Below are positions 1-64,000 of a DNA stretch of 64,000 nt, one piece after another. Both the position numbers and the translations under genes were made by a program. Positions within the stretch are counted from its first letter, which is position 1. Each line of letters begins with the position of its first letter. The DNA is from Haliclystus octoradiatus (lineage: Eukaryota; Cnidaria; Staurozoa; Stauromedusae; Haliclystidae): the NCBI GenBank assembly GCA_916610825.1, contig OU744450.1, positions 3,808,578 to 3,872,577 of the forward strand, written 5' to 3'. The notes beneath the pieces are model-generated. The model did not search any database. It was not told the DNA's origin and saw only the letters and a list, made by a program, of their open reading frames with translations.

Positions 1-217
1 TGCAAATTTTCAATACTTGTATAATTTGTAATCACTTTGCAATTTTGTCAACATCATGTGTTGTTTTTGTATGTCTATTTGTACGAATTGATAAGAATTG
101 ATAAACTTAAATTTCTCCGAGCGCAGCGAGGAAAATTTTTTTTGAGACATTTGGCCTTTTCTGGATTTTTCCGGTCAGCGGTTTGGCTTTTTGCCTCGTT
201 TTTGTTTTCCCAACCCT
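1..217. other. Unassigned sequence left of the inverted-repeat element
   Basis: No gene is supported here. Short open frames exist on both strands but they run into the inverted arm that starts near 218 and carry no recognisable domain. A GC-richer patch at about 117-133 (GAGCGCAGCGAGG) has the look of dispersed repeat sequence. Confidence 0.5.
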
Positions 218-812
218 GGTTCGATTTGTATTTCAAACTCAACTTGACTTTGAGATTTCTGATGGCGGCCAGAAAAATGGCGGTCTTGTCCGAAAGTATT
301 GAGATTAAAGTTTCAAAATAACAGCTTTTGACAATAGTCATCGTCATATAATATAATTTGTGTGGATACAAAGTTCTTATCCTGGTCATCGTAGAATTCC
401 AGTACAGTTGATGTAAGATTTATCAATTATTTGCACGTCTACCTTGTTACTTATCAACGAACAGTCTAACAGAGACAGAGTACACGGTGTATTTTTAAAT
501 AGCTAATATTAGATATTGGACAGGGAAAGGGAAGATATTTGAAAAATTAACATGAAGTATGGTGTAATCTAACTCAGCTTTGAATAGTAAGATATGATAA
601 TATCAATATAACATCAAAACATGAATAGATTGTACACATAGAATCCGGCATAGAATAGGCTAGTCTATATTTCTAAAGTCATTGCTCATAGACCTTCAAA
701 TCATAGTCTATAACCTACATTAATCAGGAAAGTAAGGGAAGGACCTCACTCAATCAACTGCGGTAATAATTGATGATAGTGAGGCTTAGTGATCCATTGT
801 CTATGATATGAT
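218..812 (+). repeat. Left arm of the long inverted repeat
   Basis: This arm is the reverse complement of 5240-5834. A 94-104 codon open frame appears in both arms with nearly the same translation; that follows from the repeat and is not evidence of a protein. Confidence 0.85.
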
Positions 813-3800
813 TATCATGTATACATGTATTTATCAGCTTTAATTTTAATCAATTCATTGAATAAGAAATTGATTTTTTAAATCTTTATAATTCTCAAAC
901 ATTCAATATATTTCAAAATGTTAGTTATGATATGATATGTTAATATAGTACTTCTTATCGATAAAATCTCTACCAAGCCACAGAGTTTTGACTGAAACAA
1001 GTCAGTTGCAGTGTATTGCGCTGAAAGTCGTCATACCATAAACAATTATATTGAAGCTTCAAAACTAACAGCGTGCAGTATTAATCAATTCAGAAAATAT
1101 CAATTATCTGAATTCCATAAAACAATGTAAATATTTAAAAATGCATGAATGAACGATAGGCTTTTAATCAATTTATTTCAATTTTAAAAACTACAAGTAG
1201 GCGTAACTGTAGTATAGTTCAATGATAGCAAGAGCCAGTATATATGTTCGTGCCATCTTGAAGCAAGACCATACGCATTGAAGTGTGCATCAGATCGAAT
1301 TTACACAAAATTGATTACGGGTATGAATGTTGTAATGATCCGATTCCAATCCGATTTGAAGCAATATGCCAATTATAAATATAATCCGATTCGAAGCAAA
1401 TAATTTGAAATTAATGTAAACTAATCCAAGTTTTTAATGTATAGATTTACGGATGATTGCTTGATACAGTCTCAGGCGCTTTAATCAGATGTCTTTTAAC
1501 TTGATTCTGGATATTCTGCGTTAGACACTTAGTTACTACTACTGTGATAAAATACAAAACTACCACACAGCAATAATAAATACCAGCATGAATAAATGTG
1601 ACGTACTATCACTGTATGTCGTATAGCTGGCTTCGCTATAACAACAACTAATTGATATTCGAGACCCAATGGATAGTGAGCACAATGAAGGCTAAACTGT
1701 ATCTCATTTATTATTCAATCTACACATAGACAACATAGATAGATTACAGGAATTATATAGGGTGCTGACATGAGACAGTCACATACAGCACATCAAAATG
1801 ATAATACAATACGTACAATGAATCAATAATCTTGATCATTTCGTTGAAGAAATTGTATAATTCATTTCACATCAAACGTGCAATTGATGTACTAGAGAGT
1901 GGAATACTAGAGAGTGGAACATGAATGTCGCTATATGTAAAAGAAGCAGTCAGTTGAGAGGAAACGCATTGATTAATCGCTACAAAGTACAAATACTCTT
2001 CCAAGTTTCAAAATCCAAAATCATCTGGAATCAATAAATACAAATTCGACCCAATCCAAAGACCTAAAATATCACTACCTGGATGCGATCCAATCTGATT
2101 TGATTCGCATATCTTTAATACGCAGGTGCAAAATAAATGAGGCTCAAAACTTTCAGAGGTTAAATTTGTTATTCATAACTAACATATATATGTACTTTTG
2201 GAATGGTCAAATTCTTTAATTATTATATTTTCTTATTCGTAATTGACAATATTGTCACTTTAGTTTTACTTTCGTTGTGGGTTTGATTTTAAACACAGCC
2301 AAAAAGGTTGAAGATTGTTCACTTAAATTATACCTGTCAGATATGACTCTGTGATAGTATGATTAATGTAGATTCTATTACAAAGTTTATATTATAGAGG
2401 CTAGAGGGTATGATTCTTCATTACTCAGAAATCCTGATGCTTTTAAGAAAGTTTCTTTTAAATTTTATTTCATTTTATTATTACAAAATATTTCATTAAT
2501 TATTATCATATGATTTTCACATAGATTTATCTTTGGTTGGTGCTACGCAAATAAGTAGGCATATTCCCCTACAACAAATTTGTTGAGTCCATAACTATTC
2601 ATGAACCTTAAATACAAGGCTGTTTTACAAATTCTGGGCAGTAGTCACTTTTCTGAGAAGTTATTTTAAATGTAGTTTTTCGATTTGAATAGGCCTTTCA
2701 AGAAACATTAGAATAACTGTTGTGTTGAGCCGTTTCAACTTTTCAAAGTGCAGTACTATACATACTGATCTTCATACTATACACTTATTTTTGTGCTGCT
2801 TTCAATTCTTCTTACTGACAATTTTTACAGCCTTGATAGTTTGGGCTGAACGTAGCTATAGCTGGTTAAATGACCTGTTTTTCATTAAGGGGTTCATGAA
2901 TATTTGTTGGTCCATTTAAAGTTCCGAAAGAGATTTGAAACACGCTCAGCGACCAATCAAATTTTGAGGATTCATTCGATCATTCTAGTTTATTTTAGAA
3001 GAAAAATTCATGAATATTTGTTGGTCCATTTAAAGTTCAAGAACTGTTATCACAGCCTGCATTTTGCGTATACTTTTACGGATTAACCAAAGAGCAGCAG
3101 ACTAGGTGGCAGCCATGGGCCTTGTGAGAGGATCAAAACAGACGGGGAAACTTGCACTAGCGCAAGTTAAATAGGCACCTTCTCTAAACATTCTTGAGCA
3201 CGAGCTTTACTTAGCGTATACTTTATTTCTAATCATCGATAATATAAAGGACACCAATGCCATGTATCCTTGTTCAGTAGATTATGTAGGCAATCAAGGT
3301 GTTTTTGCATACTGTTGGTTCTCCCAGACGTCAGCACAGTATTCGAAATGATGGAAAACAAAGGCATCAAACAAAATCTTTCTTGTTTATAGATGTAAAC
3401 ATCAAGTGAAACTTACTACTGTTGTGCAGGAACGTTTTCTAATTCATGATTGGTAAATTGATAGTTGTTAAATGAATTCAATTAATTTCGACAATACAGG
3501 CAAAGAGAAATTGCTCCATAATTATTGTTATCCTGTTTATGAATATATTTGTGAATAGGGCTAATTTGACTACCTTGAACAATGCACACTGAAAATACCC
3601 ACGTGACAAGAGAGATTCAAAACTCAGAGGGGGTGTAAAAGGAGAGTTGCAAACAAAATCAGTACAAAATTAGAAATGCATTTGATTGATTCTGAAGTGA
3701 CTTAAAAGAAGGTAGTAGGGGAGACAGATTAGCTACAAGACTCAAGTAGCAATGGCTTCAAAGGTTTTGGTACAGCATTGTGCTGCCCAGGGTTGCACCC

Positions 3801-3889
3801 ATGTAGCTTTTTCTGCTACAGTATTCCAGGACCACGCCAAACGCCTAGTCTTATTAAAATTAATTTGAAAACAATGGCCACATGCCCCT

Positions 3890-4020
3890 TTGCCAGAATT
3901 CATAGTGGTCACCTCTATACAGCAGCCACCCGTCTACAGTGGTCACTCTTGGTATGCCTGAAATAGTATTTTCTATCTAATCAACCCTGCATATAAAGGC
4001 CACCTGCATATAATGGTGTG
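3890..4020 (+). repeat. Decayed pogo-type MITE copy
   Basis: It matches the MITE family seen intact at 32313-32492: the words GGTCACCTCTATACAGCAGCC and AAAGGCCACCTG are recognisable, but neither terminal CAGTCAAACCTG end is preserved. Confidence 0.6.
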
Positions 4021-4195
4021 ATGGGATAATTTTGTTTCACTTCGCAGTTTACAATTTAAATTTAACCACATAAGTTTCAAGCTCGTTTGCATGGGAATGA
4101 ATGTCTGAACAGCAGTCAAATTTATAACCAACTAATTGAAATTACTATTAGCTCTATTACATGAAAGTTACTGGTACGTATAGATAAAATACATT

Positions 4196-4268
4196 GTGTG
4201 AGGCGATGAGGAATCAAACCCTGGTCTCCCACAGGGACTACATGCACTCTACTATTGAGCTACCAGTC
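4196..4268 (-). repeat. tRNA-like SINE head (third tRNA-like family)
   Basis: Read on the minus strand, it has an A-box-like TAGCTCAATAGTAGAG and a B-box-like GGTTTGATTCC at tRNA spacing. The same sequence type occurs twice in inverted orientation at 27205-27325 and as a fragment near 57760-57800, so it is dispersed and tRNA-derived rather than a working tRNA gene. Confidence 0.55.
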
Positions 4269-5239
4269 TACATTGATCAATTTATCTATCTCTCATAGCT
4301 GGCTGCTATACACAGATTTCAACTGTATCTAGCCTATTTCTAAACTTCAACTCATTATTTTGATATTTGCTTGAAGAACATCAATTTTCATAAATGTATG
4401 ATATTTTAGTAAAAGGCCCTACACGAAATATAAACCATCCCTCTATTGTTTCATGATTTCTGCCAAGGCATGTTAGGAGCATATTTGCTATTGAAATGTT
4501 AACATTTCTCTTTGCCGATTACTAGGCTTAATCTACAAAACATATCCGCGTACAGTCGAGCTCTCAGCATCCCGTATGTCTAACATAATTTTCTAGGAGG
4601 TAGTTTAATATCACAAGACATCCTGATGAAGATTACCGATGTTGCTTAAATTTTAATTATCTTGACTGATCACCTCAGAATGCTGTCTCTTTCAACTTTG
4701 TAGGGGCCTACACTTTATAAATCAAAAATAAGCTTAGCCCATAATCTTGTAGATTGTCCATTAGTTATTTGTTGTGTAAGTATCTCATATTGATGCATAT
4801 ACACACATGTTGATACATATTAATTAATAATTATTATAGGCAAGGTGTAAAGGATTATGACAAAGTAATCGTCCCAAATGCCACAATTATCCTGTTTCTG
4901 CAAGTGGTTAAGAATCCATTTATTAGCTGTGCTATATCCACGGTGGAACACTTTATCAGAGGATTTTGTTCTGCAAGTAGCCTACATTTCTATGATTTTA
5001 AACAATATTACAAACATTTACTCTGGCTCAGTGTTGCAAAGTCTACAATACAAATAGATAAGTTTGTTTACTAATTCAGATAAGTTGTTTTTAAAAACAA
5101 TAATTATTAGTTTTCAACTGAATTGAGATACTGCATACAAGGTTGTGGTGTGTGCTTGTGTGTAGTGGATACCAAAAGCTCTTCCATAATAGTCGCTCAT
5201 TAATGTTAGCTTTTTTGTAATTTAATAAATACTATATCA

Positions 5240-5834
5240 GATCAAAGACAGTGGATCACTAAGCCTATCTATCATCAGTTAGTACCTTAGCCCTTACTTG
5301 ATTGAGTGAGCTCCTTCCCTTACTTTTCTGATTAATGTAGGTTATGGACTATGATTTGAAGGTAGGCTAGCCTACGAGCAATGACTTTCGAAAATATAGA
5401 CTAGCCTATTCCATGTGTACAATCTATTCATGTTTTGATGTTATATTGATATTATCATATCTTACTATTCAAAGCTGAGTTAGATTACACCATACTTCAT
5501 GTTAATTTTTCAAATATCTTCCCTTACCCTGTCCAATATTCAATATTAGCTATTTAAAAATACACCGTGTACTCTGTCTCTGTTAGACTGTTCGTTGATA
5601 AGTAACAACGTAGACGTGCAAATAATTGATAAATGTTACATCAACTGTACTGGAATTTTACGATGACCAGGATAAGAACTTTGTATCCACACAAATTATA
5701 TTATATGACGATGACTATTGTCAAAAGCTGTTATTTTGAAACTTTAATCTCATTACTTTCGGACAAGACCGCCATTTTTCTGGCCGCCATCAGAAATCTC
5801 AAAGTCAAGTTGAGTTTGAAATACAAATCGAACC
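5240..5834 (-). repeat. Right arm of the long inverted repeat
   Basis: Reverse complement of 218-812. It ends directly before the presumed TXNL4A promoter and 5'UTR exon, so it either forms part of that promoter or is an insertion against it. Confidence 0.85.
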
Positions 5835-6409
5835 GAAGTACAGTCAATCGTGCGAGATTCAGATTTAATTCAGATGTGGACAAAATATCAGACGGGACAG
5901 GGTGCTACTGCGCATGACTCCATGCAGCCTGTTGAATATTCTGTTTACCCTTATTTTCAGTTTTTCGCGACGTTTGAACGTTTGGACGATTTCATGCAAA
6001 TCTAGTGGCAAAACCTGAACAAACCTACGTAAGTTATAGATCGTAGTAATATCGATATATTCTAAAGCTGGAATTTGGCTGTTATGGATATTTCTGTAGG
6101 TTAGAAGTCGACTTAATCCCGATATCTATATTAGAATGTTTCACCCCGCAGACAGGTCGAAACTACAGTAGGCTGGAATCTGTATGCTCGGAGATCTTTT
6201 TATTTTATAAGGATCCATTGTATAAGTCTTAGATTCGAGTAAGAATTTCATACAAATTAAGAACAATTCATCAAATTTATATCCATACATTTATGAGCAA
6301 TGCACTAATAAGGTATATATTTAATGAACACAAATTTTGTCTTGCAAATATGCAAATATATAGGCCAACTAAAAAATAATAACGTTTCTATCCTCCATTT
6401 TATTCATAG
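5835..6409 (+). promoter_or_regulatory. TXNL4A promoter, 5'UTR exon and 5'UTR intron
   Basis: A good donor (CTAC|GTAAGTTAT) lies at 6029 and a good acceptor (TTTTATTCATAG) ends at 6409, eight bases before the TXNL4A start codon. I infer a noncoding first exon ending at 6028 and a 381-bp intron 6029-6409. The transcription start is not fixed; the GC-richer, CpG-containing stretch 5880-6000 is the likely core promoter. Confidence 0.6.
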
Positions 6410-6417
6410 ATTCAAAT

Positions 6418-6846
6418 ATGTCGTATATGCTTCCTCATTTAACCAATGGATGGCAAGTTGATCAAGCTATCCTTACAGAAGAAGATCGAGTAGTTTTAAT
6501 ACGTTTTGGACACGATTGGGATCCTACTTGCATGAAAATGGATGAGGTATTATATAGTATTGCTGATCGTTGTAAAAACTTTGTCGTTATTTACTTACTG
6601 GATATCTCAGAATGTCAAGATTTTAACAAAATGTATGAACTTTACGATCCATGTACTGTTATGTTTTTTTATCGTAATAAACACATTATGATTGATCTTG
6701 GTACTGGTAATAATAACAAAATTAATTGGGAAATTGAAGATAAACAAGAAATGATTGATATTGTTGAAACGGTTTACAGAGGGGCAAGAAAAGGAAGAGG
6801 TCTTGTAGTTTCACCAAAAGATTATTCGACAAAATATAGATATTAG
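6418..6846 (+). CDS. TXNL4A: Thioredoxin-like U5 snRNP protein TXNL4A (DIM1/U5-15kD)
   Basis: The 142-residue product has the full length of the family and reads colinearly with animal DIM1/TXNL4A, including the IRFGHDWDPTCMKMDE segment near the N-terminus, NKMYELYDPCTVMFF in the middle and the conserved GARKGRGLVVSPKDYSTKYR end. DIM1 is a thioredoxin-fold core component of the U5 and U4/U6.U5 snRNP in the nucleus, needed for pre-mRNA splicing; it is not an active redox enzyme. The coding region has no introns, while a 5'UTR intron is inferred. A few positions usually held by other residues are Cys here (residues about 52 and 66). An AATAAA lies at 7307. Identification is very secure. Confidence 0.97.
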   Translation: MSYMLPHLTNGWQVDQAILTEEDRVVLIRFGHDWDPTCMKMDEVLYSIADRCKNFVVIYLLDISECQDFNKMYELYDPCTVMFFYRNKHIMIDLGTGNNNKINWEIEDKQEMIDIVETVYRGARKGRGLVVSPKDYSTKYRY

Positions 6847-7306
6847 AGTATGCATGTTAAAGATATCTCAGACGTAGATGGAACCAAACTTTAGATGTGT
6901 TTTCTTGGTATTCTGGCCAAATTATTTGGGTCACATGCTCTGTTTGAAGTCTGAATGGTAAGCCCAGAAAAAGATGGATTGATGTTAAACGATTTAAGTT
7001 ATGATAACCGATATTAAGAAAATGCTATGCTATTAATTATTACGTACATAAAAATATATATTAAGATATTAAGTAATAATACCAATGAAGTGTTGACACG
7101 ATGGTCTTGTAATTTAAACTTTCAACATAACATAAAACAATTCATAATTGTAGGCTACTATTATCTTTTCATTTTATTCTGCGGATTTACAAATGAGGTC
7201 TGTTTTGTTGTCAAATATAACTTAATTTATGAAAATTAAATTTTATTTTATTTTTTTCTATTGTGTCTTATTAATTACCCATTTACACAATCTATTTCAC
7301 CACCAA

Positions 7307-7312
7307 AATAAA
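7307..7312 (+). terminator. Candidate TXNL4A poly(A) signal AATAAA
   Basis: First canonical AATAAA at a reasonable distance (460 bp) past the TXNL4A stop codon. No transcript data support it. Confidence 0.4.
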
Positions 7313-7364
7313 CATTCAAATAGATCTGCAGGCTTTCACAAAATGTTCCCAATCTGATCAGTGA

Positions 7365-7555
7365 TCATGATTATTTTCTAATTCAACATTTATTATTTTT
7401 GGATTTTATATTTTTTGTGTTTTGAAATCCATGCATCTTGCTTTAAGGTGAGTCAAATTCTGAAACTTTAAGATCAACGCATTATAAATTCAATCTCAGA
7501 ATGTTTACAATCGAACAATACAGTTCCCGGAAGATCAAAACTTTTGTGACACCCT
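7365..7555 (+). repeat. Dispersed ~200-bp repeat, second copy at 11895-12110
   Basis: Bases 7365-7555 and 11895-12110 share long stretches in the same order: TTTATTATTTTTGGATTT, TTTTGAAATCCATGC, ATTATAAATTCAATC and GATCAAAACTTTT. The downstream copy holds about 20 extra bases. Class unknown; no terminal repeats were recognised. Confidence 0.7.
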
Positions 7556-8784
7556 GCAGATCTGTATAATTGAAAGAAAATAATGGCGACAATCATTTTA
7601 CAATTTGGACAGAGTGATACAGAGCTAGACCTACACTATCTTTAATCGGTTTACTGTTCAAAACTCTCTTTGAAGGTTGAAAAGTCAACAGGGCTTACTA
7701 AGAGGATAAATACAAATTATAAAAAATGTAAAGTCAAAGATGCTTGAAAGGAATAAAAGAGACATGTACCAGATTCACCCTGTACACTTTATCAACAGCT
7801 GTTTCGTATTGGGGACATGTAACTTTTTAGCGAATGAAGTGATGCACTCATTGCAAAAATTCAGAATGACCAATTACAGCTTAGCATGTGCAACCTTGAG
7901 TGGTTATTGGTCTATTTTCTAACTCGTGAAATAATTTGTGACGTCTTTGTGAATTGAAGAGGCGTTAAAAATGATTCACACATCGAAGGGCACATAATTT
8001 CACATGTAGATTACACCCGTTTTTCTTTGGCGGTCTATTGTATTCAGTTTATAAAATAGATGACATAACGTTGTTAGCGCATCATTTCGTTTGTTAAAAT
8101 TTTACAAGGCCCAGACGTAGAGTAGGGGAATAATGGGCCTTGTGGAATAGCCCACATTTTCTTAAGAAATAAAGCTACAGTGACAAATGTTACAAACCGA
8201 GATTAAACTGTTAATAGAAGTTTGTTCTAAAAAGTCAAGTTTTCTCCTGAGGTGACCCAAGTGCGCCAAATATCAATAGCTCATAGAAAATTGTATGCCA
8301 ATTGGTTTGTATAATAAATTACACAGATTGTATAAACAGTTACACTTTGCATGGACATCTTATTCATCAGTTAATGTTTTTAAAAATTCCCGATGTAGAA
8401 ATAACCACCTGATAAATAAATAAAAATAAATAAAAAAAAGATCAAATTGGAAATTCTCATTCTTGATATCAAGTTTCGAACTGTTTGATAAATTCGTTTT
8501 CGAACCTAGTTTTGTTCTGCACTGATATGATGATTGATAAGTTATAAATCTAAACCAATCAGATTGATCAAATCATTTTCGTTATAATACAAAATATAAT
8601 ACTTTTAAGTCTTATTACTATTACTTTCAGCACACAACAGCAGAATTTAATTTATAGCCAAATAACTCGATCTATCTATGTAGCTTGATTATCATTTTCA
8701 ATGCTGAAACACATTCAATTATTGTATGACTTGATTATGTCATACTTGAAAGTAAGTAGGATTTAATTGAGCACACCATATAGC

Positions 8785-11700
8785 TCAATGTGAATAGAAC
8801 ACTCCATAGCTCAATGTGATCACATCATTATTTTTCAATTCATAGGAATCAAGACCAGTTGATGAACTTTTACCATTAACATAATATAGCCAAAATAAAC
8901 CATTATCTTTTGATTGATGATATTTGCAAATTTCTTTGACATATTTACCCCAATCAGTATATACATATTTGTGTTCGTAACAAGGTTCAATTTTTGATGC
9001 CAACTGTAAACCATCAAATGCAGTTAAACCCGTAGCAAGTGAAATATTTACTTGGCGATCCATAACTCCAATTTTACCTGGTATGCTGATCTGATATGTC
9101 ACTTGAATCTTCTGAAAATAAATAAATATTAAACAATTACAACATAATACCACCCTGTGAAAAACATTACTTTGTTCATGAACTGTTTGTGGACGGTTCA
9201 AATAATTATATAAATTATATAATACAATTACAACATAATATCACCCTGAAAAACATTAACGCTGTTCATGAACTGTTTGTGGGCGGTTCAAATAATTATA
9301 TAAATTATATAATACAACTACAACATAATATCACCCTGTGAAAAACATTAACTCTGTTCATGAACTGTTTGTGGACGGTTCAAATAATTATATAAATTAT
9401 ATAATACAATTACAACATAATATCACCCTGAAAAACATTAACGCTGTTTATGAACTGTTTGTGGGCGGTTCAAATAATTATGTAAATTATATAATACAAT
9501 TACAACATAATATCACCCTGTGAAAAACATTAACTCTGTTCATGAACTGTTTGTGGACGGTTCAAATAACTATATAAATTATATAATACAATTACAACAT
9601 AATATCACCCTGTGAAAAACATTAACTCTGTTCATGAACTGTTTGTGGACGGTTCAAATAATTATATAAATTATATAATACAATTACAACATAATATCAC
9701 CCTGTGAAAAACATTAACTCTGTTCATGAACTGTTTGTGGACGGTTCAAATAATTATATAAATTATATAATACAATTACAACATAATATCACCCTGTGAG
9801 AAACATTAACTCTGTTCATGAACTGTTTGTGGACGGTTCAAATAATTATATAAATTATATAATACAATTACAACATAATATCACCCTGTGAAAAACATTA
9901 ACTCTTTGTTCATGAACTGTTTGTGTGAACTGTTCATGAACACCTCATAAACAGTTCATGAACTACTTATCTACGTTAAATGATCTGTTTCATGAACAGT
10001 TCATGAAAATTGGATGATTTCATGTTCACAAACTGTTTTCGAATGGGTAATACTCTGTTGATGAACTGTTCGTAAACGGTTCAAATAATTATATAAATTA
10101 CATAATACAATTACAACATAATATCACCCTGTGAAAAACATTAACTCAGTTCATGAACTGTTTGTGTGAACTGTTCATGAACACCTCATAAACAGTTCAT
10201 GAACTACTTATCAACGTTAAATGATCTGTTTCATGAACAGTTCATGAAAATTGGATGATTTCATGTTCACAAACTGTTTTTGAATGGGTAATACTCTGTT
10301 CATGAACTGATCGTAAACGGTTCAAATAATTATATAAATTACATAATACAATTACAACATAACATCACCCTGTGAAAAACGTTAACTCAGTCCACGCACT
10401 GTTTGTGTGAACTGTTTATGAACACCTCATAAACAGTTCATGAATAGTTCATGAACTACTCATTAACGTTAAATGATCTGTTTCATGAACAGTTCATGAA
10501 AATTGGATGATTTCATGTTCACAAACTGTTTTTTAGAATGGGTAATGCAATCAACAAATAACCCATTATCCATGGTTTGCATTCCTGAAATTATGATCAT
10601 TTAATTAATACCTTGAGTCTTAGATATACTAAAATTGTATAAGATGCTTAGATATATTGAATCGCTACTGGAAACCTAACCGAAAACATACTGGAACGGG
10701 ATTGGGTACTAAAATCATAGTCAAGCTCACCCTCACTAGTTACTTGAATCTAGATTCTTCTCATTCGACTGAAAAACTATTGAAACAATCCAGAAACTAC
10801 TGAAAAGTGCCCAATTCAGTAGCTGGAAATTCGTAGTGTAATGAAGTGTATGCTACAAGAAAGCTACGGTGTAATCGATTGTCATTATAGCAACATCATT
10901 TTGCCCTAACGTATTTAAAAAAAAATTATTTTCCGTTGAAAAATTAAAGTTTCAAAATGAGCTTTCTTCTTAGTATTGGGTGATGACTACATATAATCTA
11001 GAGTTTTCCTACAGTGAGAAAGAGGTTTTGAGTTTTAAAAGATTTTTCAAGAAGAAATTAATGTATTCAATATAAACTAAATGATAATAAATGGATTTCC
11101 TCACTTATACAAATATGGATAATTTTTAAGGCATTACAAATAATTGTTTTTTCTTCTTGAAATAACAGTAAACATTTGTTTCATTGTCTAATCAGCAAGT
11201 ATATACGCAATTTTTTTTATTTATTTTTTTATTTTTTTATTTTTTTTATTTTTGTATTTATCATTTTTCCACGAACCGGGTAAGCTTACAGCTTTTTTTC
11301 ACCGGGGTGGTTGGTTGATTTGTTAGTATTTTGAAGCTTGTGTGCGTTTAATAGCCGGATGCTCTTCCTGACGCCAACCTGTAGTGCTTCGGACAGGGAT
11401 TGAACACGAGACCCTGCGGGCCGTGGTCCAACACCCTAGCCACTACACCAAGGCCGCCACTACACAATTGCAAGCATTGAAATTTCAAGGGTCATGTAGC
11501 AGATGTATGTGACTGTGCGCGTACGAGTATACACCTTCTGGATACAGACCATTTTATAACATTTTGTCCCACTTTTAAGTTCTTGGCGGTACAAAAGTGA
11601 GAAATTAAGCAAGCTCAACTGTATTCCTAGATCAATATTTCAAACATACCTTTGGAGGATAAGATTCAAGCTCACTACCTAAAAAGCAAAAAGTTATCTG

Positions 11701-14700
11701 AAATATTATCTACATAAGTAACAAAATAATCAATAACATGTTGATAAGCTGACCACTGAAGACAGGTGACTGATGCAGAATAGTTGACTATAAAACGGTT
11801 TAACTTTTGAGAATCCTAGGCAGGCTGTCACAAAGTACGGGATCCTGGGAACCTGGTTCCCAGAAGGCCAGCACAAAATCAGAAGATATCTAATCTTATT
11901 ATGATTATTTTCTTCTTCAAAATTTATTATTTTTGGATTTCATATTTTTTATGTTTTGAAATCCATGCGACTTGCATCAAAGTAAGTCAAATTTCTGAAA
12001 TTTTAAGATCGATTCTTCAAAATTACGAAGCATTATAAATTCAATCCCAGAAGGTGTACAATCGAACAACACAGTTTCCGTAAGATCAAAACTTTTATTA
12101 CACCCTGATCCTAGAACGTGTCACAGATCACAAAAGATTATGGTCTGTGTATTACGCTCTGTTTATCTGTCCAGAGACTAGTCTGACACACGAATTTAGC
12201 GTAGGCTACTGATAAGCGTTCTTTTCACTACGGCACCACCTTTTGGTAGTATGCTGTGATTGGCTAATTAAAATATGTGAACAATTGGCAAGTATTTTAA
12301 AATAATGAAAATTAAGTAAATGATGTAAATATTTATTTAATATGAATTCAGTACAGACACTTGCTAAGCGATAGCCTACACTGCGCCAATACGCAGACAG
12401 ACTATGCAAAGAAAGAGTCTGTCTGCACCAGGGTCCAACAAAAATACGAATCCTGGAATCCTAGATTCCGGAAGGTTAGTGAAAATTCAGAAGAAAATTG
12501 ATATTGTTATGATTTATTGGTCATACATCAACAAAAAAATTCACAAGAAAATGCTGAAATGCCTCTAGTATCCCAGACGGCTGAACCCCTTGTAGGGCCT
12601 TGTTCTGCACACAGGCTAAATATATCTTAACAGATTTCTCACCATTATTTCTCTGATCTACGCCACATTTGAAATCCATCAAATCTACCAATCCTGTTGT
12701 GGCTAAGGTTGGTAAAACAGAAATCGTAGTAATCAAATTACCAAAACTACCATCTTGATGTTGTAATTTTAGTAACTCCTTTTGGATACGCCTCAAGAAA
12801 TGACGATAGTACAACGACGAATGTTGCCTGTCTGCAAGAACCTAAAAATAAAAATGACCATGAATCTATGATCACCCTACTTTAAACAGAACAGGATGAA
12901 TCAATGAGTATATTATTAACAGATAACGTATTAACGTATATTATTATTATTATAACAGTGTTTAATTCTTATTTAATTTTCAACATCTAGAGATGAACAC
13001 AGAAATAAACACTTATTTCTAGCAATATGAATCTACGATACACTGATTTGCGACTGAAAACCTACTGAGTACATAGACCTAATGGAATGGGATTGGGTAG
13101 GCCTACTGAATTGATACTGAACTTCATCAGCAATAAATCTAGATTCTTAAACCAGGCATGAGGGTCGAGCTCAGTCAAAAACGAGGGAAATACTTGGAAA
13201 ATTACCAAAACAATAGTAAGACTAGTATTTTCAATGAATTTACTTTGTTTTAAAGCCGATGGAAAACAAGGAAATTAGCTTTTCCGAGGAACTCTCTCAT
13301 GCCTGTAAACTTAAATCTAGATTCTTCTCATTCTACTAGAAAATACTACAGAAAAGCACCTTATATTTTGAAAGCTCCATCAAAAGTGTCCAATTCAGTA
13401 GCCTATCCAATAAGTTTTCAGTACTTTTTCAGTAAATTTCAGATTTTCAAAATTCGTACTGAAACATAAAAAGTAATGTGGACGGTGTCGCCCTACCGAA
13501 GGCACCCGTACCACTCCTCTATTTCTAGAAGAGTGGCTCTTTTCGCTAAGAGCAATGATGTTAAACGCTCCTTAGATCTCAGCCGCGACACTGCAGATCA
13601 ATTTCAACAGATTTCATGGCAGATAGACCTTGATTGTCAATGCGCAACGATGCGCCGCAGCTAATCACAATGCAATTCCTTCGGAACCATTCCATCCGCC
13701 ATCCTTAGATGGTACTCATTTGATGTTTCAGATAAAGTCAAGGCTGAGTTGACCTGAGGGGGATTTGAACCACAGTCGATGAGATATGATACGATCTGAA
13801 GTTCAGTTGCTCTGCCAACTGAGCTAATCACCCCTTTACTGAAAACATGGAACATGGTACTGAAACATGGCTAGATATCAACTTCTGTAGATTAGTTGAT
13901 TTACTCACCTGTGCTAGGATAGAAAATCCATAGATATTATTCTGAATTTTCTTACTATTGTATTTCTTTGTGATCGAACCCAATACTTCTTCAAAATTAT
14001 ACTTGCTTGCTTTTTGAAGAATTTTATACATTGATTTATGCTTGGAAATCGCATGTAATGATAGTAAAGACATCGCTTGAACATTAAGACTCGTACAATT
14101 TTTAGGTGATTCAAATATAGCTTTGCTGACAACTGAAATCGGTAGATTATCTGTATGGATAAGTGTAGCTATAATACCAAGACTATATTGATATAAATTT
14201 GAACATTGAAGTTTTGAAGTAATTCGTAACTTATTTCTTAACATTTTCAATTGCCATTTATAATTTGAAGATTGTTGATGACAAAATGCTTTTGCTCCGA
14301 TTAATATATAAGCCATTTCACCCATAGTGAGGTGTGTAAAAACTCTTGGTTCAAGTGATTTCTTTAATGTGTGATTTCTGTTATTCAGACACAACGTTTG
14401 TGAATCGTATCCTACTAAAGCCAGAGACCCAATTAATAAGCCATATGTATGATGATTAATGACGCGGTATGTCTCTTGGTTTGTTATCCATTGCACGGCT
14501 TTCACTGTTGCTCTTGTTAGATCCCTGTGGAGATTTTGATTACCTATAACCAAAATGAAAAGTGGAATTAAAAATTTCCATTCTGAACATGATCTGACAA
14601 AAGTGAGAATTCTGCTATCGTAGGTTCCAATAAGGTTACTCCTGTGAAAAAGTTCAGGAGTTCATGAACGTTAAATGGCCCCGAATTTTCATGAACTGTT

Positions 14701-16003
14701 AATGGACTGTTCATGAACTGTTCATGAACAGTTCAGGAAAATTGGAGCCGTTTAATATTCAGGGCCGTTTAATATTCACAGGGGTAGAGACAATATGGTG
14801 GAATCATTAAAAAATCGAAAATCAAATTTTTTACCCTACCTTTTTTTATACCATATTTTTTTTCTTTATCTTACGAACGAATGTTTGATAGGTGCGATGA
14901 TCTTATCAAGCTCACTTGTCGTGATATAAATTTTTACAGTATGACGTCACTCAACTTTCATTCTTCGTTTTTCAAGATTTGAAATTCTAATTTTTTCGAA
15001 ATTCTAACTGTATTGTATTATATCCCATGTGTTGTGTTGGTTGGATGATGTGTTTATATTGTATAATAATTAATATATCTGTTGTCTGTATACTTAGCTG
15101 GAGGGAATTGTATGTGATATTGTGATTGGAATGTGTAACATTATATCGTGGTTGTGTAAATTCTATTGCACATGTAAACAGAGATAAATATAAGCTTTGT
15201 AGGGTTGTAAAAGGAAGAGTCTCTGGAAGTCAGTCTTCAAGTGATGATCAACAGAAGCTAACTAAGAAAAAGTGCGTCTTTTCTGTCTCCCTCACATGGA
15301 CCTTTAAATGATCTTACAGAAACTGTGTTCTTCTCACCTCCCTGACATTGTGAAATGGCCACTTGTTAAAGGTGGCTGCTCAACAGAGGGATATTGGACA
15401 GAGAATTGATCAACCACAAAGAACTGTTTTCAACAGGGGAGGCACCACAATTTATCCGACAAGGGGACTACCTGTAGGAGAGGGGGCTATTTATTTATTA
15501 AAATATTTGAAAAAGTGCCAAAGATATTCCCGACAATCAACACCTTTTTCCCGACGAAGAGACTGAGTATCCCTGACAGGGGACTTTATTCCCTTGTTTC
15601 AATTTTTACACCAAAAAACAGGGAATAAATAAGGCTCAAAGAAATCAAAACTGAATTTATAAATCAACAATCAAATGCTACAATAATTTCGACTTTCGAC
15701 CTGATAGGCTGATACTTCATATTTTCTGAACTATAGTAACATAAATTATATAATTAACATCCTTTAGGGGCCCCGCAATGCAATAAAGAAATCAAATTTC
15801 TGATAAATAATTTCCTGATCACTTTCAGATATTTTGTCTGCGATGTCTTAATCGCGTGAATCTCCCAAAACAATGGAATAAGCCAACGAATCCAAAAGTA
15901 GATTCCAATAGACAATATTTTACAGATTCTACTTACCGACTCCAAACGAAATGCCACATAATAATACTATACACCCATAGCTTACATTTATGGCAGAAAA
16001 CAT
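8785..16003 (-). CDS. Cobalamin-binding protein, intrinsic factor/transcobalamin family
   Basis: Five exons join in phase: 16003-15937, 14543-13909, 12841-12643, 11678-11650 and 9111-8785, giving 418 residues, close to the 417 of human intrinsic factor. Exon 1 encodes a signal peptide (hydrophobic CIVLLCGISFGV), so the protein should be secreted. Exons 2-3 encode the alpha-helical barrel (residues about 25-300), including LQHQDGSFGNLITTISVLP, which matches the family QxxDGxFGN..S...LP pattern. Exons 4-5 encode the C-terminal beta domain (about 310-418), with KIQVTYQI, YVYTDWGKYV and FWLYYVNGK, which line up with the vertebrate VTYTI, TSWG and YWQFL motifs. The family carries vitamin B12 outside cells for receptor-mediated uptake. 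Which vertebrate paralogue it equals cannot be said, so no symbol is given. Exon 4 is only 29 nt. The 9112-11649 intron holds a satellite array; the 12642-11679 intron holds a MITE. Confidence 0.9.
9120..10550. repeat. Two-tier tandem array: ~92-bp units followed by ~243-bp units
   Basis: GAACTGTTTGTGGACGGTTC recurs near 9180, 9270, 9362, 9452, 9544, 9636, 9728 and 9820, i.e. every 90-92 bp. From about 9908 the period becomes about 243-245 bp, with units starting near 9908, 10150 and 10395; each longer unit is the 92-bp unit plus about 150 bp rich in GTTCATGAAC palindromes. That extra part resembles the foldback MITE family seen intact at 32971-33105. The array lies wholly inside the last intron of the cobalamin-binding gene, beginning less than 30 bp from the acceptor of the last exon. 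Confidence 0.9.
11206..11463 (-). repeat. tRNA-derived SINE, family 2 (minus-strand copy)
   Basis: Read on the minus strand: tRNA-like head with GTGTAGTGGCTAGGG (A box) and GGGTTCAATCCCTGTC-type B box, a middle domain containing GCGTCAGGAAGAGCATCCGG, and an A/T-rich tail. Other copies: 28985-29205 (+), 46440-46690 (-) and 47815-48035 (-). Confidence 0.8.
11895..12110 (+). repeat. Second copy of the ~200-bp repeat at 7365-7555
   Basis: Same order of matching blocks as the first copy. It follows a segment (11830-11885) resembling one end of the GGTCC-type palindromic MITE, so it may have inserted into such an element. Confidence 0.65.
12428..12605 (+). mobile_element. Palindromic MITE of the GGTCCGACAAA family
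   Basis: It begins AGGGTCCAACAAAAATACG and carries the family words GATTCCGGAAGG, AAATTCAGAAGAAAATTGAT and ATGCCTCTAG. It lies entirely within intron 3 of the cobalamin-binding gene and extends a misleading open frame past the exon 3 donor at 12642. Confidence 0.7.
13468..13836 (-). repeat. tRNA-derived SINE, family 1 (minus-strand copy)
   Basis: On the minus strand the head reads GGGGTGATTAGCTCAGTTGG with a B box (GTGGTTCAAATCC) about 45 bases on. A 290-bp body shared with 28010-28372 follows, ending GGTAGGGCGACACCGTC. A truncated copy is at 44885-45065. Confidence 0.85.
14638..14785. mobile_element. GTTCATGAAC foldback MITE copy
   Basis: Ends are CTCCTGTGAAAAAGTTCAGG on the left and an inverted, rearranged CACAGGGG on the right, with several GTTCATGAAC palindromes inside. 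It lies in intron 1 of the cobalamin-binding gene. Confidence 0.65.
14790..15936. other. Intron 1 of the cobalamin-binding gene, remainder
   Basis: No exon or recognisable element was found on either strand. A G/T-rich low-complexity stretch is at 15010-15160. Confidence 0.5.
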
Positions 16004-16620
16004 TGTATAGGCCTAGGGAGTGGATTGAACTCTGTTCAGAGACTTTTTAACCAATACGGCAGTCGGCAGATGCTTTTGAAAGAAAAACGATGAGTTTGCA
16101 AGCGATTTTGTACAGCTATGTACCACAGTATGACCGGAACTGAAATTGTCAGCTGTGCAGAGGTGAGCTATGAATATAGATAGTGGGTGGCTTCCAGCTG
16201 TGTTGAATATATCTACCATACTTTTGAGGCCTCTGAGGTTTTGAAAACGTGCAGATTGATTGTCGTTGATGGAGATGCCAAACATTCACCCCGTGTTTGA
16301 TGGAAAATGAGTAAATAACATTACAAATAAAAATAATAATGGAGAAATTTTATTTTCTTGATCACCTGACCGATGTCACAGGTAGTTTATCCGAAATTGC
16401 AACGGAGAAACGATATTTGGTGATATATCCGGCATTCCGGCTTCATTGCATTACAAAATGGCTGTTGAACGAATCATACACGTTAGACTGTTTTTATGAG
16501 TTCTAGACTTATTTTGATGCTACTGGTGATTCAATTTCAAGAAAAAACATCAAGAAGTACAGATGTGATTGCATTTTCTCATTTTTCGGAGAAAAAAGAT
16601 TAATGGAATTTCTCTAAATA
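16004..16620. promoter_or_regulatory. Shared head-to-head promoter region, cobalamin-binding gene and USP30
   Basis: The start codons of the two divergent genes are 617 bp apart. No TATA box or defined initiator stands out. A 90-codon open frame on the minus strand at 16013-16285 has no recognisable family and is not supported. Confidence 0.5.
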
Positions 16621-19600
16621 ATGGGAAATATCTTCTCTAGAATCCATTCTGTAAATCATGTCAGCATAGTTGTATTTTCGTCAGCTGCTGTCATTTCAAC
16701 TATCAGTTATTTAATTATCAAGAAAACATACGACCCTGCTCCATTTACTGTCAAATGTGCAGATAAATGGAACAAAATTGTAAATAAAAATGGTAAGTTT
16801 TTGATATTATAAAATTAATAATTTATAATCCGAAAATCAAATACGTTTACCCATTATATTATAGGTCTAGCTGTTCTCTACAGTGCGGCAGTCTGAGGGG
16901 CTTACCACCCTGGCCACCCCCGGTAGCCTACATGAAATTGAACCTTGTTACATATCTAGCTATAGACTACGTAGGCCCCGCGGCCTGCTGTATGCCTACT
17001 TTCAGAAATTAATTGATTTCTATTAATACAACCGTAACAACCTTGAATCCTTGGAGGTGTTGGGAGGGGGTGAACAACCCCAATAGAAATTTTGAGGCTT
17101 AAAGTTTGCGAACTCGTGCAATTTTAAAGGTTTTTGAAGTTATGCATATATGCCACGCTCATTTTGTTGGTCAAAATTAGAAATACCCCCAGTGGCAGCT
17201 TTCAAGAGCAAGTAGCTACGACCGACCCGATGTGTCTATTAAATTAGCATTGTATAGTCCCTCCAGTAAACAAGCACTTGTGCTTAAGGGGTGCCTACAA
17301 TTATTTAATTATGTCTAATAATTATTCAATTGAAATATATATACCATTCATTCATTAATGTCCAGCAGCTCACTACACCTAGCCTGCTCGCACTGTCGAA
17401 ATGTAAACTTTGTAGAACAGTAGAACACTACTTTCCTAATTAGCTACCAATTTTACACTTTGACAGTTAGTCTGTGAGCAGGCTAGCTACACTTGGATAT
17501 GTTGGACAAGATTTCGTAAAGGAGTTTATTACCATATATTTATCAATTTAATGAACAATGTAGCTTGGTAGCCACTGCCAGTGCTGCAGATAAAATGTTC
17601 CAGTTTGCAGAGTATGACAAGGCTGCACCGGAGACCAGGGTCAGACATAAGGTTTAGCCTTCTGGATTTTGCATTCCTCGCTGAAGGAAAAATATTTGTC
17701 TAATAGATACATAGAAATGGTAAATTCAGATAATAAAGTCTGTGTTGTTGGGAAAATGTGTACAGGCGGCTGGTGGTTTGAGAGACTTAACAACATATTA
17801 TCCCCAGGGTGGACGTGTCAAAGTATCCATATGACTGTTCACTGGACTGGTATAGCTGTGTCAAACGTGAGTTTTTTGAAAATAATTGTTTCATGAAAAT
17901 CGAAAAGACCAAGGTCCAACGAAGGACTGCAATGCAATGCTAGATTGGAGAAGGCTAGAGAAAGTTCAGTAGAAAATTGAAATTAGCATGATTTTTGTTC
18001 CAAACTTCAACCAAGAAATTCAGCAGAAACTGTTGAAAGCTCTACGATATTACGAAAGGATAAAAATTCTGTGGAACACTGTAAAACAACTAGGGAAGTT
18101 CAACTCAAGGGCAATAAAAACAAATACACACCACAAATAATATTAATTAGTTTACTTGTGCTTTACCAACCCGAAGAGTTGAATCGCATGCGTAGCATGC
18201 AATTTACCTGCGAAGTCAACTTCGCCGACGCAAAAGCGGCGTCATTAAAAATTCAGGGCGTAGGGCGGTCGGCTTGTGATGCGCTGAAAAGTGCTATATA
18301 CCCAAGCTTGTGCCACGGGATCGATCTTTTTCAATATGTTCGTGATCGATATCATTTCACTTGCAAAAAAATTATAAAAATATAGACATTCTTGAGAGGA
18401 TTTCTAAGGCAGTAGTTACCTGCAACAGTGGATTCAGGAAAATTGATAGAAATTTGAGGAATTTTAGTCGCAGCGTTCACTGTGTTGATCCAAATTCTAC
18501 ATTAAAGGAGTTGAAACGTACCGTTTTTGAAGGCGATCCACTATTGTTTTATTACTGTCTACTATAGAGTGATGCTCTTGCCCAAACAATCGCTATTCCA
18601 ACCAAAGTCTCTGCGGCAACAATATAAAAAAGAACATAAACGGGAATAAATAAAGGCATACCACAGATATATTAATTGTATGGTCCCGCGAGACCAACCT
18701 ACACAACTTAAGCAGTCAGCGTGGTCACTATAATCTTAACCTTGTCCATTTTTGCAGGAGAGTAAGAGGTGTGTAGATGCAGAGAGAGACAAATATGAAG
18801 GATAAGTTAACGGTGCTTATCTATTATATCTATCGATAAAGATTTGATCATTTTCTCTATACTTGAGTCTTACAATAACTTATTAAGATATTTACGATAA
18901 CATTTATTGAAAGCTATTATATATATATTACTTTTGAATTCAATTGCTATGAATGCAACAGCTATTGTTTAATATTTTTGTCCCATACATTTTAGATATA
19001 ATATTTCTTGTTCTTTATCCACAATATCTTAAATTTAATATTTCTTTATTGTATTACCGGTGTTAATTTTGTTCTTATGACTACATCTTATTTTGTTAAT
19101 TGCAATGTAATTGAAATTGAGTCGAAAGAGTACAATAGTGACGATGAAGTACAAGAACAATCGCAACCAGTTGTAAGTACCGCTGAAGCCCTAAGAGCGA
19201 TTGCCTTATTAAAACGATATGCGTTAGACGAAGGAAGCTCAGAACTATTAAAAGCTGCTTCTTGTGCTGAAATGGCAACCCAACGGCATTCCCTCAGCAG
19301 GCACAAAAAGCAAGCTACGTTAAATGACTATTTTTATTAAAGTTTGTTGTACCGTATATTGTTATCTTTGCAAATTATAGTTTTTTCATAATTAATTATT
19401 TAATTTATTTACTTATAGTATTTCATAATTACAGTAATATTATTTTCTTTAACCTGTTTTCAATGTTTTTAATAAAATTAAACCCAACATAATGTTGTGT
19501 TTATCCTTATTTCGCGATTTGTTTTTCTATTGTTTTACAATCCTTTGTTGTCTGAAATCTATTGTTTTGCGGTAATGACGTCAACCTCTGTAAGCCGGAC

Positions 19601-22600
19601 ACCTGTCTTAACCGGACAAAATCCTTCAGTCTATTGAGTGTCTGGCTAAGACAGGTTTGACTGTATTGTCTGCACTTCAGCCAGCGACTGCGCCTTGGCA
19701 TTTTGAAGTTATCCAAATCAAAATGTACACTACTGAAAGTATAAAGTGTTTGCATGTAGTGGATTGTTTTTATATCTATTTTCTTATCCAGAATGTAATA
19801 GCTTTGTTAACAGTAAAACTTCTGCTTGTAATCACGTATATACCTTGTTATATAAATCACTATAAATCAAACATATAAAACGCTTTGTGATGTTAAAGCA
19901 GCATTGAAATACGCCTTTTTCATTGAAACTGCTTCTTCAAAGGTTGCACCAATTTACGGGCATGCTATGATTTTTTGCTGAAAACGAGGCTCGTGACTTC
20001 CTAATCTCCAGTGAGATTGTTCAAGAGATTGTTTTTCGTTAGTACGTTAATAGCATATCAATAACATAAACTATACTCTTCAGAAAATTATTTTGTTGTT
20101 GGCTTACTAGACAATTAATTGTAGGGTTTAGTTATGATATTGTTTATGGTAGCATTTCTTCCTGGTCTCAGTTATAATGTTTGTGAAGTGTTGTCTTTAG
20201 CATGTGTTGAATGTATGATGTCATGTGGTATCTCAGGTATTGTGCATGTTGTTCATGTGATTGTATTGTTTGAGTGCATGCGATGCTATATGATGATTAG
20301 TGATGTATTGTGATTTGTGCTTTGTATTCTCATGTGATTAATAACTGTTATACGTATTTGCATGTGTGTCTTTTCCCTCCCTTACTTTATTGACTGTCGT
20401 GGAAGAAACATTAAATTTGTTAACGTGAAGTTAACGACATGTTTTCTGTCTCCTCCATGTCGACCCGGTAAGAATCTTACATTAATTAATAATTATTTTT
20501 CAGGCGAAAGAAGCATTGAGGCGTTGAGAGCTCATCAGTTCTATGAACCCAACCCTAATAAATTGTACTTGATTGCATTCAAGATTGTCTTTTTGCCAAT
20601 TGACTATAAGAACACTCAATATTATGCAGTCATCATTTTGTCCAGAACAATTATAGCCTACTAAATTCGGAAAAAAGATATTAGTTATAAGAAAGTAATA
20701 TTAATTCAATATTTGAAGATAGAATAAAAGTAAAGTCCACATTTCACTTACACTCTCAATGCTGAATCTTGATTACATACTCAATTTCAGAAACTTATTC
20801 ATGAAAAAGTATTTAGAAAATTATACTTATTAATTAGCTCTTGAAAATCGCCATCTAAGCGTGTGTGAATCGGATCCGAACATATTTCGGATTAGAATTG
20901 AGTTCAAGATTAGATCAGATTGACATAATGAGCTGTCGGATTTCAAAAATACTTTTTTTTATTGATTTTGCAGTTTGCGTTGTTCTTAACAACATGTGTT
21001 TATAAATAGATTTTAACAAAGAATATCCTGGCTATTGTATTGGTTAAGATGCTGTAATCGGCAATAAAAATAATAATCTCTTTCGATAGTTCAGTCAAAT
21101 TACAATATTTGAACAGGCTACAAAACATTTGGGATCATTTTCGGACTCAGGATGCAAATGTTACGATCCGATCGGATCGGATTCATTTTTAATCTTGAAG
21201 TTCGGATCGGATCTGGATTTCAGACAGTTTGTATTTGTGGTCAATTTTCAGGAAACCCGATCCGACGCACACCTTTAGTTCAAAGGTATAGGTCTAATGT
21301 ATATGCGATCCTGTCTATCTTGAAAAGCAAATCAGTTATTAATCTAGCAAACACAGCATTCCTTACATAGTGTCCTACAATAATTATTACAGTAAACACT
21401 AATGAAGTCATCCAAAGAAAACCACTGATCATTGTGCTGAACGTCTAAAGCTGATTCGTAAACAATCCACATGATGTTTGTTTTGTTCGCAGAATGACAA
21501 GGAGCTGTTTATTTCTAGAAAGTTGTTGATGGTTGTTATTTAAACATATGTGTTTAATACATATGTTTCTTTACCTATTTTAGGTCTACCTCCTGGATTG
21601 AACAATCATGGAAATCTATGTTTTGTTAACGCAACATTGCAGGTAATTGATAATTGCAATCAAATATTCAACTGGCATTAAAAATTTAAATTTAAAATGT
21701 ATACCTCAAGCTGCTGTTAGATTGTTTTTTGATTGCTGTGTCAAGTTCTTTTTTTTGGCAAATGGTTGAGTAATTTTTGAGAAATAAGTGATTGTTTCAT
21801 GTCATGTTATGAAAACAGTGATGATGTTATGAGTCTAATTTCTGTTCATAGACTGTTATTCATCATTTGTCCATAATAGGCTACAATCTTACAATAAATT
21901 TGAAAATTGTGTTGTTTTTATGGATGACTGGTTGTGATCGTAGGTTCATGCTCATTCTCAGTATTCAGAAATTAGTCACACTGAGTTTACTCAACTTACA
22001 AGTAGACTAAAGGCTACATCAGATTTATCTGCTAACAGATTTGTTTGTACAGTCAAACCTGTTATCACCATATAAAACGCCTACCTGTCTATAATGGTCG
22101 CATTTGTTATGTCTAAAATAGACCCTCGAAATCCACAAAAGAATATTTGGTTTTGACCACAGGCTAGCACATTTGTAAACTGGCTGCTTTTTACAACTAT
22201 TTAAAACTTGAAATAAATATTTCTAATTGATTTTGTTATGTATAGGCTGTGGCTACCATTGATTCATTGAAGTTGGCAATTATCATACCAAAAGAATCAT
22301 ACTCACGCACAACTTTCTCATTAATTCCATCTCTTGGTACAATATTATCAGGTAAACATTAAACAAGGTACAAGAAAGTAAGCTCAATTATCTCCATTCC
22401 TCCATAGCCAACATACGCTGGCAATAGTTAAAATCAGATGTAGAAAAATCATAAATGAGGATTTCGGCATATTTGTGTCTTTGTCAATCCTTATGTAATC
22501 TAACTCATAAACAGGGCCATCAAAAGTGGGGATCCTGGGATCCGAGATCCCAGAAGGTTACAGCACATCTAGTAAGAAAATTGATATTTTTTAAATCTAT

Positions 22601-25600
22601 TGGTCAAACCTTTTTAAAACCTCAACAAAAATATTCAGAAGAAAATGCTGGCAATTTCCAAAAATTTCAGAATGCTAAACCTTTTGTCAGATACTACTCG
22701 TATACAGTTTATACCAAGTTTATCGTAATGTCATATCAACTTTTTCAATCATTCGTTGTGACATCTTAAAGAACTCAATCATTCATAGACTCCAATATGC
22801 ACATCACATAAATTTTACATTTGAATTTATGATTCAAATATCAACACATTTTAGATTGGCTTGGATAAATATTAGATTTAGATTTTAACAATGGATATTA
22901 GAATGCTGAGGAATTATTATTTATACCAATATTTTTCAGTACAAATTTTTTGCACCCTGACATCTTGCTACGTTAATATAGCTTCTGCAGATCATGGCCT
23001 TTATAGAAAGTTTATATTTACACCTAGGGCTACATGATTTGGAACATTAATTTGAAGCTATTGATGACCTGACCACAATAAACAGGTGGCCAGTGAATAT
23101 AGGTAAAGGTTATGACATCATCATCATCATTTGTTCAGAAAACCTTCAAGTTACAGATAACTTTTTTTCGAAGGACTGATATATGTTCCATATATAGTTT
23201 AACAAGAAAACAGACATAAAAATACAGGGTTGATTAACAGACAAATTAGTAGTTATTATAATATAATATCTAAAGAATGTAAGTGCTTCTCAAGGAGACA
23301 TTTGAAGGTAGGCCTGCGTTGGACTACCCTCATTGTAGACGGTAGATCGTTCCACTTGTGCAGATTTTAATATTAATGTGTCATCTCTTTTGTAGCGCTA
23401 TCTTCACCTGCATATGCATCAAATTCATCTCTAAGCAGCAGTTGTATATTGGATGCATTATGTGGCTATGGATGGGTGATTTCAACCAATCAGCAACAGG
23501 TTGGGAATATTCAGATATATTCTGTCTTTTGAATCAAATGAATCAACAAGACCACCCTGTGAAGGAATTTCATGAATTCATGAACATCGCGATATTATCC
23601 AACAATCACTTTCTTAAACTTGAGTCTTACTGCTCTACCTGCGAATCTGATCGGAGTCAGATCTGATCAAATTGAATTTTTGTCGGCTTTGGATTGGATT
23701 TTTTATTATCTGATCGGATTAGTTTTCTGACAATTAATAGCAGATTGGACCGGATTTCGGATTTTACTGCTATTTGATCATTTACATTTCATAGGCCTAT
23801 ATATAAAGAAATTACAATTTTCAGATTCAAATATATTTATTTGAATATATATGTGTAGGCCTATAATTTATTCCTAGAAAGTTTTCACCATTTTGAATAA
23901 TGGCTTAATTGCATTTTTCGCCATTTTGAATAATGGCGTAATTGCAATTCAGATAAATGAAGTTCCCACTGCAACCTGAATCTGAAACCCCATAGACTAT
24001 TTTCTGGTCAAATCCTTGATAAAAAATTCGAATAAATGCAATGGAAACTGTTGCTAATTCTGACTTAAGCTTGAGCAGGTTATACCAAGATATTATAATA
24101 GAACCAAGATAGTCTAACTTAGATTTGTTTTTGAAAGAGTTTTAAACAGGCCATAATATTATCTTATCTTTGTGAAAATCAACCAAATAAAATGTATTTA
24201 ACATCCTCAAGTACGGTATTGAATAATTCAAATTTAAAAACAATACTTCGTCCCACATCAATAACATCCTCAAAAGTCTATCTTTGTTGATGCAATATTG
24301 ATCATTTCCAAACATTTTGACCGCTTCTGCCACGTCAAAATCACTGAGAAATTTGCCTCGAAAGCTATTTTAAGATCATCTCGTTTTGATGCAAAAAAAA
24401 TTTCCGGGGATCAGATTATCAAGCAAACTAACTTAGTTTCTTGTGAAAAGTGAAACATTTATTTGCGTGGTTCAGATGAAATCATGAAATTCAATTCTGT
24501 TAGATTTTTTGCCACGCGCAACATTTCAAAACATATGAATATCAGCAATGTTAAATAAATGTTTTACTTTTCACAAGAAACCAAGTTTGTTTGTTTGATA
24601 ATCTGACTCCCAGAAATTTTTACATGAATAGTAAATATTCAGAATTAGTAGTTTTGTAAATGCACATAACCAAATGTGGCCATTTGGACAAAGTTCCGAG
24701 TTTTAAGGTTAATTCACATTTTTGAAATTATAAAAAAACGGATAAGAAATACTGATTGTTACTTGATAATTATTCATTAAACGTCTGTGAAATGAGAATT
24801 ACAGTATCAATCTAGTAGACTATATACAATATACACATCCACAAACTTATCATAGCTTATAGATATTGTTCATAAATTCATCAACTTGACTTGACTGGCT
24901 CCAAGTCGTGCTTACTCTGATTTGCCGAATTTTGATGGTTGGTAAATTGGACACTTACACATCCAAAATCGTCATAAAATATATGAGACTTGGAGCAGGT
25001 CAACAGCTTGACCATCCACTTTTAGTCGTTTGAAAAGTTATAGTTTTAAAAGAAAATTTGGAAAGAAATAAATCGTTTAAATGAACCGAGCGCAACAGAA
25101 CTAAAACGTCAGGTTTCTCCGGGCAACTTGAAATTCACATAAAATGTTCATAAAAAATACAATAAATACTTCCCCGTTTCTTGTTTCAGTCAAATGTTAT
25201 TGTGGAGCTCACCAGAAATGAATTTATAAATCATTCCACGATCAGAGCCCTCATGAGTGAAACATTTAGTGTTTTCGTCATGCTTCTATGGATTCGCAAA
25301 ATCTTGATAGAACAAAAGAATCAAAAACTGAAGCATGAAACATGAAGCTCACATGCAGCATTTTCTCAAAATGACAAGAAGGCTTTGACCGTGAATCTTG
25401 AAATAGAAATTGAATTTTTGAAGGGTCCTGTTTTTTCATTTAGGATGCTCATGAATTTCTTCAAATACTTTTATCAATGATTGAAGAAGAGATCCATAGT
25501 GATAGGAAAACTATTAAAGGATTACTTGTGGTAAGATGATGAGAGCTCACATATAAAAGAGAATTCCCGAAACCGTATACTTATCCATCAGTTTGTCACA

Positions 25601-26086
25601 CATAATTCAAGTACTGACATTTCTTGGCTTAGTGGCCTTACTACAAGGACACAATTTGTCCAGCCTGTATATATATAACCAAATAATAGGACATAATTTG
25701 TCCACTTGTTAATATAATACAGTACACTGTTATTGTGCTATTTAACTAACTATAATGTTTATGAAGGATGAAACAAGCACCACAATTTTTAAACCAAATT
25801 ATTTGTAAATGTTATCATTATAGCCGCTCTAAACCAGGTTATGGCAGAAGTTTTGTTTCTACTTTTGGTTATTCATTCTGTATGAAAATGAAAGAAAACT
25901 TTCAAACTGCCAAAACAAGGGTTTTCCCCTGTAACATGAGAATAAAAGAAAATAATAAAATAATTCTTAAAGACAATAAAGAAAATACCGCTGTTCTTGT
26001 TATTGTTGTTGCTCTTGTTGTTGTTGTGGTTGTTGCTGCTATTGTTGTTATTGAGCTTTTGTTGTTAATGTTTTTGTTGTTGTTGG

Positions 26087-26118
<32 letters not shown>

Positions 26119-29100
26119 GCTGTTTTTGTTGTTGTTGTTTTTGTTGTTGTTGTTGTTTTTGTTGTTGTTGTTGTTTTTGTTTTGTGGTTTTTGTTGTTGT
26201 TGTTGTGGTTATTGTAATTGTTGATTTTGTTGTTGTTGTTGTTATTGTTGTCCTACATAATATCAAACTACTTTTGCACTTGATGCTGGTTAATGTGCAG
26301 AGAGAAATTGAAAGATTTTTACTGTTCTTCTGATAGCTACATCATGGATCATGTTGAACTTTTTATTTTTTATTGCTATTTTCAACAGAGTCGCGAATGT
26401 GAATTATCTGCAAACAATCTACTTTCGAAGTCTGGGCTAGGAATACCAGGTACAATAATTTCAAAAATATATAAACAGCCAGCTACAAGTCATAAAGAAT
26501 TTCACCGTTATATGCAGGTGGCCTTTATTTACAGGTTTGATTCAATATGAAATACTATTTCAGCCATTACAAGAGTGATCACTATATACAGGAGTTCACT
26601 GTATAGAGATGACTGTTATTACAGGTTTGACCATACTATAAATATACTAGGAATCCCATTGATTTAGTAATGCCAGAACAATATTAGTAAAATCTGGTAT
26701 GTAGTGCTGGGATTGCTTTTGTCGAATCCCTGCGAAAACAGTTCATCAAAATTGAACAAATTAGCATTCATTAACAGTTCACAAAAAATTGGGACAATTA
26801 ACGTTCATGAATGAACAGTTCATGAAAATTGGACAAATTACCATTGATGAACAGTTAATGGAAATATGGCCAATTAACGTTTAGGAACAGTTCATGAAAA
26901 ATGGGCCAATTGACGTTCATGAACAGTCCATTAAAATTGGGACAATTAATGTCCATGAACAGTTCATGAATATTGGGCCAACTAACGTTCATGAGCAGGT
27001 CATGAAAATTGAGAGAACTGTTCATGAAATGTTTATAAGGTGTTATCAACAGTTCATGAACTCAACTAACTTTTTTGCCGGGGATTAGTTGAAACATCTT
27101 GCTGCCAAATTGCTAGCAACCTAGTACATAGGCAAAATTAGGAACCTGTTAAATGAGCAAAGTGACTCTATAGGTCCCAACACATTTACAGGCAAATATA
27201 AACGTGTGCACTGACGAGGAATCGAACCCTGGCCTCCCGCACAGAGACTCTAGTGCACTAGTAGCTCAGTGGCATAGCGTGTGACGTGTATGTTTTGGAG
27301 GCTGGGGCTTGATTCCTCGTTGGTGCACACATGTTGTTTGTATATATATATATATATATTTGTCTGTTCTCGCTACTCCAAGTTTCACGCCATACAGCGA
27401 TCATCAGGCAAGTACTTGCTTGCTTGCTCGTAAGATACTTGCCTGATGATCGCCGCTTCGCAGTATGGCGTGAAACTCGCAGTAGCGAGAACAGTATGTC
27501 TCTTTTTTTAATCATTTTATTTATTTATCTATTAAAGCTCTGATATTTATCATTGAGCACTATACCTACACAAGTGTGAACAACTTTATATTATTTATCT
27601 ATATATTTGTATGTAAATGTGTTTAAATAAACAATCAATAAACAGACACTTGTGCTTACGGGAATGACTATCATCTCTTGTAGTAAACTGAAAATTGTAA
27701 CATTTCATTATTATTATAAAGTCAGTTAACTAACATATATGATTATTTACTAGTAGGTTTTGTCTAATTTTTAGCCAACTCACGATGGATTTCTCCATTC
27801 CAAGGAACTCTTGCGAACCTTCTTATTTGTTTACAGTGCGGTTATCAGGTACAATGTACATATCATCTGTAAATTTTGCCTTTATTTTATTATTACTGTT
27901 TTAATTGAATAAGTATTACAGTGAAATCTGTATATACCAGCCATCTATGAGATGTAGATAAGTTGACCATTTCAGACAGGTTACGTTTATATACAGGGTT
28001 TATTTATTTTGAGGAGGATTAGCTCAGATGGCAGCAACCGAACTTCAGATCAGATCATATCTGATCGACCGTGGTTTAAATCCCTCGAAAGTCAACTCAG
28101 CCTTGACTTTATCTGAAACATCAAATGAGTACCTTCTTCTGATGGCGGATGGAATGGTCCAGAGGGAATTGCATTGTGAGTAACTGCTGCACATCGTTGC
28201 GCATTGACAATTGAGACCTGTCTCCCATCAAATCTGTAGAAATTGATCTGTAGTGTCGCGGCTCGATCAGTAAAGAGCGGTTAAAAATCATTGCTCTCAG
28301 CCACTCATCTAGAAATAGAGGAGTGGTACGGGTGACTTTGGTAGGGCGACACCGTCTACATAACTTATTACTTATTCAATGGAAAGTACTATTTCAGACA
28401 TACAAAAATGACCACTATAAGCAGATGGCCGCTGTATGGAGGTGACTGCTATAACAGGTTTGACTTTACTTATAAATTACTTAAATTCGTTATGCTGATC
28501 ATCAGCAATAAGGGGAAAACACAATAATTATCAACAGTTTTGATTTATTCTAAAATTATCATCAGGCAGTAAGAGAGAGCAAAATGTCCCGATTTCAATC
28601 TCTGTTTTCCTTGCTATATTCAATGGATCTGGATTATCACCAGGGAGCCATTTTTGTGTGCTCAATAAGGAAAACTGTATTGGAACTTACGTATAACAGC
28701 CAGCCATGACAGGAAAATAAATTGACCACTATAGAAAGGTGGCTGCTATAACAGGGTTGACTGTATGAATATGTTTCAATTTGTTTGACTTTGTAGTTTC
28801 CAGTCAATTTTCAAGTATTTGAAAGTGTACCTCTAACATGTCGTTCATCTCCTAGCAATATAGACGTATGTATTATAGTATTTATCTATACCTATGAATG
28901 TGTGCGTGGTCCAATTTTCTGCTATTTCCTCATAAAGATATGTCTTTATTTCAAAATAAATGATTTTCGGAAAAAATACACATATAGAGGGGACTGCCTT
29001 GGTGTAGTGGCTAGGGCGTTGGACCACGGCCCGCAGGGTCTCGGGTTCAATCCCTGTCCGGAGTACTATAGGTTAGCGTCAGGAAGGGCATCCGGCTATT

Positions 29101-32100
29101 AAACGCACACAAACTTCAAAATACTAACAAATAAACTAACCACTCCGGCGAAAAAAAGCTGCAAGCTTACCCGGTTTGTGGAAAAATGAGAAAAAAAAAG
29201 AAAAAATAACTGTTGTACATTTATACTATACTACGGTTGACAATTTGACATAAGATCATTTATAATTACAAGCATTTTATTAAATCTAATTTATGAAAAT
29301 GTTTGTTTTCGAAATTATTAATATACCAGTGTATTTGCGGTTATGATAATTTTCAGGAAGTAAGTTCCATATTTTGATTATTTTATGGTATAAGAAATCA
29401 TAGCGGACATTTGTCTTAGCTGGTGGTAAATAAAGTTTAGAGCTGTTGCCTCGTGTTTTACTTGAGGACTGCACACAAACTCTGTAGGCATCTGCATGTG
29501 AAAGTGTCCATTAAGAATTGCATAAATGCATAACATGCATAAATTGTATATTTAAAATAGTAAGACAATCTGAATAAGATGGAGTAACTTCGTCCTTTTT
29601 GTGTAGCGGTGCTGTTGTTCTAATTTAAAGTGTACATAAAATTAAAAAAAATTAACACACATTCGAGTAGCTGAAGCTAAATGATTAAAGGAGCAAAAAT
29701 GACTGGCAGGCGCTACGCACTTAGGATCACGTGCAGGTTTATTGTTTATAGCACAATGTTTATTGTTGACATGAATTTATTACAAATTAGGCTTGCGTAT
29801 AACAATAGTTTCAAAGCGAGACGGTTGAATTACGCTAAGCATAAATTCAAATTGATCTCGCAGCGGTCGCCGGTCAATTTTGCCCCTTTAAGAATGATGA
29901 AAAGAAATTTTCAATTTGGACGCATATAAGCGTTGACATTTAATGTTGAATCTACCCTATTTTCGATTTGTCACTTTCTCCCAACTCGGAACGATAGTAG
30001 GAATGACATTAGGGCTTACTATAGAAAAATGGACAATTCAAAACTCTACAAAATCGTATCTCCCTTCGAGCGAAAACAAAAGTTTCTAACGTCCAAGTCA
30101 GCAATTACCATACGTTTCAGACACCTTTACTGCTTTTTGTCAAGCAGGGAGATAATGTCTCTGATGCATATTCCAGGATCGGTCATACAATGAAAGGACA
30201 ATGAAGGGACACATTAAATGTTCTAGGTCATTCTAGAGTAATGATGTTAGATAATTTGATATACAGTACATCATTCGAACTGCTGCTTACCAGTCGTGGT
30301 ATGAATAGGCTTCGATTTTCTTCTCTATCTTTTTGCATAGCGAAAGAAAATAGAGTGTTTGGACTGAAATAATTTTATGGCGTTGACATTTCGATTGTCA
30401 ATTGATCAATTGACATTTGTTATTTTACGTCTGCCATGTAAATAAACTCCTCCATGTGGATGACTCATTGTTAGTAGTACTGTATACAGATGTACTGTAG
30501 CCTTTTTATCATATTATAGTTCAATAAGATCAATTTAAATCTATTTGAAATAACTTTCAGTTTTACTACGTATCTGATTGTGATCCTTTTATTTGTTCAA
30601 AGCTCTTCAATAATCGTACTTTGGAAAACAGACTAAAAGAATTTACTTCAAAGGAAGCTGTTGGTGCAGTATCATGCCCTCAGTGTGTTAAACGACGTGG
30701 ACCAAATTTTCGTACTTCATGTGTTAAAAGATTATTATTTGCAAAGGTGTGTTATGTTGTTCAAGGCCATGTCCATAAGGGCTCAGGCTAGTTAAGCATC
30801 CTACTCCTGTTTTTTTTTATGTGTATTCTGCCACCAAGCAAGGCAAACTTACAATGTCTCCCCTACCTGAGTAACTCGCCTAACTAAATTACTCGCGTTA
30901 GCAAACTGTGTTACCCTTAAGTACCCAGGGCAACTTTTTAAATTACGGTCAAACTTTGTTAAATATTCACGGCTAAGAACGCATTTTGCCAAAACTGGTA
31001 AAATTTCTTTGTAACCTTAGCATAACGCTATCGCAGGATTCAACTGTATATACAAGTCCCTGCAAAAAGCAGTTCAGGAGTTCATGAACATATTATTTAC
31101 CCTCACAGACAATTCATGAACATTTTATGAAAATTTGGGGCCATTTAACGTTCATGAACTCCTGATCTGTTTTTTGCAGGGGTGGATTGTAGACTTAATA
31201 AATGTGTGCTGATAGAGGATAATGATACAATTCTTCCCTTTTGAACCTGTCTGTAATGGTCACTCCTGGTACGCCTTAAAAATAATATATTTTACTGAAT
31301 CAACCCTGTAAATAAAGATCACCTGCACACGGTGGTCAATTTTATCTATCTCTCATCTTATCATTTCCTCTTTTCAGTTACCCAAATGTCTTATTCTACA
31401 TCTGCCTCGTACTCAAGTTGATAGTCAAGGTACACCTTATAAAGATTCAACGCATATCAGATTCCCTGAAGTGCTTGATATAACAGATTACTGCTATGTT
31501 AAAGTTACGCAGAGAAAAAATAAAAATATGACAACATTCAACATTCCAACGAATGAAGAACAGGAACTAGAAAGTGGTATATCAAGTAAATGGTTAGTAA
31601 TACAAATTGCGGTCAGTGTTATCATTTTATTTTACCGTAATTTAAAGTGTACCCTCGCGGCGTATATGCAGATTGGTTAATAAACCTGTGTATTATGGCC
31701 ACAGTTGGCCATAATTATGCAATTGGCGCACATTCTTGGTTGATGGCGCACAATAAGGCATGTGTAAAGATAACAAGAATGCATAAAAAATTGTGAAACA
31801 TGACGGCAATTGATTTTCATCTTCCATTTTTCTCCTGAAATGACTTGAGTCCGCCGTAAATCTTGAATGACTCGTTGTTGAATAAATGTACGCATAAGTT
31901 GATGTTATTGAGTTTCCTGATTAGATTCAAAATTCTCCTTTGTGACGTCAAATTTGAATTGTTAGATCGCTTACATTCCAAACCTTTTCTTTTGTATATA
32001 AAGTATATTGGTTATGCAATGTTTAGCAAAAATTTTCCAATGTATTCAAATACCTGCATCAACGGTTTAGATATCTATACATAGGAGTTAAATATAAAAA

Positions 32101-32735
32101 ATAACCTGTTCGTTTCCTTAAGAAAACATCCATAGAGAAAACATATGTAACACCCATTAAACTCTCACACATCTGCCTGAAAAAAGGTGTAGCTTTCCGA
32201 AATCTTAGAGAACAGACTTGTTTGACATATCAATCAAAAAATTATCAATTTTTTTCTGAATTTGCTCTAGCCTTCTGGGATCTAGGATCCCCACTATTGC
32301 CACATTTACTCATACAGTCAAACCTGTTATAACAGCCACCTCTATATAATGACCACCTCTCTATAGTGGTCACTTTTCACTATCTAAATAGTATTTTCTA
32401 TTGAATCAAACCTGCATATAAAGGCCACCTGTCTATAGTGGTCAATTTATCTACCTCTTCTAGATGGCTGTTATATACAGGTTTCACTGTATCTTGGTTT
32501 TTATTTACAAATTTTTAGTAAAAGTGTAAAGAGACAAACATTATATCACCTTCAAGCTGTTGTTGTTCATTGTGGAGATATAAACGATGGCCATTTTGTT
32601 ACATACAAAAGATTTAAATGGAAAAATAAAGAAGAATGGTTATTAATATCAGATCAATCAGTTTCAACATCATCGTTACAACAATGTCTAAATAGTAATG
32701 CATATATGTTATTTTATGAAAAAAAAAAAATTTAA
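16621..32735 (+). CDS. USP30: Ubiquitin-specific protease 30, mitochondrial deubiquitinase
   Basis: Eleven exons join in phase: 16621-16792, 21584-21642, 22246-22351, 23396-23499, 25444-25530, 26389-26449, 27775-27848, 28797-28865, 30561-30746, 31378-31592 and 32519-32735, giving 449 residues (human 517). Residues about 12-34 form one hydrophobic segment, the expected outer-mitochondrial-membrane anchor. The Cys box is GLNNHGNLCFVNATLQ with catalytic Cys70; the His box is GDINDGHFVTY with His403; the third residue is Ser422 in LLISDQ, matching the unusual Cys-His-Ser triad known for USP30. A zinc-binding-type pair is present (CPQC, near 288). USP30 removes ubiquitin, preferring Lys6 chains, from mitochondria and opposes PINK1/parkin mitophagy. 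Exon 10 uses a GTTAGT donor, the only choice that keeps phase. Introns are full of mobile elements. Confidence 0.95.
17385..17490. repeat. Short hairpin repeat
   Basis: TAGCCTGCTCGCACTGTC followed by AAATGTAAA on the left pairs with TTTACACTTTGACAG and GAGCAGGCTA on the right, giving imperfect arms of about 30 bp around a 40-bp loop. Confidence 0.6.
17908..18085 (+). mobile_element. Palindromic MITE of the GGTCCGACAAA family (diverged)
   Basis: AAGGTCCAACGAAGGACTGC start, GGCTAGAGAAAGTTCAGTAG, AAAATTGAAATTAGCATGAT and AATTCAGCAGAAACTGTTGA follow the family order. Strongly diverged. Confidence 0.55.
19008..19664 (+). pseudogene. 3' remnant of a pogo/Tigger-type DNA transposon
   Basis: The frame 19008-19340 ends ALRAIALLKRYALDEG...KKQATLNDYFY, the acidic and ALxxLxRY...KQxTLxDFF pattern of pogo/Tigger transposase C-termini. 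About 320 bp later the sequence ends CTAAGACAGGTTTGACTGTA, whose complement starts TACAGTCAAACCTGTCTTAG: the same terminal motif as the pogo-type MITEs in this window, with TA at the end. The catalytic DDE region and left end are missing. It offers a plausible relative of the autonomous source of those MITEs. Confidence 0.6.
21150..21292 (+). repeat. Dispersed GATCCGATCGGAT-type repeat
   Basis: Alternating ATCCGATC/GGATCGGAT words ending in CCGATCCGACGCACACCTTT. Related pieces with the same GCACACCT end occur at 43340-43495 and 57808-58030, and smaller ones at 1290-1430, 20865-20900, 23645-23775 and 39705-39735. Confidence 0.6.
22512..22700 (+). mobile_element. Palindromic MITE of the GGTCCGACAAA family
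   Basis: Starts AGGGCCATCAAAAGTGGGGA, contains GATCCCAGAAGGTTACAGCA and AATATTCAGAAGAAAATGCT, and ends CTAAACCTTTTGTCAGA. It lies in USP30 intron 3. Confidence 0.65.
24395..24625. repeat. Foldback element in USP30 intron 4
   Basis: The left arm (24398-24470: CCGGGGATCAGATTATCAAG, then TTTCTTGTGAAAAGTGAAAC) pairs with the right arm (24548-24620: GTTTTACTTTTCACAAGAAA, then TTGATAATCTGACTCCC). Arms are about 70 bp, loop about 80 bp. Confidence 0.75.
25988..26252 (+). repeat. (GTT)n microsatellite
   Basis: About 260 bp of GTT/TTG repeats with interruptions, in USP30 intron 5. Both strands give long artefactual frames (poly-Val/Leu or poly-Gln/Thr). Confidence 0.95.
26500..26642 (-). mobile_element. 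Pogo-type MITE copy
   Basis: Contains AGGTGGCCTTTATTTACAGG, TTTGATTCAATATGAAATAC and ends TTATTACAGGTTTGACCATA. Its left end is truncated. Confidence 0.7.
26727..27086. mobile_element. Expanded GTTCATGAAC foldback MITE
   Basis: Starts TCCCTGCGAAAACAGTTCAT and ends near TTTTTTGCCGGGGA. In between, the unit (GTTCATGAACAG, TGAAAATTGGGACAATTAAC) repeats about six times with drift. It shows how the MITE core expands by tandem duplication, as in the array at 9120-10550. Confidence 0.75.
27205..27325. repeat. Inverted pair of tRNA-like SINE heads
   Basis: 27260-27320 (+) has TAGCTCAGTGGCATAGCG and GGGCTTGATTCCTCGTTGG; 27208-27250 reads on the minus strand as GGGTTCGATTCCTCGTC. Two head-to-head copies of the third tRNA-like family form a hairpin, next to the hammerhead pair at 27369. 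Confidence 0.6.
27369..27412 (-). ncRNA. Hammerhead ribozyme, type I (minus strand)
   Basis: On the minus strand: stem I CTTGC (27412-27408), core CTGATGA (27407-27401), stem II CGC...GCG, GAAA (27386-27383), a 3-bp stem III with a short loop, cleavage triplet GTA (27376-27374) and the second stem I strand GCGAG (27373-27369). All core bases are present. It forms the left arm of a palindrome whose right arm holds the plus-strand ribozyme at 27438-27489. Confidence 0.75.
27438..27489 (+). ncRNA. Hammerhead ribozyme, type I (plus strand)
   Basis: Stem I strand CTTGC (27438-27442), core CTGATGA (27443-27449), stem II CGCC/GGCG (27451-27454 with 27467-27470), GAAA (27472-27475), stem III of A-U, C-G and U-A pairs around loop CGC (27475-27483), cleavage triplet GTA (27482-27484) and stem I strand GCGAG (27485-27489), giving 5 bp. 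The predicted cut follows 27484. The short stem III is the form known from retrozymes and Penelope-like elements. A TTGAGCACT motif follows at 27553, as beside the other hammerheads in this window. Confidence 0.8.
27917..28470 (-). mobile_element. Pogo-type MITE split by a SINE insertion
   Basis: 27917-28008 (TACAGTGAAATCTGTATATA...) and 28376-28470 (...TGCTATAACAGGTTTGACTT) are the two halves of one MITE, interrupted by a family 1 SINE at 28010-28372. The SINE insertion is therefore younger than this MITE. Confidence 0.85.
28010..28372 (+). repeat. tRNA-derived SINE, family 1, nested in a MITE
   Basis: Head GAGGATTAGCTCAGATGGC with B box GTGGTTTAAATCC. The body is colinear with 13836-13468 and ends TAGGGCGACACCGTCTACAT. 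T/A-rich words on both sides may be a target-site duplication. Confidence 0.85.
28677..28768 (-). repeat. Pogo-type MITE, short copy
   Basis: GTATAACAGCCAGCCATGAC, TTGACCACTATAGAAAGGTG and the terminal CTATAACAGGGTTGACTGTA are present; the centre is deleted. It ends just before USP30 exon 8. Confidence 0.7.
28985..29205 (+). repeat. tRNA-derived SINE, family 2 (plus-strand copy)
   Basis: Head: GGACTGCCTTGGTGTAGTGG with B box GGGTTCAATCCCTGTCC. Middle: GCGTCAGGAAGGGCATCCGG. It ends in an A-rich tail (29188-29208). The middle resembles, from memory, the conserved core of vertebrate V-SINEs. Confidence 0.85.
29280..29474 (-). pseudogene. 3' fragment of a LINE reverse transcriptase ORF
   Basis: The minus-strand frame contains SSKLYLPPAKTNVRYDFLY followed by KIWNLLPE, the common C-terminal motif of jockey/CR1/L2-type ORF2 proteins (LxxPxxxTxxxxxSFxxRxxxxWNxLPxxI). 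Only the tail remains; it is in USP30 intron 8. Confidence 0.65.
31057..31183. mobile_element. GTTCATGAAC foldback MITE copy
   Basis: Starts TCCCTGCAAAAAGCAGTTCA and ends TCTGTTTTTTGCAGGGG; the two ends are reverse complements. USP30 intron 9. Confidence 0.85.
31240..31360 (+). repeat. Pogo-type MITE, decayed copy
   Basis: ACCTGTCTGTAATGGTCACT, TGAATCAACCCTGTAAATAA and GGTCAATTTTATCTATCTCT match the family, without intact ends. It ends close to the acceptor of USP30 exon 10. Confidence 0.65.
32190..32312 (-). repeat. GGTCCGACAAA MITE fragment
   Basis: Minus-strand copy: TGAATTTGCTCTAGCCTTCT and GGGATCTAGGATCCCCAC are the complement of the family's left part. It abuts the pogo-type MITE at 32313. 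Confidence 0.55.
32313..32492 (+). mobile_element. Pogo-type MITE, intact reference copy
   Basis: 180 bp with terminal inverted ends TACAGTCAAACCTGTTATA and the complement of TTATATACAGGTTTCACTGTA, flanked by TA. Internal words AAAGGCCACCTGTCTATAG and TAGTGGTCACTTTT are themselves partly palindromic. It ends 26 bp before USP30 exon 11. Confidence 0.85.
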
Positions 32736-33321
32736 ATAATATTAAATATCTTTCATTAAAAATGATTTATTTATTGATAAAGTTTTAATATATCTTAAAA
32801 TATCTTTCATTCTCTGGTAAGTAGATAATGGACATATACGATGTTGTATATTGCATTTGAACAATTTAATGTTGACGTTAGCTGATACATTTCTTGTGAA
32901 ATCAGTCCTTGAATTATTCACAGACCAGTTCAATAAACATTGTTATATTTGCCAATAATTGGAGTAACTTTCCCTGCGAAAAACAGTTCAGGAGTTCATG
33001 AACAGTTTATTAACCTTCACGTCCAGGAACCTTGTAATGTAAATTTAGGGCTATTTAACGTTCATGAACTGTTCATGAACTCCTGAACTGTTTTTCGCAG
33101 GGGTATGGTGCTTTTAAAAGGTAAATTCCAAGGATATCAAATTAATTTGTTTTAGTTTAGTTGTTTGTAGTTGTCGAACAAAAACTTTCAGGATGATTAG
33201 TTAACTACTAATACAATACATTTTATACAAACTACTCATCTACAATATAATATGTACATACGTTACATCTATAAATTGATAATTATTGTTATTGAAAAAA
33301 AAAAATATTTTCAATCATAAA
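32736..33321. other. Convergent 3' spacer between USP30 and DDX55
   Basis: 586 bp holding both 3'UTR ends and one intact foldback MITE (32971-33105). The stretch 33290-33305 is A-rich. Confidence 0.7.
32971..33105. mobile_element. GTTCATGAAC foldback MITE, reference copy
   Basis: Ends TCCCTGCGAAAAACAGTTCA and its complement TGAACTGTTTTTCGCAGGGG are near-perfect inverted repeats extending about 34 bp through GGAGTTCATGAACAG. A roughly 65-bp centre separates them. Confidence 0.9.
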
Positions 33322-36300
33322 TTATGTTTCTTCAATTTCATCAACAATTTCATCATTAAATTGTTCCTTGCTGATTTTTTTCTTTTTCAATTTTTTCATT
33401 AATGATATTTCTTTACCTAAATCATCAATTTCAGTTTGTGAATATGCCTCGTGTTTACGTTTTAAATCTTTCTTATCTTTACGTTTTTGTTTCGTTTCCT
33501 TTCGAAATTTTTCTTTCGACCATGCCTTATCTATTTCTTCGTATTTTCTATTTTTTTCTTCCTTCTTCTTACTATATTCAATAGAGCGTGTTTTTCTTGC
33601 TTTTTCTCTGAATTTATCTTTGTATGGTATAGCTTCCAAATCCAAATCCTTTAAAGTTATAAAATCTTTCGAAGCATTTGGTTTGATTTCTGGCATTTTA
33701 GGTAGTTTTAACAAACCAAATCCAGTAGCTAATTTCCCAAGATTAAGTTCTGCAACAAACAACACAATTCAATAAGCAGTTTTATTTATGCGACATGGGG
33801 TAGGTTAAATAGCGTTTTATTGGCGCGAGCAGTACGTAGCTAACACGAAAAGCTTGAAAAGCAAAAGCCACCGTACATCAAGTGATTGTTAGCTTGTCAC
33901 AGCACCTCGAATAAGAATAGAGAGCTTTACAGCTCATTTCGAAACTTTTAGTAAGATTTCTGCAGAATGATGAAGCGTTTTCATTCTGATTCCAAAATGT
34001 TTTCCTTTAAGCAATATGATTCCTGGGAGCCTTTATGCCTCCCTAGAGGGCAGGGTGCCTGATCATTGCTGTAAATATCAATTTGTAATGCAGTCAAACC
34101 TATTTTAGCGGTCACCTATCCAAACCAGCAAACTCTCAACATCCAGCCTCTCTTTGAACTGCAGTTCGTATAAAATGAATCAACTCGTCAAGAGTTTGTG
34201 AAAATGGTTTATGAAGAAATCGGTCCGTTAAACATATCCATCAACATTTATGGAATTCATGAACTGTTCACAAACCCATTGAATCTTTAATGTAAAAGTG
34301 TCTGACAACAAATGATTAAAATTTACGTGAAATGCCTAATTAATGCTGTAAAATGGAGTACTAACCTTTTATTTGAAATATTAACCTGCATTCATGTTTG
34401 CGATAAGACTGCACAAACGATACAAAAGACCGCAATCCCTTATCCATGATGTCCCTTAATTTAAGAAAAAATTTAAAAATTTCAAAGTAAACAAAGTTTG
34501 AGTTGAATATACAAACACCAGGGATGGATAGTGGGGATCTAGCCTCCCTGTTTGGGATAACCAGTCCCCTTGTTGGGAAAAACTTTTTGTACCTTTTCAA
34601 GCATTTTTGCAAAGTTTTTCTATAAATAGCCTTCTCTGCGATGCACGAATAACTTTTACACCTTTACAATTCAAAAAGATATCATAAATGATTTCAACAG
34701 TAAGAAAATTGACCAATCATCACCCAAGGTCGCACACGCTAAGCTGTAATTGGTCATTCTGATTTTTTGTAATGAGCATCACTTCGCACTTCGTTCACTA
34801 GAAAGTTAAATGTCACCAATACAAAACCACCATTGGTAAAGCGGAGTACAGGGGCATGTGGAACAGGTCTAGGATTACATTAACAATATTGATTTCCTGA
34901 TCAACAGACACAACCGAAGTCCTCAACATCTTGGGGGTGGGTGGCCAAATGAAACTTTCACATTTGCCAAAACTGGTGAAATTGATTGACATTTCAAATG
35001 ACAATAATACAAATAACATTACACTCAATTGCCTGGTATATCTAGAATTTGGCCTAGGTGCTTGGATGATCGATGGGATACAAATATTCTAAAATGAGTA
35101 AATATATGATATTCTTACCTATCTTTTGACGCCAATTTGCGCAGTTTTGGTGCAATATCTGGAACTTCGTGTTCAATTTTTAATTGCTCCATTGGTGCCT
35201 GAAATATCAGACAACGCAGTTAGTACATCAAAAAATCTCTTTGCTAAAATATTTAATCACCAACCTCAGAGGCGCCAGTGAATTTGAACTAATAATCTAA
35301 CCAATATTTTCTGCTTGCTTTTTTAATGTAGCCGAAACATTGTTACAGTCAAACCTATTATAACGGTCACCTCTATACAACAACCATCTGTCTTTATTGC
35401 TCACTTTTGCAATGTCTAAAATAGTATTTTCCATAGAATCAAACCTGTATTTAAAGGCCACCTGTCTATAGTGGTCAATTTATCGACCTCTCGTAGCTGG
35501 CTGTTATGTACGGGTTTTACTGTATTAGCAAAATCTACTGTTGTTACTAACGTTTGTGATGGACAGTTAGCACAGATAACTAATTATTTTAAATTGCAAA
35601 CAAAGTCTTTACGGATAACCACACATAGCCAAACGTATCATAATGTTAATTTGTTAGCCTGTTACAAAAGGTTAAACTGTCAATAATAAGAAAAACAAAC
35701 CTTTTGGTTGATTGTCAAGAATTCCACATATGGTTCTTCACTTTCCAATAAGAATAACACCGCCTGGCCTAATTGAAAACAAACATTACAGCATATGTAA
35801 AGAGATATGAATTAGCATATATGGTAAAGTCTGAGTCATAGCAAAGTGTCCATGACGGTTAATGACCGAAACAAAAGAACTTTTCTAAATCATCTGTCAG
35901 TCCTTGGGTATGACACAGGTGTTGTTTCATGTGATCAAGTTTTTCACCATATTGACCTACTCATGTTGACCTAGCCAGGCTCCGACAAAAGTGGGGATCC
36001 TAGAATCCGGAAGGCTACAGCAAATTCTGAAGAAAATTGATAAATTTCTAATTTATAGGCCTAACCTCAACAAAAAATTCAGAAGAAAGATGTTGATTTT
36101 TTTAAGACTCTGGAAGGCTAAATCTTTTGTCGACCACTGGACCTAGCTGTAACAGGCGAAGTAATGAGTCCCTTATTCACTAAGAAATAGGCCTACTGAT
36201 GGCGGAAAAATAGCAGAAAAAAGTCTTCATCATCATCATCGTTCACTCAGAAACCACATAAGTTTTACAATCACTTTTTTTCAACAAGAAAATCAGAGCT

Positions 36301-39300
36301 GGAAGGAGAACAAACATTAGTCGCGCTCTGCTATTGTAGTCTAGCCCTTGTTAAATAATGTGGACAAATATGAATATGAATCAATGTAAAGAAAAATAAT
36401 TGGCAAATTTTATTTGCAATTATTTAATAGGGTTAGACCTATACTATGTAATTAATATATATCTCAGTTTAATTAACACTGCATGGTGGAAAGAATATAG
36501 ACATTAATAAATCATTTATTTCATCAAAAATCTCATTCTGTTTTACCACTTTCTTGGATCATCATCACTAACAATCAATATTATGATATGATTTACAATA
36601 TAACCAGTTGGGACACGCAACTCTTGCCTGGGTTTGACAGAACGAAAATGGCGTCCATAAAATCATGTGACTTGCATCTGTCCAATTGGAGCTGAGAGCA
36701 GCACATGAAAGAGTGCCTGAACTCTTGTAAATGGATGTCTCTGCATATAGCTAGTACAAGAACCATAAATCCCACATTGTATTCTGCAAGATTTATGGGT
36801 TCTAATTCTGGGGCAATTCTTGTTTTAGAGGAATGTGTTGTTCCGCAGCGGATAATACCATAATAGCCGCAAATACACTTACCTTTTTTACCGATTCTTG
36901 CTGTCCGTCCACACCGGTGTACAAATCCACTGAAATCAAAAATAAATGTTCAAATATATCATGGACATAAATTACGGATTCAAATCAATTATTAATTAAC
37001 GACAGATAATTTCCATGCCAAGTACTGAAATTCAAATTGTGTTTTGACTCAAGTGATCATTTTTTGGCCGGACTAGAGCCTCATGTACCCTTGTTGTTGA
37101 AATATTAGTTCATGAACAAATCATGAACAGTGATTGTGCTATATTTATTGGACAACAAAATATTACACATCCATATACATTATATAATAACATAAGAATC
37201 AGATATTTTTTAAACAAAACTCTCTCAAAAACGCAAAAACTCTACAAAACACGTGGTTATCTCATGTTTCTCTGTGGGCTCCCTGTGACACAGCTCATAC
37301 CAGGCATAATAAGATTGGAAATTTGAAAAAATAGTTTACTTTAAATCTTTATAAATAATTTTCCTCAGTTAGGGGGTGAAACAAGCCTAACTGAACATCT
37401 AAGTCTGGTTAGGCCATCCTTCTTACAACTGATGTATTTATTGCAATATTAGAATGGGATTGAACATAAACACTTGCTCATTACTGGTAACCATCATTAT
37501 AGGTCTAAAAATAGTTAAAGTGCGGCGCAACTAGTGCAATGCTAATCACCCGTTGTATGGTTAAGTCTCTGAATATATTTTCTGCAATGCTAAGCGCCTG
37601 ATGTAGGCACATTTTCTGATGCTGCTCGTACGAACTTTGAAGGATTTTCGAGCTGAATTAGCCGAATTGTCTATTTTGAAATGGGACGGGATTGTGGAAA
37701 GCTATGGTTGGTTGCTTACCCTCCCTTCCACTCTGTTGGATTAGAAGATAAGTATAATTAGGAACTCGGTCACCTAGCAGCGTGATTGGTCTTGTTTGAT
37801 GGTGTCAGGTCTGCCTTTGGATTGCTAGCTCTTGCATATCGCTTCAGTTAACTCCTATCATCCAAGCATTTATCCTAAATTTCATAGAAAGGTGGAGGGT
37901 ATAACAGTGAAGTTGAACATATTTCTATGGAATGGCAGTATTATCTTCAAAGCAGTCTACAGACTCATCTTGTGATTGAAACCTGCATATAACAGTCACT
38001 TGAAATCTAGTTACATTGGCCACCATAGACAGACTGACCTTTACATTCACGGTTGGATCAATATAATTTAAATGCTTCTTGCATATTGCTGAAGATAGGC
38101 GGGTTGCTGCTGGTTGCTATATATATAGAGGTGGCCGTCAATATATGTCATAACCAGGATTAAGTAAAATGGGGGCTGCTGGGATTATAGGTTGTTGCAG
38201 GCATATGTTAAGAATAATAGAATTACTGCAGGCACTAAAATTCAAACTTATTAAAGTAAGACATGTTATAACGGTCACCTCTATGAAGCGGCCACCTATC
38301 CATAGTGGTCACTCATGCAATGTCAAAAATAGTATTTTCCATTGAATCAAACCTGTAAATAAAGGCCACCTGTTTATAGTGGTCAATTTATCTGCCTCTC
38401 TTAGCTGGCTGTTATATACAGGTTTCACAGTACACAAATATTAGAACTTGGAATGACTGTAAATTTTTTTGTTGCTGTTGGAATTACTGTATTAAAATAA
38501 TAACCTGTTCTATTATCTAAGCATGTTAAAGTCAATTTTACTCTCGACTCAGATGGTGTTCTTTCTTAAGATACCGTACAGTAACATAAAAAATTTGCAG
38601 GCAATCTAAAGAGAAAGATTTGATCGCAGGCACAAATATATTTTCTAGACCCTATGGGTTATAGCCCTAATGTTACCTTGCATTACTTGGTGGATCAAAC
38701 TGCATTACCCAATCGACATCAGGTATATCTACACCACGTGCCATTACATCAGTTGTAACCAAAATACCACTGTGAAAACAATACAGTCATACCTGTTATA
38801 ACGGTCACCTGTCTATAGTGGTCACTTTTGCAATGTCTAAAATAGTGAATCAAACCTGTATATAAAGGCCACCTGTCTATAATGGTCAATTTATCTACCT
38901 CTCGTAGCAGGCCGTTATATACAGGTTGCACTGTAACATAAAAATCATATCTCACAACTTTTAAAGCAGATGAATGACGACATAACTGTTAGGGAATGTA
39001 CACTTACGATAGCATTGCTTTAAATTTGCTGAAAACTTTTCCTCTCTTCTGTTTCATTTTACCATGGATTGATAAAATAGATGTTGTCTTGAGCAAACTA
39101 AATTTACACAACGGAAAATTATAAAATGTAAACTGTAAATAAATCGGAAAGTTCAGTTCAGCTTATTTCAACATTATTTGATATAAAGTTCATTACTGCA
39201 AACTGCGGGTTGGACACACAGAAATTCAGAATAAATCTAGAAGAATGTAAGAGGACAGTCACATTTCTATAATGCAAACGCCTGTACTATTCAGATACAG

Positions 39301-42300
39301 AATTCACCCTTGCGAAAAATTTCGTGAGATCAAAAACAGTTCATGGATTGGCTCATGAAAGTGAAATTGCTATTTTTTATGAACATTTCATGAACAGTTC
39401 ATGAATAATTGGGTAACTTCACGGTTTATGAAATGTTTGTGGACTCATCATATCTTTGATAGGGCAATTTTTAAATTCTGTCTGTTATCTTGGATACCGT
39501 GATAAATTATAATGAAATTCAATGGGATAAAGGTAATACATAGAGTATCACAAATATGAAATAATCCAAAATATACTGCTCAAAGTATGGAAATTTCTCG
39601 TGTCTGACTGCCATTATTACTAGCTCTATAAAATATTATTCTGTAAGCCTTCTTCTGTGAAGATTTCATTAGTTTTGGTTTATCTAAAAATAATATGTCA
39701 ATTAGAGGTGTGTGTCAGATCGGATTTCTATCTTTCTTTAGACCAAACCATTCCTTTATGAATCAGCAATGATGAAACGCATAACTCTGAGTTACGGAAA
39801 AAAAGTTTGGTTCATTCTTGTCTCCAATCTATTTATGCTTTGTTTTGATTAACATTGAGCACTTTTACATACCGTAAATGTGTGTGTACAATTGACTATT
39901 ATTTCCTGTAATAATTAAATGTTATAATTCTTACATTTCAAGAATCTTTGCAAAGAATTCCACAGCAGCGCATGTGCTGACAAAAACAATGCATTTCTCT
40001 TTCTATAGAAAAAATAATTAAAATAATTAAACAAAAACAGTCTACTCAATTAATAGCCTACTCTTATTCGTTACTGTAACATCTCAAATTGATTAATACA
40101 TTTGTAAGTAAAACTAAAAGTTCTTTACAAAACTAGATTACTATCTTAGCCAGGGTCCAGAGAAGGGTTTACCCTCTAAATCCGGAATCAAAAGCTTTTT
40201 TCTAAAAAATTTCTTATGAATTTTACCCAACAACGTACCAAAAGAATCAATAAATATTTCATTAATTAAAATAAAATTCAATTCGGTGAAGTCCAAAAGA
40301 CATCAACTGTGACAGCAACTTTAACTTTTGTTAAATCAATCACAATGTTAGGATCTAGTTTCAGAATCGTAAGAAATCAAGTCAGAATGTCTATAGAAAT
40401 CCTACTAAATTTGTTTTACAAAATTACGCACTTTTGAATTTTGCTCAATTTAGCTCAAGACTTCAACTATCCTATCCCGGGATCCACACTTTTCTCTTAA
40501 GCTAGGGCCAAACCGTAGAACATTTGCCATCGAACATTTCTGCAAATGTTCTGTGTTTTTTATACTGTGTTCTATCGACAGGGTGCCAAAAGGTAAACCA
40601 ATTATTATTATTGAGGGTTTATTATTTCAGTTGGTTCAATGAGCATGGTCTCGGTTTCATCAGCCTTGTAGAAATTTGAGTCAGCGTTCCCCAGCGTCGT
40701 GGCTACTATAACTCTCCATATTTATAATATAAAAAAAACTATTTAGGAAAAGTAAAACTAACAACAATTGATTTAAATGGCACAAAAATCAACTTGATTT
40801 GCTCCGCTCCTCGTGGCCTAGAATAAAGTGTGCAAGTTGGTGTTACTAAAAAATTAGGCAACGAACAGAAACAAAAGATTCCTGGTCTTCAATATTATGT
40901 AAAATGAGATGCGCAGATTTGTAAAATGAGATGTTCGAAGAACATGAAAAACCGAATAGAATTAATTCCATTCGAAATTTGTCCGACAAACATTGGACAG
41001 AACATGACAGAACATAATGTTCTGTCCGGTGATCCTGCCAAACGATAGAACATGAAACCGAACATTCATGTTCTGTGAATGTTCTGTCCAAAATGTTCTA
41101 CGGTTCGGCCAAGGCTTTATTCCAATCTTGACTGCTTGAATTACAATTTAGTCCGCGCAGTTTGATCAAGTAAAATTTCAACCTATATGACCTGCTTATC
41201 TCATGTGCCTCTTTATAGAGATGTTTCGTGTCGTGAATTTTCTTTTATTACCATTACGACCTGTCGATTTCTTAATGTGGAGAAACATTGTAAGTATTTA
41301 TAGGGCTAGAGAATTCTTATAATTTTACAATCCATATAACTTCCAAGCATTAGGGCATCGCAATGGCGGGAAATGACTAACCGGGTTCCCGGACTCGATA
41401 CCCGGGACCCGTTTGAGTCCCGCAATTTTCCCCCCAAAAAAAAATTTTCCAAAATTTTTTTTCGCAAATTTTTTTTTTCTGGACACATTTTATTTTATTA
41501 AAAATTGTTTTTGAAAGTCTTTTTTGCGAATATATTATTTCTAAATTCATATATGAAAGAATTACATTTATTATTTCAGAACAGAAATGTATTCTTTGAA
41601 TAAGGGACATAATAACATTTGTGCCATAACTGCAAACAAAAGCTAGCATTATTTTTATTACATCAATAATAGATTAAACTATGTATACCTACTTTATGCT
41701 TACGAAGAAGGTCAACAAGAATAGAAAGTTTCGTGTTTTCTTGACATAACTACAAAATGAGAAAAACAGTACGAAATACAAATTTTCAGGTAAACCCTGT
41801 AAAAGAAAGTTTGTGAGTTCATGAAAGTGAAATTGCCCAAAAGTTGATGAATTTTTATGAACCGTTCATGAACTCTCAGGCCATTTCACACTCTTGAACC
41901 AATTCATGAAGCGGTTCATGAAGTGTTTGTGAACTCTTCGTAATTTCATACACTGTTCATTAACCCTGTAGGCTAGAGCAAATTCAAAAGAAAATTAATA
42001 ATTTTATGATTTATTGGTCAAATTTCAACAAACAAATTCAGAATGAAATGTTGAAATGCCTCTAGGTTGGACCTTTTCTCAGATCCTAGGTATGTGACTA
42101 CTGCCTATAGACCTTTTTAGCAAAAAAAATGAGAATCAAGACTATTTAAATTTGAATAACAATTGATTATAATTTTTAAAAAGGCTCAATGAAATAATTT
42201 TTAAAAAGGCACAATCACAAAAAGCTAAATGAATTTTAAAAAGTTGCAATAGTTCAGTGTCTCCAATAAAAAATCATGTCAGGATCGTGTGATAGCGTTT

Positions 42301-45300
42301 TTTACATCTCCCACGTATAAATTGACTAATACAAACTGCGCTAACACATCAGATGAATGGTTCAACCTTCTGTGATCAAGAGGTATTTCAACAATTTCAA
42401 GCAACAAAATCAACAGACCCTGAACACAAGCAGGGAAAACGGCATTCACGGAATAATTCCTACAGTCTAGAATGTTTAAAACCCACCCCAGAAAACTTGT
42501 GGCCTAATTAGTTGAAACATGATTAAAAATATCAATAAAATGAATCAAATGAAATATTATCATACAGTATAGTAATTTTGAAGTGAATTTGGCGTTTTCT
42601 GTGAATGCTGAAAAAATATTGAGAAAAATAAATAAATTAGCATGCCCTGTATTTTGTTCGCTATTATTATAAACTTCATTATTCTGAATCAAAAAGACGT
42701 TTACCTCATTCAGACCTTTGTCTTGTGTAATCGAAACTTGTACCGGATTTCTTAAACCAGCACGAATAATATTCTCAACTTTATCGGTTTGGGTAGCTGA
42801 AAACAAGCCCTATTAAAAAGTGAAGAAATTTATAAGAAATATTAGATAGTAGAACATTTTCGTGGATTAGAACAATTATTTTGAAAAATCTTGATTTTTA
42901 GTCATGCGTTAGAAGAACTAATTTTAACAACTAGCGCATGCATAACTTGAAGGGTACCACGTTTCTGGGATACCGTCTAGATTGTTATTATATTTTCCAT
43001 TTTTACAGTTTTCCTTGTTTTCAACAACATCTGTCACCAGATTTAATCAAATAATGTCATAGTCATTCTTATGATTAAGAAACTGTAATGGTAGAAGAAT
43101 AGACACAAAGATGAAGCAAAAGCCTTTTCCGTTACTCGGAGTTTCGCGTGTTTACTTTGCGTTCACCGTCTGATGATCGCAAAGTAAACACATGAAACTA
43201 CGAAAAACATTGAGCACTCTCACATACATATGTTCACCTCATATTATATTATATTATTATGAAACTGTAATGGTATGAATATTAGTACAAATCACAATTA
43301 ATAACAGTCAAATTGCAACATTAAAATATTTCTTTAAAAGACTACAAAACATTTCGGATTTTTTCGGATTTGGGATAAAATTTTTTTGATTGGATCGGAT
43401 AGTTTTTTAACCTTGAAATTAGGATTAGATTCGGATTACAGATTGATTCGTACCGTGGTGAATTTTCGAAAAATCCGATCCGATGCACACCTATTATTAA
43501 CATATTATTTTTGAATAAACCATAACTAATGAAATCTTTACATTTAATACAGATTACTAAAACATCTTACCGTTCTTCTTTGTTTAGGTAAACAACTCAT
43601 AATTGTCCCGATGCTAAAAATAAAAAGTAGCATCAACTGTATTATTTCTTTGAAACAATGGTTCATGTGAACTTAAAGGTTTCTAAATAAATTATCATGG
43701 CCATAGATAGGGTTCAAAAGGATTCCAGAAACCTTAGATTTGGTTGGCAAAAGGCAAGGAAAATTCAAAAGGAAAAGGCGGGACGATAGAATAAAATGTA
43801 AATCATTATAAATCAGACATGAGAATTAAAACCTCAAAAATTGTCTGTAGTATAGTATATCTAGATCGGTATATCTAGATCATTTGTAATGGATTTCAAA
43901 TGGGAAAAATGCAATAACAAGAGTTCCAGAGTCTGAAGATTCTCATGTCTGACAAGTAAATCTACTATATAAACGTCAATGTATGTCTGTCTGTATCTAC
44001 TGTATTCGAGATTCACGCTACTTACAGTAAACATATCAAATCCATACTTTCTGTTGGGTATCTTATAATTTTTTGCCGCAGCATAGGCCATGTTTTATGT
44101 TTCTATCTTGATATTCCTTTAATTGACGGCCCAAAGCATATTTTTTTTCGTAGGATTTCTCTTGCGGCCCCATAGAAAGAACGAATTACATTCTCATGTT
44201 CGTCACGCAATATCTTTCACACCCGACTGACCTTTAGTTCTATTGTTTATTTATCACTTGGGCTAACTTCTAGCAATTAAATTTTCTATTTTTTTATATT
44301 TTCAAATCATTTGAAGTTTCACCCAGCAGAGCGGGTTCACTTCACTAGTTAGAAATAAAATGTCAATGTTAAGTTTTTATGGCATTAGAATTAATCAAGC
44401 ATCTATCCAAGAAATCAAGGTTTGCAGATAGTAAAACTTTTGTTAACCATAATCATGGCAGCCTTTTGATAGTCTTGACATTAGTTAGATGGCAAATATC
44501 GCAGTACTGTAGAAGAACTGTGTAAGCTACAAATTCCATGTTCTAGAATCTACGATTAAATTAAAACACAAACCTTTTTTCATATCCCAGTTCAAGTAAT
44601 CTATCAGCTTCATCCAAAATAAGAACTTCCTTTAAAATGTAAAATTATTAGAAAAGTTAAAATGTTATCCGTAGCGAATGTTAATGTTGTGATTGTTACA
44701 AATTATTAGAGTGCCATAATAGCCAAACCTACAGTGTAACCTGTATAATTGCAATTTAGACAAATTCCCGCTTATTTGCAATCTGGGATTGAAATCCTAC
44801 TAAATATTTTGTGGTGAGGACCTTGACCATTTTAACATGCACTCGCTCCAGTTAACGGTTTAATTGCTTTTCATAATCACTTGAAAAGATAGATAGGCCT
44901 TGATTGTCTATGCGCAGTCGTACGCCGCAACTCTTCACAATGCTATTCCCTCTAGAAGTCGAACCTTCCATCCGCCATCTTTAAGTGATACTCGTTTGAT
45001 GTTTGTTTAAGATAAAAAATGTCAAGGCTGATTTGATATTCAGTGGATTTGAACCAAAGTTCATGAACTGTAAATCAAATGTTTGCTAATTCATAAACTT
45101 TCTGAAAACTTTCAACTTACCAGTTCCCTGACGTACGATCTTAAATTCATTGATCGCCTTTCAAATAAATCCTCTAATCTTCCTGGTGTTGCTACGATAA
45201 TATTGGCTCTGCAAAAATATAAATAAAATAATACAGTGAAACCTGTATATAACGGCCAGCTTTGAGAGGTAGATAAATTGGCCACTATAGACAGGTGGCC

Positions 45301-48300
45301 TTTTTATACAGGTTTGATTAAATAGAAAATATTATTTTAGACATTAAAAGAGTGACCACTATAGACAGGTGGCCGCTGTATAGAGGTGACCATTATAACA
45401 GGTTTGACTGTATAATAATATTTACATATCTGAATGACTTTCACAAGTATGTTTCTATTTGACGGACAAGCATGGTCTCTCCCTTGTGTGATGCAGGCAA
45501 TCAACCATTAAGCTTCCAGCGTAAATTGTTTTAAATAAATACAGTAAATAATATGTTATTGAGACCACTTCTGTCAGACAGGCCCATAATGTCAACTCTA
45601 TATCTGAATGAAGTCGGACACCTGTTTATAGAGGTCACGTTAGCAACCTCAAAAATACTGTGGGAATATTTTATTGAATAAATCAGTTTATAACAGTCAT
45701 CTTTTATCAATACAGTGGTCAATTTATCTACCTCTAGTAGCTGGCTGTTACATACAGGTTTCAATGTACTGTAGTTCATAGTTGGTTGGTGAATACAGGT
45801 TTCATGGTTCGCAGTGATGTATATAATATAGAACTATCATCATACACATCAGTCAAGGTCCAATTGAATAATTGGTCATTCCGGGATTCTAAACTCTTCC
45901 AAAACTTATTTATGATTACATCGCATTAGCATTTTTATAGGTTTTATTTATTCAAGGGGTTATTATCATAAAACTATATAAAAACTGCACCCTCTTGTTT
46001 CTTTGGAAAAAAATAAAACAAAGTATTTTTCTCCTTCTGAAATTTTCATGATCTATCGATCAAGTTTCAACAAAAAAATTCAGAGGAAATTGTGAAATGC
46101 ATCTAGGATCCTAGGCTGAAGTTTTAGCTTGACCCTGCTGCCAGGATCCCCCTTTTATCGAATCTGGTGAACATAATAAAGTGTAAGTAGAATCATAAAA
46201 CAAGTGCATACCCATTATCACAGAACTGTTTGACTTGAGTATCCGGATCAGTACCACCAACACAAAGTATAGAGCTAAAATCCAATGAAAAATCAATTGT
46301 TTGTTCACACTTGTAGCAATTAAATTGGCATAGACATATACGAGAAATGTGAAAATTAACAACTTCAGATTATTATGAAAAACTTCAATTACAATATGTA
46401 GCCTACATACATAAATACAATAACAATGTGTCACCCCCGCTGCTTGGGTAATAACTTGATATTTTTTATTTTGGATTAATCATTTTCCACAAACCGGGTA
46501 ACAGATATTTTCGCCGGGGTGGTTGGCTATTTTGCTAGTATTTTGAAACTTGTGTGCGTTTCATAGGTGGATTGCCCTCCCTGACGCCAAACGCCAGCCA
46601 GGCCAGCCATCCAAAAGTGCTCTGTCAAGGGATTGAACCTAAGACCCTGCGGGCTGTGGTTCAATGCCCTAGCCACTACACCAAGCCACTGTAATTTAAA
46701 TAACAGTAAGTAAACAATGATAAATGCTGGTTATTAAGTTTTCAATGTGTTCTTGGAATTCAACAATCTCTGAAAATTGATATTGAAATGGAGATAAATG
46801 CATCTTGTGTCGGACCCTGCTGTCAATATATGGTGCAAGAGCCACTCAGAGAAAAATTTTGAAAAGTGACTTTTCCGCTGCCTGCCCCAACACTCAATTT
46901 TCGCTCTGGCAATCCTGACTTTCAAACGTATTAACTGACCTTAATTCTGCAATCTCTGCAAATACTTTGACCACGTCATGAATTTGAGTAGCTAATTCCC
47001 ATGTCGGACTTAATATGATAGATAAAATCTAAAGAAAAGTGAAACAATGTTAGGTAGGCTTATTAAATAATTAACAAATACATTAATAGTAGGCTACATG
47101 GAGCCTATAATTTGTGTTTTATCTACGGTTAAAAATGCTATGATGGTCATTTCTATACAGCAGCCACCTGCCTGTAGCTGCCACCCTAGCAATGTACAAA
47201 TTAGGCATAATTAGTTCCTATTGTATCAACCATGTAAATAAATGCCATCTGAATCATAATTATTTATCCAGTGAATCTGATAATCTTATAGCAACAACAA
47301 CCTTTCTCCTATGACTGCTTTGCTATCATTTCAAAGTGGGCTGTTAAATATGTAGGTTTCAATCAAAGGTGATATGCGAAAAGATTTTGTGATATAACGT
47401 GAGATAGTTAAAACATGACCGAAAACAACCATGGCTCAACTGGATCTTATCTCTTAATCAAGATTTACGTAATTACATATTAAAGGCCTGAGTAGCCTAC
47501 TTAAATATGTAGGCTATACTAAATTATGCTAAAGCTATCACGTGGTAACATGTGACGATATACGACGGAATTCAGATCATATTCGGATTGAGTTTCATCT
47601 TTTGGATTGGATCAATTGCAATGTCAAATTAAATCGGATTTTGAGAATATGTTTACAATATGGCCTACAGGGTCTGACAAAAGATGCAGCATTCTTGAAT
47701 CCAAGAGGTATTTCAACATTTTCTTCTGAATTTTCTTGTTGTTTGATCAATAAATCATTAAAATATCAATTTTCAAGTCTGAATTTGCTCTAACAATCCG
47801 AAATCAAAGATTGTTTTTTTTTTTTTTTTGGATTTATCATTTTTCCACGAACCAGGTAAGCTTACAGCTTTTTTTCACCGGGGTGGTTGGTTAATTTGTT
47901 AGTATTTTGAAGCTTGTGTGTGTTTAATAGCCGGATGCCCTTCCTGACGCCAACCTATAGTGCTCCGGACAGGGATTGAACCTGAGACCCTGCGGGTCGT
48001 GGTCCAACACCCTAGCCACTACACCAAGGTCGCACAAGGATTCCAGGATTCTTACTTTTGTTTGACCCTGATGGCATAGTAAACTTTACGAGAAGAAAAA
48101 TCACTACTCACTTGATGTTTTGTTGGTTTAGAATCCCTGAAATAAAAACAAAATAAAACAGTAGACAAAACACCTCAGTTGTAAGATTATCTACAGTAGG
48201 CATACAACCCCTTCAGCTTCTCTAGCAACCAATACAAGCGGCTGTTTTCTAACTATGATTGGATAAAAACCTCAAGAATCATAACAAGTCTGCTATCACA

Positions 48301-49753
48301 GTTACCTGTCTATAATGGTCAACCCTGTATATAGAGACCATTTGCTCTACAAGACCTGGATATTTGATTAATTTAAATCACTTCCATACCTTTTCAGTAT
48401 AATATCAATCACAGGGATTACAAATGCTAATGTCTTTCCAGATCCAGTGACCTAAATAATTGAAAATAGATCTATGTTACATACCAGTAAAATCATAACC
48501 GTGAAACGTAAAAAAAGATACATAGTACGTCATTCACTCACTGCTTCAACAGCAACATCCTTATTGCTTAAAAATAGTGGAATACATGCTGTCTGGAATA
48601 AATAAGAATTTGAACATTATATACTGCACAATAAATAATAACATAATTACTAATTAAAGACCGCACATGCAATAATTGCACGAACAGGGTCCGACAAACG
48701 TATGAATCCTGCAATCCTAGATTCCGGAAGGTTCTAGAGCAAATTCTGAAGAAAATTGATATTTTTATGATTTGTTGGTAAAACACATACAGAAGAAAAT
48801 GTTAAAATGCCTCTAGATTTCTGAGCCTTTTGTCAGACCCCGTGCACTGAGGTTTTCATCAATTATACTATTTGTTAGCGGGACTACACGCACACTGTCT
48901 GGCAAGTGACAGAAATTGGAGGAACGCTATAGCGTTGTTTTAAAGAATTGTTGATTTTGGCATATGAGATTCATTTAATGATCTCGACGATATGTGTCAC
49001 TATTTTAAAAATGGTTGGGAATACACTTGGTAAAGAAAAAAGAAAAAAAAAGAAAATTTAAGGAAAAAACCAAACTCCAACTTTTTACTTATTTTTGATT
49101 GAGTCCCTGATATAGTGACAATAATACACTGTACTCGAATATAGCCTATTACACAAATGCTCCCCAAAAATATCCGCAGCACGTGATCAAATGGACAAAG
49201 GCAACTCAATTCAATTCTCATCATTTCATAGAAACTTCAGACCTTTGCAAATGAATACATGTATGATTAAAGGGCCTAGCTTGATTGAACTTTGAAGCTC
49301 CAGGCTCTTAGCCTATAGTTTACTGGACAACAACATATATGCAGAAACAAGTAAATGAATGATCCTTAAGTGGGTTTTCTATTTGTATGCTAGAAATGAC
49401 GAGCTACATTTTTGTACTTAGACCTAAAAGCCTACAAGTTTTACGCTACAATTACATCTGGCTGGATTTTCAAATTTCAAATTAATAAGTAGTAAGACTT
49501 AGCCTAATCTATGCACTTCTTCTAGCTTGAACATTTAGCTACTGAATTCCTTTATGGATTGTTACTAAACTTTGGCACGACACTACTCTACCTCTAGGGC
49601 TCTAGATCGGTAGATTATAGTCCACTAGGCCTACTAACTAGGCCTACTCACCTGCACTGGTGTGGTGCGTTCAAATCCCAATTTGTCCAAAGCTTTCAAG
49701 CAAATATCACTCAGTTTAGGACGAAGTTCATCCCATTTAACCTCTTTATCCAT
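33322..49753 (-). CDS. DDX55: DEAD-box RNA helicase DDX55 (Spb4 family)
   Basis: Twenty exons join in phase: 49753-49652, 48592-48542, 48451-48390, 48136-48112, 47028-46940, 46274-46212, 45208-45121, 44629-44574, 43613-43571, 42809-42705, 42598-42566, 41749-41693, 40002-39935, 39097-39008, 38769-38677, 36929-36883, 35768-35701, 35198-35119, 34454-34366 and 33749-33322, giving 578 residues (human 600). Motifs in order: Q motif TTPVQ (30-34), VTGSGKT (52-58), Ia PTWELA (88-93), TPGRLED (near 139), DEAD (166-169), SAT (197-199), ARGVDIP (321-327) and HRCGRTAR (346-353). A Lys-rich tail contains [11 protein letters not shown] and ends with acidic residues. The Spb4 family unwinds pre-rRNA structure during 60S ribosome assembly in the nucleolus. 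Odd point: motif Ia has Trp where Arg is the rule. Exons 4 and 11 are microexons of 25 and 33 nt. Confidence 0.95.
35344..35524 (+). mobile_element. Pogo-type MITE copy
   Basis: TACAGTCAAACCTATTATAA start and GTACGGGTTTTACTGTA end; the full 180-bp organisation is preserved. DDX55 intron. Confidence 0.85.
35838..35975 (+). repeat. Degenerate relative of the 260-bp retrozyme unit
   Basis: CATGACGGTTAATGACCGAA at 35850 resembles a hammerhead core that has lost two bases. It is followed, in the same order as in the unit at 55531-56536, by GGGTATGACACAGGTGTTG, TTTCATGTGATCAAG, TTTTTCACCA and CTCATGTTGACCTAG. Single diverged copy in a DDX55 intron. Confidence 0.55.
35986..36140 (+). mobile_element. 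Palindromic MITE of the GGTCCGACAAA family
   Basis: Contains CCGACAAAAGTGGGGATCC, GAATCCGGAAGGCTACAGC, AAATTCAGAAGAAAGATG and ends GGCTAAATCTTTTGTCGACC. Ends are inverted relative to each other. Confidence 0.75.
38262..38434 (+). mobile_element. Pogo-type MITE copy
   Basis: ATGTTATAACGGTCACCTCT start, GTTATATACAGGTTTCACAG end; the first bases are lost. Confidence 0.8.
38782..38937 (+). mobile_element. Pogo-type MITE beside a DDX55 acceptor
   Basis: TACAGTCATACCTGTTATAA to CAGGTTGCACTGTA, with a 25-bp internal deletion. It begins about 12 bp from the acceptor of DDX55 exon 15, so the branch point of that intron must lie within the MITE or very close to it. Confidence 0.8.
39305..39445. repeat. 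GTTCATGAAC foldback MITE, diverged copy
   Basis: CACCCTTGCGAAAAATTTCG start with ATGAACATTTCATGAACAG inside; right end not recognisable. Confidence 0.6.
40499..41117. mobile_element. ~615-bp TIR element rich in AGAACAT words
   Basis: The left end AGGGCCAAACCGTAGAACAT and the complement of the right end ATGTTCTACGGTTCGGCCAA are inverted repeats of about 25 bp. Inside, AGAACAT/ATGTTCT words recur near 40540, 40570, 40935, 41000-41020, 41048 and 41070-41085. No transposase frame. Confidence 0.7.
41795..41965. repeat. GTTCATGAAC foldback MITE, diverged copy
   Basis: AACCCTGTAAAAGAAAGTTT start; internal GAACCGTTCATGAACTCTC and AATTCATGAAGCGGTTCATG; ends GTTCATTAACCCTGTAGG. Confidence 0.6.
43138..43206. 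ncRNA. Decayed inverted pair of hammerhead motifs
   Basis: The plus strand has CCGT, CTGATGA (43170-43176) and GAAAC, but the cleavage triplet is lost. The minus strand keeps GAAAC, CTCCGAG and GTA followed by ACGG, which would pair with the plus arm's CCGT type of stem I strand, but its core is mutated. TTGAGCACT follows. Best read as two non-functional hammerheads. Confidence 0.5.
43340..43495 (+). repeat. Dispersed GATCCGATC-type repeat
   Basis: ATTGGATCGGATAGTTTTT and AATCCGATCCGATGCACACC mark the same family as 21150-21292. Confidence 0.6.
44885..45065 (-). repeat. tRNA-derived SINE, family 1, truncated copy
   Basis: Matches the body and B-box side of the SINE at 13468-13836 (GGCCTTGATTGTCTATGCGC, CATCCGCCATCTTTAAG, GGATTTGAACCAAAG) and lacks the A-box end. 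Confidence 0.75.
45232..45412 (-). mobile_element. Pogo-type MITE copy
   Basis: TACAGTGAAACCTGTATATA to ATAACAGGTTTGACTGTA, full length, minus orientation. It starts 24 bp from DDX55 exon 7. Confidence 0.85.
45600..45778 (+). repeat. Pogo-type MITE, diverged copy
   Basis: GAAGTCGGACACCTGTTTAT and CATACAGGTTTCAATGTACT. The left part resembles the end of the Tigger remnant (19575-19600) more than the other MITEs do. Confidence 0.65.
46440..46690 (-). repeat. tRNA-derived SINE, family 2 (diverged copy)
   Basis: ATTTTCCACAAACCGGGTAA, GGGTGGTTGGCTATTTTGC and CCCTGCGGGCTGTGGTTC match the family; a short insertion near 46590 duplicates a CCAGCC word. Confidence 0.8.
47668..48078 (-). mobile_element. 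GGTCCGACAAA MITE split by a SINE
   Basis: The left part 47668-47812 (AGGGTCTGACAAAAGATGC ...) and the right part 48036-48078 (GGATTCCAGGATTCTTACTT, TTGTTTGACCCTG) are one MITE interrupted by the family 2 SINE at 47815-48035. Confidence 0.75.
47815..48035 (-). repeat. tRNA-derived SINE, family 2, nested in a MITE
   Basis: Poly(T) at 47812-47830 is the complement of the SINE tail; GCCCTTCCTGACGCCAACC and GGGATTGAACCTGAGACCC follow. The SINE is younger than the MITE it split. Confidence 0.85.
48684..48842 (+). mobile_element. Palindromic MITE of the GGTCCGACAAA family, reference copy
   Basis: ACAGGGTCCGACAAACGTAT start; inverted end CCTTTTGTCAGACCCCGT. The internal TTCTGAAGAAAATTGATATT block is well preserved. 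Confidence 0.8.
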
Positions 49754-50134
49754 TTGAATATCTTTTATGGTAGTATATTAGTAAACTTAGGAAAATAGCA
49801 AGCAGCTTGAATGAGATGATGACATTCTTACTTGCACATGTTTTTATCTTGTAGACAGTCTTAATTAACCAGGCCTTTGATATCTCCTGATTTCCTCATG
49901 CTATCTGAAACTTTTTATGCTTTTTACAAATAAAAGAAGCTTAGAGACTAGTGAACATGTCTATTGTCAACAACGTGACTCCATTTTGATCTTATAGCCT
50001 CTAAAAACTAATTTGAAGTCTCGAATTGAAGTTGATTTGACGAAAGAGAGCGAAAAAAGAAAGAATTTCGCAGAAAATCCAATCAGTGGTTTTATCCGCA
50101 ATAAAGTTGAACAAATAACAATAACTTTCCAACT
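49754..50134. promoter_or_regulatory. Bidirectional promoter region between DDX55 and MED15
   Basis: Only 381 bp separate the divergent start codons of two housekeeping genes, so both promoters and both 5'UTRs must fit here unless noncoding exons exist. No TATA box is evident on either strand. Confidence 0.65.
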
Positions 50135-53100
50135 ATGTCAAACGTAATGCAGGATTCAGACGATCAAAAATGGAGAACCAATGGTGACCTCAGGAATTTG
50201 GTGAAACAGAAAATGTAAGTTTGTATTTCTAAAGTTTTCGTGACTAGCTAAACGTTTATCTGTCAAATCGGTGTAAATGATGCCTGAAATTTATCACGTC
50301 TCTGCGTGCCTAGATTCAAATTATCGTGAATTATAATTTTTAAAAAATTGTCTTTTTCTTGTATTGTAGTGAAGCTAACATGCGTGGTTTCGAATCGATA
50401 ACATCTGACTCAAGTGCTGAGATTGAACATCAATTGATGACAACAGCAAAATCCAAGGTAGATTTTTATTTATCATCATTTATAGGCCTAGTAGGCTAGC
50501 TAGATAGTGATATACATGTAATAATGTTAGATATATAAAAACTTAACATTGGGAATTGGATAGTGCTCAATGCTAGTGAATAGCAGAACATAAATCTTTG
50601 GTTGTAAGTTTCACGTTATTAAAACATTTAATAAGATAATGATAGAGTTAGTGGTAGTGATATATCTATTTCTACCAATTACCAAATCTGTGGTTTCTGG
50701 CAAGTTACAATTTGCGACAACGCAGAACAAATTCTTTACCTTAATACCTTCCCATATCCCAGTCTGCAAAGCATGGCAGCTGCGCCCCCGTAATGGATAT
50801 TTTTTCTCATGATTGCCGCCCCCTATATCTGCAATTTTCATCAAAAATTAGAGTGCTTGTAAGAACCTGAAACGTCCAGCTAGGCATACTCCACATTGTG
50901 CCTATTTCCATAAACAGCATTTTAGGGTATCCCTTGTGGTGGGTCATTTCGTAATTTTTCGAAATCGATTAGTTGCGGACAAAAATCGATTCAGAATCAA
51001 GTAATCGTTCAAAAACAATAGACCTATTGTTTTCCAAGTTTTCTATGTCAATGCTGTTGAAAGCTCAAAAAAGTTTTTACGGCTTTTGTATTTCATTTCT
51101 TCGGAAATTATTCATTTCCAATCAATTATGTTTAAGAATCTCATCGTGGTTGTGATTTTTGTTTTTGAAAGTGTTACTCGCTGGTATTGATTATTCCAAA
51201 ATTAATTGTATTCATGTGTCAATTAGTGTGTGCGACACCAAATTTGTTTTCCCGGAATCGAGTAGCCCTTGCAAAATAAATAGGAATGGCGACAATAATT
51301 TTTCAATTCGGAATCTTATAAGCTAAGTTATTTAATGTTAAAAGTACCATATTTCAGACAAGCTCCTTCAAAAGTCGGAACTCATGTTGAAATGACAAAA
51401 GAGCCCACTATGGCAAAATAACAAAGTTTAGACTTAAAAAAATCGTAACTTTTTTCTCGCGAAAAAGAAATTGTCCACTTCCCAAAACAGATATGCCCAT
51501 ATCTTAGGACACCTTTTTGGCCATGTATGACTGAAATTGAACGTGAATGGTAGAGTTTGGAAAGGTTTATTAGACTTCAATGGAGTTTTGTTGTGAAAAG
51601 ATGTTGAAGCACTGGATCAACGCATGTCATGGAACAAGGTGTTGATTACTTAAACAGCGGCAAAACGCTCTGTATTCATGGGTAGATCGATGACAATAGA
51701 ACAATGAGTTTTGAACGTTTTCATCATCATTCGCGCGGTGAAGAGAATACAAAGTGTTTTTTAATTTACTTTAAATTGCAAAAGAATAAATCAAGAAAGC
51801 TTTGTTTTCAGTAAATAAGATATATGTAGGCTACTTAGAAAGAACAAGAAACACAATGTAAATGATAATCTATTTTATTGTACAAATCAAGCACTGAAAA
51901 AACAAACAAAAAATTTCCGATTAATCGATTCACAATTTCATAATCAATTCCTGAAAACATAATTGATTAATCAATGAATTGGACCCACCACCTAACCCTT
52001 AGGCTATGTTAATGAACTAAATTACTAAAGTATCAGTCGGATTTCTGATTCTGTTTTATAATTTTATTTGTCCTTCTTCTTGTAGACTGATTATCTGAAC
52101 ATGTCTGCGAGACTTATATTAAGTGCCCAAGATGCATGTAAGTAATTAAAGGTGTATCGTCATATTCATATTTCATATTCATAATTATATGATATTATGA
52201 TAGGCTTACCTACACTTCTATGTAAGAATAAAGGGTTACTGCACGGCAGCCGTGTTTGGGTTCTCTGATACCAACACGCGGGATGTTGGGAGACACTCGA
52301 GAAAGCATCAGACAAACAAGAGCCCGTAGGGCGATTGTTTTTCAGCTTTCGAGTGCCTCCCAACATCCCAAGTGTTGGTATCAGAGAACCCAAACACAAG
52401 GCTGCGGTGCAGTTACCCTTTTGTGAAACAAAACCTATTTTTACTATTTGTAAACGAATTCAACGTAAAATATTTGACTGATTAGATCAATTTTCTTCTA
52501 TAAATCTTCATGTCTTCGTCATATTTTGCCTTTCTTCGAATCACAGATCCGGAGTTATACTTTCGAACCACTTTCGATTCTTTCGAACGCCATGATTTTG
52601 ATCTGTCTTGACTCTCATTTCTGCTGTTTTGCAAACTTTTGACCGTTTGTAGGGCCTTTTTCTCTATGAATAGCCATACGACCAAACAAAATGATGCGAA
52701 AGGAAGAATGCTTTTAATTATGATATTCTGAAATATTTATATATCATCGACGATGCTAACGTTATTCAAATTTTTTTTTACAATTATTTAGAAAGTTTGG
52801 GGTTTTGTTTTTATCTATCAAGATTGTCCAAGTTGTTTTGGCTTGCGTGATCCAAAGACAGGAGTTAGCCAATCAAATTACTAAAACAGCATTCGAAAAT
52901 CTATCGAGTTTTACAATCATATTTACTACTAGGAATGTTTGAAGACATGAGTATGGTGGCCCATCGTTCTCATAGCATATTTCAACAAAAAACGATAGAA
53001 ACAGAATTAAAATACAAAAAATTGTGGGAAAAAAAATGAAAATACAATAAAATAATGAAAAAAAAAAAAAAATAATAAAAAATAATAAATAAATAAATAA

Positions 53101-56100
53101 ATAAAAAAATATAAAATAAAAAAAAATAATAAAAAAAAAAAAATAAAATAAAAAAAATAAATAAATAAATAAATAAAAAAAGAGAGAGGTATTGAAAGCT
53201 TTAGCCACAGGCGAGTGCTTTCAACACTTCCCGAGTGTCTTCCAACTTTTCAGAATGTAATAAATATGAATACAACGTTTGCAAGCATATGATACATTTA
53301 TAAAACGCTCATGTAAAAGTTCATGAATTGTGTCCATCTAACGTTCCTGAAAATAGTTCATGAACTGTTGATCAAAATGTGAAACTGTGTTTACAAGGTG
53401 TCCATGAACCGAACACATTTTAGTTAAACACACTCAACGTGTTTCAATATGTGGGGTTTTAAATTTTAATGATAATTGCATGATTTCTATTTGATAACAT
53501 TGGTCTATTATTAATGTATTTCATTCATCTATTTAGCAAATAGACAAAATCCAAGAGTTCAACAAGGTCAACCTCAACAGCCACAACTACAACAACAACA
53601 ATATCAACTAACTTCTCAGCCTCAAGTGTTGCAATCTCAACCATTAACATTATCAGTGAATCAACCATCACAACCTAGTCTACCTTCCAATTCGTCATTT
53701 TCTGTCAGCTCTGCTTTATCGATGCAAAATCAACTTGCGCAATTACAAGCTCAAAATGCATTACAGGGGATAGCAACTCCAAATCAAGCACAGAAGATGA
53801 CGTTGGTCAATATACAACAGCCGCAACAATCTGTAACGAATCAATTACAACAGTTTTCTACTGTATCAAGATTTCAACCATCTCCACAAACTTCAACTGT
53901 CACATTATCTGGTACATCCGCCCAGGTAAATGTAGGAATATAAATGCGAGAGTTGCGTAGTTGATCACAAAAAATGGTATAATAGAAATATGAATTTCTC
54001 TTATAAGCGTGAGATTAATACAGAGCATTGAATTAATTTTATTATAATTTTTCTCACTTCCAGCCAATAAATGTTGATCAAAACCAACAAGTAACACAAG
54101 CAATGTTGCAACGTATTAAACAGATCACCGCTGCGCAGGCACAGCAAAACATCACAACAACACAAGCAACACAAGCATTACTACTACATCAGCAGCAACA
54201 ACAACAACAACAGCAGTTTTCCCAACAGAATCTTGTGTCTACTAGCACAGGTTTGTGTAGTGTTTATTACTAGCATTCCAACAACATTCTAAGAACATGT
54301 CATGGAAAATTTGCCACACCGGCCGATGTTTGTTCTGACACTTTTATTATAGGGCGGTTTAAACCATGTGATATTTCTGCGCCTGTTTTGCTTGTTGCTG
54401 GTGATTGGTCGTTCGTGCCTTGGTTGATAGGCAAAATTTGTGTCGTGGCCACTTTCAATAAGGGCGTTCTCATAACTGATTTTAGCATTTTCGAAAATAG
54501 TGCTGTTGGATGACAAATCAGATATTCTTTGATTAATGGGCAATAGGTATGTGTTTTAGGATTGTTGGTGGATTGTTAGACTTGGTGTTGATGTACGATT
54601 GTTGGTGTCGAACATTTCTAAACCTTATCAAAAAACACTTTCCAAAGTTGAACGAGTTAAGCAAAATATTCAACGCCAACACCACCTCAAACATGAAGAC
54701 CATTATAACCAACCATAACAACGAAATAATTAACAGAGAAAAGAAAAATCAGCAGGCTTGTACTAAACAATGCAATTGTAGGGTAAAACGGCCTTGCCAT
54801 TTAACAATGAATGCCTCACAGAAAGCCTTGTTTACAGTTACTACCCTACCACAGAAGATCAGGAAGGTCAAAATTACATCGGTTTGACGGAGGAAACCTT
54901 CAAACAAAGATACACTCAGCATATGATGTCATTCAAACACAGAAAATATATTAACAGCACACAACTTTCGAAATACATTTGGAGATTAAATTATAGGAAA
55001 GAGAACTAAAAAATTGAATGGATCTGCCTAGCTAAAGCAAAAACATACAGCAACAAATCAAAAAAACGCCATCTATGTCTAATTGAAAAGTACCATATCA
55101 TTTGCGCAGAAGAAAATCTATTGAATAAAAAGTCTGAACTCATTCCCAAATGTAGACATGAAAATAAATTTTATCTAACGAATTATAAATCCGTGAAAAC
55201 ATAACATATATTTTATAATTTACATATGCAGATGATAACTAACCAGCGACAATAGGAAATTACAACAATACAAATTATTTCTAGCATCAAAACCCTTTGT
55301 TCTGTTAAACAATAACTGTAGGTTTGTAAGTCGATATAGGCGGAACTGTATGTTTTTCATTAATTAGTTTATTTGTCTGATGATTGCGTAAGCATGAAAC
55401 TATTAGTAACAATTATGAATGTGTAGTCTTTGACTTCTTTTATTATATTTTATTATATTTAGCTCTGTCAAATGACATTGAGCACTATTTTTTTGCTATT
55501 AGATAATATCTAATATATATATATATATATTATCGACTCGGGATGTGTCTATACTATTTGCATTATGCATTGCCCACTACTTCGGTAGTTTGAGCACTCT
55601 GGTATGGCACAGATGTTTTTTTCATGTGATGAATTTTTTCACCACATTTATAACTCATCTTGACTTAGGTGTATACTGAAGTCAGTTCCTTGTTCGCTCA
55701 CTGAGCAGTACTGATGAAGGCTAATGGCCAGAAACATGTACTTGTCTGCTGCTATGTATGTCTCAATTGCGCATGCGCAATTTTGAGCACTATCGACTCG
55801 GGATGTGTCTATACTATTTGCATTATGCATTGCCCACTACTTCGGTAGTTTGAGCACTCTGGTATGGCACAGATGTTTTTTTCATGTGATGAATTTTTTC
55901 ACCACATTTATAACTCATCTTGACTTAGGTGTATACTGAAGTCAGTTCCTTGTTCGCTCACTGAGCAGTACTGATGAAGACTAATGGCCAGAAACATGTA
56001 CTTGTCTGCTGCTATGTATGTCTCAATTGCGCATGCGCAATTTTGAGCACTATCGACTCGGGATGTGTCTATACTATTTGCATTATGCATTGCCCACTAC

Positions 56101-59100
56101 TTCGGTAGTTTGAGCACTCTGGTATGGCACAGATGTTTTTTTCATGTGATGAATTTTTTCACCACATTTATAACTCATCTTGACTTAGGTGTATACTGAA
56201 GTCAGTTCCTTGTTCGCTCACTGAGCAGTACTGATGAAGGCTAATGGCCAGAAACATGTACTTGTCTGCTGCTATGTATGTCTCAATTGCGCATGCGCAA
56301 TTTTGAGCACTATCGACTCGGGATGTGTCTATACTATTTGCATTATGCATTGCCCACTACTTCGGTAGTTTGAGCACTCTGGTATGGCACAGATGTTTTT
56401 TTCATGTGATGAATTTTTTCACCACATTTATAACTCATCTTGACTTAGGTGTATACTGAAGTCAGTTCCTTGTTCGCTCACTGAGCAGTACTGATGAAGG
56501 CTAATGGCCAGAAACATGTACTTGTCTGCTGCTATATATATTATTATATATATATATATATAATAATAATAATGGAGTCAAAGACTACGCATTCATTTTC
56601 TGTAACTTGAAGTTTCTTGCTTTATGCGATCATCAGACAGATACTATGATGATCGCATAAAGCGAGAAACTTCAAGTTACAGAAAATGAATGCATAGTCT
56701 TTGACTCCATTATTATTATTATTCACGCTCTGTCAAATGACATCGATCACTATGTCAGCTGCTGTTAGATACCATATTATTATTATTTTTACATTATATA
56801 TATACCCAATACTTTTTAAGTGCTTGTAATTTACAAATGAAAAACATATTGTACGGTACCTAGAATATCTTTTTTACAAATATTCAAGGACTTTAATCAA
56901 TTATTTTTTTAATCTTTTCCTTTTTCAGGGTCACTCCCGCAAGCCACATTTGTACGCCAACCAAATGCATCCAACTTACAAACATCCCAAATCAGTAGCC
57001 TTCGACTTCAACAATTACAACAGCAACAATTACAAAACCAACAAACACTGAAACAACAACAACAACTGAAGCTCCAACAACAACAGCAAGCACAGCAACA
57101 AAATCAACAAAAATTCATTCAACAACAACAAGTTCAACAACAACAACAACAACAGCAAGTCCAACAACAACAACAACAAGTTCAACAACAACAACAACAA
57201 CCACAATTTCAACAGCAACAACAACAGCAACAAAAATTGCAACAGCTACAACAACAACTTCAGCAACAACAACAGCAAAAACAACAACAATTCAAACAAC
57301 AGCAACTTCAACAACAACAAAATCAACAGCAACAACAAATACCAAGATTTAATATGACTCAGGTTAAATCACAGCCCTCTCCTGTTCAATATCAATCTGC
57401 AGTATCCCCTGCCCCTCCAAGATCGGTTCCCTCCCCTGCTGCTATAAAGACTGCTCCATCCCCTGGACCGCAAAGTCAACCATCGCCATCTCCTGTGGTA
57501 GGTTATGTATTTATGTTTTAACCTGTTTTTAACAGCCATATATAAGATCTTCTTAGATTGGCCATTATAGACAGGTGTGTGTGTGTGCATGCTTATGTGA
57601 ATTTGTTTTCACTTTGTAAATTACAATGTTGAGATACAACCACATGAGCTATAAGCTTATTAATGTGGATACGAAAGACTGGATATCAGTCACATTTATA
57701 TATATAGCATCTTAAAATTACAATGAGAATTTTTTACAATCGTAAAAGACATATTGTGCCCCTACGAGGAATCAGGCACTCAACCACTGAACTATTGATG
57801 CACAGTAGAGGTCTGCGAATCCAATCCGATCAGGTTTTTGTCAGATTTAGATCAATTTCTATTATTCAAAAATGGATCAGATTTCGTTGCAAATGTTAAA
57901 TCTGAATCCAAAATTTTCAGACTTTTTGCGGATCATTCGGATCGGATTGGATTCTGATCAGATCGGATCCGGATCGCAACATATTTCAAACATTCAGATT
58001 ACTTGTATGTAATCCGATCCGATGCGGAAATCTAATTCTCGAATGGTTTAGTTACATAGGGTTTGTTTCAATCAAATGATTCATTTTATATACAGTTAAA
58101 CAGCCAGCTATGAGAGGTAGATAAATTGACCACTATAGACAGGTTGCCTTTATATACAGGTTTGATTCAATAGAAAATACTATTTTTGACATTGCAAGTG
58201 TGACCACTATAGACAGGTGGCCGCTGTATAGAGGTTACCGTTATAACAGGTTTTGACTGTATTTCTCGAATGGCCACTTTGTACAACTGGCTGTTAGAGA
58301 GAGATGACCATGAAGCAGGTTTGTTTGTACCTCATTCAAACATTGTTAATGACATTATTTTTTCATGCTCTTCGTGCCCATCATAATATCTTGCACATAG
58401 GATGGACACACAGGAAATTAATATATACTCACCTAAGGTGTTTTGATTTGTTTACACTTCACTTGTGTTTTCCAACATTACTTGTGCATAGAAGTACTAG
58501 TAGGGATGAAGCTTGATTGTCTGATTCTAGGGTATGGCGTCCCCTCTTCCATCTGTCCCAACACCTGGCAATCCACTATCAACTGGTGGATCGGCACCTA
58601 GTCCATTAACACCATCAGAAGAAGTAGCATACCACGATAAGGTGAAATTTTGTTTTTCTCTTACAATGGAACCTGAATATAAAAATCAGTTATGAGATCA
58701 GGCATGTGCATGAGAAAACTCACAGAAAACTCCAACGACAAACACATATCTACCTATTCCCATGCGAAAAACATTTCAGGAGTTCATGAACAGTTTACGA
58801 ACAGTCCATGAACGTTAAATGGCTCCAAATTTTTCATGAATTGTTCATGATTTCCTGAACTGTTTTTCGCAGGAGGAGTCACTCTAATTACGCATATATA
58901 ACAATGTTTGTTGAATTGGTTTGTGAATAGTTCATGAACTGATTTCACAAGAAGGTCTCAGCTATGCTATTAAGGGAAAGCATCCACATTAAATTGTTCA
59001 AATGCAATATACAATACCGTACAAAGTCCATTGTCCACTATCCAGAGAATGAAAGATATTTTAGATAAATTGAAACTATCAATAAATAAATCATTTTTAA

Positions 59101-60084
59101 TGAAATATATTTAATTTTATTTAATTTGTTATAGCTTCGTGAATTGAATCGATTTGTTGAGCCTTTGCGAAGAATGATTGCGACAGTCCCAACAGATGAA
59201 GGTTTGTTTATATTTACATTTGTGATGTGATGTAAGATAAATGAATACAGTATTAATATTGCGATTTGCTGGAACTCTAAGATTCATGAACAGTTGTCAC
59301 CGGATATCACATGATTGCCAGATCAATCCAGAGAAACCTAACAATCTGTAATTTGCCTATAGATGTTCAGGAGGTTTGTGAACAGTTCATGAACTAAACA
59401 AATTTACTCACAGGCAGGGGTGAATAACAGATAATATCAGGAAGGTTCACCTCTTCGAAAAACGGTCCAAGAATTCATGAACAGTTCATGAATGCTAAAT
59501 GTCCCTAATATCCATGCACCTTCACGGAAAGTTCATGAAAATTTGGCACCATTTAACGTTCATGAACTGTTCATGAACTCCTGAACTGTTTTTGCTGGAT
59601 CAATACAGCAGTCGGAAATGTTGTACATAATGGCTATACAGTATATCACCTCATATATATATATACTGTACCAGTCCGAGTATACAAACAAAGGATTGTT
59701 TGTGATTATTGGAAAATTTTTGAATGATTTATAAAAATAAAATAGTAGAATTTATTGTATTTCTTGAAACTCCCTCAACTTTGCAGCGCATTGCCCTACT
59801 TATCTACTCAACCTACAAAACACTGTTTAAATTTCAATTTTCAAATCTGATATATGGTTAAATGGTATTTACAGGACATAAACGTCAAATGGATAAGCTC
59901 AATGCTCTTTTAGACATCCTCACGAAACCAACACGAAAGTAAGTGATTTTTATGCCAATCATCTATTATCATTGATTCTGTTAAATTATAAAACACGATA
60001 ATTTATTTTCTGTTTTTAATTATCAGAGTACCATTAAAAGCTCTCTTCAAATGTGAAGATGTATTGATAAAGCTACTTGGTGCA
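50135..60084 (+). CDS. MED15: Mediator complex subunit 15 (5' part; C-terminus beyond window)
   Basis: Ten exons join in phase: 50135-50214, 50370-50457, 52086-52137, 53537-53925, 54064-54250, 56929-57497, 58531-58641, 59135-59201, 59875-59938 and 60027-60084, giving 555 residues (human 788). Exons 1-3 encode the KIX domain (about residues 9-73: WRTNGDLRNLVKQKIEAN ... TDYLNMSARLILS), the docking site for activators such as SREBP. Exons 4-6 are Gln-rich; exon 6 alone has long CAA/CAG-coded Gln runs. Exons 7-10 encode a Ser/Pro-rich linker and the conserved middle part (LNRFVEPLRRMI, LDILTKPTRKVPLKALFKC). MED15 sits in the Mediator tail in the nucleus and links activators to RNA polymerase II. 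The C-terminal domain is missing because the window ends inside the next intron, which a LINE occupies. Confidence 0.93.
50458..52085 (+). other. MED15 intron 2
   Basis: 1.6 kb with no recognised gene or clear transposon. Repeated AATCGATTxx words (50960-51000, 51920-51980) at two places may be the ends of an element of about 1 kb, but the match is short. Confidence 0.4.
52230..52423. repeat. Foldback element in MED15 intron 3
   Basis: Left arm 52231-52306 (AGGGTTACTGCACGGCAGCC, GTGTTTGGGTTCTCTGATAC ...) pairs with right arm 52347-52422 (... GTATCAGAGAACCCAAACAC, GGTGCAGTTACCCTT). Arms are about 75 bp with few mismatches, around a 40-bp loop. No hammerhead core is present. Confidence 0.85.
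53035..53185 (+). repeat. A-rich low complexity / (AAAT)n
   Basis: About 150 bp of A runs and AAAT repeats. The complement gives a meaningless Phe/Tyr/Leu-rich frame. Confidence 0.95.
54289..54543 (-). pseudogene. Penelope-like element, inverted upstream fragment
   Basis: The minus-strand frame reads INQRISDLSSNSTIFENAK, then RRRNITWFKPPYNKSVRTN, the conserved stretch that follows the reverse transcriptase in Penelope-like proteins (family pattern: RRRxIIWFNPPFSxNVxTNIG). In an intact element this precedes the part found on the plus strand at 54590. The strand switch between the two pieces implies an inversion at the 5' end of the insertion. Confidence 0.75.
54560..55205 (+). pseudogene. Penelope-like element, GIY-YIG endonuclease fragment
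   Basis: The plus strand encodes FLNLIKKHFPKLNELSKIF, a Cys motif (CNCRVKRPC), then NNECLTESLVYSY, NYIGLTEETFKQRYTQH, NSTQLSKYIWRLN, KIEWICLAKAKTY, HLCLIEKYHIIC and LNKKSELIPKCRHENKF. This is the Cys-rich linker and GIY-YIG endonuclease of endonuclease-bearing Penelope-like retroelements. A single-base frameshift lies near 54798 and an in-frame TAA at 55007-55009, so it is dead. It sits in MED15 intron 5 and is followed by the hammerhead at 55373. Confidence 0.88.
55372..55413 (+). ncRNA. Hammerhead ribozyme downstream of the Penelope remnant
   Basis: Stem I TTGT (55373-55376), core CTGATGA (55377-55383), stem II TGC/GCA around GTAA, GAAA (55396-55399), stem III C-G and U-A pairs closing a three-base loop, cleavage triplet GTA (55406-55408), stem I strand ACAA (55409-55412). 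It lies 3' of the endonuclease fragment, where Penelope-like elements carry hammerheads in their terminal repeats. TTGAGCACT follows at 55480. Confidence 0.72.
55704..55753 (+). ncRNA. Hammerhead ribozyme, retrozyme copy 1
   Basis: Stem I AGCAGTA (55704-55710) pairs over 7 bp with TGCTGCT (55747-55753), with one G-U. Core CTGATGA is 55711-55717; stem II GGC/GCC closes a five-base loop, with an A-A mismatch at its base; GAAA is 55731-55734. Stem III (A-U, C-G, A-U) closes a six-base loop. The cleavage triplet is GTC (55744-55746), cut after 55746. Confidence 0.85.
55964..56013 (+). ncRNA. Hammerhead ribozyme, retrozyme copy 2
   Basis: Same as copy 1, shifted 260 bp. G to A at 55980 breaks one stem II pair, so this copy may be weaker. 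Predicted cut after 56006. Confidence 0.8.
56224..56273 (+). ncRNA. Hammerhead ribozyme, retrozyme copy 3
   Basis: Identical to copy 1; predicted cut after 56266. Confidence 0.85.
56484..56533 (+). ncRNA. Hammerhead ribozyme, retrozyme copy 4 (at array end)
   Basis: All ribozyme bases are kept, and the array breaks off three bases after stem I, at 56536. Predicted cut after 56526. Confidence 0.83.
56563..56723. repeat. Palindrome with two hammerhead arms
   Basis: About 75-bp near-perfect inverted arms (AATGGAGTCAAAGACTACGC and its complement near 56700). The left arm, read on the minus strand, is a hammerhead: stem I TCTGT/ACAGA (56641-56637 with 56603-56599), CTGATGA (56636-56630), GAAA (56616-56613), GTT cleavage triplet (56606-56604); one stem II pair is mismatched. 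The right arm has ATGATGA in place of CTGATGA, so its core is damaged. Confidence 0.7.
57808..58030 (+). repeat. Dispersed GATCCGATC-type repeat
   Basis: Starts GAGGTCTGCGAATCCAATCC, contains GATCGGATTGGATTCTGATC and ends ATCCGATCCGATGCGGA. MED15 intron 6. Confidence 0.6.
58091..58261 (-). mobile_element. Pogo-type MITE copy
   Basis: TACAGTTAAACAGCCAGCTA to TAACAGGTTTTGACTGTA, minus orientation, with a small deletion near its start. Confidence 0.82.
58757..58876. mobile_element. GTTCATGAAC foldback MITE copy
   Basis: TTCCCATGCGAAAAACATTT start and CTGAACTGTTTTTCGCAGGA end are inverted. MED15 intron 7. Confidence 0.85.
59448..59602. mobile_element. GTTCATGAAC foldback MITE copy
   Basis: CACCTCTTCGAAAAACGGTC start and CTCCTGAACTGTTTTTGCTG end. 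MED15 intron 8. Confidence 0.8.
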
Positions 60085-60487
60085 GTAAGTAGAATCATTC
60101 GATAGAATATATTTAGTTTTGAAAAAGCAAGCTGTGAAGTGTTTGCAAAAGCAAATATCAAAATTAACTAGAAAACTACTAGAATGTAAGTTTAATTTCC
60201 ATTTGACTGCCATAATGTATAATAACATTGATGCGGTTGATAGGTAGGAGAATGAAATTACAAGTAAACAGGGCATTCAGAAATATGCAATGTTTACATT
60301 TGTAATAGATTATGACATACCCTACCGCTACATATCTACTGTATGTGTACAGATTTCATATTGCGCAATCCAAGCTGAACGGACGCGTTTTGTTATCGCT
60401 CCGTTTTTTTTGCCCAAACAAGTAGATTTTTTATGATATTTTTCATTATGTGAAGTTATATTTCAACTACAACAAACACTACGAATA

Positions 60488-61288
60488 ATGTCAACTCGTG
60501 GCAAAGCTGCTTCAGCTCCACTCACGAAAAACGACCTATATGAGCTATTGGACTCACCGAGATTTGTCAAAGCAGTGCAATCCGCTTTTGGTTCAATTCT
60601 CAAAGAAATACAAATGCAAAATGCCAGACTAACTGAAGCTGTAGAACAACAAAGAAAGGATATTGATGATGTTAAGGAAACATTGAAAAAACAATCTAAT
60701 GAGAAATTCAAACTAAAAACGTCTCTCAACGGCCAGAGAAAGTCGGATAAACTCTGCCAGCTAAGGGTGGATGGAATGCAAACGAATGAACAGCATGTTC
60801 AAGATGACATACTGAATCTTTTCCAAGGTAAACTTGCTGTTGAAAGCATCCAGCAAGGAGATTTTTCAACTAGGATTTTGCCAGTAAAGCAAACTAAGGT
60901 AAAATCTGTTCGAAAAAGTAATGAATATCCGCCATTATCGTCTACAAAGAATTGCGCAACCGAGGCCACTTCAGTCACAGACACAATGGCTGCCACATCA
61001 GTTAACAAAAGGGTCATTATTGTGCGATTTCACAATATTTGGCTTAGGAAGAAAGTTCACGCAGCAAAAAAGGCTTTGAAAGGCACCGGTATCTTCATCA
61101 GCGAAGATTTACCCCAAAAAACAAACACAACATTCTACAAGTGTAGACAACTGGCAAAAAAGAAGAAAATTACAACAACCTGGACGTATGAACTGAACAT
61201 TTACGTGAAAAGACTTGATGATGAAATCATTTTAATCCAAGACGACTATGACCTGCTTCAGCTGGATGATAGTGATGAGTGTTTTTAA
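60488..61288 (+). CDS. LINE ORF1 protein (coiled-coil, nucleic-acid-binding type)
   Basis: The 266-residue frame starts MSTRGKAASAPLTKNDLYEL, has a heptad-like coiled coil at about 38-75, then a basic C-terminal part with VIIVRFHNIWLRKKVHAAKK, GTGIFISEDL and YKCRQLAKKKKITTTW. That order matches ORF1 proteins of jockey/CR1/L2-type LINEs, which bind the element's RNA. ORF2 follows 376 bp later. It lies in the MED15 intron after exon 10. The frame is open over its full length. Confidence 0.78.
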   Translation: MSTRGKAASAPLTKNDLYELLDSPRFVKAVQSAFGSILKEIQMQNARLTEAVEQQRKDIDDVKETLKKQSNEKFKLKTSLNGQRKSDKLCQLRVDGMQTNEQHVQDDILNLFQGKLAVESIQQGDFSTRILPVKQTKVKSVRKSNEYPPLSSTKNCATEATSVTDTMAATSVNKRVIIVRFHNIWLRKKVHAAKKALKGTGIFISEDLPQKTNTTFYKCRQLAKKKKITTTWTYELNIYVKRLDDEIILIQDDYDLLQLDDSDECF

Positions 61289-61664
61289 AATAATTTCTTT
61301 CCTTCGCTTCTATCTCTACGCATCTTATTTTTTCGTTTCCTTGATCTATAGCGACTTGAATCAGCTTCGTGATAGTGATGAGTGATATCTTAATTTTTTA
61401 TCTTTTAACATTATTGACTGCTTTTTCTTCACCTAATTATTTAATGCATTTTACTCACAACATATCATTTTCTCGTCACCCTTGCCATCATCTACATTAT
61501 CATTATCAATGTCCTAGGCCGCCTAATCATAATATTGTTTGTTTATTATTATTTTCTAATTCATTCTCAATTCTTCATTCCAAACGTTGCAGTTCAATTT
61601 CATACGTACCGAAAACCTTTGTTAATTTCATCTTTATTTCAAACCATTACCAAACTGAAACTGT

Positions 61665-64000
61665 ATGACTTCTACTGATCTTGACAATATTTTTAATCAG
61701 TGTGACGTAGTAAAGAGGCTAGGATATATCACCACAAGTGATGTACCAGACTTGCCCATGTCCTTTGCAACACAAAATGTGAGAAGTTTGTTGAAGAACC
61801 ATAGCAGTGTCTCTGATCTCATAACATGCTCAAATTTGAAGGTGCTTGCTATACAAGAAATTTGGCAAGGTGGTGATCTTACTTTACCAAATCACGCTTA
61901 TTTTTCAAAAGAACGAAGCACCAGAGGTGGGGGTGTTGGCTTAGTCGTTCACAATTCCTTTAATTGTTCAATAAATGAAAATCTTTCCCAAACAAACAAA
62001 GATATCGAAATTATAGTTGCTGCCAATAAATCCTATGTATTTATATCCATTTACACCCCCCCCCCACATTCCGAGTTTTATTGGACACCTGTAAAAATGA
62101 AACAGTTTTCATTGGAGGAGATTTCAATGTTAACATGCTACATGAGTCCAGCAAGCTAGATGATCTTTTATGTTGTTTCATGCAATTTCAATTTTTTCCA
62201 CTCACCGCGAAACCTACACGGATCACAACAAGGTCATGTACACTTCTTGATAACATATTTACAAATTTTAAAAACAACTTAGTGACAGGAATAATTACAA
62301 CTGAGATTTCTGATCATTTATGCCCGTTTGTCTATTTTCAAGTGAAGGAACATACCTGTACACCAACAACCACTACTTTTCGCAACATGTGTGATTCAAA
62401 CCTAGAGCTTCTACAAAATCGTCTTGCTCAATGTAATTGGTTTCTTCCAGAGGATCCTGTAGGAGCTTTTTCTCAATTTCATAATCAATTTGAAGACTGT
62501 CTCAATGAAACTTGTCCAATCATTGAAAATAAAATAAACAAAAACAAACAAAAACTAAACCCATGGATGACAAATGGCCTTTTAATTTCCAGAAAACGAA
62601 AAATGAGATTGCATCATGAATGGATAGCTTCAAAAAATATAGAAACAAAAAAATATTATGATCAATACTCAAAAGTCTACTTCAAAGCTGTACGTAAATG
62701 TAAGGTATTATACCGGCATCATTTTTACAAAAATTACAAAAACAACATTAAATTACTATGGCAAGCAACAAATAATCTCCTTGGTAGGAATAAGAAGAAA
62801 AATAGATACCCCGATCTTTTCAATGTTGAAGGCATTGAAATCAAAAACGTACAAGACATTGCTGAGAATTTTATCCACTTTTCACCAATGTTGGACCTCA
62901 ACTTGCCCAAAATTTTTCAATCAACAATAATTTCAAACAGTATCTACCTCAAAATCCAAATGTTTCTTTTAACTTCAAAATTGTTTCCCCAGTCACAGTG
63001 ACAAATGTTATCAAAAAGTTAAAAAATAAAAGTAGTTCTTCATTTGATTTGGTTTCTAATAAATGTTTGAAATATGTTTACCCAGAAATAATCGCACCTT
63101 TGACTTATCTTATCAACTTATCTCTTAAAACAGGTTTCATCCCTGACAGTTATAAAATAGCAAAGATGTTACCGATTTTTAAAGCAGGTGATAATCAAAT
63201 TCTATCAAATTATAGACCAATTTCTTTATTATCAAGTTTTTCTAAAATTTTTGAACGTATTGTATACAATCTGCTCTATAAGTATTTTGAATTAAATTTT
63301 TTAACAAAATTCCAATTCGGCTTCAGGAAGTCTTTTGATACAACACATTCTGTTCTCAATTTTTTACACAATCTTTTTGCAAATCGTTCCAAAAGACATC
63401 ATATTGCCATTTTCTTGGACCTAAAAAAGGATTTGACACTGTCAACCATGAAATTTTGTTAAATAAACTGGCTCATTATGGTATTAATAATAATGAACTT
63501 GAATTCTTCAAAAATTATCTTTTCAAAAGGCAACAAGCTGTTTCATTTGAAAATGCTATCTCTGGACTACAGACTATAACTTGTGGAGTTCCTCAAGGCA
63601 GTATACTTGGTCCTCTACTCTTTTTGATATATATCAATGATTTACCTGATAATACAAAATTCCATGTTAGCCTTTTTGCTGATGACACAACCCTACAAAT
63701 GTCTGATTCTGATTTAAACACATTTGAGAACGATGTCAATGAGGAACTCATTGTTGTCACAAAGTGGTTTTATGACAACCAGCTGAGCCTGAATGAGTCA
63801 AAAACAAATTATATGATTTTTCACAATCCTTTGAAAGCAGATCTAAATATAAAAATAAATAACAGAATTATTGAACGTTGTAGAACAAATTGTAGCAAAA
63901 AATATGTCAAATTTCTTGGTGTTTTAATAGATGATCATTTGAATTTCAAACAACACGTCGAATTTGTTTGTAAAAAAATCCGCAGACTTTGCTACACATT
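61665..64000 (+). pseudogene. LINE ORF2: endonuclease and reverse transcriptase, three frameshifts, runs off the window
   Basis: Endonuclease part: ATQNVRSLLKN, LAIQEIWQGG, VFIGGDFNVN, CTLLDNIFTN and TEISDHLCPF. Reverse transcriptase part: NYRPISLLSSFSKIFER, QFGFRKSFDTTHSVLNF, FDTVNHEILL, CGVPQGSILGPLLFLIYIND and the catalytic FADDTT (near 63680). The reading frame shifts at the ten-C run 62056-62065, at the T run near 62880, and at the A/G run near 63430. After 63430 the frame stays open to 64000. Family: jockey/CR1/L2 group. All three breaks are at short homopolymers, so assembly errors are possible as well as true decay. Confidence 0.88.

Follow-up and report, generated by a model that had tools for sequence, protein, structure and literature searches.

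A probable non-coding hammerhead retrozyme family in Haliclystus octoradiatus whose commonest insertion 5' end is the predicted ribozyme cleavage site

We identified a short tandem array that, at a probability of roughly 0.8, arose through the recent insertion of an animal non-LTR retrozyme, which is non-coding and non-autonomous and would move by the cycle proposed below. Among the genomic insertions of this family, the commonest 5' end was unit position 217, the first nucleotide 3' of the predicted cleavage bond.

The array lies in the window (the whole 64,000-nucleotide stretch analysed) and contains 3.86 copies of a 260-bp unit (Table 1). Tandem Repeats Finder reported it at 55531-56539, with a period of 260, 3.9 copies and 99% match. 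The CTGATGA...GAAA cores start at 55711, 55971, 56231 and 56491, exactly 260 bp apart, as the first-pass annotation had stated. The sole difference between the four units was at unit position 190, where unit 2 has GAC in place of GGC, so stem II is broken there; the GGC/GCC stem II that had been ascribed to all copies was found in units 1, 3 and 4 only. With one difference among its units, the array is young. The unit has a GC content of 41%, and at a cut-off of 60 aa the array showed only 60-aa frames on the minus strand, with no long frame in the unit. Q-rich open stretches flank it on both sides (about 53560-53943 and 56928-57521); the frames 53626-53943 and 56928-57518 gave no Pfam match at E<=0.01, and the earlier placement in intron 5 of MED15 was not confirmed.

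Each unit contains, in order, AGCAGTA, CTGATGA, A, stem II, A, GAA, ACA-TGTACT-TGT and C, followed by the cleavage bond and TGCTGCT. The 7-bp stem I of AGCAGTA and TGCTGCT, read position by position, was present in every unit as annotated before, with one G.U pair; stem III has 3 bp, and the triplet is GUC. The type I hammerhead features found were the core CUGANGA, GAA, A15.1-U16.1, an NUH cleavage triplet and three stems. Minimal type I hammerheads have already been described (PMC7761336, partial text). A hammerhead descriptor applied to both strands of the 64 kb matched only at 55711, 56231 and 56491 on the plus strand (three of the four units) and nowhere in 300 dinucleotide shuffles of the window; it was composed with the find in view and requires no pair at 10.1/11.1, and the shuffles were scored identically. 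This result agreed with the earlier judgement that the motif exceeds chance. No Rfam hammerhead family was found at E<=10 over 50000-62000 and 55340-56800, one of three outcomes that the first-pass annotation had named as jointly refuting its reading, and over the whole window no family reached its gathering score. The best Rfam matches were below-threshold microRNA models on a palindrome at 56591-56691, which we took as chance. RNAfold z-scores were unremarkable (-0.53 for the 260-nt unit, -0.82 for 58 nt). Both minimum-energy folds contained all 7 stem I pairs and lacked stems II and III; the 260-nt stretch folded was the copy bearing the unit 2 mutation.

Table 1. Features in and around the array (positions in the window)
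Feature	Position	Strand	Remarks
Penelope-like element (PLE) ORF remnant	54537-55204	+	Broken frames, GIY-YIG-like stretch, PLE-like C-terminus; by eye
3' part of same PLE remnant	55205-55530	+	Its terminal (TA)n contains the array
Hammerhead-like core in PLE remnant 3' part	55377	+	U.U at 10.1/11.1; cleavage between 55408 and 55409 if active
(TA)n target sequence left of array	55512-55530	.	Read from sequence
Retrozyme array	55531-56534	+	Three full 260-bp units and a fourth ending at unit position 224, the end of ribozyme stem I; TRF, genome search, junctions
Hammerhead 1	55704-55753	+	Predicted cleavage between 55746 and 55747; descriptor match
Hammerhead 1, stem I	55704-55710/55747-55753	+	
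Hammerhead 1, CUGAUGA	55711-55717	+	
Hammerhead 1, A10.1; A11.1	55718; 55730	+	
Hammerhead 1, stem II	55719-55721/55727-55729	+	
Hammerhead 1, GAA	55731-55733	+	
Hammerhead 1, stem III; C17	55734-55736/55743-55745; 55746	+	
Hammerhead 2	55964-56013	+	Stem II broken (GAC/GCC); cleavage between 56006 and 56007 if active; missed by descriptor
Hammerhead 3	56224-56273	+	Predicted cleavage between 56266 and 56267; descriptor match
Hammerhead 4	56484-56533	+	Array's last ribozyme; its stem I is the insertion 3' end; predicted cleavage between 56526 and 56527
Putative reverse transcription start point	56533-56535	+	Unit positions 223-225, where stem I ends on its outer side; from 3' ends of genomic insertions
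AT-only stretch right of array	56534-56574	.	Read from sequence
Inverted head-to-head pieces of related PLE 3' sequence	56561-56790	.	L074 matches in opposite orientations
Hammerhead-like core within inverted PLE pieces	56636	-	

A genome search with the unit, which the first-pass annotation had suggested, returned 166 matches and revealed a dispersed family. Array 3' ends adjoining (AT)n were found at 232 places in the 262-Mb genome, and the pattern read backwards at 0. The 3' end was at 223-225, the outer end of stem I, in 122 of 132 aligned groups, corresponding to 120 loci (40 of set 1, which was not picked by 3' end, and 80 of set 2, which was picked for that end); the other 10 groups had other 3' ends. 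Another element with the retrozyme's 3' tail was not noticed in set 2, although this was not a systematic check. In the insertions examined, the 3' end was nearly fixed, the 5' end varied and the targets were AT microsatellites, as expected from retrotransposition. One clear target site duplication, 11 bp long (ATAACAGCTAT), was read by eye at one locus (L041); duplications are unreadable in (TA)n targets. At the junctions read, no LTR, primer binding site or polypurine tract was noticed in passing.

To locate the 5' ends, 115 usable insertions were aligned locally to repeated units. Eight started at 217, compared with 0.44 expected (binomial p about 2e-8), 2 started at 216 and 21 in 216-223; the binomial p values listed with these counts were 2e-8, 2.6e-8 and 6e-11. 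Among the 75 insertions selected by 3' end alone, 5 started at 217 (p 1e-5). Position 217 has 1 nt in common with the (TA)n flank; the other 109 positions with a 1-nt flank overlap (216-223 excluded) had a mean of 0.37 starts and a maximum of 3. In an all-against-all comparison, none of the eight 217 insertions paired with another of them by flank similarity. Genome-wide, (TA)4 was joined to 217 at 15 places, 7 in loci already sampled and 8 new, a count that partly overlaps the set of 115; it was joined to control positions 36, 61 and 131 at 8, 0 and 1 places, respectively, and control 36 overstates the background because ends at 34 were also caught. Six ends fell at 223; these have TAT in common with (TA)n targets and were left out of the cleavage evidence. 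The 217 peak suggested, indirectly, that in vivo cleavage by this ribozyme is most likely, despite the family-wide A.A at 10.1/11.1. For the insertions that begin there, linear RNAs exceeding one unit are more plausible templates than one-unit circles. A transcription start at 217 would produce the same peak. Together with the dispersed non-coding tandem copies, the nearly fixed 3' end and the AT-microsatellite targets, the clustered 5' ends strengthened the retrozyme identity proposed earlier; overall, the earlier interpretation was partly supported. The titles and abstract openings of open-licence papers listed by our searches mentioned no retrozyme insertions whose 5' ends lie where the ribozyme cuts.

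We propose that arrays are transcribed into multi-unit RNA and that a subset of its type I hammerheads self-cleave, with the break between C216 and U217, as the insertion 5' ends suggest. A reverse transcriptase encoded elsewhere would then open a tract of (TA)n or (ATT)n and would begin to copy at the outer stem I end of an uncut ribozyme, where the 3' ends are nearly fixed. Copying would span from a fraction of one unit to more than eleven units and would halt at varied points or at the ribozyme-made 5' end, where the 217 peak lies. A more specific version is tentative, and we give it somewhat less than even odds: hammerhead cleavage would fix the template 5' end, and reverse transcription would start at stem I of the following hammerhead, left uncut. 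Movement would then be as linear RNAs of more than one unit, with a cut ribozyme at one end and an uncut one at the other; circles would arise incidentally, and the A.A would adjust ribozyme activity so that some sites are spared. With A.A, or C.A in older copies, the ribozyme may be active as a dimer via its near-palindromic stem III (ACAUGUACUUGU; 10/12 self-pairs), or a PLE protein may assist it.

An almost even chance remains with the route published for animal retrozymes, in which circles are the proposed template and for which circular RNAs have been demonstrated in coral, mussel and axolotl (PMC7229834, partial text). Here, monomers would be ligated into 260-nt circles, and a reverse transcriptase circling them several times would generate homogeneous arrays. 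The arrays were indeed mostly homogeneous: four subfamily sites were of a single type in 27 of 28 arrays with at least 3 segments (the exception was L052), and a private variant was present in every covered unit of L034 (3/3), L050+ (4/4) and L050- (2/2). In most arrays, private variants were confined to one unit. Twelve ends at 219-225 could be stops after a full turn, with the enzyme meeting its own start at 224. However, circles of one unit offer no 5' end at 217, the commonest start, which was also found in arrays of 2.06, 3.05 and 3.21 units. In addition, the start point at 224 is just 8 nt from the 5' end of a monomer cut at 216/217; therefore, no unit would be templated unless the monomer was religated or left uncut.

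A broken PLE hosts the array in its (TA)n tail. The ORF remnant, assigned by eye from its resemblance to PLE proteins, gave no Pfam match for the two fragments submitted. Along about 355 bp, its DNA was 71% identical to that of a PLE locus (L074); 54200-55330 had 86 matches in the genome, and 55341-55540 had 2118 first-look candidates genome-wide. PLEs with RT and GIY-YIG domains are present elsewhere in the genome; the retrozyme unit itself has no such ORF and matched nothing in the 18 GIY-YIG loci compared (13 distinct places). PLEs with minimal hammerheads were reportedly described by Cervera and de la Pena in 2014 and by Lunse in 2017, and inverted neighbours are a PLE trait. Judging from shared targets, related ribozymes and the literature, PLEs of the same genome are the likeliest movers of the retrozyme. 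Mobilization by a LINE, as a SINE-like element, is unlikely but has some points in its favour: elements moved by LINEs are likewise truncated at the 5' end, stop at a fixed 3' point and carry microsatellite tails, and a LINE-like frame in the window (62998-63462) matched RT. The tandem copies, AT-rich targets, hammerhead and putative internal reverse transcription start downstream of the ribozyme are nevertheless shared with PLEs (PMC11167929), and the short stem III and palindromic stem/loop III are like those of PLE hammerheads (PMC6466107, PMC3088659, partial texts). Unlike PLEs, the retrozyme unit has no coding capacity. Its putative start point is 7-9 nt past the predicted cleavage bond, compared with about 85-92 nt in the anole PLE, for which no RNA reads were found at the cleavage site (distance computed from positions in PMC11167929).

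The A-A mismatch at the base of stem II, which the first-pass annotation had noticed, is family-wide and not local decay, with C.A in older copies. A Watson-Crick pair 10.1-11.1 was absent: A188 occurred in 111 and A200 in 115 of 116 arrays, and the minority states were C188 in 4, G188 in 1 and U200 in 1. From CTGATGA through TGCTGCTA, 89 of 117 array-terminal copies were identical and 28 differed. The only ribozyme variants in at least 3 of about 116 arrays were at N7 (185), a variable position in hammerheads, 10.1 (188) and loop III (207). The ribozyme was not the most conserved stretch: array-level variability, at differing coverage, was 0.83% over its 50 nt, 2.3% over 1-173 and 0.55% over 230-260. 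Conservation was rejected as proof of the ribozyme because 231-260 and 41-80 were equally conserved in 20-nt windows.

The 10.1/11.1 pair is the hammerhead's most conserved after A15.1-U16.1, U.U is the best mispair there, and hammerheads with a mismatch at this place have already been described (PMC3088659, partial text). The A.A is thus a point against the proposed cycle, as cleavage should be weaker. If it abolished cleavage altogether, the 217 peak would mark either where transcription starts or a structure that stops the reverse transcriptase. The rank of the mismatched pair and the missing Rfam score fit such a dead ribozyme, which we nonetheless consider improbable: a reverse transcriptase arriving from the 3' direction would halt at stem I, about 224, not between stems I and III; a start site would coincide with the predicted cleavage bond about 1 time in 260; and the recurrent ribozyme variants are limited to the three places above. 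An ordinary satellite that expanded through duplication at the DNA level or unequal crossing over would account for the tandem copies and for L045 (11.7 units), whose mixed unit variants fit later exchange, but long arrays with no fixed ends would be expected, and this very improbable reading is already contradicted by short arrays, partial and single-copy dispersed insertions into AT microsatellites, a common, nearly fixed 3' end and a favoured 5' end.

Animal retrozymes are already known, and this family is a variant of them. COX1 of the host genome reads with TGA as Trp and has AGR codons at conserved Arg positions, which fits code 4 and a non-bilaterian animal; a tunicate, considered first, was rejected. 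Among other repeats with hammerheads, those of newt satellite and Schistosoma alpha repeats may act as dimers, and to our knowledge no 5'-end signature has been described for either. By description, the family resembles these repeats, which are tandem or SINE-like and carry type I hammerheads (mentioned in PMC6155905 and PMC8490949, partial texts). Like plant LTR retrozymes (PMC4918200, partial text), it would be a non-autonomous retroelement processed by hammerheads; the plant elements differ in having type III ribozymes, 600-800 nt, LTRs and Gypsy machinery (PMC7229834, partial text). It is closest in description to animal non-LTR retrozymes (Cervera and de la Pena, 2020; PMC7229834, partial text), with non-coding tandem units (260 bp vs 150-450 published), a type I hammerhead per unit, GC below 50%, small dispersed arrays and PLEs sharing the genome; target site duplications in those elements, when present, exceed 4 bp. 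Unlike them as described in that partial text, the present family has a family-wide A.A (C.A in older copies), is missed by Rfam, has the cleavage site as preferred insertion 5' end and a strict 3' end at stem I, and indicates linear templates of more than one unit, all of which the published elements may share.

The genome itself thus appears to record ribozyme cleavage, as insertions start at the predicted bond, and the insertion structure reveals which RNA was copied. The 5'-end count can be applied to any assembled genome with retrozymes, so the choice between circle and linear template becomes testable from DNA alone. Our sequence comparisons suggest that a hammerhead can be active in the animal even though its 10.1/11.1 pair is not Watson-Crick and Rfam misses it. 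If the linear-template reading is true, retrozymes would move as linear RNAs of more than one unit, and circles would be secondary.

The assembly comprises 262 Mb in 33 contigs, and the window lies at C6:3808578-3872577. The four copies of the 260-bp unit in the array differ only by a G to A change at unit position 190 in unit 2. The GC content of the array is 41%, compared with 34% for the window, and in an ORF search with a 60-aa cut-off, the sole frames in the array were minus-strand ones of 60 aa. Every unit had the architecture of a type I hammerhead: a 7-bp stem I (one G.U pair), CUGAUGA, a 3-bp stem II with A10.1 and A11.1 on either side, GAA, a 3-bp stem III and the cleavage triplet GUC, with the predicted cleavage bond between unit positions 216 and 217. 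The first-pass annotation had placed a hammerhead in each of the four tandem units; the layout was indeed found in all of them, but stem II of unit 2 is broken because of the change at position 190. A layout descriptor matched three of the four units and had no further hits, either in the 64 kb or in 300 dinucleotide shuffles; it leaves 10.1/11.1 free and was thus designed with knowledge of the find, and the shuffles were judged under the identical rule. The hammerhead annotation did not gain support from Rfam, which reported no hammerhead. RNAfold recovered stem I, not stems II and III.

Features located in the window
Feature	Position	Strand	Description
Tandem array	55531-56534		3 full copies and 1 nearly full copy of the 260-bp unit
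PLE-derived element	54200-55330		Internal inversion; query parts 121-396 and 410-1130 on opposite strands
Hammerhead-like core	55377		In 3' part of PLE remnant left of array
Hammerhead-like core	56636	-	In inverted pieces right of array; U-A at 10.1/11.1, mismatch one step on (by eye)
Hammerhead-like cores	27407 / 27443	- / +	Head-to-head, CTGATGATCGC...GCGTGAAAC; U.U at 10.1/11.1, like core 55377; possibly another PLE remnant
Hammerhead-like core	43170	+	CTGATGA...GAAA, then ATTGAGCACTCT, resembling TTGAGCACT of PLE tail and 260-bp unit; stem III not seen
Tandem arrays	9122-10546, 26737-27011		Units of 92, 241 and 36 bp and others; common words TTCATGAAC / AACAGTTCATGAA; may be a single repeat system present at more than one site
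LINE-like remnant	60488-63462		Consecutive frames, the last matching Pfam RVT_1; first two resemble ORF1 and endonuclease (by eye only)

The unit belongs to a dispersed family: a genome search with it gave 166 matches (best candidates only), those listed lying on contigs C1, C2, C4-C8, C10 and C11. The 3' end of the array followed by (AT)n occurred at 232 places with at most one mismatch; the reversed pattern occurred at none. Two sets of insertions were compared. Set 1 consisted of 40 array-bearing regions from the unit search and is biased to intact, multi-copy arrays; 100 of the 232 places were listed, 84 of them new, and 80 of these made up set 2, which was selected by the 3' end alone, with 640 bases taken upstream, so that arrays longer than about 2.5 units were clipped. 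The standard 3' end was present in 122 of 132 aligned groups (for set 2 by selection). In set 1, at least 8 further A/T-only bases followed the aligned end in 29 of 40 used insertions and 0 to 7 in the other 11, counts affected by an aligned end that frequently lay already inside the AT repeat. Within 40 bp of the insertions, mean AT content was 85% on the downstream side (set 1) and 84% on the upstream side (all 115 insertions retained for 5'-end analysis), compared with 66% for the window. The targets were (TA)n, (ATT)n and similar repeats, and an 11-bp direct repeat, read by eye, flanked the insertion at locus L041. Some insertions, for example L033, L035, L107, L111, L124 and L141, lie in copies of one repeat with flanks 95-100% alike; their 5' ends differ, indicating independent events. 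The right flanks of L038, L048, L051 and L033 share a repeat, AGCAATGAGTGTAGTCC with near variants, after the AT tract; it represents a further family with an AT tract that serves the retrozyme as a target. At L050, L023 and L034, retrozyme arrays or pieces lie near one another in inverted orientation.

The 5' ends were mapped in the 115 uncut insertions of at least 40 bp (40 from set 1, 75 from set 2). They fell at 217 in eight cases, 216 in two, 219 in one, 220 in two, 222 in two, 223 in six and 225 in one, with at most three at any position outside 216-225. If all 260 positions were equally likely, 0.44 ends would be expected at 217 (p = 2e-8); the excess held in set 1 (3/40, p = 5e-4) and set 2 (5/75, p = 1e-5) separately. 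Because bases shared with a (TA)n target favour some ends, positions were classed by their overlap with it. Position 217 has a one-base overlap, and its 109 class mates (without 216-223) had a mean of 0.37 ends and a maximum of 3; ends at 223, with a three-base overlap, were set aside. No flank-similar pair occurred among the eight insertions at 217. Genome-wide, (TA)4 junctions numbered 15 at position 217, 8 at 36 (including 34), 0 at 61 and 1 at 131; 7 of the 15 were in loci already sampled (L023, L034, L054, L082, L122, L133, L134) and 8 were new. Among the 26 of 75 set 2 insertions reaching at least 1.03 units, six started at 216 or 217. The insertion 5' ends thus appear to mark the predicted cleavage site, and the genome-wide junction count agrees.

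At the other end, the 3' boundary of the copied part was nearly always the outer edge of stem I (unit positions 223-225), which lies 7 to 9 nt past the cleavage bond. Cleavage at the terminal ribozyme would leave the presumed start point of reverse transcription right at the 5' terminus of the RNA; the template must therefore have been uncut, or religated, there. The insertions starting at 217 measured 1.05, 2.06, 3.05 and 3.21 units. Their template would have been cut at a ribozyme at least one unit upstream and left uncut, or religated, at the 3'-end ribozyme. A one-unit circle has no end at 217, and the sequences point to linear RNA of more than unit length as the template of these insertions. 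The other insertions may have come from circles: a single type was present at the four subfamily sites in 27 of 28 arrays with at least three segments, some private variants recurred in all covered units (L034, L050), and a stop after one full turn would resemble the ends at 219-225. Most private variants, however, were confined to one unit, and arrays can also combine different types, as seen in L052 and in L045 with its 11.7 units.

The A-A mismatch noticed earlier at the base of stem II proved to be family-wide: position 188 (10.1) was A in 111 of 116 arrays, C in four and G in one, and A200 (11.1) occurred in 115 of the 116. All four copies with C188 (L099, L126, L129, L132) carry A207, found also in L077 and L114, which makes their 12-nt stem III fully self-complementary; three of the four have C at N7 (unit position 185). 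These older copies form a subfamily whose mismatch differs from that of the others. No Watson-Crick 10.1/11.1 pair with an intact core was seen among the array-terminal copies examined, and the family therefore spread bearing the mismatch. In PLE-type hammerhead-like cores (55377, 27443, 27407 on the minus strand and, by eye, PLE locus L074), these positions hold U.U. Perreault et al. (2011; PMC3088659) describe natural U10.1-U11.1 hammerheads, report better cleavage with U.U than with any other mispair there, and show that a palindromic stem and loop III may permit dimers. Self-pairing involves 10 of 12 positions in the unit stem III 12-mer and 6 to 8 of 9, including G.U, in the PLE-type 9-mers.

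The element left of the array is, judged from its sequence, a broken PLE (Penelope-like element), with broken frames that we take to include a GIY-YIG-like stretch and a C-terminus resembling that of PLEs. Pfam gave no match for the two fragments submitted from these frames; the DNA is 71% identical to L074 over about 355 bp. The 3' part of the remnant had 2118 first-look candidates genome-wide and terminates in (TA)n in the window, and related sequence lies in inverted pieces right of the array. The PLE-derived element with the internal inversion has dozens of further copies, about 90% identical, and is a non-autonomous derivative that multiplied. A genome search for GIY-YIG gave 16 matches, and PLE locus L071 contains a frame of 769 aa with matches to the Pfam models of both RT and GIY-YIG. 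A CTGAAGA...GCGAAAC core stands behind each of two tandem coding pieces of L071 (2146 and 4754). PLEs were put forward as retrozyme movers by Cervera and de la Pena (PMC7229834). The anole PLE cuts AT-rich DNA and begins reverse transcription at an internal site of the RNA, 3' of the ribozyme, which cleaves only with protein (PMC11167929); this behaviour fits PLEs as movers of the unit. The link is indirect, since the unit had no match in 18 GIY-YIG loci (13 distinct places).

By most tests, the 260-bp unit works like, and is, an animal non-LTR retrozyme, departing from the canonical hammerhead at the 10.1/11.1 pair and in Rfam score. This analysis adds a DNA footprint of the predicted ribozyme cleavage, from which we infer linear templates longer than one unit.
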